A stretch of 64,000 nt of DNA from Leptotrichia hofstadii (GTDB lineage: Bacteria > Fusobacteriota > Fusobacteriia > Fusobacteriales > Leptotrichiaceae), in assembly GCF_007990525.1 (NCBI RefSeq), contig NZ_AP019823.1:2294001-2358000 (forward strand), read 5' to 3'. Under the pieces are notes generated by a model that did not search any database, was not told the origin of the DNA, and was given only the letters and a program-made list of their open reading frames with translations. Made by a program: the position numbers and the translations under genes. Position 1 is the first letter of the stretch, and every line of letters starts with the position of its first letter. Positions 1-64,000 of the stretch are shown here, piece by piece.

Positions 1-291
1 TTCCAGTACAGTCAATTCTGTAAAGATTCTACGTCCTTCTGGAACATGTGCCATTCCACGGCTGACAAGCTTGTAAGCATCAATGTTAGTTACATTTTCC
101 CCGCTTAGGGAAATTTCTCCCGATTTTATTGGTACAAGCCCTGAAATAGCATGAAGTGTGGATGTTTTTCCCGCACCATTTGCACCAATTAGAGAAACAA
201 TTTCACCTTTTTTTATCTGAAATGAAATGTTTTTTATAGCGTGAATTCCGCCATAATATACATTTAAATCATTTACATTTAAAATATTCAC
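1..291 (-). CDS. livF: Branched-chain amino acid ABC transporter ATP-binding protein LivF (partial, 3' end outside window)
   Basis: This is the second ATPase of the LivFGHMJ importer and would power uptake of leucine, isoleucine and valine at the inner membrane. Reading left from a GTG start at 291, preceded by an AAGGAGG ribosome site, the 97 visible codons hold the Walker A motif GANGAGKT near residue 38 and the LivF-typical HVPEGRRIF stretch near residue 80. The C-terminal part with the ABC signature and Walker B lies beyond base 1. It follows livG by about 40 bases in the same direction, so it is the last gene of the liv operon. The start is GTG; no better ATG is present. Confidence 0.9.
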   Translation of the reverse strand, partial: MNILNVNDLNVYYGGIHAIKNISFQIKKGEIVSLIGANGAGKTSTLHAISGLVPIKSGEISLSGENVTNIDAYKLVSRGMAHVPEGRRIFTELTVLE

Positions 292-334
292 TTTTCCTCC
301 TTTTTGCTAATTTTATTAATTTTCATCTTAAATT

Positions 335-1093
335 TTATTCTCCTAAATAAGCTGCTATAACTTCCTTATTATTCTGAATCTCATCAGGAAGTCCTGAAGC
401 AATAATTCTTCCAAAATTCAGCACATAAAGTCTTTCACAAATTCCCATTACCAAGTCCATATCATGCTCGATTAGCAGAATTGCAATTTTAAATTTATTT
501 CTTATAAAGCTGATTGTATTCATCAGTTCCCTTGTTTCATTTGGATTCATTCCTGCTGCAGGCTCATCCAGTAGCAATAATTTTGGATTTGTCGCCAAAG
601 CTCTTGCTATCTCCAATTTTCTTTGCTGTCCATAAGACAGGTTTCCAGCTGTAATATTTGCCATTTCAGCCATATCAAAAATATCCAACAAATCAAGTGC
701 CTTATCTGTTATTTCCTTTTCTTCCTTCCAAAATCTAGGAAGCCTAAAAATCGCTTCAAAAGTGTTGTATTTCATACTGCTGTTAAGTGCCATCTTTACG
801 TTGTCAAGCACTGTTAATTCCTTAAATAATCTTATATTCTGAAATGTTCTGGCAACTCCTAAAGCAACTATTTGTGGAGTAGTTTTTTTATTTATACTAA
901 TCTGATTTATAGAAATATCTCCGTCAGTAGGCTTGTAAACGCCTGTCAGCAAGTTAAATATTGTCGTTTTCCCAGCTCCGTTTGGACCAATCAATCCAAC
1001 CAGTTCCCCTTGCTTAATCTCAATATTTACCTCATCAACAGCTCTTAGACCTCCAAAAGATATTCCCAAATCTGTCGTTTTTAATAATGACAT
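335..1093 (-). CDS. livG: Branched-chain amino acid ABC transporter ATP-binding protein LivG
   Basis: First ATPase subunit of the branched-chain amino acid importer, acting on the cytoplasmic face of the LivHM permease. The 252-residue protein has Walker A GPNGAGKT (about residues 36-43), an ABC signature LSYGQQRK (about 152-160) and Walker B LLLLDEP (about 171-177) followed by the AGMNP stretch typical of LivG. An IEHDM switch-histidine motif lies near residue 210. Length is normal for the family. It lies between livM and livF, all leftward with short gaps. Nothing unusual was seen. Confidence 0.95.
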
Positions 1094-1159
1094 ATTTTAT
1101 CTCCTATTTTACTTCATTTTTATATTTATCAAAAATATTTAATTCTAACTTTCACTTTT

Positions 1160-2275
1160 TTAATTCTTGTTATTTCTATAATTTCTAAGTTTATTAATTC
1201 TTCTCTTTGTTCCTGCGAATGTAAATTCCTTCGTACCAAAAATCCCTTTTGGACGGAAAATCATTAATGAAATCAAGATAATTGCATAGACTAAGTATCT
1301 AAACTGCGAAACATCTCTCAATCTTTCATTTAAAAGCGTCAAAATCGTTGCAGCTATAATCGCTCCCGTAATACTTCCAAGTCCACCTAGCACTACCATA
1401 ACAAGAATTTCTATTGAGAATAAAAATCCAAATTTATCTGGCGTCAAAATTCCAATATTATGAGCAAATAACGATCCTCCAACTCCAGCAAAAAACGCTG
1501 AAAAAGCAAATCCATAAAGTTTTACACGATTTAATCCAATTCCTATATTCTCTGCTGCAATTTCATCTTCTCTAATTGACAGAATCTCTTTCCCTTTTCG
1601 AGAAGTCATCGCCATTGCAATTACAATAATTGAAATAACCACGATGAAATAAGTATTTGAAAAATCTAGAATTGTTGGAATATTGTTAAGTCCAGTTGCT
1701 CCACCTAAAAAGTCCAGATTTTGAATAATATATTTTACAATTTCTCCAAATGCTAAAGTAATAATCGCAAGATAATCCCCTCTTAACCTTAGCGTACTTC
1801 CACCAACAAGAAATCCAAATACAGCCGCAACCAGTCCTCCAAACAATGATACCAGTATTAACTGTAAAAATGTCGGTAAGTTATAATTTACGAGTATTTT
1901 TGAAATAAATGCCGCTGAATATCCACCAATTGCGATAAATCCAGCTTGCCCCAAATTAAGCTGTCCCATAAGCCCGACTGTTATGTTCAGGCTTACCGCA
2001 AATAAAACGAAAATTAATATATTTATGTAAATTCCTTTTGTATAACTGAAAGCATCATTTGGATCAAAAGTAAAACTTAGGACGATATAAAGTGCAATTA
2101 TTGAAATAAATGTAACTACATAATTTTTTACATTTAATTTGTTAAAATAGTTCAAATTTTGCCATTTATATTCTTTTGTTTCTTTATCTTTTTTGTTCTG
2201 TTCATTATGTTTTTTTTCTGTATTATCTATATTTTTTGTTTTTACATCTTTATTGTTTTTTTCCATATTTTCCAT
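1160..2275 (-). CDS. livM: Branched-chain amino acid ABC transporter permease LivM
   Basis: Inner-membrane permease that pairs with LivH. I chose the ATG at 2275, which follows a GGGAGG site at good spacing, over an in-frame TTG 15 bases upstream. The 371-residue protein starts with a polar tail of about 50 residues rich in Lys, Asn and Glu, longer than in typical LivM, then has eight or nine hydrophobic segments. The conserved LGQAGFIAIGGYSAA stretch and the GGLGSITGAIIAA loop, which contacts the ATPase, are present. The end of livH lies 15 bases upstream of the start, which implies coupled translation. Confidence 0.93.
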   Translation of the reverse strand: MENMEKNNKDVKTKNIDNTEKKHNEQNKKDKETKEYKWQNLNYFNKLNVKNYVVTFISIIALYIVLSFTFDPNDAFSYTKGIYINILIFVLFAVSLNITVGLMGQLNLGQAGFIAIGGYSAAFISKILVNYNLPTFLQLILVSLFGGLVAAVFGFLVGGSTLRLRGDYLAIITLAFGEIVKYIIQNLDFLGGATGLNNIPTILDFSNTYFIVVISIIVIAMAMTSRKGKEILSIREDEIAAENIGIGLNRVKLYGFAFSAFFAGVGGSLFAHNIGILTPDKFGFLFSIEILVMVVLGGLGSITGAIIAATILTLLNERLRDVSQFRYLVYAIILISLMIFRPKGIFGTKEFTFAGTKRRINKLRNYRNNKN

Positions 2276-2290
2276 TTTCCTCCCTTCCAA

Positions 2291-3187
2291 TTACACTTTT
2301 TCTTTCATATTCTTACCAAACAGTCCATTTGGCCTAAAAATTAATATCAATATCAGCACACCAAATACTATAGGATTTGCCCAAGTTGTAAGTGATGAAC
2401 CTTTTACATAAGCTTCAAGAAGTCCTAAGACGTATCCACCAACCATAGCTCCTGGAATACTTCCAATTCCTCCAAATACAGCCGCAATAAAAGCCTTCAG
2501 TCCTGGCAGCATTCCCATATATGGCTCAATTTGCGGATAAACAATCGCATACAATGCTCCACCTAACGCCCCAAGTCCAGAACCAATCGCAAATGTTATA
2601 GCAATAGTTTTGTTTACATTAATTCCCATAAGCTGTGCCGCTCCTGTATCCTGTGAAACTGCTCTTGTTGCTTTTCCTAATTTTGTATTTTTAATAAATA
2701 AATTTAAGGCAATCATACAAATTGAAGTAACTACAATTACAAATACTGTAAGCATGCTGATGCTTAAAAATCCTAAATTAATCTTGTTATTATTTGATAA
2801 AAATGCCGGTATATATTTCTGATCAATAACTTTTGGATTTGCTCCAAATATTATAAGTGCCAGGCTTTCCAGCAAAAAGCTCATTCCAATCGCTGTTATA
2901 AGTGCCGAAATTTTAGGTGCATTTCGAATTGGACGATATGCAAAAAAATCAATTACAACTCCCAAAACAGCACATACAACAATTGATAAAATAATAGCCA
3001 CAATTAACGGCATTCCATGTGACACGGCAATTAAAGTAGCATAAGCTCCCACCATAAGTATATCACCATGCGCAAAATTTATAAGTTTAACGATACCGTA
3101 AACCATTGTATATCCTAACGCAATCAATGCGTAAATGCTTCCAGTCTGCAGTCCGTTAATAGTCTGTTCAATAAAACTCTTTAACAT
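2291..3187 (-). CDS. livH: Branched-chain amino acid ABC transporter permease LivH
   Basis: Inner-membrane permease, partner of LivM. The 298-residue protein is almost wholly hydrophobic, with about eight membrane segments. It has the family hallmarks GSIYALIALGYTMVYG near residue 17, INFAHGDILMVGA near residue 38, and the coupling loop AAVFGGIGSIPGAMVGG near residue 235. The ATG at 3187 follows a GAGGAG site. It is separated from the binding-protein genes upstream by a 250-base gap that holds a strong terminator-like hairpin, so the permease genes may be expressed at a lower level than livJ. Confidence 0.95.
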   Translation of the reverse strand: MLKSFIEQTINGLQTGSIYALIALGYTMVYGIVKLINFAHGDILMVGAYATLIAVSHGMPLIVAIILSIVVCAVLGVVIDFFAYRPIRNAPKISALITAIGMSFLLESLALIIFGANPKVIDQKYIPAFLSNNNKINLGFLSISMLTVFVIVVTSICMIALNLFIKNTKLGKATRAVSQDTGAAQLMGINVNKTIAITFAIGSGLGALGGALYAIVYPQIEPYMGMLPGLKAFIAAVFGGIGSIPGAMVGGYVLGLLEAYVKGSSLTTWANPIVFGVLILILIFRPNGLFGKNMKEKV

Positions 3188-3240
3188 ATTTAAAAACTCC
3201 TCATACTCTTTACTTAAAATACGCTTTATTTTTCATTCAT

Positions 3241-3310
3241 ATACTTAGGCAGCTTTAAAATCATACTCTTCCCCCGTAATTAAATATAATCTTAAAGCTG
3301 CTTACGTATA
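3241..3310. repeat. Imperfect inverted repeat upstream of livH
   Basis: The arms at 3241-3258 and 3292-3310 (core GGCAGCTTTAA paired with TTAAAGCTGC) can form a stem of about 15 pairs around a 33-base loop. It sits between the livJ terminator and the livH start. It could be an RNA-processing or regulatory stem; no family was recognised. Confidence 0.45.
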
Positions 3311-3341
3311 TTTACCCAAATTAATTTTCTTCTTTTTAGAT

Positions 3342-3396
3342 AAAAAAAGTTCCAGACTGTTAGAAGAAAGAAAATTTCTCCTAACAACCGAACTTT
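3342..3396 (-). terminator. Rho-independent terminator/attenuator between livJ and livH
   Basis: On the minus strand the arms AAAGTTC and GAACTTT enclose an inner stem (GTTAGGAGAAA with TTTCTTCTAAC) and are followed by a run of seven T. It lies just after the stop of the first-listed livJ copy and before livH. Partial read-through would give more binding protein than permease, a common arrangement in such operons. The ratio effect is inferred. Confidence 0.8.
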
Positions 3397-3438
3397 ATAA
3401 CAATTATTATTTTCTATATTTTTAGAATTTTTTCTTTC

Positions 3439-4554
3439 CTAGAATTTTTCCTTCAATGAAAGTTTTCCATCTTTCACTTCAATAAATGTAACTTTTTTCT
3501 CAGGATTTCTTTCTGCATCAAATTTTAGTGAACCTGTAACCAAAGTACCATCAAATTTTTTAATTGCTTCTTTTATTGCATCTTTAGAAGACAAGTCAGA
3601 AACATTTTTCAACGCTGTTTCTAAAATAGTTCCAGTATCATATCCTAAAGCGGCAAAAATAATTGGATCTATTTTATATTCATTTTTGTATGCTGCAATA
3701 AATTTTTGAACATTTTGATCAGGATCATCCGGTGCAAACTGGCTTGCAAAAACTGCTCCATTTGCAACTTTTCCAAAGTTAGTCTGGATTCCGTCCCATC
3801 CATCTCCACCCATGAATTGAGCGTTTATTCCAAGTTCTTTTGCCTGTGTCAAGATTAGTCCAATTGTATTGTAATAATCTGGTACGAAAATTACTTCAGA
3901 ATTGTATCCTTTTACTTTTGTAAGCAATGCTCTAAAGTCCTTGTCATCAGCAGTGTATTGTTCTTCTTTTACTTGAATTCCTTCTTTTTTAGCCTGTTCC
4001 TTAAATGCGTTTGCAAGCCCTACAGAATAGTCACTTCCTGTATTAGTTAAAACAGTAATGTTTTTATACCCTTTTGCTTTTGCATATTTTGCAACAACGA
4101 CACCTTGATAAGGATCTGTAAATGTAGTTCTATAAACAAAATCTTTTCCTTTTGTAATGTCAAATGCAGTTCCAGTTGCTGTAATCATAGGAATTTTAGC
4201 TTGTTGCGCAAGCGGCGCAATTGCAAGAGATGGTCCAGATGTAACTTCTCCTACAAAAATGTCAATTTTATCTTGTGAAACCATTTTTTTAAATGCATTA
4301 ATTGCTTCCTGTACATCACCTTTACTATCTGCTTCTACAATTTCAATTTTTTTACCATTAATTCCGCCAGCAGCGTTTATTTCTTTTACTTTCAATTTAA
4401 ATCCGTTTATTGTACTTGTTCCATATTGTGCCACATTTCCAGTCAATGCTCCTATAACACCAACTTTTATAACATTGCTGTCCTTAGACGACTTTGCTCC
4501 ACAGCTCAGTACGAATAATGCCAACAATGAAACTAAGAATAATATTTTTTTCAT
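3439..4554 (-). CDS. livJ: Branched-chain amino acid ABC transporter substrate-binding lipoprotein (copy 1)
   Basis: Substrate-binding protein that captures branched-chain amino acids outside the inner membrane and delivers them to LivHM. The 371-residue protein begins with a lipoprotein signal (MKKILFLVSLLALFVLSCG, lipobox Cys at about residue 18). It continues with a type I periplasmic-binding fold typified by GVIGALTGNVAQYG and GGDGWDG. The ATG follows an AGGAGA site. It lies 56 bases downstream of a very similar second copy with the same domain plan, so the pair is a tandem duplication. Divergence between the copies could mean different ligand preference, which is inferred only. Confidence 0.93.
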   Translation of the reverse strand: MKKILFLVSLLALFVLSCGAKSSKDSNVIKVGVIGALTGNVAQYGTSTINGFKLKVKEINAAGGINGKKIEIVEADSKGDVQEAINAFKKMVSQDKIDIFVGEVTSGPSLAIAPLAQQAKIPMITATGTAFDITKGKDFVYRTTFTDPYQGVVVAKYAKAKGYKNITVLTNTGSDYSVGLANAFKEQAKKEGIQVKEEQYTADDKDFRALLTKVKGYNSEVIFVPDYYNTIGLILTQAKELGINAQFMGGDGWDGIQTNFGKVANGAVFASQFAPDDPDQNVQKFIAAYKNEYKIDPIIFAALGYDTGTILETALKNVSDLSSKDAIKEAIKKFDGTLVTGSLKFDAERNPEKKVTFIEVKDGKLSLKEKF

Positions 4555-4610
4555 CGTCGTTCTCCTTCACTATTATATTTTTTATGAGTAATTTATTTTG
4601 TTTCTTAATT

Positions 4611-5723
4611 TTAAAATTTTTCTTTTAATGTAAGTTTTCCACCTTTTACTTCAATAAATGTAACTGCTTTTTCAGGATTTCTATCTGCATCAAATTTTAA
4701 TTTTCCAGTTATAAGATCAATTCCACTAACTCCATTCATAGCTTCTCTTATAGATGGCCCTGTCAAATCTTTTGCTGATTTCAATGCAGCTTCCACAATT
4801 TCCACTGTGTCATATCCAAGTGCGGCAAACATTATTGGTTCTTTATGAAACTTAGCTTGGTAATCTTTCATAAATTTCTGAACATTTTCAGCTTTATCTT
4901 CTGGAGAAAATTGGCTTGCAAAAATTGCTCCTTCTGCAACTGCTCCAAAGTTAGTCTGAATTCCGTCCCATCCATCTCCACCAAAATATTGAGCTGTTAT
5001 TCCCAAATCTTTTGCTTGAGAAATAATTAATCCAATTGTATTGTAATAATCAGGTATGAAGATAGCTTGTGGATTTTGTCCTTTTACTTTTGTTAAAATC
5101 GCTTTAAAATCTTTATCATCATTTGTATACTTTTCTTCAGTAATAGTTATTCCATCTTTTTTAGCTTGTTCTTTAAATGCGTTCGCAATTCCTACAGAAT
5201 AATCATTTGAAGAATTTGTTAAAATTGCGATTGATTTTACGCCTTTTGCTTTTGCGTATTTTGCAGTAGCAGTTCCTTGATAAGGATCTGTAAATGTAGT
5301 TCTAAACACAAAATCTTTTCCTTTTGTGACATCAAGACTTGTAGCAGTTGCTGAAATCAAAGGTACTTTTGCTTGCTGTGCAAGTCCTGAAATAGCCTGT
5401 GAAGTAGCTGAAACAACTTCTCCTATCACGACATTCACTTTATCCTGTGAAATCATCTTTTTGAAAGCATTTATTGATTCCTGCACATCGCCTTTGCTAT
5501 CTGCGATTACAAGTTCAATTTTTTTTCCATTAATTCCACCTGCATTATTAATCGCATCAACTTTAAGCTCAACACCTTCTTTTACTGCAATTCCGTATTG
5601 CGCATAATTTCCAGTAAGCGGAGCAATAACTCCTATTTTTATAACATTGCCATCAGCTGTCTTTTTTCCGCAACTAATAATGAACGCCGTGGCTAGCAGC
5701 ATCATTAAAAACATCTTTTTCAT
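4611..5723 (-). CDS. livJ: Branched-chain amino acid ABC transporter substrate-binding lipoprotein (copy 2)
   Basis: First gene of the liv operon. The 370-residue protein has a lipoprotein signal (MKKMFLMMLLATAFIISCG, Cys near residue 18) and the Leu/Ile/Val-binding fold. Key stretches GVIAPLTGNYAQYG, TDPYQGTATAKYAKAKG and GGDGWDGIQTNFG match copy 1 closely, and both proteins end in LKEKF. The ATG at 5723 follows a GAAAGG site. A promoter with an extended -10 lies about 130 bases upstream. No truncation was seen. Confidence 0.93.
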   Translation of the reverse strand: MKKMFLMMLLATAFIISCGKKTADGNVIKIGVIAPLTGNYAQYGIAVKEGVELKVDAINNAGGINGKKIELVIADSKGDVQESINAFKKMISQDKVNVVIGEVVSATSQAISGLAQQAKVPLISATATSLDVTKGKDFVFRTTFTDPYQGTATAKYAKAKGVKSIAILTNSSNDYSVGIANAFKEQAKKDGITITEEKYTNDDKDFKAILTKVKGQNPQAIFIPDYYNTIGLIISQAKDLGITAQYFGGDGWDGIQTNFGAVAEGAIFASQFSPEDKAENVQKFMKDYQAKFHKEPIMFAALGYDTVEIVEAALKSAKDLTGPSIREAMNGVSGIDLITGKLKFDADRNPEKAVTFIEVKGGKLTLKEKF

Positions 5724-5852
5724 ACTGTCATCGTCCTTTCTCTCTTAAATTCTTTGCATCATCAAAGCATAATCAGAAAAACATATAATAAATATCAAAT
5801 AAAATATCACTATTATTAATCTGTCACATACTTTCACTTACTTATGTCTAAT

Positions 5853-5858
5853 ATTATA
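5853..5858 (-). promoter_or_regulatory. Probable liv operon promoter (-10)
   Basis: The minus strand reads TGATATAAT, a perfect TATAAT with the TGn extension, about 130 bases upstream of the first livJ start. No good -35 was found at 17 bases, which is usual for extended -10 promoters. Confidence 0.55.
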
Positions 5859-6161
5859 TCATAAAAGAATAAAGAAATGAAATTATTTTTAAAAATTTAT
5901 TGTATACTCAAATTCTTTCAAAACAGCACTGAAAATAAATAAACAAACCTAGTATTTACAGTATTTACTTATAATTCTTGATTTTTTTATTAAATTGGCT
6001 GTCTTGTAAAATTATTTTATACTATTTACCTTTTTAAAGAATAGAAGTCAAAAAATTCATGTAATTAAAGTCATTTTAATATGTTTAACTGACTGCTGCT
6101 TAGGAATAATGGCAAAATATTCTACGAACGCCCCCGCTTTATGCAAAACTTTTTTCTAAAG
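5859..6161. other. Non-coding region upstream of liv operon
   Basis: Very AT-rich spacer with no open reading frame of note. Near 6130-6168 it has a short stretch (CGCTTTATGCAAAACTTTTTTCTAAAG) that resembles a stretch near 31320-31345 (CGCTTTACGCAAAACTTTC), which suggests a short dispersed repeat. Nothing else was recognised. Confidence 0.5.
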
Positions 6162-6193
6162 AAAAAAAAACTACCACGTAAATGTGATAGTTT
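6162..6193 (-). terminator. Terminator of the outer-membrane protein gene
   Basis: On the minus strand AACTATCAC pairs with GTGGTAGTT around a 5-6 base loop and is followed by nine T. It sits about 70 bases after the stop of the leftward barrel-protein gene. Confidence 0.85.
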
Positions 6194-6261
6194 TTTCGAT
6201 TGCAAATATTCAATTTTTTAATTTTTTAAATTTTTAATGTACATTTTTTCTGTTACAAAAA

Positions 6262-6858
6262 TTATTGTGATAAGTTAAAGTCATAACCTACACCAAGAGA
6301 TACTCTTCTGTAATTAGCGTCATATTTAGATTTTGCACCTATTGGACCTTCGTATTCGTATTCTCCTTGATTTTCTTTATACATAAGTTCTACGTTAAAG
6401 TTATTGTAGTTTACTCCTCCACCAACTCCGTAGTACAATCCATTTTTAGCTTTGAATTTTCCTAATCTTCCGTAGTCATGATCTCCATTGTTGAATGAAT
6501 ATCCTAAATCACCTTTAACATAAGGTTTAACAGCTGTTTGTGTATCAAATTTATATTTAGCAGTTCCATAAACTGGGATAGAATTGTAGTTCTTTTCATT
6601 TTGTCCGTCAATTTTATCTTTCAAATCTTTATGGAATTGGAACGCTGTCCCTCCACCTACTTCTAATCCAGGAGCTACTTCATTTCTGTATTCAACTCCA
6701 ACTTCTCCTGAACTATTTTTACTTTTTTGATTTCTATAGTTTTTTCCATAGTGGTATTTTCCACCTAAATCTAAAGCTCCTTTAGCTTCAATTTTTCCAG
6801 CATCTGCGAAAGAAGCTGCTCCTAAAATTAAAAATAAACCAATTAATGTCTTTTTCAT
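6262..6858 (-). CDS. Outer-membrane beta-barrel protein
   Basis: A 198-residue exported protein with a cleavable signal (MKKTLIGLFLILGAASFADA). The mature part alternates polar and aromatic residues, with strands such as VGVEYRNEVAPGLEVGGG, GLYYGVGGGVNYNNFNVELMYKENQGEYEYEG and the last strand YRRVSLGVGYDFNLSQ. This suggests an eight-stranded barrel of the small OmpA/OmpW-like or opacity type. Specific function is not known; it may be structural or an adhesin. It is a single gene with its own terminator and a GAAAGG ribosome site. Such proteins are common in Leptotrichia-like genomes (family knowledge), which supports a diderm envelope. Confidence 0.75.
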   Translation of the reverse strand: MKKTLIGLFLILGAASFADAGKIEAKGALDLGGKYHYGKNYRNQKSKNSSGEVGVEYRNEVAPGLEVGGGTAFQFHKDLKDKIDGQNEKNYNSIPVYGTAKYKFDTQTAVKPYVKGDLGYSFNNGDHDYGRLGKFKAKNGLYYGVGGGVNYNNFNVELMYKENQGEYEYEGPIGAKSKYDANYRRVSLGVGYDFNLSQ

Positions 6859-7263
6859 AATTAATCACCTTTCTTTTCTAAAAAATCTCCTTTACAATCT
6901 TGCTTTCTAAAATTTCTAAATCAAATTGCTATATTTAACAATTGAAGATTATATATCCTCCCCAACTGTCAACAGTATTATACCCCATACAACTTATAAG
7001 TTAGTGTATCTATCTTTAGTTTTACCTTTGACTAAATCCTTTATTTACGCCTAATTATCGTATAAAATGCACCTTTCAGACATATTCTGATACTGCAAAA
7101 AATTTTTGATTCCAAGCTGAACATTATAATACTTTTATTTATGTTTTCATGATAAATTGCTCAACTTCCTTAAAGTGTTTTTCTTTACACAATCACTTTA
7201 ATCCTATATCAAAACGTAAAGTGGCTAGTCATTAAACAAGGCTGAATATGTAAAAATATGAAT
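6859..7263. other. Non-coding spacer
   Basis: AT-rich spacer between the barrel protein and a TPR lipoprotein gene. On the minus strand a TTGACA at about 6971-6976 lies 13 bases from a TATAAT. That spacing is too short for a standard promoter, so I do not call it. No gene or repeat was recognised. Confidence 0.4.
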
Positions 7264-8454
7264 TTATTTTAATTCTTTATATTCATGTGCAAATTTTTTA
7301 TACTCCAAAGTATAATTTTTTAATCCCTTCGTTGTTTTTAACCTTCTTACCATTTCATTCGCTTTTTCAATATCACGTTTGTCCAAATAGTAGGAACATA
7401 ACTCTATCAATGCTCTCGCTTCCTTTTGTTCAGCAGCCTTTTTATACCATTTAACCGCTTCCTCAATATTTTCTTCTTCCTTCAGCTTATCCGCATAGCC
7501 TATCTGTGCCTCAGCCCTGTTTTCCTTTATTGCCGACTCTTTAAAATATTCCCTCGCTTTTTCAATATTCCCTTCCTCAAATTCGATAACTCCCATGTAG
7601 TAAATAGAATCTTTCAATTCTTTCTCGTATGCTTCCTTAAACAATCTTTTTCCAGCAGATTTATCTCCAAACACATTATAGAATCCTGCCAAATTCACTA
7701 ATTCATCTTGAGAATATTTTATCATTTCCTTTTGCTCATTTTCAGCTTCTGAAAGGTTTCTTATTATCATATTTTGTGCAGATTTTATATACAAGTCTGC
7801 TATTTTTCTTTCTTTTTTACTTCCATTCAAATAATTCAAATATTTTTCCATATCAGAGTCAAAATCAATAACTTCAGTATCATTCAATAATTTATCCTTC
7901 CAGTAATTTACATTTTTTATATCATTTTTTAAATAATATATCCTTACTAAAGAGTATATCGAATGTGCATCTTTCGATTTTGCTCCTTCTATATAAAGTT
8001 TTGTTGCTTCATCTATTTTCCCTTGTCTTTCAAACATATATCCTAAATTCTTATACCCTTCTAAATTTCCTAATTTAATGTATTCTCGGTAATATTGTTC
8101 TGCTTTTCCATATTCTCTTCTTTCAGAATAAATATCTCCCAGACTGCCTGCTACTTCTTTATTTCCTTTATCGTATGCTATTTTAAACCATTTTTCACTT
8201 TCATCTGTTTTTCCTGCTTCATAGTACATAGTCGCTATTCTTACATATGCCGCTTTATTATATTTGGCTATTTCCAGTAGCATTTCTTCAGCTTTTTTAT
8301 AGTTTTTATTCTTAATTTCATTTTCTATTTCGGCAACTCTTTTTTCATATTCTTCTTTGTCTAATACTATTGTATAAGTTTTTTCTTGCGGTTCAGAATC
8401 ACAACTTATTGTTGCTAATGATAATATTATCAGCAATAATATTTTTTTTATCAT
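7264..8454 (-). CDS. TPR/Sel1-repeat lipoprotein (copy 1)
   Basis: A 396-residue surface or periplasmic lipoprotein with signal MIKKILLLIILSLATISCD (lipobox Cys near residue 18). The rest is helical repeats of the Sel1/TPR kind, seen as repeated units such as AEEMLLEIAKYNKAAYVRIATMY, SEKWFKIAYDKGNKEVAGSLGD and AVKWYKKAAEQKEARALIELCSYY. These repeats usually hold protein partners; no catalytic motif is visible. The next gene upstream encodes a related protein with the same plan, 12 bases away, so the two form an operon born from duplication. The role is unknown. Confidence 0.8.
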   Translation of the reverse strand: MIKKILLLIILSLATISCDSEPQEKTYTIVLDKEEYEKRVAEIENEIKNKNYKKAEEMLLEIAKYNKAAYVRIATMYYEAGKTDESEKWFKIAYDKGNKEVAGSLGDIYSERREYGKAEQYYREYIKLGNLEGYKNLGYMFERQGKIDEATKLYIEGAKSKDAHSIYSLVRIYYLKNDIKNVNYWKDKLLNDTEVIDFDSDMEKYLNYLNGSKKERKIADLYIKSAQNMIIRNLSEAENEQKEMIKYSQDELVNLAGFYNVFGDKSAGKRLFKEAYEKELKDSIYYMGVIEFEEGNIEKAREYFKESAIKENRAEAQIGYADKLKEEENIEEAVKWYKKAAEQKEARALIELCSYYLDKRDIEKANEMVRRLKTTKGLKNYTLEYKKFAHEYKELK

Positions 8455-8466
8455 TTTTCTACCTCA

Positions 8467-9660
8467 CTATAATTTTATATTATAATTTTTTATAAGTTTT
8501 TCTATATATTCCTTTTCCTCAATATTATAATCCTTTAATCCTGCTTCATTTTTTATTTTTAAAATCCATTTTTTTATTTCTTTCTTATTTTTTTCGTTAT
8601 CATAAAACATTAATAAATTTTTTATTGCTATAAATGATTTTTGTTCGGCTGCTTTTATATACCATTTCTCTGCTTCTTTATAAGTACCTTCATTTTTTAA
8701 TATTTGAGCTAAATTAGTCTGTCCTCTAGGATTTCCTTTATTACTGGATATTAAATAATATTTTTTAGCTTCTTCTGTTTTTCCTTCTTCCTCACTTATA
8801 GTTCCCATCTCAAAATTAACATCTATCCCATCTAAAAGTGCTTTTTTATACATTTTAACTGCTTTTTCTTTTTCGTTTTTAGTATAATAGTAAAACGAAG
8901 CTAAATATTTAATTCCTTCTTTTTTATATTTTTCTATTTCTTTTAAATTTTTTTCTGCTTCTTGAATTTTATTTATTTTTATATTGTCTAAAGATTTTAA
9001 ATACAAATTTATAGCTTTTTTATCATTACTATTTCCATCCATGTAATTTATTATTTCATTTATATCGTATGTAAATCCAAATATTTCTTTAGTTTTTCGT
9101 ATTTTATTTATATATAATTTCATATTTTGAATATCATTTTGAATGTAATATTTTTTTATTAAATTATACATAGAAACAGCATCTTTATTTTCAGCTCCCT
9201 TTTTGTAAATTTCAATTGCTTCAGAAGTTCTATCCATTTTTTCAAAAAAATTTCCTAAATATTTATAAGAATCTTTTTGATTATTATCTACTGCTTTTCT
9301 TAAATATTTTTCTTGAGCAACATAATCTTTTCTTTTTTCAGCATACAATCCTAATATAATGGCGACATCTTCGTTTCCTTTTTCATATGCAATCTTATAC
9401 CACTTTTCTCCTTCTTCTTCACTAATTTGAGAATATATCCAAGCTATTTTCTTATAATCACTTTTATTATATTCGGCTGCTTTTAATAATAATTTTATAG
9501 CTTCTTTATATTCTCCTTTATCTAAATATTTATCAACCTTTTCAATAACATAATTGTATTCTTTTTTTGTCATAATCGGATTTTGGCTTATTTCTTTTTT
9601 TGAATCACAACTTATTAAAATAAATGATAATACTATTAAGATAATTAATTTTTTAAACAT
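8467..9660 (-). CDS. TPR/Sel1-repeat lipoprotein (copy 2)
   Basis: A 397-residue paralogue of the following gene. I chose the ATG at 9660 because AAGGAG lies 9 bases upstream; an in-frame TTG 18 bases further upstream would place that site inside the coding sequence. The signal is MFKKLIILIVLSFILISCD with lipobox Cys near residue 18. Repeats include EEGEKWYKIAYEKGNEDVAI, AIEIYKKGAENKDAVSMYNL and AEKWYIKAAEQKSFIAIKNL. Upstream lie only gene scraps. The function is unknown; protein binding is likely from the fold. Confidence 0.8.
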   Translation of the reverse strand: MFKKLIILIVLSFILISCDSKKEISQNPIMTKKEYNYVIEKVDKYLDKGEYKEAIKLLLKAAEYNKSDYKKIAWIYSQISEEEGEKWYKIAYEKGNEDVAIILGLYAEKRKDYVAQEKYLRKAVDNNQKDSYKYLGNFFEKMDRTSEAIEIYKKGAENKDAVSMYNLIKKYYIQNDIQNMKLYINKIRKTKEIFGFTYDINEIINYMDGNSNDKKAINLYLKSLDNIKINKIQEAEKNLKEIEKYKKEGIKYLASFYYYTKNEKEKAVKMYKKALLDGIDVNFEMGTISEEEGKTEEAKKYYLISSNKGNPRGQTNLAQILKNEGTYKEAEKWYIKAAEQKSFIAIKNLLMFYDNEKNKKEIKKWILKIKNEAGLKDYNIEEKEYIEKLIKNYNIKL

Positions 9661-9681
9661 TCTATTTAACTCCTTCAAATC

Positions 9682-9826
9682 TTATCCACTTTCCATATTT
9701 TCTAACTTTTTCGTTGTAAGAACTGAATTCTTAGCGTATTCAATATGCACTGCAAACTGTATTCATCTGTCTTTATATTATCCGATGTTCTATTTAACAA
9801 TACATTTTCTCCTTCTTTAAATATTT
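9682..9826 (-). pseudogene. Frameshifted gene remnant (unidentified)
   Basis: On the minus strand one frame reads EGENVLLNRTSDNIKTDEYS and then fails, while the next frame continues as FAVHIEYAKNSVLTTKKL and stops at 9682. Residue usage looks coding in both halves, so this is probably the frameshifted tail of a lost gene. I do not recognise the family. Confidence 0.4.
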
Positions 9827-9843
9827 TATTCCATTTGGAATTT

Positions 9844-10030
9844 TTAAATCTGAAAATTTTGAGACATTTTCTCAATTTGTTCTGGGCTAAATTTTACTTT
9901 TAAATTTCCTAATTCTGTTGCTCGTGTCTTTATTGCGGAAATTAATTTCTTACAGTATTATAACTTTTATCTCCTACGTTTATTGTCTTATAACTAACAA
10001 CAGAAGAAATTACTTCTCCTGAGATAGATT
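9844..10030 (-). pseudogene. Frameshifted gene remnant (unidentified)
   Basis: The minus strand reads SGEVISSVVSYKTINVGDKS then NTVRN and a stop. One base shift at this point continues as KLISAIKTRATELGNLKVKF and ends SPEQIEKMSQNFQI at 9844. The two pieces join smoothly if one base is restored, so this looks like a single broken small gene, perhaps of phage origin given the recombinase scrap beside it. The family was not recognised. Confidence 0.45.
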
Positions 10031-10031
10031 T

Positions 10032-10292
10032 ATGAATGATGGCAAGTATTTATTTAAAGAACAATATGATTCTCTAAAATATCAATTTGACAAAATTCTT
10101 TCAGAATACAATATTTCAGGTAATTTACATTCAATTAGGCACACATTTATAACTAAAATGCGACGTTTAAAAAATGAATCAGCTTCAAAAATAAAAAAAT
10201 GTTGGCACAGGGAAAAAGACATTACAGACGGTGTATACACTTATTGGACTATCAAAAAATTAAGAGATGTCATAAATAAATTAATCTATTAA
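10032..10292 (+). pseudogene. Tyrosine recombinase/phage integrase C-terminal fragment
   Basis: The 86 residues match only the catalytic tail of a tyrosine recombinase. HSIRHTFITKM carries the HxxR box, the later WHREKDITDGVYTYW corresponds to the stretch ending in the tyrosine nucleophile, and INKLIY is the usual tail. The N-terminal core-binding domain and the first catalytic Arg are absent, and a TGA stop lies just upstream in frame. It ends about 160 bases from the 3' end of tRNA-Phe, the usual place for an integrase of an element inserted in a tRNA gene. This is taken as the remnant of a decayed integrated element. Confidence 0.65.
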
Positions 10293-10388
10293 AATAGTTG
10301 CCAGTAAGTTGCCAATAAATTTTTAATGTATTGAAATAAATAGAAACAGATTAAAACAGAATACAACCACAAAGTACCATAAACAAAA

Positions 10389-10425
10389 GAAAAAAGTGCA
10401 AGTCAGCATAAACACTGATTTGCAC
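10389..10425 (-). terminator. Terminator of the tRNA operon
   Basis: On the minus strand GTGCAAATCAG pairs with CTGACTTGCAC around an 8-base loop (one G-T pair) and runs into TTTTTTCTTTT. It lies about 30 bases after tRNA-Phe, the last tRNA of the leftward cluster. Confidence 0.85.
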
Positions 10426-10452
10426 TATATATCACATTTTTAGCTATTCTAA

Positions 10453-10528
10453 TGGTGCCCAGACGCGGAATCGAACCACGGACACAGGGATTTTCAGTCC
10501 CTTGCTCTACCGACTGAGCTATCTGGGC
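10453..10528 (-). tRNA. tRNA-Phe (GAA)
   Basis: Full cloverleaf on the minus strand: acceptor GCCCAGA with TCTGGGC, anticodon loop CTGAAAA (anticodon GAA), T-loop GGTTCGATTCC and encoded CCA. Last gene of an eight-tRNA operon. Confidence 0.97.
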
Positions 10529-10538
10529 ATATTATATA

Positions 10539-10624
10539 TGGCGGGTGAACTGGGATTCGAACCCAGACATCTTGCGATTTCGCCGGTTTTCAAGACCGGT
10601 CCCTTACCGTTCGGACATCCACCC
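10539..10624 (-). tRNA. tRNA-Ser (UGA)
   Basis: Minus-strand cloverleaf with acceptor GGGTGGA with TTCACCC, discriminator G, long variable arm (class II), anticodon loop CTTGAAA (anticodon TGA) and encoded CCA. Confidence 0.97.
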
Positions 10625-10706
10625 GCAACTTTAATAAAATAATTAAACACTGTAAATTATCTAAAAAAAATACCACAATTTTAAATTATGGTTCTAAAAA
10701 AATAAA

Positions 10707-10781
10707 TGGTACGGCCTAGGGGGATCGAACCCCTGTTACCGGGATGAAAACCCGAGGTCCTAACCACTAGACGAAGGCCGC
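10707..10781 (-). tRNA. tRNA-Glu (UUC)
   Basis: Minus-strand cloverleaf with anticodon loop TTTTCAT (anticodon TTC), T-loop GGTTCGATCCC and encoded CCA. The acceptor closes with a G-U pair at position 1-72. A gap of about 80 bases separates it from tRNA-Ser, the widest in the cluster. Confidence 0.97.
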
Positions 10782-10794
10782 ACAAGTTTTTCAA

Positions 10795-10871
10795 TGGTGG
10801 ATCCAGCTGGACTTGAACCAGCGACCGCTCGGTTATGAGCCGAGTGCTCTAACCAGCTGAGCTATGGATCC
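10795..10871 (-). tRNA. tRNA with CAU anticodon (Ile2 or elongator Met)
   Basis: Minus-strand cloverleaf with acceptor GGATCCA with TGGATCC, anticodon loop CTCATAA and encoded CCA. The stretch GGTCGCTGGTTCAAGTCCAG is like that of tRNA-Ile2, whose CAU is modified to lysidine-AU to read AUA. Elongator tRNA-Met has the same anticodon, so sequence reading alone does not settle it; initiator Met is unlikely because the acceptor pairs fully at 1-72. Confidence 0.9.
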
Positions 10872-10874
10872 ATA

Positions 10875-10951
10875 TGGCGTGCCTGAAGAGATTCGAACTC
10901 CTGGCCCACGGCTTAGAAGGCCGTTGCTCTATCCAACTGAGCTACAGGCAC
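10875..10951 (-). tRNA. tRNA-Arg (UCU)
   Basis: Minus-strand cloverleaf with acceptor GTGCCTG with CAGGCAC, discriminator G, anticodon loop CTTCTAA (anticodon TCT, reading AGA/AGG) and encoded CCA. Confidence 0.97.
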
Positions 10952-10968
10952 ATATGGTTAAATTTAGA

Positions 10969-11044
10969 TGGTGAGCCATACTGGGATCGAACCAGTGACA
11001 CCTTGATTAAAAGTCAAGTGCTCTACCGACTGAGCTAATGGCTC
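10969..11044 (-). tRNA. tRNA-Lys (UUU)
   Basis: Minus-strand cloverleaf with acceptor GAGCCAT with ATGGCTC, anticodon loop CTTTTAA (anticodon TTT), T-loop GGTTCGATCCC and encoded CCA. Confidence 0.97.
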
Positions 11045-11050
11045 ATATTT

Positions 11051-11126
11051 TGGAGCGGGAGACGAGGGTCGAACTCGCGACATTCAGCTTGGAAGGCTGA
11101 CGCTCTACCAACTGAGCTACTCCCGC
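11051..11126 (-). tRNA. tRNA-Gly (UCC)
   Basis: Minus-strand cloverleaf with acceptor GCGGGAG with CTCCCGC, discriminator T, anticodon loop CTTCCAA (anticodon TCC) and encoded CCA. Confidence 0.97.
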
Positions 11127-11140
11127 ATAATATGATTTCG

Positions 11141-11228
11141 TGGTGCCTCGGGCCGGACTTGAACCGGCACGGGATAAATTCCCACAGGATTTTAAGTCCT
11201 GTGCGTCTACCGATTTCGCCACCAAGGC
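11141..11228 (-). tRNA. tRNA-Leu (UAA)
   Basis: Minus-strand class II cloverleaf with acceptor GCCTTGG with CCGAGGC, long variable arm, anticodon loop CTTAAAA (anticodon TAA) and encoded CCA. First gene of the tRNA operon; a consensus promoter lies about 45 bases upstream. Confidence 0.97.
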
Positions 11229-11271
11229 ATTTATAATGCTTGTTGTTTTTTCAACTCACAAGTACTCAATT

Positions 11272-11300
11272 ATTATATCATAATTAATTTTTATTGTCAA
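11272..11300 (-). promoter_or_regulatory. Consensus sigma-70 promoter of the tRNA operon
   Basis: The minus strand carries TTGACA (295-300), a 17-base spacer and TATAAT (272-277), both perfect consensus, about 45 bases upstream of tRNA-Leu. This is the strongest promoter match seen in the window and fits a stable-RNA operon. Confidence 0.9.
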
Positions 11301-11577
11301 CACCTTTTTTAAAATTTTTCTTATTTTCTCATTTGGGTTTACCGCATACTCAAATACAACGCTAAAATATATAACAAAAACTAAGGCTTGCCGTTCTTTC
11401 TCTTGTTTTTGCAATAAAAGAATGTCTCACACCTAGAAATAATTTTACTGACTAAATATCATATATTTTATAAAATTTAAAAAATATTATTTTTACTGAT
11501 TTTATAAAACAGCAGATATATAAAATTTACAATTGGATTCTTCTATCTTGCAAGACATTCTCTTGTACTGACTTTTA
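11301..11577. other. Non-coding spacer
   Basis: AT-rich stretch between the tRNA promoter and the end of the acyl-ligase gene. A nine-base word AGAATGTCT near 11420 recurs inverted (AGACATTCT) near 11550, too far apart to call a terminator. No gene was recognised. Confidence 0.4.
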
Positions 11578-14058
11578 TTAGTTCTCAACATACTCTCTTA
11601 TAATTTTTTCTGCTTTTTGTGTAATTTCATCATAGCTTCCTTCTGGCGAGAATTTTTCCAGCACTGCCACTTCGATTTTTTTCGGTTTTGGGAACTTCAT
11701 GTATCTTGAATATGCTTCAAATGCACCTTTTATTCCAAGACATTGGACATCTACATTCAGTTCCTTTGCAATTATGGCAAATACCTTTTTAAATTGGGCA
11801 ACTTTTCCATCTTTTGTCCTTGCTCCTTCTGGGAAAATTACAATACTTTTTCCACCTTTTAAATATCCAACTATTTCTTCTACACTTTTTCTGATATTTT
11901 TGTTAATATCAATCAGAACAACATTTCCATTTGAAACAAGAAGTTTCATTACACCTTTTTTAAAATACCAGTCAATTGCTAAAAATAATGTATTAAAAAC
12001 AATTTTATTTGGAAATAGTGATCCTAGAATTAATGGATCTGCAAAACTTTGATGATTTGATACAAAAATTTGCGGATTGTCTGTTAATTTTTTCCTGTCA
12101 ATTTTTTTTACTCTGAAATATAAATCGACAATTGGCTGAAATATTTTTAAAAATTTTGTTACCCAACGGTTTTTATTGTCCTCTATAGGTTTTGTTTCGC
12201 TGATAATCTGTTTCCAGTCAATATCGTTGTCTTCAAATTTTGTAGCTTTTTGGTTGATGTATTCAGATAATAATTTTAAATTTGACATTCCAGCAAACTT
12301 TTCTTCATCCAGCTGAATTCCAAAACTGTTTTCTATAAACGCAAAAAATTCCACAATATCAAGTGAATCCATTCCGATTTCAAGTTCCAGATTTTCTTCT
12401 GGATGTGGCTCAATTCCTTTATTTTTCTTGACATATTCCTTTAATATTTTATATGCTTCATCGGTTGGTTCAGGTGTTTTCTCCTTTTTTACAACCTCAT
12501 TTTTTTCGTATAAGTCCGGCAGCATAAATCTACGTGTCTTTCCAACTCTAGTTTTTGGCAATTCTTCCTCAAACAGCTTATAATCAAGCACTTTTTCATA
12601 GTTATGCGCCTTTAGGTTGTAATCTTCCACTATATTTTTTATATAAGCCTTTGTATTTGTAATTCCACGTTTTCTAAACTCTAACAGATCTGGAACGATT
12701 ATTGCAGCTAACTTATTTTTGTAATTAAAAATACCAATTTCCTTGATTAATCCGTTACTTTGTGCAATTACCCTATTTTCAAGCGTTTCAGGGTCAATAT
12801 TTTTACCATTTGAAAGGACAATCATTGTATTTTTTCTTCCACGAATTGTAACATAGCCTTCTTCATCAATTGCCGCCAAGTCTCCTGTCTTGAACCATCC
12901 GTCTTCAGTAATTACTTCCGCCGTCTTATCAGGCTTATTGTAATAACCTTTCATAACAATCGGACCTTTTACCCACAGTTCTTCATCCACAATCTTTATT
13001 TCGATGTTATTAAGTTTTTTCCCAACTGTTCCGATTTTTCTTTCTTTTTTTGAATTTACGGCGATAACTGGTGCAGTTTCGGTAAGCCCATAACCTTCAA
13101 GGGCGTAAAATCCTAATGTTTCATAAAACTTTGAAATTTCAGGATCCATTTTTGCTCCACCGACAACGATAAAGTCAAGATGCCCACCAAATTTTTTATG
13201 AACTTTTGCAAAGACTTTTCTTTTTATCTTCAATGATTTGACATTGCTCATCATTTTGTAAATAAATCGTGTAATGAATTTTGCGTCAATTTGCTGCTTT
13301 ATTCCATCATAAAATAGCTTGAATACTCTTGGCACTCCTATTATTGCAGTTACTCTATTTTTTTCAAGCGCGTCAAATATTTCCTTGCTTGCAATTTTTT
13401 GTACAAATACAATTGAAGTCTGATATTTTAACATCAAAAGAACGCTTGCCGTCAAAGGCAGAACATGGTGAAATGGCAATATTGCCAAAATCTGATCCCT
13501 GTAATCAAATATCCCTTTTTCGTAAAGTCCTTCCATTTCAGTATTTAAATTATTGAAAGACAGCATTACACCTTTTGGGCTTCCAGTTGTACCTGAAGTA
13601 TAAAGCATAGCCGCTGTTTCATCTCCAGATGGATTTTCAAGTTCAAACTGCATATTTTTTATAGCATTCATTTTTTCCTGTTCAACTGTAATTTTATCCA
13701 CATTTATTATTTTTACAGTATTTTTTGAACTATATTTTTCAACTGCTTCAAAAACAGTTTTTTCTGTTTCATTTGAGCAGAAAATTACGTTTGGATGTGA
13801 ATCTTCCAGCACGTATAAAATTTCGCCTGAATTGCTGTTTGCATCAAGGGCGATCCCAGCTGATTTTTTATCCCATACTGCAAAAAAGCTGTAAATCCAT
13901 TCTGGACGATTTTCCATAACAATCAGTCCAAACTTCTCCTTTTCCAATTCAACTACATACTCAGAAAAATATTTTATATTATCTATCAAATCAATATAAT
14001 TAATGTGCTTATTGTCAAAATCAACTAATGCCAGCCGCTCTGTTCTCTCTAAAAACAT
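11578..14058 (-). CDS. Three-domain acyl-ligase: AMP-binding synthetase, acyl carrier domain and PlsC acyltransferase
   Basis: An 826-residue fusion. The ATG at 14058 follows AGAGGAGG; upstream in-frame starts place that site inside the gene. Residues about 1-530 are an AMP-forming acyl-CoA/acyl-ACP synthetase (MLYTSGTTGSPKG, GYGLTETAP, GWFKTGD). Residues about 550-625 are an acyl carrier domain with phosphopantetheine serine in IGMDSLDIVEF. Residues about 650-826 are a 1-acylglycerol-3-phosphate-type acyltransferase with NHQSFADP (NHxxxxD) and FPEGART. It probably activates a free fatty acid, holds it on its own carrier domain and transfers it to a lysophospholipid. E. coli Aas joins similar catalytic parts in the opposite order and without a carrier. 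Substrate is inferred. Confidence 0.85.
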   Translation of the reverse strand: MFLERTERLALVDFDNKHINYIDLIDNIKYFSEYVVELEKEKFGLIVMENRPEWIYSFFAVWDKKSAGIALDANSNSGEILYVLEDSHPNVIFCSNETEKTVFEAVEKYSSKNTVKIINVDKITVEQEKMNAIKNMQFELENPSGDETAAMLYTSGTTGSPKGVMLSFNNLNTEMEGLYEKGIFDYRDQILAILPFHHVLPLTASVLLMLKYQTSIVFVQKIASKEIFDALEKNRVTAIIGVPRVFKLFYDGIKQQIDAKFITRFIYKMMSNVKSLKIKRKVFAKVHKKFGGHLDFIVVGGAKMDPEISKFYETLGFYALEGYGLTETAPVIAVNSKKERKIGTVGKKLNNIEIKIVDEELWVKGPIVMKGYYNKPDKTAEVITEDGWFKTGDLAAIDEEGYVTIRGRKNTMIVLSNGKNIDPETLENRVIAQSNGLIKEIGIFNYKNKLAAIIVPDLLEFRKRGITNTKAYIKNIVEDYNLKAHNYEKVLDYKLFEEELPKTRVGKTRRFMLPDLYEKNEVVKKEKTPEPTDEAYKILKEYVKKNKGIEPHPEENLELEIGMDSLDIVEFFAFIENSFGIQLDEEKFAGMSNLKLLSEYINQKATKFEDNDIDWKQIISETKPIEDNKNRWVTKFLKIFQPIVDLYFRVKKIDRKKLTDNPQIFVSNHQSFADPLILGSLFPNKIVFNTLFLAIDWYFKKGVMKLLVSNGNVVLIDINKNIRKSVEEIVGYLKGGKSIVIFPEGARTKDGKVAQFKKVFAIIAKELNVDVQCLGIKGAFEAYSRYMKFPKPKKIEVAVLEKFSPEGSYDEITQKAEKIIREYVEN

Positions 14059-14301
14059 AATTTTGCCTCCTCTTTTTATTGGCATATCCAAAATTCAATT
14101 TAGTATACCATAATCATAAATAAAATTCAATTTCACATTACTTTGTATATAAAAAATTTTGTTCATAAAATATAATTTTGGAAGCCATTTTTACTATAGT
14201 TTTATTAACAAATTAAATATTTTTATTGATTATTTTGAAATATACTGTAAAATATAACTATAAAAGTGTGAAAAAAATAATTTGAGAAAGGAAAATAAAC
14301 T

Positions 14302-14601
14302 ATGAAACCAATTTTTGTTATATCTACAACTTATACAAAATCGCTTGAAGAAGTGGGAAAATTTAGACAGGAACATTTTAATTTTATTCAAAAAAATATT
14401 GATGCTGGAAAATTTATGGCTGGAGGGAGACAAAATCCACCAACTGGCGGACTTATTTTAGCATATAATGTAACAAAATCAGAACTTGAGGAAATATTAA
14501 AAGAAGATCCGTATTACAAGAATAATTTGATAGAAACTGTAATAACTGAATTTACACCTGCGTTGCTTGATAAGGATTTTGAAAAATTACAAGAAAAATA
14601 A
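14302..14601 (+). CDS. YciI family protein
   Basis: A 99-residue protein of the YCII (ferredoxin-like, alpha-beta barrel) family. It shows the conserved features FRQEHFNFIQ near the N-terminus, GKFMAGGRQNPPTGGL and EDPYYKNNLIE near the end. Family members are small dimeric proteins, some of them dehalogenase-like or degradative enzymes; the substrate here is unknown. It is a lone rightward gene with a GAAAGG site 13 bases before its ATG. It is convergent with the glutamate dehydrogenase gene, sharing a two-way terminator. Confidence 0.8.
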   Translation: MKPIFVISTTYTKSLEEVGKFRQEHFNFIQKNIDAGKFMAGGRQNPPTGGLILAYNVTKSELEEILKEDPYYKNNLIETVITEFTPALLDKDFEKLQEK

Positions 14602-14660
14602 TTATTAATTTAGATTATCAATCATAGAATTTAAATTATCTAACACCTTAATTAAAAAAA

Positions 14661-14712
14661 AGAACCTACTCTATAATCAAATAAAATAGAAATAGGTTCT
14701 TTATTTTTGTAT
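14661..14712. terminator. Bidirectional terminator between yciI-like gene and gdhA
   Basis: AGAACCTA (14661-14668) pairs with TAGGTTCT (14693-14700), with an inner CTAT/ATAG pair, flanked by T-rich sequence on the right and A-rich on the left. It can stop transcription from both convergent genes. Confidence 0.8.
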
Positions 14713-14738
14713 TTAACTTAAATCAAGAACTTAAAAAA

Positions 14739-15992
14739 TTAATACCATCCTCTTAATTTCATTGCTTTTGCAATTCTTTCAATACTCTTCATATAAGCGG
14801 CATTTCTTAAATCTACTTTGTATTCATCCGCTAAGTTCCATACATCTTCAAATGCTGTTGACAATAATGCATCTTCTTTTTGTTGAACTTCTTCAAATGG
14901 CCAGTAGTAGCTTTGTAAGTTTTGTACCCATTCAAAGTATGAAACTACAACTCCACCTGAATTTGCCAGAATGTCAGGAATAACTATAATTCCTTTTTTG
15001 AATAAGATTTCATCAGCTTCTGGAGTAGTTGGCCCGTTTGCTCCTTCTGCAACTACTTTTGCTTTAATTCTGTCAGCATTTTCAGAAGTAATTTGGTTTT
15101 CCAAGGCACATGGAGCCAGAACGTCAACTTCTAATTCCAATAATTCAGCATTTGTAATGTCTTTTCCATAACCTTTGTTTTCTGTAATACGTCCATTTTC
15201 TTCAAAGTCTTTTATTACAGCTTCCATGTCAATTCCGTTTTCATTGTAAATTGCAACATCTGTATTTGAGAAAGCTATAATTTTTGCTCCGTCTTTATGT
15301 GCATAATATGCTGTGTAAAATCCGACATTTCCAAATCCCTGTACAGCGTATGTTGCTCCTTTAACATCAATGTTTAATTTTTCCAATGCTTTTTTAGCTG
15401 TTAAATTAACTCCGTATCCAGTTGCTTCTGTTCTTGCAAGAGATCCACCAAATTCTAAAGGTTTTCCTGTAAATACACCTTTTGTTGATTTCCCTGCAAC
15501 TTCTTCATAAGCGTCAACCATCCATGACATGATTTGTCCGTTTGTATTAACATCTGGAGCTGGTATATCTACTTTTTCTCCAATAATTGGCGAAATTGCT
15601 TTTGCAAAGCCTTTAGAAATTCTTTCTAACTCAGCTTTAGAATAATCTTTAGGATCAATTGCCATTCCACCTTTTCCACCACCATAAGGGATTCCTGCTA
15701 CTGAACATTTGAACGTCATCCAAGTTGATAATGCTTTTACTTCATCTCTTGTTACGTTTGGATGGAATCTAAGTCCACCTTTGAAAGGTCCTACCGCATT
15801 GTTATGTTGAGATCTGTATCCTACAAATGTTTTAACTGTTCCGTCGTCTAGTTTTACTGGGAACGATACTTCTAACACTCTCATAGGATTTTTTAGAATT
15901 TCATAAACAGCTGGATCTGCATTCAATTTATCACAAGCTGATTTAATTTGTTTTTGTGCAATCTCAAACGGATTTAATGTTTCTTTTGCCAT
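14739..15992 (-). CDS. gdhA: Glutamate dehydrogenase
   Basis: Cytosolic enzyme for reversible oxidative deamination of glutamate to 2-oxoglutarate and ammonia, linking amino-acid fermentation to carbon metabolism. I chose the ATG at 15992, with an AGAGAGG site upstream, over an in-frame ATG 48 bases earlier that lacks one, giving 417 residues. The conserved dimerisation/catalytic part is seen as KGGLRFHPNV and IPYGGGKGGMAIDPK (with catalytic Lys), followed by APDVNTNG. The nucleotide-binding fold VQGFGNVG lies near residue 215. Length and motifs fit the hexameric small class I-like type shared with Firmicutes. Coenzyme choice (NAD or NADP) is not decided here. Confidence 0.95.
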   Translation of the reverse strand: MAKETLNPFEIAQKQIKSACDKLNADPAVYEILKNPMRVLEVSFPVKLDDGTVKTFVGYRSQHNNAVGPFKGGLRFHPNVTRDEVKALSTWMTFKCSVAGIPYGGGKGGMAIDPKDYSKAELERISKGFAKAISPIIGEKVDIPAPDVNTNGQIMSWMVDAYEEVAGKSTKGVFTGKPLEFGGSLARTEATGYGVNLTAKKALEKLNIDVKGATYAVQGFGNVGFYTAYYAHKDGAKIIAFSNTDVAIYNENGIDMEAVIKDFEENGRITENKGYGKDITNAELLELEVDVLAPCALENQITSENADRIKAKVVAEGANGPTTPEADEILFKKGIIVIPDILANSGGVVVSYFEWVQNLQSYYWPFEEVQQKEDALLSTAFEDVWNLADEYKVDLRNAAYMKSIERIAKAMKLRGWY

Positions 15993-16064
15993 CTTTTTTA
16001 CCTCTCTTTTCTCTAGTCTATTTTGATTTTTAAACTTCATGTTAAAAATCTTCTCTACTTTTAC

Positions 16065-16094
16065 ATCATACTACAATTTTACATAAAATTGCAA
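16065..16094 (-). promoter_or_regulatory. Probable gdhA promoter
   Basis: The minus strand has TTGCAA (16089-16094), 18 bases, then TATGAT (16065-16070), about 75 bases before the gdhA start. Four of six and five of six consensus bases match. Confidence 0.6.
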
Positions 16095-16206
16095 GTATTT
16101 TTTATAGAACTTAAAATTTGCCTTTTACCAAAATATTTTAAATTGCATTGTAATTTAGATATAACTTTATTTTTTATTAATTTTTTTTCAGAAACATAAA
16201 AACAAT

Positions 16207-16235
16207 TTGTATTCCAACTTAAAATATTGTATAAT
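16207..16235 (+). promoter_or_regulatory. Promoter of small lipoprotein gene, cassette 1
   Basis: TTGTAT (16207-16212), 17-base spacer and a perfect TATAAT (16230-16235). The same promoter with the same spacing is kept in cassettes 2 and 3. Confidence 0.8.
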
Positions 16236-16316
16236 TAAAATATAAAAAGAACATAAATATATAAAATAGAATAAATATTTGACATAGATATTTAAAATAA
16301 AAGGAGATGATATGCA

Positions 16317-16496
16317 ATGTTTAAGAAATTTTTTCTCATGGTTATTCTTACTATGGCAGTTATGGGATGCAGTGCACATGATATGGCTCTCTGGAAAGAA
16401 GCAAGACAGGAAAGAAGGGAAAGAGGAGAAACATGTTATAGAAGGCCTAGCGGTGAGTATTACTGCAAGGATAGATACGGAAACAGGACATACTAA
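16317..16496 (+). CDS. Small lipoprotein, Cys-rich tail (cassette 1)
   Basis: A 59-residue protein starting at the second ATG of the AAGGAGATGATATGCAATG leader. This frame, not the one opened by the ATG at 16312, is conserved in all relatives. It has a lipoprotein signal MFKKFFLMVILTMAVMGCS (lipobox Cys at residue 18), then CSAHDMALWKEA, a charged helix, and a tail with two cysteines (ETCYRRP and YYCKDRYGNRTY) likely to form a disulfide. Relatives lie at 21228, 21733 and, diverged, 44935. The family is not one I can name; it is probably anchored to a membrane and faces the periplasm or surface. Confidence 0.8.
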   Translation: MFKKFFLMVILTMAVMGCSAHDMALWKEARQERRERGETCYRRPSGEYYCKDRYGNRTY

Positions 16497-16563
16497 CCTA
16501 TATGTGACATGGAAAAGATAAGATGGATGACAATGGTTTAAAAGCTATGAAATATATACAGAG

Positions 16564-16606
16564 GGCAGGGGCTTCCATACAGGGGAATGCTTCCCCGCCT
16601 TTTTTG
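16564..16606 (+). terminator. Terminator of lipoprotein cassette 1
   Basis: A GC-rich inverted repeat (GGCAGGGG ... TTCCCCGCC) followed by TTTTTTG TTTT lies about 70 bases after the lipoprotein stop. Confidence 0.75.
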
Positions 16607-16706
16607 TTTTAAGTAAATATTCTATTTCTACTCTATCTAAATTCTATTTCTTCATTAATTTTCTGATGAAAATCAATTCTGTTTTTGACATTAATAATAA
16701 CACTGA

Positions 16707-18296
16707 CTAACGATTATTGCTTTTTTTCTGAAAATTCATCCACTCAAATACATTTTTAAATGCCTTCCCATTTACATTGGCCTTTTCACTCCCACCTTTT
16801 CCAGCGTTACTTGGCTCAAATCCGAAAGTTTCGGTATCTTTGGAATTTTTTATTTTATCCCTGTTCTGCACACCTTCCACCTGATTATTCAAAAAATATA
16901 TCCACGAAAAATGTCCGGGAAATCTTGAATTTGGCACATCTGTCCCAACTACATTTTCATAATACGAATACCACGCATTATCCGCTCCAGCCCTTAATAA
17001 ATCTCTATATGTTGGAAGCGAGAATTTTTTCGGCGTAACAATTCCGTCATCTGCCGCCGCAATGAACCATACTGGCGTTTTTTTCATCTTCTGAATTTTT
17101 TCTTTTGTTACCCACAGTTTCTTAGTTTCTACAAATCTTGAAACTGCACTGTTTTTACCGCCTGCCGAAACTTCAATATTATTTGTCTTATAAGTTCCGT
17201 CGCTATTTCTTGCATATTCATGATAAGCATACGCCTCGCAAATCGGTACTGCCGCCGCAAAATAGTCTGGATAAGTAATTATCATATTTACAGTCATGTA
17301 TCCTCCGTTTGAATCTCCAGCAAGGTAAATTCTGCTTGTGTCAACATACGGATTATGTTTTACGTATTCCTTGATTGTATCCATCAAAATTTGAGTGTAT
17401 CTTGAATTTCCGCTTCCATTTCCATTAGTCCCATCACCCTCATCCATCCAGTAAGTTGGCGACTGTACAGCCAGAACAAATGCTCCTTTTGTATCAGTTC
17501 CTCCTGCAGTAAAATATTTCTGAATTTCCTCTTTCGCAAGTGCCGAAGTTTCTGTGCCCAGAATATCAATATCAGGATCTGTTCCACCTTCCCCTTGTCC
17601 ATGAAGCCAAACAATTAAAGGCTTTTTTCCTCCTAATTTTAACTTTTCAGGCTCATAAGCCGCCATTTCCAGTTTTAGATTTTCTATTTTTTTAGTAATT
17701 GGATTTTTATAATTTCCACTAAATGAACTTCTATAATTAAACAATTCTGTATCAGCCGAAACTCTATTATTAATTACATCCTCTTTTTTACTGACTAAAT
17801 AATCTTTCCCATCAACTGTAACTTTCCCCTCGATTTCCACAACATATTCTTTTACCCATTCATTAAAAAATTTCTGTCTGTTATAAGCAAAGGGCGAACC
17901 TTCATATTTCAACGTATTAGGATTAAACTTATTTTCTAATTCAAGTGTAACAATCCCAGTATCAAAGGCTTTCTCTCCTTTCTTATCTGAAACATGCACA
18001 TTTGTTACTTTCCTCTCAAATCCATTTGTCCTTACTTTCCAATCATTTTTATCAAGATTCGTAATTCTATAATCACCCATTTCCAAAATAACTTTGCTCA
18101 CAGCAGGCCCGCTCTCAAAACCTTGCACAAAAATGTTAATTTTCTTTATCCCGTCATAATTTGATAAATCCACAGTTTTTTCACTCACTTTCACATTTCC
18201 AATTTTTTTCCTGCTAACTCTTTTCTTATTCGCACTATTTCCAATTACTCCAGAAATTAGCATAATAAACAAAATTATTGCTAGATTTTTTTTCAT
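16707..18296 (-). CDS. Secreted esterase/PHB-depolymerase-like alpha/beta hydrolase
   Basis: A 529-residue exported protein (signal MKKNLAIILFIMLISGVIG, no lipobox Cys). Residues about 30-190 look like a beta-rich immunoglobulin-like domain. Residues about 215-510 form an alpha/beta hydrolase: oxyanion stretch LIVWLHGQGEGG, nucleophile elbow AGDSNGGY (Ser), acid AAADDGIV (Asp), and His in FPGHFSW. The layout, an Ig-like domain ahead of an esterase core, resembles Thermotoga EstA-type esterases and peptidase S9-like proteins. Substrate is unknown; ester or peptide hydrolysis outside the cytoplasm is likely. Single gene, leftward. Confidence 0.8.
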   Translation of the reverse strand: MKKNLAIILFIMLISGVIGNSANKKRVSRKKIGNVKVSEKTVDLSNYDGIKKINIFVQGFESGPAVSKVILEMGDYRITNLDKNDWKVRTNGFERKVTNVHVSDKKGEKAFDTGIVTLELENKFNPNTLKYEGSPFAYNRQKFFNEWVKEYVVEIEGKVTVDGKDYLVSKKEDVINNRVSADTELFNYRSSFSGNYKNPITKKIENLKLEMAAYEPEKLKLGGKKPLIVWLHGQGEGGTDPDIDILGTETSALAKEEIQKYFTAGGTDTKGAFVLAVQSPTYWMDEGDGTNGNGSGNSRYTQILMDTIKEYVKHNPYVDTSRIYLAGDSNGGYMTVNMIITYPDYFAAAVPICEAYAYHEYARNSDGTYKTNNIEVSAGGKNSAVSRFVETKKLWVTKEKIQKMKKTPVWFIAAADDGIVTPKKFSLPTYRDLLRAGADNAWYSYYENVVGTDVPNSRFPGHFSWIYFLNNQVEGVQNRDKIKNSKDTETFGFEPSNAGKGGSEKANVNGKAFKNVFEWMNFQKKSNNR

Positions 18297-18452
18297 AATC
18301 CGTCACTCTCCTTCACAATATTGTTTAAAATTACATTTGTTATACCCCATTTTCTTTTAAAGTCAATACCATTTTGAAAAAAACTATAACTTAATGATAA
18401 AATTTAATTAAAAGATATTTTAATAGTTACGCAGGTTATGTAACAATCTTGT

Positions 18453-18493
18453 AAAAAATAAAAACTGCCATATTATATAAATACAGCAGTTTT
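18453..18493 (-). terminator. Terminator of the SIMPL gene pair
   Basis: On the minus strand AAAACTGC pairs with GCAGTTTT around a 17-base loop and is followed by a T-rich run. It lies just after the stop of the downstream SIMPL gene. Confidence 0.8.
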
Positions 18494-18507
18494 CTTAAAT
18501 TATATTT

Positions 18508-19569
18508 TTAGTTCATTTCAAATTCGATGTAGACAGTTTTTGAAATATTTAATTTTTTTGGCGAAATTACGATGTTTCTTCTTGTGGATTCATCAAGAAG
18601 CTCCCTGTCGCTTTTTTTCACTTGCACTAGGTTAGTCGCATAATTGGCTTCATTGTAATAGTTGTAGTTGTAATCGTAATAAGGCTGGATAACTCCATAT
18701 GATTTATCTGTGATTGTAACGGGATTTTTTAGGTTTAAATCTGTTTTTCCTAAGATAACTTGCGCTTTTTTCAAGGCTTCCTTGTAGGCATTTTCGTAAA
18801 GTTCATTTTCCAGCTGCTGCTTATTGTCAATATCGTATTCGATTTGCCCAGTCGTACCGATTCCCAATGTGCTTGCTACATTTATGATGTTTCCAAGATT
18901 TTTTAAATCTCTTGTTTCAACTTCTATCTGGTGTGAAACGACTTGGATATTTTTTTTATTGCTTGTTCTTTTTTCAAGGCTCACTTCCTTATTGTCGTAT
19001 CCTGAGATTTTTACTGAACTTGCGGGAATTCCTGCTTTGCTCAATTTTTGCTGAATATCATTAAATTTTGACATTGCATTCTGGTATGCCTGTTTATTTG
19101 TCGCATCCTGAGATTCAACAGTGAAAATATATGTCCCGTTTTTACTTCTGTTCAAGGAATAAATTTTTTCAGCTGCAAGAACACTCATAAAATTTTTCAA
19201 TGTATCAAGAGAAATTCTGTCAACTTCTACTGAAAGTTTTGTTTTATATTCCTTTTTCCCTTTGTTTTCAATTACTGTATCCCAGTTATATGTTTCATAG
19301 GTAGAATATCCTGTCGAATTAATCTTGTTGTATTTTGTCCCGGTTTGAGCAAGCAATCTTTTATATCTTTCTAAAATTTTAGAATTTTCAGCACTTGCCT
19401 TATCCAGACTTTCGTTTTCAGTCTGAATTGTAAGGGCAATTTTTGCCGAATTTGGCATAATTTCCTTTTGTGAAACTCCTCTAACCTGTATTCTTTTTCC
19501 AGCAACTTCGCCATCTGCAAATGACAATACTGAAAAAATCATTATAAGTAACGCTATTATTTTTTTCAT
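18508..19569 (-). CDS. SIMPL domain-containing protein (DUF541), copy 1
   Basis: A 353-residue exported protein with signal MKKIIALLIMIFSVLSFADG and a SIMPL/DUF541 domain. The family hallmark at the mature N-terminus, RIQVRGVSQKEIMPNSAKIALTIQTEN, corresponds to the usual small-domain start with a conserved Pro-Ala. The paired-strand pattern ends with NISKTVYIEFEMN. Bacterial relatives (for example BP26/OMP28 of Brucella) form ring-like periplasmic assemblies, but the cell role is not known. It follows a second SIMPL gene by 77 bases. Confidence 0.85.
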   Translation of the reverse strand: MKKIIALLIMIFSVLSFADGEVAGKRIQVRGVSQKEIMPNSAKIALTIQTENESLDKASAENSKILERYKRLLAQTGTKYNKINSTGYSTYETYNWDTVIENKGKKEYKTKLSVEVDRISLDTLKNFMSVLAAEKIYSLNRSKNGTYIFTVESQDATNKQAYQNAMSKFNDIQQKLSKAGIPASSVKISGYDNKEVSLEKRTSNKKNIQVVSHQIEVETRDLKNLGNIINVASTLGIGTTGQIEYDIDNKQQLENELYENAYKEALKKAQVILGKTDLNLKNPVTITDKSYGVIQPYYDYNYNYYNEANYATNLVQVKKSDRELLDESTRRNIVISPKKLNISKTVYIEFEMN

Positions 19570-19646
19570 TTTAAAATTCCTTTCTAAAATTTAATTTTCA
19601 TTCTTTAAACATAGTCTAGTATAAATATAAAGTTATACTATTTTTG

Positions 19647-20786
19647 TTATTTCATTTCATACATAACTGATATATTTTGTACAAGTTTTAATGGTTTTGG
19701 AGTATAGTCAACTCTAGGTTTACTAGCTCTCATTGGCACAGGTGCGGACGCTGCCACTGACTTAGTTATCATTCTATCATTTGAATACTCAAGTTCTGCC
19801 GTTGGCGCCGCATTATAAGCCACACTCCAGTCCTGATCAATCCTGTCAATCATCTTTTGCTGAAATTCCACATCTTCACTCACGATAATCGGTGTTCCCA
19901 ATTTCATCTTACTGGAACGCAAAATGCTTTCTGCCTTCTGTTTTGTCTGATTATAGGCATCTTTGTACATTTCTGACTCAATTCTGTCTTTGTCTGACAA
20001 GTCAAAGTTAATTGAGCCGTTTATGTTTATTCCATTATCATCAGCAATTGAAATTATTGTATTAAGCTCCTTTATATTTTTTGTCGTAAGTACAAATTCA
20101 TTTGTAACATAGTAGACATCTTTTCTTGAATTTTTGTTATCTGCTGTATAATTTTCTTTTATCGTATAATCACTCAAAATAATATCACTTTCAGGGATTC
20201 CAGCCGAAATCAGCTTTCTTCTTGAAGTATTAAGTTTGTTAAATACTTTATTTAAAGCTTGATCAACAGTTGTTCCGTTTTCATTTATGTTAAAAGCAAA
20301 TGTATTTTCATCAAAATTTTTCTGAATGCTTTGCAAATTATCCCCGTCTTCCAAGTCAATCAATGCTGAAATTTTGTTAAAATCTGTATTTTTTACTAGC
20401 ATTGACATTTTCACATCATAAGAAGTTGGCTTTTTATCAGTCTTTTTGACAGTCTTATTTGGAACAGTTTTCACATCCAGAATATCTTCATCATTTTGAT
20501 ATTCGCTTACTTTCCTATTGTAAAACGCCTTTGTTTCCAAATTTTCAAGCGATATTTTCCTAGCTCTCAATTCACTTTTAAACTTCTCAATCTTCTTATT
20601 AACCTCATTAGTCGTCTGGCTTAAATTACTCCCCTTTTCCTCAATCTTAAAATTAATCTTTGCCAAGTCTGGCATAACTTCCCTTTCTGCATTCCCAGTA
20701 ACACTTATCTTTCTGACAATATTCTCATTCGCACTAAACGAAATTATGCTCATCAGTGAAAAAAGTGCAATTGCTATCTTTTTCAT
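19647..20786 (-). CDS. SIMPL domain-containing protein (DUF541), copy 2
   Basis: A 379-residue paralogue of the next gene. I start at the ATG at 20786, since GGAGGGA lies before it; an ATG 12 bases upstream overlaps that site. Signal MKKIAIALFSLMSIISFSA is followed by RKISVTGNAEREVMPDLAKINFKIEEKG, the SIMPL start. It is longer than copy 1, with an insert about residues 95-120 rich in Lys and Asp (DVKTVPNKTVKKTDKKP), and ends in VQNISVMYEMK. Probably co-transcribed with copy 1. Confidence 0.85.
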   Translation of the reverse strand: MKKIAIALFSLMSIISFSANENIVRKISVTGNAEREVMPDLAKINFKIEEKGSNLSQTTNEVNKKIEKFKSELRARKISLENLETKAFYNRKVSEYQNDEDILDVKTVPNKTVKKTDKKPTSYDVKMSMLVKNTDFNKISALIDLEDGDNLQSIQKNFDENTFAFNINENGTTVDQALNKVFNKLNTSRRKLISAGIPESDIILSDYTIKENYTADNKNSRKDVYYVTNEFVLTTKNIKELNTIISIADDNGININGSINFDLSDKDRIESEMYKDAYNQTKQKAESILRSSKMKLGTPIIVSEDVEFQQKMIDRIDQDWSVAYNAAPTAELEYSNDRMITKSVAASAPVPMRASKPRVDYTPKPLKLVQNISVMYEMK

Positions 20787-21227
20787 ATTTCCCTCCATAA
20801 TTTTTATTTATTATTTTTTTAAATTCCATATCTTTTATATAAGTATAACACACGTATATTAAAAGTAAATGAGGGTTTTTATTTTTATTTCAAAATAAAA
20901 TTAATCAAAAGAATTAAAAATTTTTGTCCTTTGTTGGAAAAGTTTGTAATAAATTTGTTATTTAAATGGAGTTTAGTATTAAAGTACAAATCTCAAATAA
21001 AATATCTACTATGTTTTAAAAAAATTGCAATTCGTTTTTTATCAAAATATTTTAAATTACATTGTAATATTTAGATATAATTTTATTTTTTATTAAATTT
21101 TTTTCAGAAATAGAAAAAGCAATTTGTATTCCAGATTAAAATATTGTATAATAAAAATATAAAAAGAACACAAATAGTTAATACATAATATGAAATAAAT
21201 ATTTAAAATAAAAGGAGATGATATGCG
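20787..21227. other. Non-coding region with a partial repeat and the cassette 2 leader
   Basis: Positions 20921-20982 are a partial, inverted copy of the outer end of the large hairpin repeat (compare 41165-41225). Positions 21025-21227 are the conserved leader of lipoprotein cassette 2. The remainder is featureless AT-rich DNA. Confidence 0.7.
21124..21152 (+). promoter_or_regulatory. Promoter of small lipoprotein gene, cassette 2
   Basis: TTGTAT (21124-21129), 17 bases, TATAAT (21147-21152), identical in sequence and spacing to cassette 1. Confidence 0.8.
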
Positions 21228-21404
21228 ATGTTTAAGAAAATTTTACTCATGATTATACTTGTTATGTCCGTCGTGGGATGTGAACTGCTTGATCCTAAAG
21301 GTTGGAAAGAAGCAGAACAGGATGCTGCTGAAAGAGAAGAAACATGTTATAGAAGGGCTGATGGAATTGTCTACTGCAAGGATAAATATGGAAATGTCTA
21401 TTAG
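21228..21404 (+). CDS. Small lipoprotein (cassette 2)
   Basis: A 58-residue member of the repeated family. Signal MFKKILLMIILVMSVVGCE has its lipobox Cys at residue 18. The mature part keeps the Trp-Lys-Glu-Ala core (GWKEAEQDAAE) and the two tail cysteines (ETCYRRADG, VYCKDKYGN). The residues just after the lipidated Cys differ from the others (ELLDPK instead of SAHD), so this is the most diverged of the three tandem-style copies. Function unknown. Confidence 0.75.
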   Translation: MFKKILLMIILVMSVVGCELLDPKGWKEAEQDAAEREETCYRRADGIVYCKDKYGNVY

Positions 21405-21469
21405 CTATATGTGACGTGGAAAAGATAAGATGGATAACAATGGTTTAAAAGCTATGAAATACATACAGA

Positions 21470-21514
21470 GGGCAGGGGCTTCCCATACAGGGGAATGTAC
21501 TCCTGTCTTTTTTT
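21470..21514 (+). terminator. Terminator of lipoprotein cassette 2
   Basis: GGCAGGGG pairs with CTCCTGTC (two G-T pairs) and is followed by seven T. Confidence 0.75.
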
Positions 21515-21615
21515 GAGTAAATGTTCTATTTCTATTCTATCTGATACTATTTTCCATTTAATATAGTAGAAATCAGAAAATTTAATGAATTTTCCTCAGA
21601 AATAGAAAAAGCAAT

Positions 21616-21644
21616 TTGTATTCTAACTTAAAATATTGTATAAT
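21616..21644 (+). promoter_or_regulatory. Promoter of small lipoprotein gene, cassette 3
   Basis: TTGTAT (21616-21621), 17 bases, TATAAT (21639-21644), as in the other copies. Confidence 0.8.
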
Positions 21645-21732
21645 AAAAATATAAAAAGAACACAAATAACTAATACATAAAACAGAATAAATATCTGACA
21701 TAGATATTTAAAACAGAAGGAGATGATATGCA

Positions 21733-21912
21733 ATGTTTAAGAAGATTTTGCTCATGGCTATACTTACTGTGGCAATTATTGGATGCAGTGCACGTGATAT
21801 TGCCCTATGGAAAGAAGCGGAACAGGAAAGAAGAGAAGAAGGTAGAAGATGTTATAGAAGGGCTAACGGAGAAGCCTACTGCGTAGACAAGTACGGAAAC
21901 AGGACATACTAG
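21733..21912 (+). CDS. Small lipoprotein (cassette 3)
   Basis: A 59-residue member of the family with signal MFKKILLMAILTVAIIGCS (Cys at residue 18). Its mature part CSARDIALWKEAEQERREEG and tail cysteines (RRCYRRANG, AYCVDKYGNRTY) are very close to cassette 1. The start is chosen by conservation with the other copies rather than the earlier out-of-frame ATG at 21728. Function unknown. Confidence 0.8.
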   Translation: MFKKILLMAILTVAIIGCSARDIALWKEAEQERREEGRRCYRRANGEAYCVDKYGNRTY

Positions 21913-21924
21913 CTATATGTGATA

Positions 21925-21968
21925 AAAGCAGGAGCTTCTCATACAGGGAATGCCTTCCTGCTTTTTTT
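21925..21968 (+). terminator. Terminator of lipoprotein cassette 3
   Basis: AAAGCAGGAG pairs with CTTCCTGCTTT and runs into seven T. Confidence 0.8.
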
Positions 21969-22010
21969 GAGTAAATATTCTATTTCTATTCTGTCTGATA
22001 CTATTTCCCA

Positions 22011-22362
22011 TTTAAATAACAAATTTATTACAAACTTTTCTAATTAATAAAGTATATAAACCTAATTTTTTCAAGTAATTTAAGATATAATTTTCACCTT
22101 TTAAATAGATTCTAGTATGAATTAATTTGTCGGAGCATTTTTCTGTGCTGGCAAAACTGTTTGAGCATAGTGAGTTTTTTGTCAGTGCAGAAAAATGTCG
22201 TAGACTAGCCATAGGTTGTAGGATTTGCGGCAATGAGCAATCCTACGAAAAGAAAAAGAAAAAACATAATAATATGAAAAAATATTTATTAATTAAAATA
22301 TATAAAAAATAATTTAATTTAATAATTACGAATTAGCTATTAAACAACCCTATTATGAAAAT
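22011..22362 (+). repeat. Large hairpin repeat, copy A
   Basis: Repeat that starts TTTAAATAACAAATTTATTAC and runs through a long hairpin (arms 22136-22158 and 22173-22197) and a second conserved hairpin (GTAGGATT ... AATCCTAC, about 22217-22246). It ends near the words CTATTAAACAACCCTATTATG. Copies B and C lie at 28969-29242 and 40872-41225. No gene is supported inside it, although short reading frames cross it. Confidence 0.85.
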
Positions 22363-22657
22363 CTCGCATGGATACTTAAAAATTAGATTTACAAAATACC
22401 ACATTAATTTCATCTCTATTTTGCCTGTTACCTTTTTAACATCATTTAATTCTTCGTTATCTTGTATTAGATTAAATTCCATATTTGTATAAACTACGCT
22501 TTGTAATATGTCACATAAATCAATTTCTTCTAGGTAAGATTTTTCCAAAAATATAAAAGCCGAATTACAAGTTAAAAAAATAAATTTATATCATTTTTTC
22601 AATATTTATGATATTATATAGAGTAAAGAATTAACAATAAAAATAACGAGGTGAAAA
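22363..22657. other. Spacer with a possible coding scrap on the minus strand
   Basis: A minus-strand frame (22333-22590) reads FLEKSYLEEIDLCDILQSV and later KKVTGKIEMKLMWYFVNLI but has no ATG with a ribosome site and ends inside the hairpin repeat. It may be a remnant of a larger gene; no family is assigned. A weak promoter (TATTAT) for the PASTA gene may lie near 22612. Confidence 0.35.
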
Positions 22658-23611
22658 ATGGCCACAAAATATAAATTTAATTATGGAAAATTTTTTAGAA
22701 CTATTATTGTACTGCTTTGTTTAGTGGCATTAATAAGATTTGGCAAGGATGTTTTTGAACGTCATTTTTTTAACACTAGACTTACAGTTATTCCTGATGT
22801 CATAAATCTTGACAAAAAGGATGCAATAAAATATTTGAAAAAGGCTGGACTTAAGGTTAAAGTTATTAACTCAAAGACTGAAAAAGTTCCGCTAGATACG
22901 GTTTATAATCAGGATCCACGCCCAGGCAAGGAAGTCAAAGTAAACAGAGTTATAAGAATATGGGTAAATAACGGAGAAGATGTAAAAGTTCCTAATATTA
23001 TTGGACTGGAACTGCTTGAAGCAAGATCTCGGTTAAAAGGGCAAAATATTCAGATTGAAACGATTGATTATTACCCATCTAATCAGAAATATAATACAAT
23101 TTTGGGAGTTTATCCAAAACCAGGTACAAAACTTGAGATTAACCAAAAAATTTCGATACTGGTTTCTTCACAGCAAATGGTAGATCCGTCAGTTATGCCA
23201 AATATAACAGGACTTGACTTAAATGATGCGAGAGAATTGTTAAAACAAATTGGGCTTGATATTGGAAATATTTCACGTACAAGTGACCCAACATTGCCTG
23301 TAAATACAATTATTTCAACAAATCCTGCGGCTGGAACGAAGATTCAGAGAGGACAGAAGGTATCGATTGTATTGAATACTGGAGCCGCTCCGAAAAAACG
23401 TGAAAGATCGACAGAGGAAATTATCAATCAGTCTCAGGAAGAAATAGATAATCAGGAAATTGAGAAAATCATTGACAACACAATCAACAAAATGGATCAG
23501 CAAGGCACTGAACAGAAGAATAACGGAAACACACAATCTCCTCCACGTAACAACACACAAGGCGGCGGAAATAATAATGATTCTGGTGGCGATGAAGATA
23601 GCGACGAATAG
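22658..23611 (+). CDS. PASTA domain-containing membrane protein
   Basis: A 317-residue protein with a short cytoplasmic tail, one membrane segment (about residues 14-32, TIIVLLCLVALIRFG) and three PASTA domains outside. Examples are VIPDVINLDKKDAIKYLKKAG, VPNIIGLELLEARSRLK and MPNITGLDLNDARELLKQIG, each closing with a PxPGT-like turn. The last about 75 residues are Gln/Asn/Gly-rich and look disordered. PASTA domains bind peptidoglycan in Ser/Thr kinases and penicillin-binding proteins; here no kinase or enzyme domain is attached. The protein may sense or tether the cell wall. RsgA follows closely downstream. Confidence 0.88.
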   Translation: MATKYKFNYGKFFRTIIVLLCLVALIRFGKDVFERHFFNTRLTVIPDVINLDKKDAIKYLKKAGLKVKVINSKTEKVPLDTVYNQDPRPGKEVKVNRVIRIWVNNGEDVKVPNIIGLELLEARSRLKGQNIQIETIDYYPSNQKYNTILGVYPKPGTKLEINQKISILVSSQQMVDPSVMPNITGLDLNDARELLKQIGLDIGNISRTSDPTLPVNTIISTNPAAGTKIQRGQKVSIVLNTGAAPKKRERSTEEIINQSQEEIDNQEIEKIIDNTINKMDQQGTEQKNNGNTQSPPRNNTQGGGNNNDSGGDEDSDE

Positions 23612-23752
23612 TTAAAAGGATTAAAAATTTAGAAAGGAGATGGGAGTTATTTTGAATGTTATTTTGAAATTTCTCCCAAATATTTTATCAAAGGAAAAGT
23701 TATTAGAAAAATAAAAGGATTTTACTATGTTTTAGACGAAAATTCCAAAAAT

Positions 23753-24580
23753 TTGAATGAAGAAAATATTTATGAATGTAAACTACGTGGAACATTAAAA
23801 GTAAAAAATGATAAAATGAACTGTATTATCGGAGATCTTGTAGAATTTGACGAAAAGGAAAAAGTTATTGAAAAAATTGAAAAAAGAGAAAATTTTTTAT
23901 ATCGTCCACTAATTGCAAATATTGATTTTATCGGTATTCTATTTGCAATAAAAAGTCCGAATTTTGATTTTACAAATTTTCAGAAAATGCTGTTAAACGC
24001 AAATTCTCAAAATATTCCAGTTGTGCTAATATTGTCAAAAATTGACTTAGTTTCAAAAGAAGAACTGGGGGAATTTTTTAATAAATTTAAACAAATTTTT
24101 AAAGAAACAATTTCTATTTTCCCAATTTCAACTGAAACGAATACTGGAATTACCGAATTAAAGCAATATATAAACAAAAAATCAGTTGTAATTTCAGGAC
24201 CATCGGGTGCCGGAAAATCCACGCTTATAAACACTCTAATTGGTAAAGAAGTACTAGCTACAAATGATGTCAGCCAGAAAACCAAAAAAGGGCGGCATAC
24301 AACAATAGAAAGCCGATTTTTTATGTCAGCACCACATTCATACATAATAGACACTCCAGGATTTTCCACATTAGACTTTCCAAAACTGGAAGAAAAAAAG
24401 GAACTGGAAAAATTATTTCCAGAATTTTTAGAATTTATTCCTAACTGCAAATTTCGAGACTGTATTCACGTAAACGAGCCAAACTGTGCAATAAAGGAAA
24501 ATGTGGAAAATGGTAATATTTCGCAAGAACGATACGATTTTTATCTACATTCATTACAAAATATAAGATTTAATAAATAA
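23753..24580 (+). CDS. rsgA: Ribosome small subunit-dependent GTPase A (5' end unresolved)
   Basis: Circularly permuted GTPase that matures the 30S subunit. From the first usable start (TTG at 23753) 275 residues are read. G4 is present in LILSKIDLVS, followed by P-loop GPSGAGKST, switch KKGRHTTIE, DTPGF and the Zn-binding tail CKFRDCIHVNEPNC. The true N-terminus seems to lie upstream. The same frame is open from 23633 and encodes FIKGKVIRKIKGFYYVLD, which is the usual start of the OB domain, but it has no ATG, GTG or TTG. The ribosome site AAAGGAGA at 23633-23640 feeds another frame. A frameshift or a rare ATT start is possible. It probably sits in an operon with rpe. Confidence 0.9.
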   Translation: MNEENIYECKLRGTLKVKNDKMNCIIGDLVEFDEKEKVIEKIEKRENFLYRPLIANIDFIGILFAIKSPNFDFTNFQKMLLNANSQNIPVVLILSKIDLVSKEELGEFFNKFKQIFKETISIFPISTETNTGITELKQYINKKSVVISGPSGAGKSTLINTLIGKEVLATNDVSQKTKKGRHTTIESRFFMSAPHSYIIDTPGFSTLDFPKLEEKKELEKLFPEFLEFIPNCKFRDCIHVNEPNCAIKENVENGNISQERYDFYLHSLQNIRFNK

Positions 24581-24613
24581 TTTAAAAATAAAAAATGGAA
24601 AGAGTTGATTTTT

Positions 24614-25252
24614 ATGATTAAAGAAAAAAGGACAATAATTGCACCTTCACTGCTTGCTGCAGATTTTAGCAAATTAAAAGAAGAAATTACGCAAGTGGAA
24701 AAACTGGGAGCAGAATATCTCCATTTGGATGTTATGGACGGAAATTTTGTACCAAATATCAGCTTTGGAGCTCCTGTTATTTCATCTTTACGAAAACATA
24801 GCAATCTTGTATTTGACGTTCATTTGATGGTAAACGAACCAGATTACCTAATAGAAGATTTTGCACAATTCTCAGACATAATCACAGTCCATGCTGAAGC
24901 TGCAAAGCACTTGAACAGAACAATCCAGCTAATAAAATCTTTTGGAAAAAAAGTAGGAGTTGCATTAAATCCTTCTACTCCACTGGATGTTATAAAATAT
25001 GATCTGGATAACATTGATATGGTGTTAATTATGACTGTAAATCCCGGTTTTGGCGGACAAAAATTCATTCCTGAAATGATTCAAAAAATAAAAAATTTGC
25101 GAAAAATTAACCAAAAGATTGATATTGAAGTGGATGGAGGAATCAACGCTGAAACTGGAAAACTGGTAAAGGAAGCTGGAGCAAATGTGTTAGTTGCAGG
25201 TTCATATATTTTTAGCGGAAATTATAAAGAAAAAATTGAATCTTTAAAATAA
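24614..25252 (+). CDS. rpe: Ribulose-phosphate 3-epimerase
   Basis: Cytosolic TIM-barrel enzyme that interconverts ribulose 5-phosphate and xylulose 5-phosphate in the pentose phosphate pathway. I use the ATG at 24614 (212 residues); an in-frame TTG 9 bases upstream abuts the ribosome site. Motifs are IAPSLLAADFSKL at the start, metal and catalytic residues in LHLDVMDGNFVPN (Asp), VDVHLMV-type DVHLMVNEP (His), MTVNPGFGGQ and EVDGGIN (second catalytic Asp). The rsgA-rpe pairing is common in bacteria. Confidence 0.95.
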   Translation: MIKEKRTIIAPSLLAADFSKLKEEITQVEKLGAEYLHLDVMDGNFVPNISFGAPVISSLRKHSNLVFDVHLMVNEPDYLIEDFAQFSDIITVHAEAAKHLNRTIQLIKSFGKKVGVALNPSTPLDVIKYDLDNIDMVLIMTVNPGFGGQKFIPEMIQKIKNLRKINQKIDIEVDGGINAETGKLVKEAGANVLVAGSYIFSGNYKEKIESLK

Positions 25253-25316
25253 TAATTTTAAAAAATAAATAAAGTTATGAAAAAGTCAGAAATAAAGTAA
25301 GAAAGGAACAATTAAA

Positions 25317-25979
25317 ATGTATGAAAAAATAGAAACTCTATTAGACAAATTCTATAAAACATATTATAAAATTGAAGAAATAAATTTGAATCAGGTAATT
25401 AAATGCTTGACTACATCTGAACTTCATATTATTGAAGCGATCGGGGAAAATGAAATTACAATGAATGAACTGTCTGACAAACTGGGCATTACAATGGGAA
25501 CAGCCTCAGTCGCCGTAAACAAGCTGACTGACAAGCAATTTCTGGAACGCTCCCGGTCGGACGTTGACAGGCGTAAAGTTTTTGTAAAGCTTACTTCAAA
25601 AGGAAAAGTCGCATTAAACTATCATGGAGATTTCCACTCAAATATTCTTGAAAAAATTACAGATGATATTCCATCAAAGAAATTAGAAACATTTATCGAG
25701 GTTTTTGAAACAATTGTACAAAATCTGGATAAAGTCAAAAAGGATATTCAGCCTGAATCAATACTAAATTTTGAAAAAGACGATCTGGTTCAAGTTTCAT
25801 CAATAAAAGGAAGTGTTGCAATCAGAAAATATTTAAACGAAAAAGGTGTTATGATAAAATCACTAATAAAAATCATAAATATTGATAAATATTTGATAAC
25901 TTTGCTCGTAGATGGGGATGAGAAGATACTAAATATTGAAGATGCAGAAAATATTATGGTTAGAAAAAATGCTTTTTAA
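25317..25979 (+). CDS. MarR family transcriptional regulator with C-terminal FeoA-like domain
   Basis: A 220-residue regulator. Residues about 1-145 are a MarR winged helix-turn-helix (ELHIIEAIGE, recognition helix GITMGTASVAVNKL, wing ERSRSDVDRRKVFVKLT). Residues about 150-220 look like an SH3-like FeoA domain (DDLVQVSSIKG, VMIKSLIKIINIDKYLITLLVDG, EDAENIMV). This layout resembles DtxR-type regulators that end in a FeoA domain, although the HTH part is MarR-like. Metal response is possible but no metal ligands can be proven here. It is followed by a structured RNA. Confidence 0.8.
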   Translation: MYEKIETLLDKFYKTYYKIEEINLNQVIKCLTTSELHIIEAIGENEITMNELSDKLGITMGTASVAVNKLTDKQFLERSRSDVDRRKVFVKLTSKGKVALNYHGDFHSNILEKITDDIPSKKLETFIEVFETIVQNLDKVKKDIQPESILNFEKDDLVQVSSIKGSVAIRKYLNEKGVMIKSLIKIINIDKYLITLLVDGDEKILNIEDAENIMVRKNAF

Positions 25980-26081
25980 GAAAGTCCACTATTACAAAAT
26001 CATTGAATAAGATAATAATAAAACAACATAAGAACAATGACAATTAAATACAGTAACTGTGATAAATTTTTTGATTTTTTA

Positions 26082-26110
26082 TTGACAATTTTATAAAAAT
26101 AGAGTAGAAT
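26082..26110 (+). promoter_or_regulatory. Strong promoter of the small structured RNA
   Basis: A perfect TTGACA (26082-26087), 17-base spacer, then TAGAAT (26105-26110, five of six). Transcription would start near 26117, just upstream of the paired region. Confidence 0.8.
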
Positions 26111-26116
26111 TAATTA

Positions 26117-26180
26117 TATCAAACCCCCTGCAGTATTTTAAATAATACAAGGTTAGCATACCTACGCAGGGCTTTTTTTT
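26117..26180 (+). ncRNA. Small three-way-junction RNA upstream of an AbiF-like remnant (probable RNA antitoxin)
   Basis: The transcript of about 60 nt folds by eye into a closed three-way junction. Outer stem CCCTGC (26126-26131) pairs with GCAGGG (26166-26171); second stem GTATT (26133-26137) pairs with AATAC (26144-26148); third stem AGGT (26150-26153) pairs with ACCT (26160-26163). A run of eight T follows (26173-26180). It has its own strong promoter and ends immediately before a Shine-Dalgarno AGGAGA and an Abi_2-like gene fragment. This is the layout of AbiF loci, where a conserved RNA acts as antitoxin (known biology). That this RNA is such an antitoxin is inferred from position and fold. 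Confidence 0.7.
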
Positions 26181-26182
26181 AG

Positions 26183-26582
26183 GAGAATTTAAGAATCAAT
26201 TTATTAAGATTAACCGAAAAAGTCGAAATTTCATTAAAAACTAAATTTTCTTATTTAATAGGTGAAAAATTTGGAGCTTATGGATACCTAGATTTCTATA
26301 AGTGGGGCGATAAAACAGAATATTGTAGATATAAAATTTTCCACAAAGCCCAAAATATTAGATGAATTTAAAAACAAATTATATTTTGTTAATGGTAAAA
26401 TATCCGATAGGATAGCAGTATCAATTTTAATATTAGAATATTTAGCTTTTGTAATTAATTTAAAATACCCAGATGGGGCTATTAGAAAAAGTTTAAAAAA
26501 ATTATGCCGTAACAAAATAGATGAAGAAGCTCAAAAATTAGGTTTTAAAGATTTTGAAATAATTAAAAATTTAAAGATATAA
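26183..26582 (+). pseudogene. Abi_2/AbiF-like abortive-infection gene remnant, N-terminus deleted and frameshifted
   Basis: One frame reads from just after the RNA: LRLTEKVEISLKTKFSYLIG then EKFGAYGYLDFYKWGDK. This matches the middle of Abi_2 proteins, whose core has the pattern EKiEisLrtk followed by a GxxGYLD turn. No start codon exists and about the first 100 residues of a normal protein are missing. The frame stops at 26365, while another frame runs on to 26582 (ILDEFKNKLYFVNG, ISDRIAVSILILEYLAFVIN). I cannot assign this C-terminal piece, and the HEPN motif RxxxxH expected of AbiF is not seen. The toxin is judged dead. A terminator follows at once. Confidence 0.6.
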
Positions 26583-26615
26583 TCACAGTTATTAATCTAA
26601 TTGTGATTTTTTTTA
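26581..26615 (+). terminator. Terminator after the Abi remnant
   Basis: AATCACA pairs with TGTGATT around a 13-base loop, followed by eight T. It overlaps the last stop codon of the remnant. Confidence 0.85.
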
Positions 26616-26643
26616 TAAAAATAAAATATATCAAGGAGGGAAT

Positions 26644-28275
26644 ATGCTTTATTTAGATGGAATTGGGATTTCATTTTTGATAAAAGAAATAAAAGAAAAA
26701 ATATTACGATATAAACTGACAAAGATTTTCCAATATGACAGAGTTTCATTTTCACTCTTTTTTGGAAAGAATAACTTGATTTTTCAAGTAAAGGACAATT
26801 CAACAATTTTTTACTTAAAAGACGAAAAAGATCCAAATACTGATTTTCAATCAAAATTTTTGTTATCACTAAAAAAACATTTACAAAATTCAATTTTAAT
26901 AAATATTCGTCAGGAAGGTTTTGATAGAATTGTATATTTTGACTTTGAGAAGTTAAATCAATTTGGAGATGTGGAAAAATATACATTAATTATTGAAATT
27001 ATGGGAAAAGCAAGCAATATTTTCTTAACTAGCAAAGATAAAATTCTCTCTGCTCTCTATTTTACTTCAATTGATGTTGGAAACCGTGTTATTATGACAG
27101 GTGCAAGATATACTTTGCCATTTGAGGAAAAAAAGATTTCGCCACTTTATCTGGAAGACGAAAATTTTCCATTTAAAACTGAAACTTTTATGGAAAAAAT
27201 CGAAGGTGTCGGACGGGCCTTTGCACTAGAATGTTCACAAAACTACGACACTTTCAAAAAATATTTATCTAGCTATAAACCAGTAATGTATGAAATCATA
27301 AATCGTGGGAAAATCCAGAAAGTGCTAACTTACAACGAATTTTCTGAATTTAATCAAAAGGAAAATACAACTTTAGAAAATGAAAGAAAATATTTTGAAA
27401 CTTTAAACGAAGGTTTAAATGCTTATTTTAAAACAACTATTACTTCCAACGTTATTAGTGAAAAAAAGAAAAATCTACTAAAATACGTTGATTCACAAAT
27501 AAAAAAATTCAAAAAAATTGAAAAAAATATAAAAGTTGACTTGAAAAAAAATGAAAACTTTGAAAAATATAAAAATATTGGAGATATTTTGGCGGCAAAT
27601 ATGCACCAGATAAAATATGGAATGAAAAAAATCACGGTTTTTGATTTTTATAATAATGAGGAAGTTACAATAAATCTGGATCCACTTTTATCTCCAAATG
27701 ATAATTTAAACTTTTATTACAATAAGTATAATAAAGGAAAACGTACAATTTCAGCCTTAGATTCCAGATTTTTAGACATTCAGAATGAAATAAGATATTT
27801 TGAGGAAATAAAAATGTTTATCGAAAAGGAAAATGATTTTATTGGAATCGAAGAAATTGAAAACGAGCTGAACCTTTCAAATAGTGGAAATAAAATAAAA
27901 AACAAAATCAAGCTGAACAAGTCGAAAAAACGTGAATTATTATCGTTTGATTACAAAAGCTTTCAAATCTTCGTTGGAAGAAACAACAAGGAAAATGAAG
28001 AAATATCCTTTTCAAAAGGACAGCCTAACGACATCTGGATGCACGCAAAAGATATTCCTGGCAGCCATGTCCTTATTTTACGAAACAATCAGAAAGTTCC
28101 AGATGATGTTCTTCTGCATGCGGCAACTCTTGCTTGCGACTATTCCAAGGCTAAAAAAGGTGACAAAGTTACAGTTGACTACTGCGAAAGAAAATTTGTA
28201 AAAAAAATAAAAAATAGTAAACCCGGAAATGTGATTTATACAAACTTTCACTCTTTATTAATTGAAGTTCAATAA
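26644..28275 (+). CDS. rqcH: NFACT family protein RqcH (Rqc2 homologue)
   Basis: Ribosome quality-control factor that binds stalled 50S subunits and directs C-terminal alanine tailing. The 543-residue protein has the NFACT-N part (residues about 1-200: LYLDGIGISFLIKEI, EIMGKASNIFL, ARYTLP), a helical HhH/coiled middle rich in Lys (about 270-430), and the NFACT-R domain (about 440-540: IFVGRNNKENE, DIWMHAKDIPGSHV, DYSKAKKGDKVTVDYCERKFVKK). It is shorter in the middle than the about 570-residue Bacillus protein. ATG follows CAAGGAGGG. Older names are fibronectin-binding protein or FbpA, from relatives reported at the cell surface. Confidence 0.93.
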   Translation: MLYLDGIGISFLIKEIKEKILRYKLTKIFQYDRVSFSLFFGKNNLIFQVKDNSTIFYLKDEKDPNTDFQSKFLLSLKKHLQNSILINIRQEGFDRIVYFDFEKLNQFGDVEKYTLIIEIMGKASNIFLTSKDKILSALYFTSIDVGNRVIMTGARYTLPFEEKKISPLYLEDENFPFKTETFMEKIEGVGRAFALECSQNYDTFKKYLSSYKPVMYEIINRGKIQKVLTYNEFSEFNQKENTTLENERKYFETLNEGLNAYFKTTITSNVISEKKKNLLKYVDSQIKKFKKIEKNIKVDLKKNENFEKYKNIGDILAANMHQIKYGMKKITVFDFYNNEEVTINLDPLLSPNDNLNFYYNKYNKGKRTISALDSRFLDIQNEIRYFEEIKMFIEKENDFIGIEEIENELNLSNSGNKIKNKIKLNKSKKRELLSFDYKSFQIFVGRNNKENEEISFSKGQPNDIWMHAKDIPGSHVLILRNNQKVPDDVLLHAATLACDYSKAKKGDKVTVDYCERKFVKKIKNSKPGNVIYTNFHSLLIEVQ

Positions 28276-28336
28276 CTTTTTTCTAAATAAACTGTATTGT
28301 TTGACTAACTAACAGAAAAAATGTTTTTCAAACTTA

Positions 28337-28365
28337 TTGACAAATACCAAAAACTGTTGTAAAAT
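28337..28365 (+). promoter_or_regulatory. Promoter of ptsH
   Basis: TTGACA (28337-28342), 17 bases, TAAAAT (28360-28365, five of six), about 30 bases upstream of the ptsH start. Confidence 0.8.
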
Positions 28366-28398
28366 TAAGGTAGAGATATAATTAAGGAGGATAAATAA

Positions 28399-28659
28399 AT
28401 GGCAAGTAAAACAGTTACTATGACAAATCCTACAGGATTACATACAAGACCAGGTGGAGTATTTGTTGCTAAAGCAAAAGAATTTGAAAGTTCAGTAGAA
28501 GTGGAAAACGAAGGAAAAAAAGTAAATGGAAAATCTTTATTGAAATTATTATCAATTGGAATTAAAAACGGTTCAGAAGTTACAGTTCATGCTGAAGGAC
28601 CTGATGCTGATGAAGCAGTTGAAGTATTAGGAGAATTATTAGCAACTATCAGAGACTAA
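28399..28659 (+). CDS. ptsH: Phosphocarrier protein HPr
   Basis: Carries the phosphoryl group from enzyme I to sugar-specific IIA units of the PTS. The 86-residue protein has the active His15 in GLHTRPGG (usual form GLHARPA) and Ser46 in NGKSLLKLLSIG, the site of HPr kinase in organisms that have it, suggesting possible carbon-catabolite control. Ribosome site AAGGAGG precedes ATG by 8 bases. It is monocistronic here: enzyme I does not follow, and a terminator lies about 80 bases downstream. Confidence 0.95.
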   Translation: MASKTVTMTNPTGLHTRPGGVFVAKAKEFESSVEVENEGKKVNGKSLLKLLSIGIKNGSEVTVHAEGPDADEAVEVLGELLATIRD

Positions 28660-28737
28660 TAAATTGTAGTAATTAAGTAAAATAAAAATATTGTTTTTTA
28701 TAGATTTGTTATAGAAAATATGTTTTATTGAACTAGA

Positions 28738-28776
28738 AAAAAAGACTTTCTTATTTTTAAGATTGTCTTTTTTTAT
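28738..28776 (+). terminator. Terminator of ptsH
   Basis: AAAAAGAC with inner TTCTTA pairs with TAAGAT and GTCTTTTT and is followed by a T-run. Confidence 0.85.
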
Positions 28777-28836
28777 TTGTTATTTATTTTCATACTAACT
28801 ATTCTGTGAATTTATATTTTGGATTGTTTTGTTTAA

Positions 28837-28962
28837 TAATTGTTTTTTCTTATACTATACTCAAACCTATTTAAAATTAAACTACTAAAAATTATATAGA
28901 TTTAGGGTTTGATTAAAATAGTCATAACTTTTGAGTTTATTTTTAAAGCAGTTTTACTATAA
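28837..28962. repeat. AT-rich dispersed repeat D, copy 1
   Basis: About 125 bases beginning AATAATTGTTTTTTCTTA and ending near CAGTTTTACTATA. A direct copy lies at 29275-29400 and a third, more diverged, at 44663-44770. Copies 1 and 2 flank copy B of the hairpin repeat on both sides. Confidence 0.8.
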
Positions 28963-28968
28963 ATCCTA

Positions 28969-29242
28969 TTTAAATAACGAATTTATTACAAACTTCTCCA
29001 ATAAAGGATAAAAACCTAGTATTTCAAAATAATTAAAATATAATTTAATAAACCGACGGAGCTTTTATTTGTTCAACTGCGACTGTTTGACGACTGTAAG
29101 GAGGAGTTTCGGAGTTGGGCAAATAAAAGTCGTAGTCTAGCCATAGGTTGTAGGATTTGCGGCAATGAGCAATCCTACGAAAAGAAAAAATTAAAAAGTT
29201 GAATAATTATGAACCAGCTATTGAACAACCCTATTATAAAAA
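28969..29242 (+). repeat. Large hairpin repeat, copy B (hairpin arms replaced)
   Basis: Same flanks as copies A and C (TTTAAATAACGAATTTATTAC at the left, AGCCATAGGTTGTAGGATTT and CAATCCTACGAAAAG at the right). The central arms are different: CTTTTATTTGTTCAACT (29062-29078) pairs with AGTTGGGCAAATAAAAG (29113-29129). No gene is supported in 28660-29488. Confidence 0.85.
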
Positions 29243-29274
29243 ATTTATTCTCATTTTTAAACGGAAGATAATAT

Positions 29275-29400
29275 AATAATTGTTTTTTCTTAATTTTATA
29301 CTCAAATCTATTTAAAATTAAACTACTAAAAATTATACAAATTTAAGGTCTGAGTAAAATAGTCATAACTTTTGAATTCAGTTTTAAAGGAGTTTTATAT
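29275..29400. repeat. AT-rich dispersed repeat D, copy 2
   Basis: Direct repeat of 28837-28962; shared words include CTATTTAAAATTAAACTACT and AAAATAGTCATAACTTTTGA. Confidence 0.8.
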
Positions 29401-29420
29401 CGAATTATTTTAAAATTTAT

Positions 29421-29464
29421 AAAAAAAGCAGAAAAACTCCTAATTAATAAAAATTTTCCTGCTT
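29421..29464 (-). terminator. Terminator of pyrG
   Basis: On the minus strand AGCAGGAAAA pairs with TTTTTCTGCT and is followed by seven T, just after the CTP synthase stop. Confidence 0.8.
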
Positions 29465-29488
29465 AATTTGTTTTTCAATTAATTACTA

Positions 29489-31102
29489 TTATTTTTCGCT
29501 TCGTTTCTTTAATGCCGCTTTTATCCAGCCTGTAAACAATGGATGTGGACGATTTGGACGGCTTTTGAATTCTGGATGGTATTGTGTGGCTATGAAGTAT
29601 GGGTGATTTTTTATTTCGATTACTTCCACGTAATTTCCGTCTGGAGATAATCCTACGATATCCATTCCAGCTTTTTCAAATTCTTCTCTGAAAGCGTTAT
29701 TAAATTCGTATCTATGTCTGTGTCTTTCAGCAATCTGAGTTCTTCCATAAACTCTTGCAGCTAAACTGTCGTCTTTTAATATACATGGATATGCCCCAAG
29801 ACGCATTGTTCCTCCCATATCTTTCAGACCTTTTTGCTCTTCCATAAGGCTTATAATTGGATATGAAGTGTCCTTTTCAAATTCTGTTGAAGTAGCACCT
29901 TTATAGCCAAGCACGTTTCTTGCAAACTCTACACACGCCATTTGCATTCCAAGACAGATTCCAAAAAATGGAATGTTATTTTCCCTTGCAAATTTAATCG
30001 CTTCAACTTTTCCATCTATTCCTCTGTCGCCAAATCCACCTGGCACTAAAATTCCGTCATAATCAGCCAGTTTTTTCACGTCAAATTCTCCGGCCTTAAA
30101 ATAGTCAATTTCAACTTTTGTATCAAGATTAAACCCAGCATGCTCTATTGATTCATGAATACTTATGTAAGCATCCTTTAATTCGATATATTTTCCAACA
30201 ACTGCTACTTTTACAAGCTTTTTAGGATTTTTGAATTTTTCCACCATTTTAGTCCATTCAGTCAGTAATGGCTTTTCATTTTTTATTTTAAAATGCTTGC
30301 AAATTACATCGGCAAGTCCTAATTTTTCCATGGTTAATGGTATTTCATAAAGGCTTTTTGCATCAAGCGATTCAATAACCGCCTCTTCATCAATATCGCA
30401 GAAAAGCGAGATTTTTTTCTTAATATTTTCATCAACAGGATGTTCACTTCTCACTACAATCACATCTGGCGAGATTCCAAGTCCTTGAAGCATTTTTACG
30501 CTGTGCTGTGTAGGTTTAGTCTTAAGCTCTCCAGCTGCTTTCAAATATGGCAATAATGTTACGTGAATGTAAGCAATATTCTCTCTTCCAACTTCTCTTT
30601 TCAACTGACGAATCGCTTCAATAAACGGATCACTTTCAATATCTCCAATTGTCCCGCCAATCTCAGTAATTACAATATCCGAATTATTTTCTTCAGCCGC
30701 TTTTATAACATTGTACTTAATTTCATCTGTCATGTGAGGCACAGTTTGTACAGTTCCTCCTAAAAACTCCCCACGACGCTCTTTCGCAATAATTTTTGAC
30801 ATAATTTTCCCGGTTGTCAAATTATTATACTTTGTCAGATTCTCATTGATAAATCTTTCATAATGCCCCAAATCCAAGTCAGTTTCTGCTCCATCCTCTG
30901 TAACAAAAACTTCCCCATGCTGATAAGGGCTCATAGTTCCTGGATCCACATTTATATATGGATCAAACTTTTGAATTGTAACCTTATAGCCTCTTTCTTT
31001 TAGTAATCTTCCCAACGAAGAAGCCACAATTCCTTTTCCAAGCGATGAAACAACTCCACCTGTAACAAATATATATTTTGTTGAATCATTATGTGTATTC
31101 AT
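29489..31102 (-). CDS. pyrG: CTP synthase
   Basis: Makes CTP from UTP with ATP and glutamine. The 537-residue protein has the N-terminal amidoligase domain ([13 protein letters not shown]-loop-like start, [30 protein letters not shown]) and the C-terminal class I glutamine amidotransferase ([11 protein letters not shown], nucleophile Cys in FFGICLGMQ, His/Glu near ATQYHPEF). Length is standard. ATG follows AGGAGG. No attenuator hairpin was recognised in the leader by eye. Confidence 0.97.
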
Positions 31103-31576
31103 TTTTCCTCCTATTTTCTATTCCTATTTATTCAATTTTAAATATTTTTGGCATTTTTATAAAATATCACTTAATTTAGTAAGTTATTATTTTTTAAACT
31201 ATTCTATTAAATCTCTTTTTTCAATTTTGATATATTATGATTAATAAGTATTTTTTTTATTTTTATTTATATTCAAGTTTATTTTAAGCAGGGAGATCAA
31301 TCGCCATCTCCCTGCACCCACGCTTTACGCAAAACTTTCTTATAAAAGAAAAATAGAACTCACTTTTGAATATAGATTATTTCAATTTATATAACTTTAT
31401 CTTATGTAAAGTCTATTCCAAAAGTTCAGACAGCTATTTTTCTTCTAACGAAATTTTGCTTATTTTTTGTTTTAATTAAATTAATTGTTTTAATTAAACT
31501 AAAAATGTCGTGATTTTTTAAAATAAAATTATCATGAGTTTTTACATTTTTTCAGTTTGTTGCAATATATTTGCCA
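31103..31576. other. Non-coding region with a perfect 10-bp hairpin and short repeats
   Basis: Positions 31290-31317 form a perfect hairpin: GCAGGGAGAT pairs with ATCTCCCTGC around eight bases. It is followed by CACCCACGCTTTACGCAAAAC, similar to a stretch near 6130. Positions about 31482-31528 (AATTAAACTAAAAATGTCGTGATTTTTTAAA) match about 42681-42730. No gene was recognised. Confidence 0.6.
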
Positions 31577-31612
31577 CAAAAAAAGAGGAAAAAAAAAATT
31601 TTCACCTCTTTT
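31577..31612 (-). terminator. Terminator of fba
   Basis: On the minus strand AAAAGAGG pairs with CCTCTTTT around a 16-base loop rich in T and runs into TTTTTTT. Confidence 0.7.
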
Positions 31613-31642
31613 AAACAAATTTTATTTATGTAAAACTCAAAA

Positions 31643-31680
31643 GGAATATCCCAAGTTTGAGAATAAACTTGAGATAGTCC
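31643..31680 (-). other. Long hairpin directly after fba
   Basis: GGA-TATC-CAAGTTT pairs with AAACTTG-GATA-TCC with two small internal mismatches around a six-base loop. It lies 28 bases after the fba stop, ahead of the U-tract terminator. It may protect the 3' end of the message; no known RNA family was recognised. Confidence 0.5.
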
Positions 31681-31707
31681 AAATTAATTTTCATTTTTTA
31701 TTTGTTA

Positions 31708-32691
31708 TTATCTTGCAGCTCCAGCTTTGTAAGCTCCATTTGATCCAAATACGTTTCTGATTTTATCTTTGTAGTATTCTTTCATGTAATCTTTTGCAGG
31801 TCCTACATATTTTCTAGGATCAAATTCTCCAGGATTTTTAGCGAATACTTCTCTGATTCCTGCTGTGAAAGCTAATCTTCCATCAGTATCTACGTTAATT
31901 TTAGCTACTGCTGATTTAGCGGCTTTTCTTAATTCTGAATCAGGGATACCAATTGCGTCTGCAATTTTTCCACCATATTGATTAATCATTTCAACAAATT
32001 GGTGTGGTACTGCTGATGAACCATGTAATACGATTGGGAATCCAGGTATTCTTTTTTCGATTTCTTCCAAGATATCCAATCTTAATTTAGGATCGTCTCC
32101 TGGTTTGAATTTGTGAGCTCCGTGAGAAGTTCCAATTGCGATTGCTAATGAATCAACTCCTGTTTTTGTTACGAAGTCTTCAACTTCATCAGGTTGAGTA
32201 TAAACGTGTTCTGCTGCTACTACATCGTCTTCGATTCCAGCTAAAACTCCTAATTCAGCTTCAACTGTAACATCGTGTTGGTGAGCGAAATCAGCAACTT
32301 GTTTTGCTTCTGCAACGTTTTCATCGTAAGGGTGGTGAGATCCGTCATACATTACTGAAGAGAATCCGTATTCGATACAGTCTTTTGCTTCAGCGAAGTT
32401 TGGACCATGATCCAAGTGCAATGCTACTGGAATGTCTGATCCTGATGCTTCTACATAAGCTGTTGCAGCTTTTGCAAGCCAAGGTAACATTTCTTTACCA
32501 ATATATTTTCTTGCACCTGTTGATACTTGAAGAATTACTGGTGATCCTTCTTCAACACACGCTTCGATAATTCCTTGTAATTGTTCCATGTTGTTAAAGT
32601 TAAAAGCAGGTACTGCGTAACCTTCTTTATTTGCTTTAGCAAACATTTCCTTAGTGTTGCTTAATCCTAAATCTTTAAAATGATATTTCAT
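31708..32691 (-). CDS. fba: Class II fructose-bisphosphate aldolase
   Basis: Zn-dependent aldolase of glycolysis/gluconeogenesis cleaving fructose 1,6-bisphosphate to two triose phosphates. The 327-residue protein has the start KEGYAVPAFNFNNMEQLQ, metal ligands in ALHLDHGPNF, VEAELGVLAG, AIGTSHGAHKF, and phosphate-binding LHGSSAVP. Codons are unusually biased, as expected of a highly expressed gene. It stands alone with strong AGGAGG site and its own terminator. Reads as FbaA-type of the class used in Firmicutes and Fusobacteria. Confidence 0.96.
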   Translation of the reverse strand: MKYHFKDLGLSNTKEMFAKANKEGYAVPAFNFNNMEQLQGIIEACVEEGSPVILQVSTGARKYIGKEMLPWLAKAATAYVEASGSDIPVALHLDHGPNFAEAKDCIEYGFSSVMYDGSHHPYDENVAEAKQVADFAHQHDVTVEAELGVLAGIEDDVVAAEHVYTQPDEVEDFVTKTGVDSLAIAIGTSHGAHKFKPGDDPKLRLDILEEIEKRIPGFPIVLHGSSAVPHQFVEMINQYGGKIADAIGIPDSELRKAAKSAVAKINVDTDGRLAFTAGIREVFAKNPGEFDPRKYVGPAKDYMKEYYKDKIRNVFGSNGAYKAGAAR

Positions 32692-32909
32692 TTTACGCCT
32701 CCTAATATTTATTAATTAGATTAACTTCTTTAATTATATGTTACCAAATTTTCGTATAAAAATCAATAGAAAACAAAAAATAATAGTTAAAAATAAAATA
32801 TTTTTTTAAATATATGCTTAAATACTACCAAAATAAAATTTAAAATTAAATTTTGGTATTGGTAACTCATACTTCCTATTAATTTTAAAATTTTTTATAA
32901 CAATGGTTG

Positions 32910-33629
32910 TCAATTTATTTTATTTTGATTTATCAATTCTTCCACTGTCATTCCTTTTCTAAGTACATTTTTATCTGTAAATCCTGGAATTCCTTCAATT
33001 CTTCCACGTCTTGAAACTTGCCAGATTATCCACCTGCTATCTTCTTCTATTTTTGGAAAATATTTATAATCTGTAATCCAAATTTTATTTTCAGGAAATT
33101 CACCTTTTATATATGCATTATAAGTGTTATAGTTTACATAAAAAATTACTCTCTTTTGATAATGTTTTTCAAGTTTTTCAACCATATCTTTTAAATGCTT
33201 AATTACATCTGGTTTTTTATATTTTTTTGTAGATATTTCCAAATCAATCATTGGTGGTAAAGTTTTGTCAGAAGCTGGCACTTTGCTTATGTAAAAATCA
33301 GCTTGTGCTTCTCCACTGCTCGTCATTGTGAAAAAATGATATGCTCCCACTATAAAGCCATTCAATCTCGCATTATTCCAGTTATATAAAAAATCTGTAT
33401 CAAGAAAATTTTGTCCTTCAGTTGCTTTCAAAATAATAAATTTGTATTTCTTATCTACACGAGTCCAGTTCACTTTTTCCTGATGATGTGAAATATCCAG
33501 CCCCTGAACTTTATATCCAGCTAATTCCGCCAAAATATCATTATGATACAAATATCCGCTAAATTCCAAAAACCCCGCTATACCTCCAAAAATTATCATA
33601 ATTGTCAAAAATTTTATAAATTTCGCCAT
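32910..33629 (-). CDS. GH25 family lysozyme
   Basis: A 239-residue membrane-anchored or exported muramidase that cuts the beta-1,4 bond between MurNAc and GlcNAc. An N-terminal hydrophobic segment (about residues 5-25, FLTIMIIFGGIAGFLEFSG) precedes the GH25 barrel. The barrel is seen as QGLDISHHQEKVNW (Asp), FIILKATEG, GAYHFF, catalytic pair in PPMIDLEIS and IWQVSRRGRIEGI. No wall-binding repeats are present. It lies between fba and serS and is probably a housekeeping or envelope-remodelling enzyme, not phage-borne; no phage genes adjoin it. Confidence 0.9.
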   Translation of the reverse strand: MAKFIKFLTIMIIFGGIAGFLEFSGYLYHNDILAELAGYKVQGLDISHHQEKVNWTRVDKKYKFIILKATEGQNFLDTDFLYNWNNARLNGFIVGAYHFFTMTSSGEAQADFYISKVPASDKTLPPMIDLEISTKKYKKPDVIKHLKDMVEKLEKHYQKRVIFYVNYNTYNAYIKGEFPENKIWITDYKYFPKIEEDSRWIIWQVSRRGRIEGIPGFTDKNVLRKGMTVEELINQNKIN

Positions 33630-33778
33630 ATTTTCTCCATTCAGTCGTTTTTAATAACAAAATTGTTTTCAAAATTTTAATAATTTATTTTTATTATTGA
33701 ACTTGATTTTAAAGTGGTTTTTTAACAGTTTATGAAAAAATCAGATTAATCTTATAGCTGGTTGTTATAGCGATTTTA

Positions 33779-35050
33779 TTATTTTATAACTGTCATTCCA
33801 CCCATATAAGGCACTAATACTTCTGGAACTTTTATAGTTCCGTCATCCTGCTGGTAATTTTCCATAATTGCAAGCAATGTTCTTCCCACTGCAAGCCCCG
33901 ATCCATTCAGAGTATGGACAAAATGGCTCTTTCCAGTTTCTTTTTCCCTGTATTTAATCATTGCACGTCTAGCTTGAAAGTCCTCTGTATTTGAGCAAGA
34001 AGAAATTTCCCTGTATTTTCCTTGGCTTGGCACCCAAACTTCCAAATCATAAGTTTTTGCCGCACTAAATCCTATATCTCCGCTGCAAAGTGCCAGCACT
34101 CTATATGGCAATTCGAGTTTTTGCAATATTTTTTCTGCACAGTTTACCATTTTTTCAAGTTCATCGTAAGAAGTTTCAGGTTTTACAATTTTTACCATTT
34201 CCACTTTGTTAAACTGATGCTGTCTTATAAGACCTTTTAAATCACGCCCTCCAGAACCGGCTTCTTTTCTGAAGCAAGCTGTGTATCCACAGTAATATTT
34301 AGGCAATTCCTCTTCATCCAGAATTTCGCTGTTATGTAAATTTGTAAGTGTAACTTCTGCCGTTGGAATCAAGTACATTTCATCGCCTTCAATTTTATAG
34401 GCATCATCAGCAAATTTTGGAAGCTGTCCTGTTCCCACCATCATTTCCCGTCTAACTAATTGTGGCGTAAAAATCTCCTCAAACCCATGTTCCCCAGTAT
34501 GAACATCAATCATAAACGCAATCAAAGCTCTTTCCAGTCTTGCCGCCGCATTTTTATAAACTGTAAATCTTGAACCGCCAAGTTTTGCCCCTCTTTCAAA
34601 ATCCAAAATCCCTAGTTCTACTCCTAGTTCATCATGCGATTTTATTTCAAAGTCAAATTCTCGTGGAGTTCCCCATTTTCTAACTTCCACATTATCATCT
34701 TCATCTTTTCCAACTGGAGTCGTATCACTTAATTTGTTTGGAATCGTATAAGCAAGTTCCAGCTGCTTTTCATCAATTTCTGCCACCTTTTGGTCAAGTT
34801 CCTTAATTTTTGCACTGACAGTCTGCATTCTCGCAAGTAATTCGGCAGGATCTTTTCCTTCCTGTTTATATTTTCCTATCAATGCACTTGATTCATTTCT
34901 TTCTTTCTTCAGCATTTCCACTTCCTGAAGCAAATTTCTTCTGTCTTCATCAAATTTCAGCAATGAATCTAAATCAAAGTCACTATTTCTATTTTTTAAA
35001 TATTCTCTGACTTTATCAGCATTTTCCCTTATATATCTCATCTCTAGCAT
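33779..35050 (-). CDS. serS: Seryl-tRNA synthetase
   Basis: Charges tRNA-Ser (a target, tRNA-Ser UGA, lies at 10.5 kb). The 423-residue protein starts [14 protein letters not shown], has the N-terminal antiparallel coiled-coil arm (about 30-105) and a class II core: motif 2 in [22 protein letters not shown] and motif 3 in [17 protein letters not shown]. No T-box leader was found upstream by eye. A second ATG 9 bases downstream is possible, but the family N-terminus fits the first. Confidence 0.96.
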
Positions 35051-35249
35051 AACTCTATTTAATTCCTTTCTTAATTAATATGTCTATTTAATTTGTTTTT
35101 TACTATTAACAATTTAGTAAATCTTTGTCTTAATATTACTTTGATTAATAATTATTTTTTCATTTATATTTCTAAACTTCCTTTTAACGTAAAGGCATCA
35201 TACGCCACGCCTTCTTTCACAATAATTAATCTTATAAAAACTAAAAACT

Positions 35250-36029
35250 TTAAAGATATTCATACAACACTTTTTTACTTTCACTTAAATTTTCAAAATC
35301 ATAATTTTTACTAAATTCTATTTTTTTTACATTTTGAATATTATATTTTTCCACAATTTTATCATAATTTTCCACATAAATTTTTTTGTAAAGTTCATCA
35401 GCTTGATTTTCCACAAAATAGTTTAAGTTTTCCACATTTTCAAAATTTAGAAAAGCTGAATCAGATTTTATGAAATAATTTATGACATTTTTTATTATCT
35501 CATCTATTTTATCACGAATTTCGTTAAATTTTGAATCATTTTCAATTTCAACTTTTTCTATCATTTTTTCTGCAAAAAAGGTTTTTACAAGTTTATTTGT
35601 ATCTGTTGAAATTAATGAAAAGTTGTATAAAATTTCAAAAAATTTATTTTTATCCCGATACAGCAGTTCATTTCCTAATTTTACAGCATAAATTGATTCT
35701 TTATTAAAAATACTTCTTCTAAATCCATCTATCAATTTTGGAAGTTCAACTTTGCTTAACCGTTCTATTTTTTTGTTTTTTTCTTTAAATGTTTCCAAAA
35801 ATTGTTCACTTATGATTTGTTTTATATCTTCATTTTTTTCATTTTCACTAAAATAAATATATCCCAATTCTAGTATAAATGATGGTTCTTTAGATGTTAT
35901 CTTAAAATTTTTGTCAAGCTGAAAATATTTTCGTTTTTCAAAATTATTTTTATATTTTAGAATAAATTCTGAAAAATTTTCTGTATTTAAAAAGACATTT
36001 TCACTTTTCAGCTTTTTATTTTCAGTCAA
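35250..36029 (-). CDS. Hypothetical protein (259 aa)
   Basis: I do not recognise this protein. It starts at TTG 36029, with AGGGAGG at good distance and no ATG nearby. It is Lys/Glu/Asn-rich with many aromatic residues and no signal or membrane segment, so it is likely cytosolic and mostly helical. Stretches such as IEKVEIENDSKFNEIRDKID may form coiled coil. It lies just upstream of serS and 150 bases downstream of lpxK in the same direction. Base use matches its neighbours. Confidence 0.7.
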   Translation of the reverse strand: MTENKKLKSENVFLNTENFSEFILKYKNNFEKRKYFQLDKNFKITSKEPSFILELGYIYFSENEKNEDIKQIISEQFLETFKEKNKKIERLSKVELPKLIDGFRRSIFNKESIYAVKLGNELLYRDKNKFFEILYNFSLISTDTNKLVKTFFAEKMIEKVEIENDSKFNEIRDKIDEIIKNVINYFIKSDSAFLNFENVENLNYFVENQADELYKKIYVENYDKIVEKYNIQNVKKIEFSKNYDFENLSESKKVLYEYL

Positions 36030-36177
36030 AATTTAATTCCTCCCTTCTGCTTCATTTTCTAATCTTTGTAAAAATTTTAATTTTTTTAATAACTACAATA
36101 TTTTTTATATTTGATTTTATAACTTTTATTTTTAAAATTTTGTAAAATTTTAATTTTTCCAAAACCTTAAATCCACT

Positions 36178-37191
36178 TTATTTTTCAGCAATTTTAAATT
36201 CCATTTTTAAAATCATTAAATTTTCTATATTTTCATCAATTTTCACAATATCCTTTTCCGTTGTCAAGACATAATCATAATTTTGGGCTTTTTCCTTTAT
36301 TTCCAAAATTTCTTCACTTGTGTAAATGTGATGATCTGGAAATTTTATTTCATCAATATTACTTGGATTTAATTTTTTTATTGTCTGATAAAATACAACT
36401 GGATTTGCTATTGAAGAAAAAATTAGAACATTTTTATTTTTAATAATTTCTAATGGAAATTTTTCATTTCTTATATTGTTTTCATTATTTATTTTACCCA
36501 ATTTTTTCCTATTTTCAAAATTTAATTTGTAAAAATAACTTTCTTCAAAAGTAGCAACAGAAATCGGTTTTTGATATTTTGCCAATCTTTCCCTAATTTT
36601 CGCAATTTCTTCTCTCGAAACATAATTGCTTTTTGTAATAATAATTTCATCAGCTCTTTTTAAAGAGTCAAGCGATTCCCGCAATCGGCCTTTTGGCAAA
36701 TAATCATTCATTCCAAAAGGATTTGTTGCATCAATTAGAATTATATTTTTATCCTTTTTCAATTTTCTATGCTGAAAGCCGTCATCCATAATAATTGTTT
36801 CCACACCGCATTTTTCTTTTAAAAAAATTGCACCTTCGTAGCGATTTTTACAGACTACGACAGGAATTTGAAAATTTAAGGCGTGCAAATAGGCTTCATC
36901 TCCTGATTCCTTTGAAGTGGCATAAATCTTCTTTTCATCCCGTACAAGCAGTAAATCAGTTTCCCGTTTTCCCTTGTAGCCTCGACTCAGAATTCCAACT
37001 TTTTTATTCTTTTCTAAATATTTCTGCACAAAATACTGCACAGCTGGTGTTTTCCCAGTCCCACCTGCCACAATATTTCCAATGCAAATTATCTCCACTC
37101 CATCAACCTTTTTTTCTTTAAAAATATTCAAATCATAAAGTTTATTTCGTAAAAAAACGATAAATCCGTATATAATCGACAATAATTTCAT
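36178..37191 (-). CDS. lpxK: Tetraacyldisaccharide 4'-kinase
   Basis: Inner-membrane-associated kinase that adds the 4'-phosphate of lipid A. The 337-residue protein has Walker A in NIVAGGTGKTP near residue 45 (with N-terminal hydrophobic LLSIIYGFIVFL), KVGILSRGYKG, the DDGFQHRKL motif near residue 137, and NPFGMNDYLPKGRLRE. Its presence shows that the organism makes lipid A and so has a real outer membrane. It follows whiA by 28 bases in the same direction. Confidence 0.94.
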   Translation of the reverse strand: MKLLSIIYGFIVFLRNKLYDLNIFKEKKVDGVEIICIGNIVAGGTGKTPAVQYFVQKYLEKNKKVGILSRGYKGKRETDLLLVRDEKKIYATSKESGDEAYLHALNFQIPVVVCKNRYEGAIFLKEKCGVETIIMDDGFQHRKLKKDKNIILIDATNPFGMNDYLPKGRLRESLDSLKRADEIIITKSNYVSREEIAKIRERLAKYQKPISVATFEESYFYKLNFENRKKLGKINNENNIRNEKFPLEIIKNKNVLIFSSIANPVVFYQTIKKLNPSNIDEIKFPDHHIYTSEEILEIKEKAQNYDYVLTTEKDIVKIDENIENLMILKMEFKIAEK

Positions 37192-37219
37192 TAATTCTTC
37201 CTCAGCTTAACTTTCTTAA

Positions 37220-38122
37220 TTAGTTTTCTAACAGTCCTTTATAAATTGTTTCCAGCCGTCTAAATCTATTTTTTATTCCAGATTTAGAAATTTCCATTAA
37301 ATCTGCTAGTTCCTGTAGAGACATTTCCTGATTCTCTAGCCGAATTCTTGCTGTTTCGCTTAATACGTCTGTCAATTCTGAAAGTCCCATTTTTTCATCA
37401 ATTACCTTTATCATATTAATCTGCTTTTCAGAAGCCGATAATTTTTTGGTTTCATTTGCAATTTCCCAATTCATATTTCTATTAATTTTATTTCGAATTT
37501 CCTTATTTATCGTAACTTCCTCAAATTCAAAAAATGAATTTATTCCCCCAATTAAAAAAATTATATCCAAAATGTCTTCTGAATTTCGCAAATAAACAAG
37601 GCTTTTATTTTTTTTCTCTGTCTGAAAAACTTTTTTTCCCATCTGTTTAAACAAGTAATACAAATAAGTGGCAGAATCTTCAGTATCCACAAAAAAATCC
37701 ATCGCATAAGCCTTTTCTGGAGACTTTATATATCCACAGCTAAGAAAAAAACCTCTGATTATGCCAGCTAGCTGTTTTTCATTCTCCACAACTGAAAAAT
37801 TTTTGTGAAAATAGATTTTTTTTAAAAATGATTTGTATTCCTGCTGGTTGTGCTGAGTAGGAAAAAGTATCACTTCATACATTTTGTGTGTTCCAAGGCG
37901 TTTACTAATAACGTATTTTAATTGAATTGGGATATTTGTTACTGCCCGTAAATTTGAATAAATTCTTTTAGCAAGCGAGACATTTTCAGTGCTGAAATAA
38001 ATTCCGTGTTCTGTAATTACATTCTTTGCAATAAAAATTCCAAAAAGCTCTGCATAAATAGTATCCTTATCTGTATTTTCTAAATTAAAGATTTCTCTTT
38101 TTACATTTGCTGAATATGACAT
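37220..38122 (-). CDS. whiA: DNA-binding protein WhiA
   Basis: WhiA family protein that couples a degenerate LAGLIDADG homing-endonuclease-like domain to a C-terminal helix-turn-helix; in Firmicutes and Actinobacteria it affects division and cell wall genes. The 300-residue protein has MSYSANVKREIF at the start, GIIRGFFLSCGYIKSPEKAYAMDFFV (LAGLIDADG-type), RNSEDILDIIFLIGG, and the tail LQELADLMEISKSGIKNRFRRL. Its pairing with lpxK in a diderm is of note, as whiA is best known from monoderms. Start ATG. Confidence 0.93.
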   Translation of the reverse strand: MSYSANVKREIFNLENTDKDTIYAELFGIFIAKNVITEHGIYFSTENVSLAKRIYSNLRAVTNIPIQLKYVISKRLGTHKMYEVILFPTQHNQQEYKSFLKKIYFHKNFSVVENEKQLAGIIRGFFLSCGYIKSPEKAYAMDFFVDTEDSATYLYYLFKQMGKKVFQTEKKNKSLVYLRNSEDILDIIFLIGGINSFFEFEEVTINKEIRNKINRNMNWEIANETKKLSASEKQINMIKVIDEKMGLSELTDVLSETARIRLENQEMSLQELADLMEISKSGIKNRFRRLETIYKGLLEN

Positions 38123-38154
38123 TTTTCCCCCTCCTTTTTCACTACAATAAACTT

Positions 38155-38970
38155 CTAATAATTTACTTTTCTAGGATTCCCTGATTTATCATAATAAGTC
38201 CAAGTTCCTGTTCTTCTTCTGCCTTTAATGTTTCCCTCAAATCCAAGGCTTCCATCTGTATAATATCCTCTTACAGTTCCAGTTTCCCCATTCATATTTG
38301 CTTCATATAAAGGTCTTCCACTTTCGTAGTAGACATTCATTTTCCCATTTATTTCATCATTTACATAATTGATTTCAGATTTTTTACCTCCGTTAGTGTT
38401 CCATTCACTAAATAATCCATTTTTCTGTCCATTTGAATAGTTTCCTTGTGATTTTCTTGAACCATTTTCATAATATTCAGTCCAAGTTCCTGTCATTTTT
38501 CCATTCTCATAGTTCCCAACTGTTTCTTGAGACCCTGTTTTTCCATAATATGAAGAATAACGTCCATTTAATTGGTCATCTTTATATTGATATTTTTTCC
38601 AGACTTTTCCATTTTCAGTATAAACTGTCCATTCTCCTTCTTTTTTCCCATTTTTATAATTTCCTATCGTAAATCTATTTCCGTTTGCATAAAATTCATC
38701 ATATTTCCCATTCAGTATTCCATTGCTTAAATTAACAACAAGTCTTCTTCCGCCTTCTTCCATAATTCTATATTCTCCGCTTCCTGTCAATTCATAAGTA
38801 CTAGAATCTATTCTTTTTACATCTTCCATATTTGATGAGCTAAGTTTCGATAATCTAACTTTCCCAAAATTTGTCCCATAATTTGCAAATACATCTTTTC
38901 CGTATGCAACTGCTGATAAAATCATCATTCCAGCGATAAAAAATATTTTTTTGCTATTATTTCTTTTCAT
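38155..38970 (-). CDS. Secreted MORN-repeat protein (YwqK-like)
   Basis: A 271-residue exported protein (signal MKRNNSKKIFFIAGMMILSAVAYG). It is built mostly of MORN_2 repeats of about 22 residues: NGKYDEFYANGNRFTIGNYKNG, KKEGEWTVYTENGKVWKKY, MTGTWTEYYENGSRKSQGNY, KNGLFSEWNTNGGKKSE and others. Such proteins are often annotated as YwqK-family antitoxin, but no toxin gene adjoins it here, so that label should be taken with care. It lies 32 bases upstream of whiA. Confidence 0.8.
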   Translation of the reverse strand: MKRNNSKKIFFIAGMMILSAVAYGKDVFANYGTNFGKVRLSKLSSSNMEDVKRIDSSTYELTGSGEYRIMEEGGRRLVVNLSNGILNGKYDEFYANGNRFTIGNYKNGKKEGEWTVYTENGKVWKKYQYKDDQLNGRYSSYYGKTGSQETVGNYENGKMTGTWTEYYENGSRKSQGNYSNGQKNGLFSEWNTNGGKKSEINYVNDEINGKMNVYYESGRPLYEANMNGETGTVRGYYTDGSLGFEGNIKGRRRTGTWTYYDKSGNPRKVNY

Positions 38971-39088
38971 TTTCTCATCTCCTATTATTTTATAAAATTT
39001 GTTTTTTTATTTTATCAATTCACCTTTTTACATTATAACAAATTTTTTCCATTTTTTAAACTAAATTATTGATTTTTCTGGTTCTAGT

Positions 39089-40378
39089 TTACATTATAAG
39101 CAAACTTGGCTTAATTAGCATTATGAGTCCCAAAATTATCATAAGAATTCCACCAAACAGATTTACCCATTTAGAATATTTTGTAGTTAATTGCAATTTA
39201 TTTACACTCATTAAGGCAAATCCAAAAACTATTATATCATCTATCATATAGCCAATTATGTAGATAAATGTGTAAAATTGTCTAGTCCAGAAAGGAACTT
39301 CGTTTATTTGAAGTATTTTTGTGTATGTTTGAGGAATTCCAACTGAACAGGCAAATTCTATTACATTTACCGAAAGTGCTAAGCCAATAATTGCAAGTGC
39401 TGTCAGTAATGTAAATGGCTTATTGGCAATATCCTTTATCTTTTTAGAAATCTTTGCCCTCTGTTCAAAATCTGTCACTTCACATTCCAGCGTATCCCCT
39501 TTTTTCAAGTAATTTCTAATAAAGAAAATTCCACCAATAATTCCAACGATTCCAACAAGCGGAGTTACCCATTTGTCAAGTCCCACAAAATCCCAAGCAT
39601 AAATCCAAGCATTTAAAATGAAAAAATACATTACAGCTTCAGCTAAAATAAACAGCCCTGCCACACGGAACATTTTTACCTTATTTCCAACGGCAATCAA
39701 AGCTGTCAAAAATAATACCAGAACCCACATTGCACAAGGATTAAATCCATCAATTGTTCCCAAAATTATTGACATTGTAAGCAGTGAATAATTTGTCAAG
39801 TCAACAGTCTTATTAATAATCGGAATATTTACAAGTACCTGATTTTCAGCACCTTTCGTAAGTCCTGGCACCTCACATACCGTATCGCCTGTACAGACTG
39901 CACCATTACTACTCACATTTCCAGTCTGTCCACTTTCCACATATTCCTTCAAAGTCAAAATCTTATCCTTTGTTTTCCCAGAATTTATCAAATTTTCAAT
40001 TTCTTTCCCAGTCGTATCAGCTGTATTAAACCCTTGAATAATATGTCCGTTAATGTAAATAATCGGAGTTCCCTTCACAAGTTTTAACTTCGATGTAGTT
40101 TCATCAAAAAACACTTTTTCTTCCTTGCTTTCATCAATTTTATGCTCCACATATTCAAAATCATCCCTTTTAGCCGATAATTCCTTCAAAAACTTCTCCA
40201 AATTTGCACAATTTTTACAGTCTTTTCTTCCAAAGTACTCAATTTTTACTTTCTTTGCCTGACTATTTCCAGCAGAATAACCAATCTGACTTATACAAAA
40301 TATACCAAAAATCACGATTATCAACGCAAAAAATCTACTTTTCTCTATCCCAGCCTTAAAATCTTTTCTCCAAAACAT
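39089..40378 (-). CDS. Thioredoxin-like / DsbD-CcdA-like membrane fusion
   Basis: A 429-residue redox protein. An N-terminal membrane segment (about 16-36) is followed by an outward glutaredoxin/thioredoxin-like domain with the CxxC motif CKNC near residue 57 and cis-Pro in GTPIIYING. Then come about six membrane segments of DsbD/CcdA type with one Cys in GFNPCAMWVL (about 230) and another in IEFACSVGIPQ (about 345). These two would form the disulfide shuttle. A further pair of Cys (VCTGDTVC) lies in the linker. It probably moves electrons from cytosolic thioredoxin to envelope proteins. The joined order is less common than separate CcdA plus thioredoxin. Confidence 0.85.
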   Translation of the reverse strand: MFWRKDFKAGIEKSRFFALIIVIFGIFCISQIGYSAGNSQAKKVKIEYFGRKDCKNCANLEKFLKELSAKRDDFEYVEHKIDESKEEKVFFDETTSKLKLVKGTPIIYINGHIIQGFNTADTTGKEIENLINSGKTKDKILTLKEYVESGQTGNVSSNGAVCTGDTVCEVPGLTKGAENQVLVNIPIINKTVDLTNYSLLTMSIILGTIDGFNPCAMWVLVLFLTALIAVGNKVKMFRVAGLFILAEAVMYFFILNAWIYAWDFVGLDKWVTPLVGIVGIIGGIFFIRNYLKKGDTLECEVTDFEQRAKISKKIKDIANKPFTLLTALAIIGLALSVNVIEFACSVGIPQTYTKILQINEVPFWTRQFYTFIYIIGYMIDDIIVFGFALMSVNKLQLTTKYSKWVNLFGGILMIILGLIMLIKPSLLIM

Positions 40379-40399
40379 CTTTTTTCACACCTTTCTTTT

Positions 40400-40768
40400 T
40401 TATTTTTTATAAATAATTACTGTACTAACCGCATATTCTCTGCTATGCGAAATACTAATCTGAACTGTAAGCCCCTGTGCCTTCTCCTTTATCGCATTAT
40501 AAAGCGTTACATAAGGCTTTCCCAGCTCATCATTCAAAATCTCAATATCACTCAGCGAAAACCCATGCACCCCAGTCCCAAACGCCTTGGAAACCGCCTC
40601 TTTCGCTGCAAATCTCCCTGCATAGCTGGCATACGGATGCCTTTTTTTTTCGATATGCTCAATTTCTTTTTCCGTATAAACTTTCCTTTTAAAAAGGCTT
40701 GTCTGATTAATCGCTTTTTCAATTCGGGATATTTCAATAATATCTGTCCCAATACCGTATATTTCCAT
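40400..40768 (-). CDS. acpS: Holo-[acyl-carrier-protein] synthase
   Basis: Adds 4'-phosphopantetheine from CoA to the serine of ACP. The 122-residue protein has IYGIGTDIIEISRIEKAI (Asp8), GRFAAKEAVSKAFGTG (Glu near residue 56) and ISISHSREYAV at the end, all as in the trimeric AcpS family. It could also modify the carrier domain of the ligase at 11.6-14.1 kb (inferred). It lies 21 bases upstream of the redox fusion. Confidence 0.95.
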   Translation of the reverse strand: MEIYGIGTDIIEISRIEKAINQTSLFKRKVYTEKEIEHIEKKRHPYASYAGRFAAKEAVSKAFGTGVHGFSLSDIEILNDELGKPYVTLYNAIKEKAQGLTVQISISHSREYAVSTVIIYKK

Positions 40769-40871
40769 TTTTATCTCCTTTTTGAAACTTGCTATTGTTA
40801 GATTATACTACAAATTTTTAAAAATACAAAATTTATAATAAAACTCATTTAAAAATAGAAATTAATTCTTA

Positions 40872-41225
40872 TAATAGTATTGTTTGATACCTTCAACTAA
40901 ATTGTTTTTTATTATTTTTCGCTCATTTTGATTAATAAATATTTTTCCATATTACTATATTTTTTCTTTTTTATTTTCGTAGGATTGCTCATTGCCGCAA
41001 ATCCTACAACCTATGGCTAGTCTACGACATTTTTCTGTACTGGCAAAAAACTCGCTATGCTCAGACAGTTTTGCCAGTACAGAAAAACGCTCCGACAGAT
41101 TAATTTACATTAGAATCTGTTTAAAAGATGAAAATTATATCTTAAATTACTTGAAATATTAGGTTTTTATCCTTTACTATAAAAGTTTATAATAAATTCG
41201 TTATTTAAACAGAGTTTAGTATTAA
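40872..41225 (-). repeat. Large hairpin repeat, copy C
   Basis: Inverted relative to copies A and B. It has the conserved GTAGGATT...AATCCTAC hairpin (40980-41008) and a central perfect 19-bp inverted repeat: TTTTTCTGTACTGGCAAAA (41030-41048) with TTTTGCCAGTACAGAAAAA (41069-41087). The flank GTTATTTAAACAGAGTTTAGTATTAA also occurs at 20960-20982. No gene lies in 40769-41300. Confidence 0.85.
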
Positions 41226-41235
41226 TATTTATTAA

Positions 41236-41287
41236 AAAAAAAACTCTACATAAGAAAAAATAATTCCTAATATAGAGATTTTTTTAT
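41236..41287 (-). terminator. Terminator of tyrS
   Basis: On the minus strand CTCTA pairs with TAGAG, extended by A-T pairs to AAAAAAATCTCTA/TAGAGTTTTTTT, with a T-run. Confidence 0.65.
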
Positions 41288-41300
41288 TTGTTAAAATTTA

Positions 41301-42539
41301 CTATTTCACTTTCACAATTTTCTTTTTCCCAGCTCTAATAACCATTCCGCTTTCGACATTTACACTTGTCTTAATATCTTTTATTGGCTCATCATTTATT
41401 TTGAATCCGCCTTGTGAAATTAGCCTTCTTGCTTCACTTGTTCCTCCAAGCAATTTTGCTTCTTTTACAAGCAAGTCAATTACATTGATTTCTCCGTAAG
41501 GAATTTCTACTTCTGGCAATTCTACATCAAGATTTCTTTTACTGAATACATTTTCAAACCAGTTTCTTGCTTCCTTAGCTGCTTCTTCACCGTAGTAAAT
41601 TTTTACAACTTCTGCCCCCAACTGCTTTTTAGCTTCCATCGGATGTAAACTTCCATCTGCAATTTGTGCTTTAATTTCTTCAATTTTCTCAAAAGGAACA
41701 TCTGTTATCATTGTGTAGTAATTTTCCATTAATTCATCTGAAATTGACATAACTTTACCAAACATATCATTTGGAGTGTCTTTTACACCAATGTAATTCC
41801 CTAATGATTTAGACATTTTTTCAACTCCATCAAGCCCTACCAGAATTGGCATTATCATACAGACTTGCTGCTCCTGTCCAAAGTTTTTCTGTAAATCTCT
41901 TCCTCTTAGCAAATTAAATTTTTGTTCTGTTGCTCCCAGTTCCACATCAGCCTTCAGTTCAACTGAATCGTATCCTTGTAAAATCGGATACATAAACTCG
42001 ATTAACGAAACTGGTTTGTTTTCAGCCAGTCTTTTTGAAAAATCCTCTCTTGAAATCATTTGCGACACAGTAAACTGCGACAATAAATTCAAAGCATCTG
42101 AAAGTGATAATTTTTCCAGCCAGTCAGCATTATATACAACTTTTATCTTATCCAAGTCCAATATCAATTTTACTTGATCTAAATACGTTTTTATATTTTC
42201 ATTTACTTGCTCTTCCGACAACATCTTCCTAGTTTCAGATTTTCCTGTTGGATCCCCAATTCTCCCAGTAAAAGTCCCAATCAAAAACAGCACTTCATGC
42301 CCTAAATCCTGAAACTGCTTCAATTTTCTCAAAGGTACAGCATGTCCCAAATGCAGCTCCGAACCTGTCGGATCTATACCCAATTTAACCCGTAGCGGAG
42401 TATTAGTTGAAATTGATTTTTCCAACTTTTTCTTAAATTCATTCTCATTAATTATTTCATCGCATCCACGGCTCAAAATATTAAATTGTCTTTCTACTTC
42501 ATTTTTTACTTCTATTTCATTATTTCTATCTATACTCAT
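41301..42539 (-). CDS. tyrS: Tyrosyl-tRNA synthetase
   Basis: Class I synthetase for tRNA-Tyr. The 412-residue protein has the HIGH-type motif as HLGHAVPL near residue 60, the class signature KMSKSLGN near residue 232, and a C-terminal S4 RNA-binding domain (EARRLISQGGFKIND). The N-terminal DPTGSELHLGH form and overall size point to the TyrZ-like branch rather than the E. coli form; this is a reading by eye. No T-box leader was seen. Single gene with own terminator. Confidence 0.95.
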   Translation of the reverse strand: MSIDRNNEIEVKNEVERQFNILSRGCDEIINENEFKKKLEKSISTNTPLRVKLGIDPTGSELHLGHAVPLRKLKQFQDLGHEVLFLIGTFTGRIGDPTGKSETRKMLSEEQVNENIKTYLDQVKLILDLDKIKVVYNADWLEKLSLSDALNLLSQFTVSQMISREDFSKRLAENKPVSLIEFMYPILQGYDSVELKADVELGATEQKFNLLRGRDLQKNFGQEQQVCMIMPILVGLDGVEKMSKSLGNYIGVKDTPNDMFGKVMSISDELMENYYTMITDVPFEKIEEIKAQIADGSLHPMEAKKQLGAEVVKIYYGEEAAKEARNWFENVFSKRNLDVELPEVEIPYGEINVIDLLVKEAKLLGGTSEARRLISQGGFKINDEPIKDIKTSVNVESGMVIRAGKKKIVKVK

Positions 42540-42680
42540 TTTTATTTTTTCTCCTTCTTCTGTTTTATTTTTTTATCCATTCAATAACTTGATTTTATAA
42601 CTTTACCCTTAAATATTCTAATTTTGATTAATACCTATTTCTTTAATTATTTTTATTATATTAGTTTTTTAACGCAAAGG

Positions 42681-42730
42681 TATTGTAATTAAACTAAAAA
42701 TTGTCGTGATTTTTTGGAAATAAAAATTTC
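42681..42730. repeat. Short dispersed repeat E
   Basis: ATTGTAATTAAACTAAAAATTGTCGTGATTTTTTGG-like stretch matching 31482-31528 over about 45 bases with few changes. Both lie in spacers. Origin unknown. Confidence 0.55.
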
Positions 42731-42759
42731 TGTAACGGTTTTAAAGTTACGCTTAACTT

Positions 42760-43686
42760 TTATAAATATGCCACATACTTCATAAAATAATACACAATTG
42801 GCAATACAAATAACGCACTGTCAAATCTATCTAAAAATCCACCATGTCCCAAAAGCAAATTCCCAGAATCCTTTACTTCAAGTTCTCTTTTTATCTTAGA
42901 TTCCACTAAATCTCCCAATTCTGCAAAAATACCTATTGCAAGTGCTAAAATAAAGGCTTTTCCTCCACTAATCGCCACATAATCATAATTTACTGAACAG
43001 TTTTGTGACAAAAAGGAAATTCCACATACAAAATTTGCTATAAATAAATATATTTTGTCAAAAAATAAAATTACTAAAAATACTCCCAAAATTCCTGCTA
43101 TTGCACCTTCAATTGATTTTTTCGGACTGATTTTTGGTGCAAGCCTATGCTTGAATATTTTTCCACCGATTGCCATTCCGACAAGGTAGGCGGAAATATC
43201 ACATGCCCAGATTAACATAAATGTCATTACAACCAGAATATTACCATTCGGAAATTCATATTTTATAAGCAAAATATGTGAAAATAAATATGAAACATAG
43301 ATTATTCCAAACAACGTGTAGGAAATTTCTGCCATTGCATTTTGAATTTTTACCTTTAAAACCTGCCTTAAAGACAGAAGAATTATTGCAAATACAATAA
43401 ATCCACCCATATCAAAGTTTATCTGCTTGAAAAGAGCAAATCTGAAATATGAAAAAATATTTTTTGAATTTTCCTGAAAATATATTGCAACTGGTAAAAA
43501 CAATCCAAGTCCCATTCCAATCCTGCTTGCTACCTCAAATCCCTTATCCTTTAACATTTTATAAAATTCAAACAGTGACATTCCCGTTATTACAAGTGTA
43601 AATACCAAAAACATCACATTTCCCTTTAAAAATATCCATAAAAGGAAAGGTACAAATAACAAAATAATAAATAATCTACTTAACAT
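42760..43686 (-). CDS. cdsA: Phosphatidate cytidylyltransferase
   Basis: Integral membrane enzyme making CDP-diacylglycerol from phosphatidate and CTP, the branch point of phospholipid synthesis. The 308-residue protein has eight or so membrane segments. The family signature lies at the C-terminus (ISPKKSIEGAIAG, then GDLVESKIKRELEVKDSGN with GHGGFLDRFDS). It overlaps the end of uppS by 11 bases; its GGAGG site lies within uppS, so the two are translationally coupled. Confidence 0.95.
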   Translation of the reverse strand: MLSRLFIILLFVPFLLWIFLKGNVMFLVFTLVITGMSLFEFYKMLKDKGFEVASRIGMGLGLFLPVAIYFQENSKNIFSYFRFALFKQINFDMGGFIVFAIILLSLRQVLKVKIQNAMAEISYTLFGIIYVSYLFSHILLIKYEFPNGNILVVMTFMLIWACDISAYLVGMAIGGKIFKHRLAPKISPKKSIEGAIAGILGVFLVILFFDKIYLFIANFVCGISFLSQNCSVNYDYVAISGGKAFILALAIGIFAELGDLVESKIKRELEVKDSGNLLLGHGGFLDRFDSALFVLPIVYYFMKYVAYL

Positions 43687-44485
43687 TCAGTCCTCCGTAT
43701 CTTCTATCCCTTTTATTAAAGGATAAAATCGCTTTATCTAATTCATTTTCATCAAAATCAGGCCAGTAAACATCTGTTATGTAAAACTCTGAATAAGCAA
43801 CTTCCCAAAGTAAAAAATTACTTATTCTAAATTCTCCACTTGTTCTGATTACAAGCTCTGGATCTGGAATTTCTGGACGGTACATAAATTTAGAAAATTC
43901 TTCTTCTGTAATCTTCAAAGTTTCTTTTTTATCCACAAATTCATTTACCACTTTTTCTGTAACATTCAGACTTTCATTTTCATTGTTGAACTGTTCTTTC
44001 CCTGTTACATTTGATTCAGATGAAAGTTTAGTATGTAAAACCTTATTTACAGCATCAATAATTTCACGCCGTCCACCATAATTAAACGCTATATTAAAAA
44101 CAATCTTTTCACAATCTGCCAAATAATTTTCGGTTTCTTCAATTTTCTTTAATAATTTTTGTGAAATATTTTCCTTTGACCCTGTAACAAGCAATCTTAC
44201 ACCTTGTTTTTTCAAATTTTTCTTTTCTTTATCGAGATATTTTGCAAACAAGTCCATAAGTCCTTTTACTTCCTTTTCAGGCCTCTTCCAATTTTCAGTA
44301 GAAAATGCATACACAGTTAAATATTTTACACCAATATCTCCTGCATACTTCAATATTTTTTCAAGACTGTTAGCTCCTGCCCTATGACCTTCCAGCCGAA
44401 TTTTTGCACGCTCCTTAGCCCAACGCCCATTTCCATCCATAATAATAGCAATATGCTTAGGAATCACCAATTCATCTCTATCCAT
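43676..44485 (-). CDS. uppS: Isoprenyl transferase (undecaprenyl diphosphate synthase)
   Basis: Makes C55 undecaprenyl diphosphate, the lipid carrier for wall and LPS sugars. The 269-residue protein has IAIIMDGNGRWAKERAKIRLEGHRAG with the catalytic Asp, TVYAFSTENWKRP, FNIAFNYGGRREI and the tail PELVIRTSGEFRISNFLLWEVAYSEFYI. Between about residues 152 and 195 there is an insert of roughly 35-40 polar residues (SSESNVTGKEQFNNENES and on) not found in typical 245-250 residue members. It ends in the 5' part of cdsA. Confidence 0.94.
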   Translation of the reverse strand: MDRDELVIPKHIAIIMDGNGRWAKERAKIRLEGHRAGANSLEKILKYAGDIGVKYLTVYAFSTENWKRPEKEVKGLMDLFAKYLDKEKKNLKKQGVRLLVTGSKENISQKLLKKIEETENYLADCEKIVFNIAFNYGGRREIIDAVNKVLHTKLSSESNVTGKEQFNNENESLNVTEKVVNEFVDKKETLKITEEEFSKFMYRPEIPDPELVIRTSGEFRISNFLLWEVAYSEFYITDVYWPDFDENELDKAILSFNKRDRRYGGLNVK

Positions 44486-44865
44486 ACATCCCTCTCAAGA
44501 TATTTTTTACATTTTTTCAAAAATATTATTGCTATAATTATAACAGCCAAATCATTATTTTTCAAGGTATTTGTAAAATTATTCCATAAAAATATTTGTC
44601 AGCAATCATTAAAAAATATTATAGTTTTCAAAAAATAAATATCCTGAATCAGATTAACAGTTCTCTTAATTTTAATATTTATTCAAACCTATTTAAAATT
44701 AAATTATTAAAAACTATATAAATTTAAGGTTAAAGTAAAATAGCCATAATTTAAAGCAGTTTTACTATAACAGAAAGGCTTAGACAAATTGTCTTTTACT
44801 AAAAAATTAAAATCTTGGAAATTCACAATATTTGATTTTATTCTGCATAAAATATTCTTTTTCAA
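44486..44865. other. Non-coding spacer with repeat D, copy 3
   Basis: Positions 44663-44770 are a diverged copy of repeat D (shared words ATTTAAAATTAAA and AAAGCAGTTTTACTATAA). No gene was recognised. Confidence 0.6.
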
Positions 44866-44898
44866 AATAAAAAAAAGCAGAATCCTAAAAATTCCACT
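44866..44898 (-). terminator. Terminator of small lipoprotein gene (44.9 kb)
   Basis: On the minus strand AGTGGAAT pairs with ATTCTGCT (two G-T pairs), followed by nine T. It is nearly identical to the priA terminator at 45531-45563. Confidence 0.75.
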
Positions 44899-44934
44899 TC
44901 CACATTCATCAGTACATTCTTCCTAAATCACATA

Positions 44935-45111
44935 TCAATAAGTTCGATTTCCATATTTGTCCTTGCAGTAATAATAACCATTCTCATTCTCATAACATCT
45001 TATACCTCTTTCAGCTGCTCGCCGATCTGAAGCTTTCCAGAGAGCAATATCATGTGCACTGCATCCTACAACTGTCATTCCAAGTAACACAATCAAAATC
45101 AATTTCTTCAT
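44935..45111 (-). CDS. Small lipoprotein, diverged member of the cassette family
   Basis: A 58-residue lipoprotein starting at ATG 45111; GGAG lies 12 bases upstream and an in-frame TTG at 45120 is less likely. Signal MKKLILIVLLGMTVVGCS has Cys at residue 17, then CSAHDIALWKASDRRAAERG and the two-Cys tail (IRCYENENG, YYCKDKYGNRTY). The mature start and tail match the cassette proteins at 16.3 and 21.7 kb, but the leader and trailer do not, so this is an older relative, possibly the ancestral locus. Function unknown. Confidence 0.8.
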   Translation of the reverse strand: MKKLILIVLLGMTVVGCSAHDIALWKASDRRAAERGIRCYENENGYYYCKDKYGNRTY

Positions 45112-45193
45112 AAAAATCAACTCCTATCCCATATTCTATTTATTATATTATAACAATTACTTATAATTTCCAAATTTTAATTTTTTACTCTAC

Positions 45194-45224
45194 AAAAACC
45201 CGCCAGCAAAGTTCAACTGGCAGG
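45194..45224 (-). terminator. Terminator of the small hydrophobic peptide gene
   Basis: On the minus strand CCTGCCAG pairs with CTGGCGGG around a 10-base loop and is followed by TTTTTG. It lies about 40 bases after the peptide stop codon. Confidence 0.85.
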
Positions 45225-45264
45225 CAAAAGGTAGGACAACAAGACAAGAATTCAACTGCTAATC

Positions 45265-45330
45265 TTAACTGCTAAAAATCAAAAACAATATGATTATAAC
45301 AGCCAAAACAGTCAAATCCCAATTTGCCAT
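45265..45330 (-). CDS. 21-residue hydrophobic peptide, candidate type I toxin
   Basis: Reads MANWDLTVLAVIIILFLIFSS, a single membrane-spanning stretch. A strong AGGGAGGTGG ribosome site lies 7 bases before ATG. Upstream on the same strand are a TATAAT with TGn extension, a short leader with hairpin TCAAGG...CCTTGA, and downstream a strong terminator, so it is a compact autonomous gene of about 200 bases. Short hydrophobic peptides of this kind (for example Ibs, Ldr, TisB, Fst) are type I toxins that damage membranes and are held off by an antisense RNA. An antisense RNA could end at the two plus-strand terminators near 45.4 kb. No named family is assigned; the toxin role is inferred. Confidence 0.6.
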   Translation of the reverse strand: MANWDLTVLAVIIILFLIFSS

Positions 45331-45364
45331 TGCAACCACCTCCCTGCTTTTATAAATTGTAGTA

Positions 45365-45384
45365 TCAAGGTTGCGACCCTTGAC
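45365..45384 (-). other. 5' UTR hairpin of the peptide gene
   Basis: TCAAGG pairs with CCTTGA around GTCGCAA at the predicted 5' end of the peptide message. Such 5' stems control translation or antisense pairing in type I systems. Confidence 0.55.
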
Positions 45385-45389
45385 AAATA

Positions 45390-45419
45390 ATTATAACATA
45401 AAAAAAAAGCCCCATTCAA
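45390..45419 (-). promoter_or_regulatory. Promoter of the small hydrophobic peptide gene
   Basis: Minus-strand TTGAAT (45414-45419), 18 bases, then TGTTATAAT, a perfect -10 (45390-45395) with TGn extension. Transcription would begin near 45383, at the 5' hairpin. Confidence 0.65.
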
Positions 45420-45440
45420 CAAGAACAGAGCTTTTTTTTC
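45409..45440. terminator. Two-way terminator beside the peptide gene
   Basis: AGCCCCATTC pairs with GAACAGAGCT (several G-T pairs on the minus-strand RNA), with a T-run on the plus side (eight T) and on the minus side (nine T). It ends any plus-strand antisense RNA covering the peptide leader. A second small plus-strand stem (AACCT with AGGTT and TTTTTT) follows at 45456-45476. Confidence 0.65.
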
Positions 45441-45589
45441 GCATTTTTACTACAACCTAAAAGCAGGTTTTTTATTCAAAAGTATTATATCATTTTTTCC
45501 AAAAAAATTCAATCATAAAATTTTCAAAATAAAAAAAAGAAGCAGAATCCAAAAAATCCCACTTCAAAATACATTAAGTTTCAAAAAAA
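45441..45589 (-). terminator. priA terminator and spacer
   Basis: The priA terminator is at 45531-45563: on the minus strand AGTGGGAT pairs with ATTCTGCT followed by a T-rich run. Nothing else was recognised in the remaining bases. Confidence 0.65.
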
Positions 45590-47872
45590 TCACATCATAT
45601 TTACAGGATCTACATCAATCGTAACCCTAACTTTCTTTTCCCTTTCCCGAAATTTACCTACACATTTTTTTATGATTTTTTTAATTTTTAAGATATTTTC
45701 TCTTTCAAATTTAAAAAATATTTGGTATCTGTATCTGCCGTTTATTTTGTAAATTGGGGATTTAAAAGCGTCTGAAATAAAATCATTTGAAGTCAAGTTC
45801 ATAGCTGCGTTTACATTTCTTATAATCTCTTCACGCAAAATTTTGGCTTTTTCCATTACCAAATTTTCTTCAGTTGCCGAAATTACCAAAATTATAATTC
45901 GTCCAAAAGGCGGATAATTTAACATTTTTCGCATAATCATTTCGTTTTTGTAATATCCTTCGTAATCACTTTCAATTGTTTTTTTTATTACATCATTTTC
46001 GCCATTAAAAGTCTGAATAATCACTTCCCCATCCTTTTCTCCACGTCCTGCACGCCCTGAAGCCTGTGTCAACAGCTGAAAAGTCTTTTCTGAGGCCCGA
46101 AAGTCTGGAAAATTTAGGATTATATCAGCATTAATTACTCCGACTAATGTTACGTTTGAAAAATGTAGTCCCTTTGCGATAATCTGTGTTCCGAGCATTA
46201 TGTCATATTTGTGATTTTTAAAGTCGTTGTAGGCTTTTTCATAATTTTGCTTTGTCTTTATGCTTTCAGAGTCTATTCTCACAATTCTTGCCGATGGAAA
46301 CACCGTCGCCAGTTCCTCTTCAATTTTTTCGGTTCCAGCCCCAATTTGTCTCATTTTATGTCCGCCACACTCATCACAAGTGTTGTCAAAGCGTTTTTCA
46401 TAGCCACAGTAATGGCATTTCAGACGATTATCATATTTGTAGTAGTTTAAGGAAATGCTGCAATTAGGACAAGTCGGAATATTTCCACAATCCTTGCATT
46501 TCAGCAAGTTTGAAAATGCCTTCCTGTTCAAAATCAAGATAACCTGCTCATTTTTTTGTAAAGTCTGAGAAATCCTATCTAGCAATTCTTCTGAAAAATT
46601 TTCCGTTGTTTCATTCAAATCCACAATTTCAAATTTTGGCAGTTTAGCATTTTTATACCGTTTTGTCAGCTCAATTAATTCAATATCGCCCTGCTGTGCC
46701 TGATAATAAGTTTCAAAAGATGGAGTTGCTGAACCTAAAATCACTTTTATCTTTTCACTTTTTAAAATTTCAGCTTCTTCCAAATTATCATTTTTCTCTA
46801 ATTCACTATTTTTTTCAAGTTTCTCATCTTTTTTCAAATTTTCATTTTGTAAAAATGCTCTTTTTATTGCCACATTTTTTACGTGATACCGTGGATTATT
46901 CTCCTGCTTATACGTATTTTCATGCTCCTCATCCACAATAATATATTTCAAGTTCTGAACAGGTGCAAAAACTGCCGACCTTGCCCCAATCACAATTTTC
47001 TTTTCGCCATTTCGTATAAAAGTCCATTCTTCCCGCTTTTCCTTGTCTGTAAGTTTACTGTGAAGAATAGCCACTTCATTGTGAAATTCCTCCTCAAGCC
47101 TTTGTATCATCTGAACTGTAAGTGAAATTTCAGGCACTAGAAAGATACTTCCAAACCCTTGTTTCAAGGCTTCCTTTATCAAATTAATATAAATTTCCGT
47201 CTTCCCTGAGCCAGTTATCCCCTTTAACAGGAAAACCTGATTTTCACTATTTTTTATTGTATCCACAGCCTTTTGCTGCTCATCATTCAAAATAATTTCC
47301 TTTTCTACAATTTCACTTTTTTCCTTTTCTCTTTTTGAAATTTTAGAATTTAAAATAACTTTCTTTTCAATGGAAATAATCTTTTCATTTACAGCTCTTT
47401 CCACAATTTCGCTGGAAAAATTCTTTTTCAAAGTTGCAACCGTAACTTCCTGACGTTTTTTCATATATTCGTTAAATTTTTTTATTTCCTCAATTTTTTC
47501 CACTTCCAAAGTTTCATTATTTTCAGAAAATTCCCTTTGGAAAATGGCTTTTTTGGAATAACTTAATTTCAACGCTCCTGGATAAACTGCCTTTATTACG
47601 CTATAATAATCACTTATATAATAATTTTTTATCCATCTTATAAGCTGCATAATATCGGATGGAATGGACAAGACTGGAGCAACATCCTTAATTTTTTTCA
47701 CTTTTGAAATATCAAACTGAATCTGATTTTCATTAACAATCGCTACAATAAGCCCCATTTTATCCTTATTTATAAAATTGACAATGCACCATTGCCCAAT
47801 TTCATACTTCTCTTCCGATTTATATGTGTATATTCCCTGATTATTTTCCACATAAATTTCATAATAATACAT
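45590..47872 (-). CDS. priA: Primosomal replication protein N' (PriA helicase)
   Basis: Restarts collapsed replication forks by loading the replicative helicase. The 760-residue protein has an N-terminal DNA-binding part, Walker A in LLKGITGSGKTEIY near residue 215, DEEH box in IIVDEEHENTYKQ, and eight zinc-binding Cys in the run CKDCGNIPTCPNC ... CHYCG ... CDECGGHK (about 455-500). Helicase motifs V and VI are present as GTQIIAKGLHF and QASGRAGRG. An acidic/Lys-rich insert (about 350-370) is longer than usual. It is the last gene of the leftward run. Confidence 0.95.
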   Translation of the reverse strand: MYYYEIYVENNQGIYTYKSEEKYEIGQWCIVNFINKDKMGLIVAIVNENQIQFDISKVKKIKDVAPVLSIPSDIMQLIRWIKNYYISDYYSVIKAVYPGALKLSYSKKAIFQREFSENNETLEVEKIEEIKKFNEYMKKRQEVTVATLKKNFSSEIVERAVNEKIISIEKKVILNSKISKREKEKSEIVEKEIILNDEQQKAVDTIKNSENQVFLLKGITGSGKTEIYINLIKEALKQGFGSIFLVPEISLTVQMIQRLEEEFHNEVAILHSKLTDKEKREEWTFIRNGEKKIVIGARSAVFAPVQNLKYIIVDEEHENTYKQENNPRYHVKNVAIKRAFLQNENLKKDEKLEKNSELEKNDNLEEAEILKSEKIKVILGSATPSFETYYQAQQGDIELIELTKRYKNAKLPKFEIVDLNETTENFSEELLDRISQTLQKNEQVILILNRKAFSNLLKCKDCGNIPTCPNCSISLNYYKYDNRLKCHYCGYEKRFDNTCDECGGHKMRQIGAGTEKIEEELATVFPSARIVRIDSESIKTKQNYEKAYNDFKNHKYDIMLGTQIIAKGLHFSNVTLVGVINADIILNFPDFRASEKTFQLLTQASGRAGRGEKDGEVIIQTFNGENDVIKKTIESDYEGYYKNEMIMRKMLNYPPFGRIIILVISATEENLVMEKAKILREEIIRNVNAAMNLTSNDFISDAFKSPIYKINGRYRYQIFFKFERENILKIKKIIKKCVGKFREREKKVRVTIDVDPVNMM

Positions 47873-47921
47873 TTTTACCCCTTAACATTTCTTCCTCAAT
47901 TAATTTTTATAAAAAACACTT

Positions 47922-50033
47922 TTACTCCAGCATTATCTGTATCTTCGTCTGTTTATCAAGTTTAGTCCCTTTTTCAGGAAATTGTGATACAACCACTCCG
48001 CTTCCAGTAATTTCATACTGAGCAAACTTCCCTTGCGGATAAATTGATAAAAACTCTCTCAGACTAATTCCAGTTAAATCAGGCATAATATTTTTATCAA
48101 AATCCTGCTTTATCTTTCCTAAGTCCTTTTTCTTTTCCTGCTGAACAAATTCCGCTTTTTTATCAGTTTCTTCTTCCTTCTTAGGCTTTCCGTCAGGCCC
48201 AATTCGCTTATATTCAATTAGTTTTGCAATAATATTTCTAACCGATGGCAATGCAACCTGTGCTCCGTAAATCTTCCCTTTTGGCTCATTAATCGTAATT
48301 ATCAGAGCATACTTAGGATTTTCTACTGGAAAGAACGCAAAAAACGAACTGAAGTATTTTCCTTTTATATATCCTCCAACTCCTGATTTCTGAGCTGTCC
48401 CTGTTTTTCCTCCAATTCTATAACCTGGAATATACGCACCATTTCCCGTTCCATAACTTACAACAGCCTCCATATACTTTCTGTTCAGTCTTGAAACTTC
48501 ATCACTAAATACTTTTTTTATTACAACTGGCTTATTTTGTTCCACTATTTTTCCATTACTGTCCTCAATTCTGTCAACTAGATATGGTTTCATAAGTTTT
48601 CCATTATTTACAACCGTATTTAGAGCTACCAGTATTTGAAGCTGTGTCATTGATATTCCTTGACCAAAAGATACGTTTGCCTGCTTGACTTCTGTAAGCT
48701 CACGTAATTTCAATAACTTCTTGGTAGACTCGGAATAAGTATCTACTCCAGTTTTTGCTCCAAGCCCAACATCCGTAAGATAATGATGAAAAACATCCCT
48801 ATTTATCATCAGCCCAATTTTTACCATTATAACATTTGAAGAATATGCAACTGCATCCATAAGGCTCAGATTCCCCATTGCCTTGCCGTCATGATCTTTT
48901 ATTATTCTATCCTGCACCTTAATAAATCCTGGCGAATATATTCTTGTACTTGGGTTAATTACTTTGGTCTCCAGTCCCGTCGCAACCGTTACTGGCTTAA
49001 ATATTGATCCTGGCTCAAAGAAGTCTGTAATTGTCCTGTTTTTTATATTGGCTTTCTCTGTTGCCTTTGGATAGGATGACATTGCAAGTATCTTTCCTGT
49101 TTCCACTTCCATAACAACTCCCATTGAAGAGTCCGCATTATACTTTTCAAAAGTTGTTCTCAGCTCCTCATCCAACGCATACTGTATAAAGCTGTCAATC
49201 GTAAGCACAATATTATTCCCATCTTTAACTTTACGTGAATTTTCCTTGTTATTTAGCTTTACAAGACGTAAAAATGCCTCTGGTATTCTAAGCCCTTTTA
49301 CTACTCCTCTTTCGCCTGAAAGCTCCTTGTCGTAATACTTTTCAATTCCGTAAACACCTCTGTTTTCATTATTCACATACCCAAGCGTTTCCTGAAAAGC
49401 GTCGTTCTGCACATAGTTTCTTGTAAATGCCGTTTCAAATGTTACACCCTTAAATCTTCTCTTGTATTTCCCCTTATTTTTTCTGGCTTCTTTCCTGTCA
49501 TTATCAATTTCCGCTTCAATTGCCATTCTTGTCTGGTAGGAAATCTTGCTGTCTATTTTCAGATATTGTTTGGACTGTCTTTTCTTTTCAGCGTAATCCG
49601 CCCTATACTTATCAGTTTCAAACGGATCTATGTACCTTTTCAGCATATCCAGCACCGTGCCAATATTTTCCTCATCAATCAATGTCGGATCCAATATGAC
49701 TATAAACTGCTCATTGTCATACGCCAGAACCTGTCCATCACTTGTTGATATTTTCCCTCTTTTAGGCTTTACATAGTATTCAGAAGAATATTTCTTTTCA
49801 GCATCTTCCCTGTATTTCTTTCCACCTTTTGTCTGAAGATGGTAAACTCTTCCAAGCAACATTGTAAATCCTGCAACGGTAAGGAGAAATAACAATATAA
49901 ATCTCCCATTGAATGTATTTATATACTTTTTAAACTTTTTGAAAAAATTTTCAACTTTCTGCTCTTTTCTATTCTTTTCTACATTTGACTTTGCCCTGTC
50001 AATAATACTGCTTTTTTTATTACCCTTTTTCAT
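47922..50033 (-). CDS. Penicillin-binding protein 2/FtsI-type transpeptidase with PASTA domain
   Basis: Class B penicillin-binding protein that cross-links peptidoglycan, probably at the septum. The 703-residue protein has a cytoplasmic Lys-rich tail, one membrane segment (about 45-63), a dimerisation domain (about 70-290) and a transpeptidase domain. Active-site motifs are Ser in GSIFKPVTV, SSN in AVAYSSNVIM and KTG in GGKTGTAQKSG. A C-terminal PASTA domain (MPDLTGISLREFLSIYPQG, ending VSQFPEKGTKLDK) makes it SpoVD/PBP2x-like. It sits between gatB and priA. The SpoVD-like plan fits a Firmicutes-type division apparatus in a diderm. Confidence 0.92.
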   Translation of the reverse strand: MKKGNKKSSIIDRAKSNVEKNRKEQKVENFFKKFKKYINTFNGRFILLFLLTVAGFTMLLGRVYHLQTKGGKKYREDAEKKYSSEYYVKPKRGKISTSDGQVLAYDNEQFIVILDPTLIDEENIGTVLDMLKRYIDPFETDKYRADYAEKKRQSKQYLKIDSKISYQTRMAIEAEIDNDRKEARKNKGKYKRRFKGVTFETAFTRNYVQNDAFQETLGYVNNENRGVYGIEKYYDKELSGERGVVKGLRIPEAFLRLVKLNNKENSRKVKDGNNIVLTIDSFIQYALDEELRTTFEKYNADSSMGVVMEVETGKILAMSSYPKATEKANIKNRTITDFFEPGSIFKPVTVATGLETKVINPSTRIYSPGFIKVQDRIIKDHDGKAMGNLSLMDAVAYSSNVIMVKIGLMINRDVFHHYLTDVGLGAKTGVDTYSESTKKLLKLRELTEVKQANVSFGQGISMTQLQILVALNTVVNNGKLMKPYLVDRIEDSNGKIVEQNKPVVIKKVFSDEVSRLNRKYMEAVVSYGTGNGAYIPGYRIGGKTGTAQKSGVGGYIKGKYFSSFFAFFPVENPKYALIITINEPKGKIYGAQVALPSVRNIIAKLIEYKRIGPDGKPKKEEETDKKAEFVQQEKKKDLGKIKQDFDKNIMPDLTGISLREFLSIYPQGKFAQYEITGSGVVVSQFPEKGTKLDKQTKIQIMLE

Positions 50034-50050
50034 TTTTCTCCTAATTTAAC

Positions 50051-51487
50051 CTAACCTTCAAGTCTTGCTAAAATCATTTCATTAATCATTTGCGGATTAG
50101 CCTTTCCTTTAGACAATCTCATTGACTGTCCCACAAGATATTTTAACGCGTTGCTCTTTCCAGCCTTGTAATCTTCCACTGATTGAGGATTTTCAGCCAG
50201 TACCTGCTCTACGATCTTTTCAATTTCGCTGTTATCTGTAATTTGCACAAGCCCTTTTTCCTTTACGATAATTTCAGGATCTTTATTTTCTGAAAGTAAT
50301 ATTTCAAATACATCTTTTGCAATTTTTGAACTAATCGTATCAGCTTTTATCAATTTAATCAATTTTCCAATATTTTCAGGCTCAACAGAAAACTCCTCAA
50401 TAGAAATATTTTTTTCTTTTAACACACGTAAAATTTCTGTCAATACCCAGTTTGCCGCAAGTCTTGCATCATCCGAAACTTTTACAACTTCCTCATAATA
50501 CTCAGCCAGTTCCTGCTCCGATGAAAGAGTAGCCGCTTCCATTTCATTCAATTTATACTCATTAATAAATCTTTTAGCCTTCTCATCTGCAAATTCTGGC
50601 ATTTCATCCTTCACATTTGAAAGTCTTGACTCAGTAATGATAATCGCTGGCAAGTCAGGCTCTGGAAAATATCTATAGTCCATCGCTTCCTCTTTGCTTC
50701 TCATCGGCTTTGTAACCGCATTTTCCTCATCCCAAAGTCTTGTTTCCTGAACTACACGCCCACCATTTTCAAGCACTTCAATTTGTCTGTTTGTTTCATA
50801 CTCAATCGCCTTTACAACCGCCTTAAACGAGTTCAAGTTCTTAGTTTCCGTTCTAGTCCCAAGTTTTGTTTCGCCTTTTTTTCTAACAGAAACATTAGCA
50901 TCGCATCTAAGCGATCCGAGTTCCATACTTACATCACTAACTTTTGTATATTTCAGCCTATCCTTCAATGTATTCAAATAGGCATACGCTTCCTCAGCAT
51001 TTTTTATCTCAGGCTTTGAAATAATCTCGATTAACGGTACAGAGGCCCTGTTATAATTTAGCAAAGTTTCAGAAGCCGTATGAATACTTTTCGCCGTATC
51101 TTCCTCAATCTGTATTCTTTCAATCCCGACACTTGCTTCCTTCCCGCTATTCGTCGTAATTTTCAAAACTCCATTTTCAGCATAAGGCTTAAAAAACTGT
51201 GTAATTTGATAATTTTTTGGCGAATCAGGATAAAAATAATTTTTTCTATCAAAATAACTCTCCCTGTTTATCTCGCACCCAAGTGCAAGTGCCGCCTTTA
51301 TCGCATAATCCAAAACTTTCTCATTCAACTTCGGCAAAGCCCCAGGCTGCCCTGTACAAATAGGACATACCGCAGCATTAGGCTCTTTATTATCATAATC
51401 CGCATCACAAGAACACCATACCTTCGTATTCGTTTTCAATTGACAATGCACTTCCAGTCCAATGACTGTTTCATATTCCATACTCAT
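50051..51487 (-). CDS. gatB: Asp-tRNA(Asn)/Glu-tRNA(Gln) amidotransferase subunit B
   Basis: Kinase/tRNA-binding subunit of GatCAB, which makes Gln-tRNA(Gln) and Asn-tRNA(Asn) by transamidation. The 478-residue protein starts YETVIGLEVHCQL, has zinc ligands in CSCDADYDNKEPNAAVCPICTG, the core YFYPDSPKNYQITQ, NRASVPLIEI and MDYRYFPEPDLP, and a YqeY-like tail (MINEMILARLE). It is separated from gatA by an inserted restriction-modification system, yet keeps the same direction. Confidence 0.95.
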   Translation of the reverse strand: MSMEYETVIGLEVHCQLKTNTKVWCSCDADYDNKEPNAAVCPICTGQPGALPKLNEKVLDYAIKAALALGCEINRESYFDRKNYFYPDSPKNYQITQFFKPYAENGVLKITTNSGKEASVGIERIQIEEDTAKSIHTASETLLNYNRASVPLIEIISKPEIKNAEEAYAYLNTLKDRLKYTKVSDVSMELGSLRCDANVSVRKKGETKLGTRTETKNLNSFKAVVKAIEYETNRQIEVLENGGRVVQETRLWDEENAVTKPMRSKEEAMDYRYFPEPDLPAIIITESRLSNVKDEMPEFADEKAKRFINEYKLNEMEAATLSSEQELAEYYEEVVKVSDDARLAANWVLTEILRVLKEKNISIEEFSVEPENIGKLIKLIKADTISSKIAKDVFEILLSENKDPEIIVKEKGLVQITDNSEIEKIVEQVLAENPQSVEDYKAGKSNALKYLVGQSMRLSKGKANPQMINEMILARLEG

Positions 51488-51543
51488 TTTTTATTTATTC
51501 CCTTTCATTTTTTTTTAATTATTAATTTTTTAAAGACATTCTA

Positions 51544-52473
51544 TTATTCATTAAATAATTTTAGACGATTTTTAGATTTTATACTATTATCTTTGTATTT
51601 TTCTAAATAAAGTTTTTCAAACTCCTCAATTTCCAAATTATGATTTTTTAAAAACCATTTTTTATGATTTTCTATATATTCTTTTCTAAGTTTCTCATCA
51701 TTCAAATCATTCGGAATTCTTTTCATTCTCTCATCTATACTGTCAAATCCATAAAAATGCTCATTTAATCTTTCTTCTGACATTTCTATGTATTCTTTAT
51801 TAATTTCTATCCCTATTCCTCGCCTTTTTATCTGCTGACAAACTCGCATTGCTGTACCACTGCCTAAAAATGGATCTAATACAAGGTCTCCCTCATTTGA
51901 TGAAGCAAGTATCATTCGTTCATATAATGCTTCCGGTTTTTGTGTAGGATGCTTTTTCCTATTTTTATTACTGTAATGAACATGTGAAACTTCCCATACA
52001 TTTCCAGGATTAGCCCCTCTTATATTATTTACAGAGCGATAATATTTTTGTGGTATTCTTATGTCATCTAAATTAAACTTAAATTTTTTCTTATCCTTCG
52101 TAAACATCAAAATATCATCATGTCTAGGAGAAAAGCCTCTAGTTTTACCAATACCTTGGGTATAAAACCATGTTATCCATGAATTAAAATGTAAATTAAA
52201 CTCTTTTTCCAGCATAACATAAACATACGATATATATTTCATTCCCATAAAAATATATAAAGTTCCATCATCTTTCAAAATTCTCACTGCTTCCTTTATC
52301 CAAAGCCGTGAAAACTCAAGATACTCGTCAAACTCCAGATTATCCTTTGTAAATCCGTAATCCTTGTTTAAATTATATGGTGGATCTGTTACTATTAAAT
52401 CTATACTTTCTGTTGGAATTTTTTTTAATTCTTCTAATGCATCTCCCAAAATAATTTCTATATCCTTATCCAT
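51544..52473 (-). CDS. Type II DNA methyltransferase (beta-class, N6-adenine/N4-cytosine)
   Basis: A 309-residue modification enzyme. Catalytic motif IV DPPY is near residue 33 (LIVTDPPYNLN), ahead of the target-recognition region and the AdoMet-binding motif DPFLGSGT near residue 200, which is the beta-class order. Other family parts are LKDDGTLYIFMG, SPRHDDILMFTK and HPTQKPEAL. It overlaps the upstream endonuclease gene by 16 bases, so the two form a coupled system. Target base and site cannot be read from sequence. It lies just upstream of gatB. Confidence 0.9.
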   Translation of the reverse strand: MDKDIEIILGDALEELKKIPTESIDLIVTDPPYNLNKDYGFTKDNLEFDEYLEFSRLWIKEAVRILKDDGTLYIFMGMKYISYVYVMLEKEFNLHFNSWITWFYTQGIGKTRGFSPRHDDILMFTKDKKKFKFNLDDIRIPQKYYRSVNNIRGANPGNVWEVSHVHYSNKNRKKHPTQKPEALYERMILASSNEGDLVLDPFLGSGTAMRVCQQIKRRGIGIEINKEYIEMSEERLNEHFYGFDSIDERMKRIPNDLNDEKLRKEYIENHKKWFLKNHNLEIEEFEKLYLEKYKDNSIKSKNRLKLFNE

Positions 52474-53213
52474 TTATTTTTCACCGCCAGATTATAAAAA
52501 TCCTCTATTGTTCGTTTACTGCTATTCAAATATTTTTTATCTAGTAACTGACACATTTCCCATGTTGTTCTAAATTCATAATTCACATAATGAATATCTT
52601 TTATTTGTATTTGGCCAGTTCCTAGACTTGGATTATATGAAATATCTATTTCACTAATATATTTTAAATCATATGCATTAAAATCAACTATTTCCATTAT
52701 ACCGTCCATAAGAAATGTATTTCTATTTCTCTCAGTATATGCTTTATGTTTTATTGATAAAATTATAAATATAAAATTAGGATCCTCAACGTATGCTGTT
52801 CTTATTCTAGCAAATGAAGTAATATTAGGAGATTTCCCACTTTCTTCTATATCATTTGATGTTGCTTTCACATCTATATTTCCAGTTATTACATTTTTAT
52901 TATTTTTAAATTGCAAAATAATATCTGCCATTCCTAATCTTTCTTGTGCTTCAACATTAATTAAGTTGTATTTATTATCAATTGAATCTCTTATATCAGA
53001 AAAGACTTCGTATGCCCATGCTTCTATCATTGGACTTGCTAATTTATTTATATTCTCTAATGGTAATCCCATTTTTAAATTTGTATTTATAATTATCTTA
53101 TTTTCATTTTTTTCTAATAAAATTCTATTTATAGTTTCTATTACAAATTCTGATTCATTTTTGTAATTTTTTGATTCTTCTGGTTTTTTCAAAATAAGAT
53201 CTTCATACTTCAT
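52458..53213 (-). CDS. Type II restriction endonuclease (PD-(D/E)xK type)
   Basis: A 251-residue protein with no clear named relative. A likely PD-(D/E)xK active site is seen as the Asp in ERLGMADIILQF and the later GNIDVKATSND (Asp-x-Lys), about 20 residues apart as in EcoRV-like enzymes. It overlaps the methyltransferase gene, which supports the restriction role. It lies between gatA and the methyltransferase in the gat operon. Its AT-rich codons match the neighbours, so any transfer is not recent or came from a similar genome. Recognition site unknown. Confidence 0.75.
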   Translation of the reverse strand: MKYEDLILKKPEESKNYKNESEFVIETINRILLEKNENKIIINTNLKMGLPLENINKLASPMIEAWAYEVFSDIRDSIDNKYNLINVEAQERLGMADIILQFKNNKNVITGNIDVKATSNDIEESGKSPNITSFARIRTAYVEDPNFIFIILSIKHKAYTERNRNTFLMDGIMEIVDFNAYDLKYISEIDISYNPSLGTGQIQIKDIHYVNYEFRTTWEMCQLLDKKYLNSSKRTIEDFYNLAVKNKWIRI

Positions 53214-53227
53214 TTATTCTCTCCTCA

Positions 53228-54691
53228 TTATAATTCCGGATACTCTATTTTCCCCCTAACTTGCTCAAATTTATTCGCCACATTAAACAGCAAGTCTTCC
53301 CTAAAGTAATTTCCAATCAGCTGTATTCCTACAGGAAGTCTATTTACAAATCCTGCTGGAACTGAAATTGCAGGCAATCCAGCCATATTTATTGATACAG
53401 TAAAAATATCTCCCAAATACATTTGAACTGGATCAGTAACTTTTTCACCTTTTTTAAACGCTGTTGTTGGAGAAACTGGTGTCAAAATCAAGTCAACTTC
53501 TGAAAGAACTCGCGAAAAATCATCTCTTATTAATCTTCTAACTTGCGAAGCCTTTTTATAATAAGCATCATAAAATCCAGAACTTAACACATAATTTCCA
53601 ATCATAATTCTACGCTTAACTTCATCTCCAAAACCTTCTGTTCGTGATTTTACATACATTTCCTCAATATTTTCATCACTTTTTCTAACCCCATATCTCA
53701 CTCCGTCATATCTTGACAAGTTTGAAGCCGCCTCAGCCGATGAAATTATATAATAAGTGGAAATTGCGTATTTTGTGTAAGGCAACGATACTTCCTTCAC
53801 TTCTGCTCCAAGTTTTTTCAATGTTTCCACAGTTTTATCCACAACTTCCTTTATCGACTTATCCAGTTCATCTGAAAAATATTCTTTTGGAAGCCCAATT
53901 TTTAATCCTTTAATATCTTTTTCAAGTAAAGATACATAATCAGGCACTTCTACATCTGCAGTTGTCGGATCATTTTCATCATATCCTGAAATTATCTGCA
54001 TAACTCTTGCTAAATCTTCCGAACTTTTTGCCAAAGCCCCAATCTGATCCAGCGAAGAACCAAATGCCATAAGACCGTATCTCGAAACTCTTCCATAAGT
54101 TGGCTTTATTCCCACAGTTCCAGTCAAGCTCGCAGGCTGTCTAATACTTCCGCCAGTATCTGTTCCCAAAGCAACAGGTATTTCACTAGCCGCAACCGCA
54201 GCTGCCGATCCCCCACTGCTTCCTCCTGGCACTCTTTCCAAGTCCCAAGGGTTAGAAGCCGATTTTATCGAAGAATTTTCATTTGAAGACCCCATCGCAA
54301 ACTCATCCATATTAGCCTTCCCAACAAGCACTGCTCCAGCTTCCTTTAACTTTTTCACAACAGTTGCATCATAAACTCCCACATAATTTTTCAAAATTTG
54401 CGAAGCCGCCGTTGTCAAATCTCCCTTTGAAACAATATTATCCTTCAACGCCACAGGCACTCCAAAAAGTCCTGTATTTTCATATTTTTTTCTTCCTTCT
54501 TCGTTATTTTCTTCATCAATTTTTCGAGCCTGTTCCAATGCCTTCTCCTCAAAAATATTAGAAAAAGCCCCAACCTTATCTTCAACTGCTTTTATTCTAT
54601 CTAAAAAATTTCTTGTAACTTCTTCTGAAGTAGTCTCTTTATTCTTTATCATTTCCGCCAGTTCACTAGCCGTTTTTTTGTATAAATTCAT
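53228..54691 (-). CDS. gatA: Asp-tRNA(Asn)/Glu-tRNA(Gln) amidotransferase subunit A
   Basis: Amidase subunit of GatCAB, releasing ammonia from glutamine or asparagine. I start at ATG 54691, after a GAAAGG site (487 residues); an in-frame GTG 9 bases upstream is part of that site. The amidase signature is clear: Lys in VALKDNI near residue 75, GGSSGGSAAAVAA with cis-Ser near 150, and nucleophile Ser in GTDTGGSIRQPAS near 173. Length is normal. It follows the DUF4253 gene by a few bases and precedes the PD-(D/E)xK nuclease. Confidence 0.95.
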   Translation of the reverse strand: MNLYKKTASELAEMIKNKETTSEEVTRNFLDRIKAVEDKVGAFSNIFEEKALEQARKIDEENNEEGRKKYENTGLFGVPVALKDNIVSKGDLTTAASQILKNYVGVYDATVVKKLKEAGAVLVGKANMDEFAMGSSNENSSIKSASNPWDLERVPGGSSGGSAAAVAASEIPVALGTDTGGSIRQPASLTGTVGIKPTYGRVSRYGLMAFGSSLDQIGALAKSSEDLARVMQIISGYDENDPTTADVEVPDYVSLLEKDIKGLKIGLPKEYFSDELDKSIKEVVDKTVETLKKLGAEVKEVSLPYTKYAISTYYIISSAEAASNLSRYDGVRYGVRKSDENIEEMYVKSRTEGFGDEVKRRIMIGNYVLSSGFYDAYYKKASQVRRLIRDDFSRVLSEVDLILTPVSPTTAFKKGEKVTDPVQMYLGDIFTVSINMAGLPAISVPAGFVNRLPVGIQLIGNYFREDLLFNVANKFEQVRGKIEYPEL

Positions 54692-54712
54692 TTTTTTCAC
54701 CTTTCTTCTTTT

Positions 54713-55459
54713 CTAATCCCACCAAAAATACCAATTTTTAGCTTTGTATAACTCTTTTGAAAGTTCCTCCAGTTCATCATAAATTTGAAAAACTAAATCC
54801 TCGCTAACTAAAAACTGCTCTATTGCCAATTCTTCAGCTTCTTTTTGTGTTTCTGGAAATTTTTCCAAATAAAATTCCATTTCAGAATCAGTTATCGCAA
54901 CAATTCGTGCATCATATTTTTCATACCAATATTTACTGATAGCTATGATTTCTTCTGGCAAAGGACATTCATTAAAACCACCAAATAAAAACCATCCTGG
55001 AATTTCATAAACTTTATCTGCCGGAACTTTAAATAATCCTACATTTTCCCTTATTTTTCCAGTTTCTATGTCAAATATTGAATTTAAATATAAAGTTTTA
55101 TCTTCATTAAAATTTTTAAAATAATCTAAGTAATCGTTGTCATCAGAAAATTCATATTCCTCATCCAGATACTCATTTTCTATATACTCCTGTTTTCTTT
55201 CTTTAAACCACTGAGTACAGTCTACTTTTTTATAATTTTCTAAAATTTCATCTTTTATTCTTTTATATTCCTCGAATTCAGGAAATTCTTCATTGAAATA
55301 ATCTTTTACCTCAACAAAAACAGGGATAAAGCCTTCTTTTTTACCTTCTTCCAATAGCTCAAAGTATCTTTCTACAACTTCTGTTATTCCACTATCTTTA
55401 TTAATTTTTTCATAATCGCATTTTATTTTATCTGCAAATAAATCTACATTTCCCAACAT
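54713..55459 (-). CDS. DUF4253 domain-containing protein
   Basis: A 248-residue acidic cytosolic protein. The C-terminal about 110 residues match the DUF4253 pattern: ISKYWYEKYDARIVAITDSEMEFYL, then PETQKEAEELAIEQFLVSEDLV and a Trp-rich end (KNWYFWWD). The N-terminal half is rich in Glu and Tyr with no known domain. Such proteins often occur near polymorphic-toxin immunity genes (family knowledge), but here it sits between gatC and gatA, about 20 bases from each. No toxin adjoins. Role unknown. Confidence 0.75.
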   Translation of the reverse strand: MLGNVDLFADKIKCDYEKINKDSGITEVVERYFELLEEGKKEGFIPVFVEVKDYFNEEFPEFEEYKRIKDEILENYKKVDCTQWFKERKQEYIENEYLDEEYEFSDDNDYLDYFKNFNEDKTLYLNSIFDIETGKIRENVGLFKVPADKVYEIPGWFLFGGFNECPLPEEIIAISKYWYEKYDARIVAITDSEMEFYLEKFPETQKEAEELAIEQFLVSEDLVFQIYDELEELSKELYKAKNWYFWWD

Positions 55460-55479
55460 TTTTCTCTCCTTAAAAGAAT

Positions 55480-55779
55480 CTAATTATCCGCATTTTCTCC
55501 AACAACTTTTGGCACAATTATAAATTCCTCATCCTTATTAGGCGAATTTTCTAAAATTTCCTTCTTAATTCCAGCATCCCTAACTTTATCTTTTCTCAAT
55601 TTATCTTTTAAGTCCAGCACATTAAAAAGTGGCTCCACATCAGTAGTATCAACCCCATTCAACTCTTCCATATGCTCAAATATTTTATTCAAATCCACCC
55701 TAAATTTTTCAATTTCACTTTCCGAAAATTCCAATTTAGAAAGTGCTGCTATTTTTAAAACATCTTCTTTGCTTAACAT
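55480..55779 (-). CDS. gatC: Asp-tRNA(Asn)/Glu-tRNA(Gln) amidotransferase subunit C
   Basis: Small 99-residue subunit that ties GatA to GatB. It has the usual start SKEDVLKIAALSKLEFSESEIEKF, middle ELNGVDTTDVEPLFNVLD and a PKVVG tail. It is the first gat gene in transcription order and is directly preceded (25 bases) by the cytosine methyltransferase gene. Confidence 0.93.
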   Translation of the reverse strand: MLSKEDVLKIAALSKLEFSESEIEKFRVDLNKIFEHMEELNGVDTTDVEPLFNVLDLKDKLRKDKVRDAGIKKEILENSPNKDEEFIIVPKVVGENADN

Positions 55780-55803
55780 TTAATTTTTTCCTCCTTACAC
55801 TTT

Positions 55804-57036
55804 TTATTCATTCTCAATTATTTTTTTTAAAGTCGGCTCCAATCGTGAAATTATACCTGTCACTAAAGCATTTCCCATCATAAAGTATCTATTTCTCTTT
55901 GGCATTGTATCTGTCCAGTTTGGTGGAAACATTTGTATTATTTCACATTCTATTTCAGTTAAAGTACGATATTTTTTTTGCTTATTATCATAAATAATAT
56001 GTGAAGATCTATTTGTTGTTCCTTCACTTGTAAGCAGTGTCCTAGCCGGTTCTTCCATATTTTCTGGAAAAGCCATATTTCCTTCACTATAAATATACGA
56101 ATGTCCTGCCTTTGTTTTCCTTTCTATTCTTTTTCCACCCTTTAAATATTTCCATTTTTCTAATTTTTCATTTGTTACTAAATATTCCTTCAAATCAAAA
56201 TCATTGTAACTTTTTGCCTTTTCTATAACTTCCTTTAAAGAAAAAATTTCTTCTCTAATTGAATCTATATTATAATGAAAAACGGTTCCTTCCATCATTA
56301 TTCCGCTTTCAAAAAATTTTCCTTCTGAATATTCATCACTTATTTTTAAAATATTTTCATATTTATTCAGATTTATTTCTTTTTCAGAATCTATCATTAC
56401 TGGAAATACTTTATTAAAAATATTTTCCTTGTTTTTTCTAAATTCCTTACTATACTTCAAATTTTTCTTGAAAGCAAATATGAAGACTCTTCTTCTTTTT
56501 TGCGGCATTGAGTAATCTCCGGCATTTATAACTCTCCATTGCACATAATATCCTAATTCATCAAATGTCTTGAGCATTATTGCAAAATCTCTTCCTCTCC
56601 TGCTTGCTGGCGATTTTAGAAGTCTATCCACATTTTCCAGAAGTACAAAAGGAGATTTTTTTTCAATTAAGACATCTTTTATATCCCAGAATAAAACTCC
56701 CTTTTTTCCTTTAATTCCTTTTTCTCCATTAAGACTTCTTGCCACAGAATAATCCTGGCATGGAAAACCACCGACTAGCAGATTATGATCTGGTATCAGT
56801 TTTTTATCAACCTTATTTATATCTTCATTTGAGTTATTCTCTATCCCAAATCTTTTTGTATAGCAGTTATATGCATGCTGTGCTTTTGTTGAAGGCTCAA
56901 ACTGATTTCCCCAGACAAAATTCCAAGTCTTATTTTCTTTCGCTAATCCTGTTTCCTCATCAAATCCCTTTACTTTATTCAAACCGACTCTAAAACCTCC
57001 AACACCTGCAAATAACTCTGCAACTGTTAACTCCAT
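55804..57036 (-). CDS. DNA (cytosine-5-)-methyltransferase, M.Sau3AI-like
   Basis: A 410-residue C5-cytosine methyltransferase. Motif I is AELFAGVGGFRVGL near residue 6, the catalytic Cys is in GGFPCQDYSVA near residue 96, ENVDRLLKS is motif VI, and QKRRRVFIFAF is motif VIII. Motifs IX-X (RTLTEIECEIIQMFP, MMGNALVTGI) close the fold. Its start overlaps the stop of the upstream endonuclease by one base (TAATG). Because the partner is Sau3AI-like, the likely target is GATC with methylated cytosine (inferred from the partner). Confidence 0.93.
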   Translation of the reverse strand: MELTVAELFAGVGGFRVGLNKVKGFDEETGLAKENKTWNFVWGNQFEPSTKAQHAYNCYTKRFGIENNSNEDINKVDKKLIPDHNLLVGGFPCQDYSVARSLNGEKGIKGKKGVLFWDIKDVLIEKKSPFVLLENVDRLLKSPASRRGRDFAIMLKTFDELGYYVQWRVINAGDYSMPQKRRRVFIFAFKKNLKYSKEFRKNKENIFNKVFPVMIDSEKEINLNKYENILKISDEYSEGKFFESGIMMEGTVFHYNIDSIREEIFSLKEVIEKAKSYNDFDLKEYLVTNEKLEKWKYLKGGKRIERKTKAGHSYIYSEGNMAFPENMEEPARTLLTSEGTTNRSSHIIYDNKQKKYRTLTEIECEIIQMFPPNWTDTMPKRNRYFMMGNALVTGIISRLEPTLKKIIENE

Positions 57037-58502
57037 TATTTTTCCTCCACTTTTTTTATTGTATTTTCAATAATTTTAATAATGTAGCTATTATTTAGCC
57101 AAAAACTCTGTTTTGTCATTTTATCTCCATTTGGCAATTCATCAGCATCTTTGCAATTTCCATTTCCATATTCTCTGCCATTAATAACATATTTTGACTT
57201 TCTTGCATGTGGTCTCAAATGAAAAATTTTAGTTTCACTTTTTTTGGGTAAGTCGTTCCTTACTATTATTTTCCCATCTTTTTGTTTTTCTATTTTAAAA
57301 TTTACACCTTTTTTAAATTTATTCCTGTATAAATTCCACTCCATCATTCCAACAGTTTCCAGTTCATCTATTGGCATATTCCAAAACTTAGCTCCTGTAA
57401 GTTGATATTCATCTGTCTCATTTTTTTTAAACACAACAAATAAAAATTTTTTTTCTGAAAAAAAATTATAAATTTCTGAATTTTCAAAATTCTCATTTAC
57501 AAATTTTTTTATTTTTATTGCTGGAAATGACATGCTTTCTTTCGTACGATTATTCTTTTCAACTCTTATTGTTTTAATCTCTATATTTGCCTTTTCAAAT
57601 TCCTCAGCATTTTCACTTTTTACTCCTAACATTCTGTAAATCAAGATACTATTTACATGTTTCGGCTTATTTTCTATATTATATTTTTTACATAATTCTT
57701 CTATTGTTAAACCTGTATTTTCATATATCTTTTTCAAAACTACATCTTCAAAATATGCAACTTCGTCTTCTTTAACAATAGAGTCATAAGTTGATACATT
57801 TCCAACAATATAAGTGTTTAAAACATAAGACATATATGACTGTTTCAGAGAAAAAGCTATTCTTTTTGCAAGCACTTCTCCGTAATATTGTTTCTGCAAG
57901 CTTTTTTCTGCCGTACTTCCCTTAGTACAGGCACCCAAATAATTAGTATCTCCTTCAGACAATTTATGAGCATTTCCAGAAATTATTTTTTCAACTATTA
58001 TTTGATAATCTTTTTTTATTATTTCTAAATCTTTTTTACAACTTTCTCCCAAAATTGAAAATAATTTAACAAAATCAATGCTGTAATCCAGTTTATTCTT
58101 ATTTTTATCATGAAAATACAGTATTAATAAAATTAATTGTAATTTTTCTAAGACATGAGATTTTTCAAAATCAGTTTCTATCGGCTTATCATTAGGAATC
58201 ATACCTATTACAAGTCTTTCTTTTGCCTTCAATTCTCCATTTTTATTTTTTATATATGGGGTCACTTTCAATTCTGTATTAGCCTTTAGAAAATCTGGAT
58301 TGGGATTGCTGTTAGGTTTATAATAAAAATAATACTCCTCTATTAAGTTTCCCAGTTTACCTTTATTTTTATTCAACGTTTTTTCTAATTCCAATTCATT
58401 GTCTTTAAAATATTCTCTTAATATATCATAAAAGGTTTTCCCTATCAATCTTTTTGCATAATTTTCAATATCTTGCGGGTCTGTTTCATCGTATGGCAAC
58501 AT
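57036..58502 (-). CDS. Sau3AI family type II restriction endonuclease
   Basis: A 488-residue endonuclease with the MutH-like fold duplicated as in Sau3AI, which is about the same length. I start at ATG 58502 after AGGAGA; an in-frame TTG lies 15 bases upstream. The active-site region is visible near residues 55-105: KGKLGNLIEEYYF, NPNPDFLKANTELKVTP (Asp and Glu-x-Lys) and KERLVIGMI. The C-terminal half (PAIKIKKFVNENFE and later RPHARKSKYVINGREYGNG) is the second, DNA-binding copy. It probably cuts unmethylated GATC. It forms a compact operon with the C5 methyltransferase. Confidence 0.88.
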   Translation of the reverse strand: MLPYDETDPQDIENYAKRLIGKTFYDILREYFKDNELELEKTLNKNKGKLGNLIEEYYFYYKPNSNPNPDFLKANTELKVTPYIKNKNGELKAKERLVIGMIPNDKPIETDFEKSHVLEKLQLILLILYFHDKNKNKLDYSIDFVKLFSILGESCKKDLEIIKKDYQIIVEKIISGNAHKLSEGDTNYLGACTKGSTAEKSLQKQYYGEVLAKRIAFSLKQSYMSYVLNTYIVGNVSTYDSIVKEDEVAYFEDVVLKKIYENTGLTIEELCKKYNIENKPKHVNSILIYRMLGVKSENAEEFEKANIEIKTIRVEKNNRTKESMSFPAIKIKKFVNENFENSEIYNFFSEKKFLFVVFKKNETDEYQLTGAKFWNMPIDELETVGMMEWNLYRNKFKKGVNFKIEKQKDGKIIVRNDLPKKSETKIFHLRPHARKSKYVINGREYGNGNCKDADELPNGDKMTKQSFWLNNSYIIKIIENTIKKVEEK

Positions 58503-58569
58503 ATTTTCTCCTATCAAAATTCAAATTATTCTGCATTTTTCATATCAATTGTTCTTTCAGATATTAAAT

Positions 58570-59232
58570 TTATAACTGCTTTATTTTTTTATATTCCAAA
58601 ATCTCGTCAAAATCCCCAAACTCAAAAAATTCAATTCCATTTTCTTCACAAAACTTAACCGCCCTAGTCCCTTTTCTCACAAAAGCAAAATCAGCCACTT
58701 CCAATGCCTTGTAATCAGACGGACCATCGCCTACAAAATAAGTTGTGTAGCCCTGTTTCTTATAATTTTCTACAGCTTCCTTCTTGTCAACTCCATAATA
58801 GCCTTCCTTGTCCAAAAATGGATTTTCCACAGTAATTTGATTTTTATCAGTTCCACTAAATTTTAAATCGTTCGAGATGACTTCGCTATCTGGCAAGTTT
58901 ATACCATATTTTGAAAGTGTTCCCTGTACGTTTAGCCTTGCACCTGCACTAACAATTTTAAATTCTGCTCCACTTTTTACAAAATCTATAAAAGTTTTAT
59001 CAATTGTCACATTTTCCTGCAAAGTCTGGATATACTGCTCTTTTGTGATATTTAGAGAACCTAGTCCATATTTTATAAACTCTCTTATAGAATATTCTCC
59101 AGCTCTGTATCTTTTTCGCAGTTCCTGTTTAAATTCAGGCTGATGCGTTTCAAGCAAAACATCTGTCGAATCTTTGTTACTTATTGTTATATCAAAATCT
59201 ATTAAAAAGATTGATTTTTTATTATTTCCCAA
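58570..59232 (-). CDS. HAD-IB family phosphatase (MtnX-like)
   Basis: A 220-residue HAD hydrolase starting at TTG 59232, after AGGAGG with 7-base spacing; no ATG fits. Motif I is FLIDFDITISNKD (DxDxT form, nucleophile Asp near residue 12), motif II the Ser/Ala in IVSAGAR, and motif IV FVGDGPSDYKAL. Between them are a small cap and KYGINLPDSEVISN. Relatives include phosphoserine phosphatase and MtnX (2-hydroxy-3-keto-5-methylthiopentenyl-1-phosphate phosphatase); the substrate here is not decided. It lies 22 bases downstream of the pseudouridine synthase gene. Confidence 0.85.
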   Translation of the reverse strand: MGNNKKSIFLIDFDITISNKDSTDVLLETHQPEFKQELRKRYRAGEYSIREFIKYGLGSLNITKEQYIQTLQENVTIDKTFIDFVKSGAEFKIVSAGARLNVQGTLSKYGINLPDSEVISNDLKFSGTDKNQITVENPFLDKEGYYGVDKKEAVENYKKQGYTTYFVGDGPSDYKALEVADFAFVRKGTRAVKFCEENGIEFFEFGDFDEILEYKKIKQL

Positions 59233-59253
59233 TGTTTTCCTCCTGCCAGAAAT

Positions 59254-59940
59254 TTATAAATTTTTCAGATATTTAATTTCATCTTCATTCAAAGCACGAT
59301 ATTCTCCCACTTGCAAATTACCAAGCGTAAGTTCTCCCACTTTAATACGTTTTAATGAATTAACATTATATCCCAATGTTTCCAGCATTTTTCTTATCTG
59401 TCTGTTTCTTCCTTCAAAAATTGCAATTCTAAGTTCCTTTTTGTCAATTTTCTTAACTTTTGCTGGTGCAGTTCTTTTCCCGTCAATTACAACTCCATGC
59501 TGCAGTGCCTCAATATCCTTGTCTTCAATTTCACGGCTAACTTTTGCAATGTAACTCTTATACAATTTTTTTCGTGGATGCATTACGTGATTATAAACTT
59601 CGCCATCATTACTGATTATAATTAACCCTTCTGTCATAAAGTCCAATCTTCCATAAGTGAAAAGTCTGGCACGTGATTTTATAAAGTCTACTGCAAGTCT
59701 ACGCCCAAACTTGTCTTCATTTGAGCAAAGCACTCTTTTTGGCTTGTTTAAAATATAATATTCGTATCTTGTATTAAGTTTTACTCTTTCTCCATCAATT
59801 CTAACCACATCTTCAGGTTTCACATCCATCCCAATAATCGCCTCGTGCTTATTTACTGTAACTCTTCCTTCGTTTATCAGTTCATCAGCCTTCCTACGTG
59901 AACAAAATCCCGTTTCAGCTATAAATTTATTTAATCTCAT
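59254..59940 (-). CDS. Ribosomal large/small subunit pseudouridine synthase (RluB/RsuA family)
   Basis: Changes a uridine in rRNA to pseudouridine. The 228-residue protein has an N-terminal S4 domain (MRLNKFIAETGFCSRRKADELI) and the RsuA-type catalytic domain with the Asp in YGRLDFMTEGLII near residue 100, plus GRNRQIRKMLETLGYNV. RluB (23S position 2605) is the closest by general look, since it is usually next to scpB as here. The exact target is inferred. Confidence 0.9.
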   Translation of the reverse strand: MRLNKFIAETGFCSRRKADELINEGRVTVNKHEAIIGMDVKPEDVVRIDGERVKLNTRYEYYILNKPKRVLCSNEDKFGRRLAVDFIKSRARLFTYGRLDFMTEGLIIISNDGEVYNHVMHPRKKLYKSYIAKVSREIEDKDIEALQHGVVIDGKRTAPAKVKKIDKKELRIAIFEGRNRQIRKMLETLGYNVNSLKRIKVGELTLGNLQVGEYRALNEDEIKYLKNL

Positions 59941-59960
59941 TTTATTTACCTCTTTATTTT

Positions 59961-60665
59961 CTACTCTTTTATTTTTTCAATTTCTTCTTTTGCTTTTAGT
60001 TCCGAATCTTCTTCTGAATTTAATTTTTCTCCCTCTTTTGTGTCTTCATTTTCTTCCTTCTCATCTTCCTTATAAAGCAGCTCAATTTTTTGAAACTGCT
60101 CATTTCCTGGCAGTTCCTGTTTTCCACGGATATTCAGATAACTGTAAAAATCATCTGTTACTTCGTACAAATTTGGTGTCCCAGCCGTTTTTTTCCGTCC
60201 GGAAATATAAATTAGTTTTCTTTCCAATAGATTTGACATAGTCTTGTCTACACCGACACTTCTGATCTGCTCTATTTCTGCTTTAGTTATAGGCCCTTTA
60301 TATGCGATAATTGCCAATGTTTCCATTGCTGAACGGGATAATTTTTTTAATTTCATTTCTGGATTAAAAAATCGTTTCACATCAGAGCCAAAAAGTGGAT
60401 TTGATACAAGGCATACGATTCCATTTTCAATTTTTACATTTATTCCTGTATTTTTCCGCTTTTCCTTTAAATTACGCAATATTTCCTCTATTTCAAAAGA
60501 TTCCATTCCATAAAACTGTGCAAGTTCTTTCACAGTAATCATTTCTTTTGATAAAAAAATTATTGCTTCAACTTTTTCTTCAATATCATTGATTTTATTT
60601 TTTATAGTTTCTTCTCTATCTTTATTTTCTTCTATTTCAATTTTTTTACTTTCAAAATTTTCCAT
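59961..60665 (-). CDS. scpB: Segregation and condensation protein B
   Basis: Winged-helix partner of ScpA and SMC in chromosome condensation and segregation. The 234-residue protein has an acidic, Lys-rich head, then the ScpB core: VEAIIFLSKEMITVKELAQ, LSRSAMETLAIIAYKGPITKAEIEQIRSVGVD, LIYISGRKKTAGTPNLYEVTDDFY. The tail (about 40 residues) is very acidic and likely disordered. It lies upstream of the pseudouridine synthase. No scpA is in the window. Confidence 0.93.
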   Translation of the reverse strand: MENFESKKIEIEENKDREETIKNKINDIEEKVEAIIFLSKEMITVKELAQFYGMESFEIEEILRNLKEKRKNTGINVKIENGIVCLVSNPLFGSDVKRFFNPEMKLKKLSRSAMETLAIIAYKGPITKAEIEQIRSVGVDKTMSNLLERKLIYISGRKKTAGTPNLYEVTDDFYSYLNIRGKQELPGNEQFQKIELLYKEDEKEENEDTKEGEKLNSEEDSELKAKEEIEKIKE

Positions 60666-60725
60666 ATTCTACCATTTATCTTCATCATTTTATTTTTGCG
60701 AAATAAACTTGTTATTTTGCGTTAA

Positions 60726-60768
60726 TAGGGGAATTCTCCTTTAACTGCAAGTTCAGAAAATTCCCCTA
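60726..60768. other. Intercistronic hairpin between mreB and scpB
   Basis: Perfect 10-bp arms TAGGGGAATT (60726-60735) and AATTCCCCTA (60759-60768) around a 23-base loop. On the minus-strand message the loop contains AAAGGAG. There is no U-tract, so it is not a standard terminator; it may be an RNA-processing or stability stem between mreB and scpB. Confidence 0.55.
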
Positions 60769-60786
60769 AATTTCTATATTATTCAA

Positions 60787-61833
60787 TTAATATTCGTATG
60801 TTGGTGAAATAATGACATTCTTGTATTTATTAAAGTCTGTGAGCACTTCTGCAATCCCCAGCACAACAGCGTGAATCGCTTCTTCTCCAACCGTTACTTC
60901 TAATGACAGTTCCTCTTCTATTCTCTTTTTCAGAATTCTTATTCCTGCTCCTCCACCAGACAGATAGATTCCTGTTTCATAAATATCTGCCGCTATTTCA
61001 GGCTCTATTTCCTCTATCGTAAGCCTTACTTCATCAATAATTGCGTCAATATGTTTTCTAATCGCCTTGTCAATATCCAAAGCTTTTATTTTCATGCTTT
61101 TTGGCAATCCTACTCCCAATTCACGTCCTTTTATTTCGTATTCAGCTTCTGGATCGGCAAGGCTTATTGTATTTACTTTCAGTTCCTCAGCTGTTTTTTC
61201 ACCAATCAGCAGATTATATTCATCTTTTACAAATTCCATAATATCTTCATTTAAGTGATCTCCAGCAATCTTTACTGATTTTGATAATGCCGCCCCGCCA
61301 GATACAATAAATGCAATTTCGGTAGTTCCTCCACCTATATCAACTATCAAATGTCCTTTTGGCTCAAACAGGTCAATTCCAACACCAATTGCAGCCGCTA
61401 TTGGCTCTTCAATCAAGTAAACCTCTTTCGCTCCTGCATCTTTTACAACTTCAATTACAGCTCTTCTTTCTACTTGCGTGACTCCGCTTGGAACACATAT
61501 TATAACTCTTGAACTTTGAAATCTGTCTTTTTTTATTCTATGCAAAAATTCTTCAAGCATTCTTTCTGTAACTTCGTAGTTTGAAATTACTCCGTTTTTT
61601 AATGGACGTATGATTTTTGTATGTTTAGCAGTTCTTCCGATTATTTCCTTAGCTTTTTCACCGATATGCTCCAGCTCCTCAGTCTTCTTGTTGATTGCAA
61701 CATAAGTCGGCTCATCTACTAGAATACCTTCCCCCTTCACATACACGACAGTATTCGCCGTTCCTAGATCAATAGCTATATCACGTGTACCTCTTGGTGT
61801 TATATTTGTTTTAAAAATATCCAAAAATTTCAT
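60787..61833 (-). CDS. mreB: Rod shape-determining protein MreB
   Basis: Bacterial actin that guides lateral wall synthesis and keeps cells rod- or filament-shaped. The 348-residue protein shows DIAIDLGTANTVVYVKGEGI (phosphate 1), LIVDIGGGTTEIAFI (phosphate 2) and ETGIYLSGGGAGIRIL (adenosine), all typical. Length is standard. mreC and mreD do not adjoin it here; scpB follows. The neighbouring division genes ftsK and scpB fit a morphogenesis/segregation cluster. Confidence 0.96.
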   Translation of the reverse strand: MKFLDIFKTNITPRGTRDIAIDLGTANTVVYVKGEGILVDEPTYVAINKKTEELEHIGEKAKEIIGRTAKHTKIIRPLKNGVISNYEVTERMLEEFLHRIKKDRFQSSRVIICVPSGVTQVERRAVIEVVKDAGAKEVYLIEEPIAAAIGVGIDLFEPKGHLIVDIGGGTTEIAFIVSGGAALSKSVKIAGDHLNEDIMEFVKDEYNLLIGEKTAEELKVNTISLADPEAEYEIKGRELGVGLPKSMKIKALDIDKAIRKHIDAIIDEVRLTIEEIEPEIAADIYETGIYLSGGGAGIRILKKRIEEELSLEVTVGEEAIHAVVLGIAEVLTDFNKYKNVIISPTYEY

Positions 61834-62079
61834 TTATTCTATCTCCTTTATTTTATTTTTTACTTTTTATTACAGCATCCTCTCAAACTTCCCTAAAGTC
61901 AGACAAATACTACAGTTTTAAGGATTTTGCTGTATAATAATTTAAACTTAGTTATTATGAAATAATTATTATATTTTTCATTCTTATATGTATTTTACCA
62001 TTTTTTTTAAATATACTCAAGTCACTTTGACTGTGAATTTAAATAATATATAAATTATTATTACAAATTTTATTTATTA

Positions 62080-64000
62080 TTAATTTATTTCATCAATATT
62101 GTCAACTAATATCTGATCGTCAAAACTTATGACACCATGTTCCTTAAGCTGTTCATAAATTCTTGAAGCCCTGTTAAATCCTACCTTCAATTTACGTTGC
62201 AGCAATGAAATTGATACCTTGTTCTCCTGTCTTATAATATTTATTGCATTTTCAAAGAAAGGATCTACATCTATCATTTCTTCCTGCGTCTCTTCCAGAA
62301 TTTCATTTCTATATTTTACTTTTCTGGCAGATTTTAGCGTATCTGTCAAGTTTTTAACCTCATCATCTGAAATATACGCCCCTTGAATCCTTTCCAGCTT
62401 TGAAGACCCGTTGGCAAGAAGAAGCATATCTCCCTGTCCCAGCAGCTTTTCAGCGCCAGCTGTATCCAATATAGTTCTTGAATCAATTTGGGATCTTAAT
62501 GCAAAGGAAATTCTGCTTGGCAGATTTGCCTTTATCATTCCAGTTATGACATCTGTAGACGGACGCTGTGTCGCTACAACCAAATGGATTCCTACCGCCC
62601 TTGCCTTCTGAGCAATTCTCGCAATCGACTCCTCAACGCTTCCAGCCGCAACCATCATAAGATCAGCCAGCTCATCAATAATTATGACAATATATGGCAT
62701 TTTTTCCACATAGCTAAGATTATTGTATTTTTTTATGTTTCTTACACCATTTTCCATAAGCTTCCTATATCTGTTCTCCATTTCATTTACAGCCCATTTT
62801 AAGGCAATTGCCGCCTGCTGCGGATCTATGATTACTGGAACTAGCAAATGTGGAATATCATTATATGGCATAAGCTCTACCATCTTGGGATCTATCATTA
62901 TAAATTTTACTTCATTTTCAGACTTCTTGGAAATTAATGTGGAAATCAATGTATTTACCGCTACAGATTTCCCAGAACCCGTCTGTCCAGCTATCAGCAA
63001 ATGCGGCATCTTTACAATGTCTATCAGCTTATCTCTTCCAACTATATCTTTTCCCAGTATTACCTTTAATTCTCCGTTGTCAAGCTCTTTATTCTTTATA
63101 ATATTAGAAAAATGCACTGGCTCCTTGATCTTATTTGGAGTTTCAATTCCAATAGTATTTTTTCCAGGAATTGGAGCTTCTATACGGATACTTTCCGCCG
63201 CAAGGTTCATTGCTATATCATCCGAAAGTCCTGTAACCTTGCTCACTTTTATACCTTTTGGAATAATAATTTCGTATCTCGTAATTGTAGGCCCGTATTC
63301 ATAGTTCACAACTTTTGCTTCTACCCCGAATTCCTTTAAAACGTTTTCCAGATGCCTCACATTTTCCCTTATGCTCTTTTCAATTTTTTCCTTTTTCTTA
63401 TAATCCATCGGCTTAGACTTGAATATTTCAGCAATAGACTTTTTCACTACATCATCATATCCCTGACTGCTGTCAAGCATTGCATTGGCTTCCTTTAGCT
63501 CCTCTTCCAGCCCCTTTTCCACAGCCACGCTGTTTTCAAATGCTTCAAGTTTTGGAAACTGCTGAAAATTGGGATCCATCTGTGCTGAATTAACAGCTGT
63601 TTCCCTTCTTAAAGGCGTTACAATTTCAAGTTTTGGCTCTTTTTCATACTGTTCCTCATTTTTTTCCGTTTTATCTTCCTCTTTTATTTCTTCAGGCTTT
63701 TTAGGCTCAGGCGCTTCCTGTTCCTCATTATTTATAGTATTTTTAGTTTCAGTTTCCTGTTCTTCCTTGTCATTTTTTTCTTTATTCTCAGTTTTCTTAG
63801 CATTTTCCAGAATCTTCTGCTTTTCATTTTCTTCAAAGATTTCAATCCATTCCTTCTCTTTTTCAGCCAGCTCTTCCTTAGAATAGACTTCCGTTTTCTG
63901 CAAAAAGTTATCCTTTGGCTTTTTAGCAATTTCAAAACTCAGCTTTTCACTTCTTGACTGAATAATTTTTGCCTTGAGCATTTCCCTCTGATAACGTTTG
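62080..64000 (-). CDS. ftsK: DNA translocase FtsK (5' end beyond window)
   Basis: Septal ATP-driven motor that clears chromosome ends through the closing septum and activates dimer resolution. The visible part, about 640 residues, has an acidic Lys/Glu/Pro linker (about the first 190), then the RecA-like motor: DYKKKEKIEKSIRENVRHLE, Walker A GQTGSGKSVAVN, Walker B IVIIIDELADLMMVA and RAVGIHLVVATQRPSTDVITG. The end has the gamma winged helix (SLLQRKLKVGFNRASRIYEQL), which reads KOPS/SRS-type DNA sites. An ATG at 63981 has a weak site, but the frame is open to base 64000 and the usual membrane domain is absent, so the true start lies further right. Confidence 0.93.
   Translation of the reverse strand, partial: KRYQREMLKAKIIQSRSEKLSFEIAKKPKDNFLQKTEVYSKEELAEKEKEWIEIFEENEKQKILENAKKTENKEKNDKEEQETETKNTINNEEQEAPEPKKPEEIKEEDKTEKNEEQYEKEPKLEIVTPLRRETAVNSAQMDPNFQQFPKLEAFENSVAVEKGLEEELKEANAMLDSSQGYDDVVKKSIAEIFKSKPMDYKKKEKIEKSIRENVRHLENVLKEFGVEAKVVNYEYGPTITRYEIIIPKGIKVSKVTGLSDDIAMNLAAESIRIEAPIPGKNTIGIETPNKIKEPVHFSNIIKNKELDNGELKVILGKDIVGRDKLIDIVKMPHLLIAGQTGSGKSVAVNTLISTLISKKSENEVKFIMIDPKMVELMPYNDIPHLLVPVIIDPQQAAIALKWAVNEMENRYRKLMENGVRNIKKYNNLSYVEKMPYIVIIIDELADLMMVAAGSVEESIARIAQKARAVGIHLVVATQRPSTDVITGMIKANLPSRISFALRSQIDSRTILDTAGAEKLLGQGDMLLLANGSSKLERIQGAYISDDEVKNLTDTLKSARKVKYRNEILEETQEEMIDVDPFFENAINIIRQENKVSISLLQRKLKVGFNRASRIYEQLKEHGVISFDDQILVDNIDEIN

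What the first reader, a model, noticed from the sequence alone, without database searches (positions are those of the whole stretch)
22011..22362. Dispersed repeat with conserved flanks but interchangeable, self-complementary hairpin arms
Seen: three copies (22011-22362, 28969-29242, 40872-41225). Outer flanks and a second hairpin (GTAGGATT...AATCCTAC with AGCCATAGGTT) are nearly constant. The central arms are TTTTTCTGTACTGGCAAAA-like in copies A and C but CTTTTATTTGTTCAACT in copy B, and in each copy the opposite arm changes to match. Independent substitutions that keep pairing imply selection on, or copying of, a folded DNA or RNA. It could be a non-autonomous mobile element mobilised by a hairpin-recognising transposase (IS200/IS605-like), or a structured RNA with a variable recognition stem.
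Basis: partly seen in the sequence, partly recalled or inferred. Interest (0 to 1): 0.72.

Follow-up and report, generated by a model that had tools for sequence, protein, structure and literature searches.

The report
Leptotrichia mobile repeat with swappable hairpins
A short mobile DNA repeat scattered through Leptotrichia genomes carries an RNA-like hairpin whose two arms change together and are swapped between copies, and the tip of that hairpin recurs, on different arms, in many genomes of the order Fusobacteriales, which hints at an undescribed family of folded RNAs of unknown function.

Summary
The three window copies belong to a family of about 25 intact and about 50 total or partial copies in this Leptotrichia genome, found in 11 of 12 congeners examined. 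Each copy is a composite miniature inverted-repeat element (MITE) with inverted repeats TACTAAACCCCATTTAAA and TNA targets; one insertion is caught with a clean empty site. No autonomous partner was found. The 'interchangeable arms' are two subfamilies (F1, F2) present across the genus; their arms align without gaps and differ by paired substitutions. At orthologous insertion sites, F1/F2 arms and short/long second hairpins are exchanged while flanks stay constant, so copies recombine. Arm mismatches are G·U rather than A·C on one strand (23:2 over 12 families), pointing to an RNA (or one DNA strand) as the constrained molecule. Individual F1 copies decay almost randomly, so the constraint acts on spreading lineages. 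The hairpin tip ACTGTYTGAGC…GCGAGTTT recurs on unrelated self-complementary arms in 27 of 98 Fusobacteriota genomes and is not in Rfam. An IS200/IS605-type mover is not supported: Y1 transposases do not track the hairpins. Function is unproven; I favour a MITE-borne structured RNA recognised at its tip.

The parts
21999..22362 (+). Copy A: composite MITE, F1 arms, short hairpin 2. 5' inverted repeat at 21999-22016; the 3' inverted repeat is lost. The right end may continue to about 22420 as the 3' end of another MITE type (inference from sequence similarity).
22137..22196 (+). Copy A hairpin 1: 5' arm 22137-22156, tip 22157-22176, 3' arm 22177-22196; closing pairs GTC 22129-22131 with GAC 22203-22205
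22218..22246 (+). Copy A hairpin 2, short form (GTAGGATT...AATCCTAC)
28957..29275 (+). Copy B: composite MITE, F2 arms, short hairpin 2, degenerate inverted repeats, lying between two copies of a second MITE family
29063..29128 (+). Copy B hairpin 1: 5' arm 29063-29082, tip 29083-29108, 3' arm 29109-29128; closing pairs GAC 29055-29057 with GTC 29135-29137
29150..29178 (+). Copy B hairpin 2, short form
40836..41221 (-). Copy C: composite MITE, F1 arms. Inverted repeats at 41204-41221 (5' end) and 40836-40853 (3' end, degenerate); flanks TTA/TTA
41029..41088 (-). Copy C hairpin 1: 5' arm 41088-41069, tip 41068-41049, 3' arm 41048-41029; nearly perfect palindrome
40979..41007 (-). Copy C hairpin 2, short form

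Best explanation
The repeat is a composite MITE of Leptotrichia. Its 5' part (about 115 bp) also exists as a free-standing MITE; its 3' part supplies the other inverted repeat. SHOWN: inverted repeats TACTAAACCCCATTTAAA, preference for TNA targets, an insertion with a TGA/TGA duplication and clean empty sites in sister species, many copies at different sites, and exchange of hairpin 1 (F1/F2) and hairpin 2 (short/long) at orthologous sites while flanks stay constant, i.e. recombination or gene conversion between copies. SHOWN: the central module keeps one two-hairpin fold through paired substitutions while unpaired stretches (GGAGC, GTCGTAG, CTAGCCATAGG) stay nearly constant, and arm mismatches are G.U rather than A.C on one strand. 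INFERRED: the ends are moved in trans by a transposase not identified here. INFERRED: the constrained molecule is an RNA read from the plus strand of the element, and its conserved tip ACUGUYUGAGC...GCGAGUUU is bound by a cellular partner, so only lineages that keep the fold keep spreading, while each inserted copy decays close to neutrally. The tip-bearing hairpin belongs to a class dispersed across Fusobacteriales of which the Leptotrichia MITEs are one carrier.
For: Copy numbers and genus restriction. Ends and targets; TNA-type triplets on the left of 47 and on the right of 44 of 50 elements, 3-bp flank identity 24/50 against 16.5 shuffled. Clean insertion with TGA duplication in G002 versus G009. 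Arm and hairpin-2 exchange at fixed sites A and C. Structure. Strand asymmetry: sum of family means 23.1 G.U against 2.4 A.C over 12 families, raw 333 against 43. Near-neutral decay of single F1 copies: 27 distinct single changes, 9 other, 7 G.U, 6 Watson-Crick, 5 A.C. Tip in 27 of 98 genomes and 10 of 29 genera, up to 88 per genome, control pattern almost always 0. No Rfam family.
Against: No transcript data. No promoter or terminator above shuffled expectation in copy A. No orientation preference relative to neighbouring genes after orthologous sites were collapsed, where one might expect one for an RNA read from a neighbour. The paired changes between F1 and F2 amount to one lineage split. 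A hairpin of one particular DNA strand also tolerates G.T better than A.C, so RNA is favoured but not proved. The 12 families are not fully independent (one is a single outlying F1 copy). No autonomous transposon with these ends was found.
Confidence: 0.6

Rival explanations
1. Ordinary MITE with a passenger palindrome: the arms stay self-complementary because of DNA processes (hairpin-templated repair, cruciform, gene conversion of palindromes), with no function of the fold.
For: Individual F1 copies decay nearly randomly with respect to pairing. Hairpin 1 can be lost entirely (L173, L185) or replaced by an unrelated stem (L147) while the element remains recognisable. Copy C is a near-perfect palindrome, as templated repair would give.
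Against: Arm copying restores Watson-Crick pairs and cannot prefer G.U over A.C on one strand (23.1 against 2.4). Unpaired stretches are more constant than the stems, and the tip is shared by unrelated arms across an order.
Confidence: 0.25
2. The hairpins are ssDNA substrates of a Y1 (IS200/IS605 or RAYT-like) transposase, as for REP/REPIN elements, and the element moves by that route.
For: Hairpins with short conserved flanks (GGAG at the 5' foot, GTAG at the 3' foot of F1) recall GTAG-tagged REPs (PMC3733652). One-strand constraint also fits an ssDNA substrate.
Against: Copies are bounded by inverted repeats with TNA target sites. Hairpin-rich genomes G007, G009, G010, G042, G045 (14-35 tips each) have no Y1 match, while G006, G032 and G055 have 4-8 Y1 matches and no tip. 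GGAG is absent from families F3 and F4.
Confidence: 0.05
3. Host-domesticated regulatory hairpin at gene 3' ends (mRNA stabiliser or transcription barrier), spread by MITE movement and kept by selection on the host.
For: 62 of 93 classified neighbours present their 3' end to the element, and 0 of 38 fully classified sites lie between divergent genes.
Against: No orientation preference, no terminator-like T-run, near-neutral decay of single copies, and presence or state of the element varies between sister species at the same site. Avoidance of promoters is expected of any tolerated insertion.
Confidence: 0.1

Closest known systems
BOX elements of Streptococcus pneumoniae (boxA-boxB-boxC) and other structured bacterial MITEs such as Correia/nemis, RUP, ERIC (from general knowledge)
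   Same: Short, non-coding, dispersed in intergenic DNA, modular ends with a variable folded centre, no transposase of their own
   Different: Different sequence; here the centre carries lineage-specific arms with paired substitutions, a tip shared across an order, and documented exchange of centres at fixed sites
REP/REPIN elements with RAYT transposases (PMC3116915, PMC3733652)
   Same: Dispersed hairpins with short conserved flanks, many copies per genome
   Different: Bounded by inverted repeats with TNA targets; no Y1/RAYT correlation
IS5-family IS1031 group (TNA target duplication; from general knowledge)
   Same: 3-bp TNA target duplication, suggesting the kind of transposase that could move the ends
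   Different: DDE_Tnp_1 (PF01609) insertion sequences found in the genus and inspected here have other ends; no partner identified
IStrons (PMC4227781)
   Same: A structured RNA carried by a DNA transposon
   Different: No group I intron or other Rfam family is detected

Membership tests
MITE | Short, no transposase gene, terminal inverted repeats | tested here: met
   Inverted repeat TACTAAACCCCATTTAAA at both ends of about 100-460 bp elements with no transposase inside
MITE | Target-site duplication and empty sites | tested here: met
   TGA/TGA duplication around a 115-bp MITE in G002, with empty sites in sisters; 3-bp identity 24/50 against 16.5 by shuffling, weak on its own because targets are nearly always TTA or TAA
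MITE | Related autonomous transposon with the same ends | tested here: inconclusive
   None found among TIR-bounded stretches or PF01609 loci of 13 genomes; other transposase families were not searched
IS200/IS605-derived or REP/RAYT element | No terminal inverted repeats; subterminal hairpins processed as ssDNA | tested here: not met
   Terminal inverted repeats and TNA targets present
IS200/IS605-derived or REP/RAYT element | Y1 transposase present where the hairpins amplify | tested here: not met
   No association across 60 genomes
Known structured RNA family (Rfam 15) | Covariance-model match | tested here: not met
   No match at gathering cut-off in the window or at E<=3 over ten loci, apart from one chance hit
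Structured RNA (general) | Paired substitutions and one-strand G.U tolerance | tested here: met
   F1/F2 changes are largely one lineage split
Structured RNA (general) | Expression as RNA | not testable with these tools
   No RNA-seq available

The most novel reading that the evidence does not exclude
An undescribed, order-wide class of mobile hairpin RNAs in Fusobacteriales: a conserved tip (ACUGUYUGAGC...GCGAGUUU) recognised by an unknown protein or RNA partner, mounted on arms whose sequence is free as long as they pair, and hitch-hiking in different carriers, among them Leptotrichia inverted-repeat MITEs.
Probability: 0.35. Interest if true: 0.72.

Novelty: new variant of a known kind. Interest (0 to 1): 0.52.

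Why it matters
If the folded strand is an RNA, this links a mobile DNA repeat to a widespread structured RNA with a fixed tip and free arms, and gives natural swap experiments (same site, different arms) in which to look for its partner. It also gives a simple comparative test, G.U against A.C mismatches by strand, for telling RNA hairpins from DNA palindromes in repeat families.

Tried and rejected
Rfam, gathering cut-off on the window and E<=3 on ten loci: nothing relevant. Hairpin-recognising Y1 transposase: no correlation. DDE_Tnp_1 insertion sequences as the autonomous partner: other ends, and one such insertion sequence sits inside a MITE. Copies on plasmid and phage records: none for the Leptotrichia element. 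Own promoter or terminator in copy A: none above shuffles. Orientation bias relative to genes: an apparent bias (50:13) vanished after collapsing orthologous sites. Literature: no description of this repeat found in the held open-access library. Several folds (L252, L254, L267, L270) were run on the strand opposite the tip and are not used as evidence.

Full report
What is there. The three copies are confirmed. The window lies in a 2.6-Mb Leptotrichia genome: the core pattern hits only Leptotrichia records in the named genome collection. In this genome the 352-bp query has 53 matches and the core CTAGCCATAGGTTGTAGGATT occurs 25 times, with 0 for the reversed control. It occurs in the own genome and 10 of the 12 other genomes of the genus as listed (the tool's tally counts 11 genomes with a match), and in none of 27 genomes outside it.

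Ends. Aligned copies end in inverted repeats TACTAAACCCCATTTAAA. The 5' part alone exists as a free-standing 112-bp element (L078), so the repeat is modular. Of 50 TIR-bounded elements, 47 have a TNA triplet on the left and 44 on the right (my count from the triplet tallies). Identity of the flanking 3 bp is 24/50 against 16.5 for shuffled flanks; this is weak alone because nearly all targets are TTA or TAA. The strongest case is G002: a 115-bp element inserted into the larger repeat with TGA on both sides, the sister genome G009 having the uninterrupted sequence. No transposase lies between any pair of ends inspected. The DDE_Tnp_1 insertion sequences examined have other ends, and one of them sits inside a MITE.

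Two arm families, not free variation. Every core-bearing copy read carries either F1 or F2, apart from two copies with hairpin 1 deleted (L173, L185), one with an unrelated stem in its place (L147) and one truncated copy (L062). F1 and F2 align column for column apart from a 6-nt indel in the tip. On 54 copies the two-hairpin structure pairs in 97.2% of cells, against 85.6% shuffled and 38-51% slid. Twelve pairs have changes on both sides; ten are in hairpin 1 and mostly distinguish F1 from F2, so they are many paired changes on essentially one split. Hairpin 2 also has a U-A to C-G change in 8 sequences and exists in a short and a long form.

Exchange at fixed sites. At site A, G009 carries F2 arms and the long hairpin 2 where the own genome has F1 and short, with the same idiosyncratic 3' end and flank. 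In G001 the same site holds an F2/long element, a small lipoprotein gene and the 5' half of a second element, so recombination between neighbouring copies is a simple route to the G009 state. At site C, G009 and G010 share flanks and ends (403/412 identical positions) but differ by the short or long hairpin 2. The element lies in opposite orientations in different species at site C (own, G004, and a remnant in G008, against G002, G007, G009, G010, G011); inversion and replacement cannot be told apart. G003 looks like an empty site there by eye.

RNA or DNA. Aligning each 5' arm with the complement of its 3' arm, without favouring either mismatch type, gives G.U against A.C on the tip strand of 333:43 over 164 distinct hairpins, and 23.1:2.4 as the sum of means over 12 arm families. 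DNA-level arm copying or a double-stranded palindrome predicts equality. A fold of one strand predicts the excess; RNA is the simplest reading, a specific ssDNA strand the alternative. Among recent single changes within F1 there is no such excess (7 G.U, 5 A.C, 6 Watson-Crick, 9 other). I infer that the fold constrains the lineages that spread, and that inserted copies then drift.

Wider class. The tip ACTGTYTGAGC...GCGAGTTT is found in 27 of 98 Fusobacteriota genomes and 10 of 29 genera, with up to 88 copies in G012 and patchily between sister species (0-1 in most g14 genomes, 21 in G077); the control pattern gives 0-1. The arms differ between families and genera but remain self-complementary. 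Tip stems also vary in pairs, such as GCC/GGC and GCAC/GTGC. Two further Leptotrichia families, F3 and F4, share the tip on other arms. Genome G058 is probably Ilyobacter, since its hairpin matches 17 places on an I. polytropus plasmid at about 93%. Only two exact tip matches occur in the viral collection. No Rfam family matches.

Context. After collapsing orthologous sites, 62 of 93 classified neighbours face the element with their 3' end, none of 38 fully classified sites lies between divergent genes, and there is no orientation preference. Neighbours were called as the nearest open reading frame of 90 codons or more, so individual assignments may be wrong. Copy A shows no promoter or terminator above shuffles.

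Verdict. The composite MITE with recombining central modules is well supported. Constraint on one folded strand is supported. That it is an RNA, and that a partner binds its tip, is inference. The IS200/IS605 idea is disfavoured.

Noticed in passing
window 28858-28959 and 29299-29399: Two copies of a second, about 101-bp inverted-repeat element (ends TACTCAAACCTATTTAAA) flank copy B on either side.
   Followed up: partly
window 21200-21410 and 21730-21915: Two paralogous small lipoprotein-like genes with similar upstream and downstream sequence lie in tandem before copy A, each followed by a terminator-like hairpin and T-run; the region differs between sister species.
   Followed up: partly
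L234 (G000:C1:1184189-1187220), L241; G000:C1:2267252/2267407; G001:C1:45568/45705: F3 and F4 hairpins occur as divergent pairs about 110-150 bp apart, as if sharing a central region that could be a bidirectional promoter.
   Followed up: no
L096 (G000:C1:2449441-2452857) about 1045-1960: An IS5-like insertion sequence (ends AGACCTGTTCGATAA) is inserted inside one of the MITEs.
   Followed up: partly
L147 (G003:C1:440434-441854) about 610-700: Hairpin 1 is replaced by an unrelated perfect stem (AAAAATAGCACAA...TTGTGCTATTTTT) with the rest of the core kept.
   Followed up: no
L307-L345 (G058, G050): The long tip hairpins of these genomes are followed by a second hairpin GGTTACTTTTCTTTCAAGAGAAAAGTAAC, and some copies look mosaic between two arm types, with the switch near the tip.
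   Followed up: partly
window 10456-11228: Cluster of eight tRNA genes on the minus strand.
   Followed up: no
window alignment A1 columns 88-92 and 113-118: The constant GCCAU upstream of hairpin 2 could pair with its loop (AUGAGC), a possible pseudoknot or alternative fold; invariant, so untestable by covariation.
   Followed up: no
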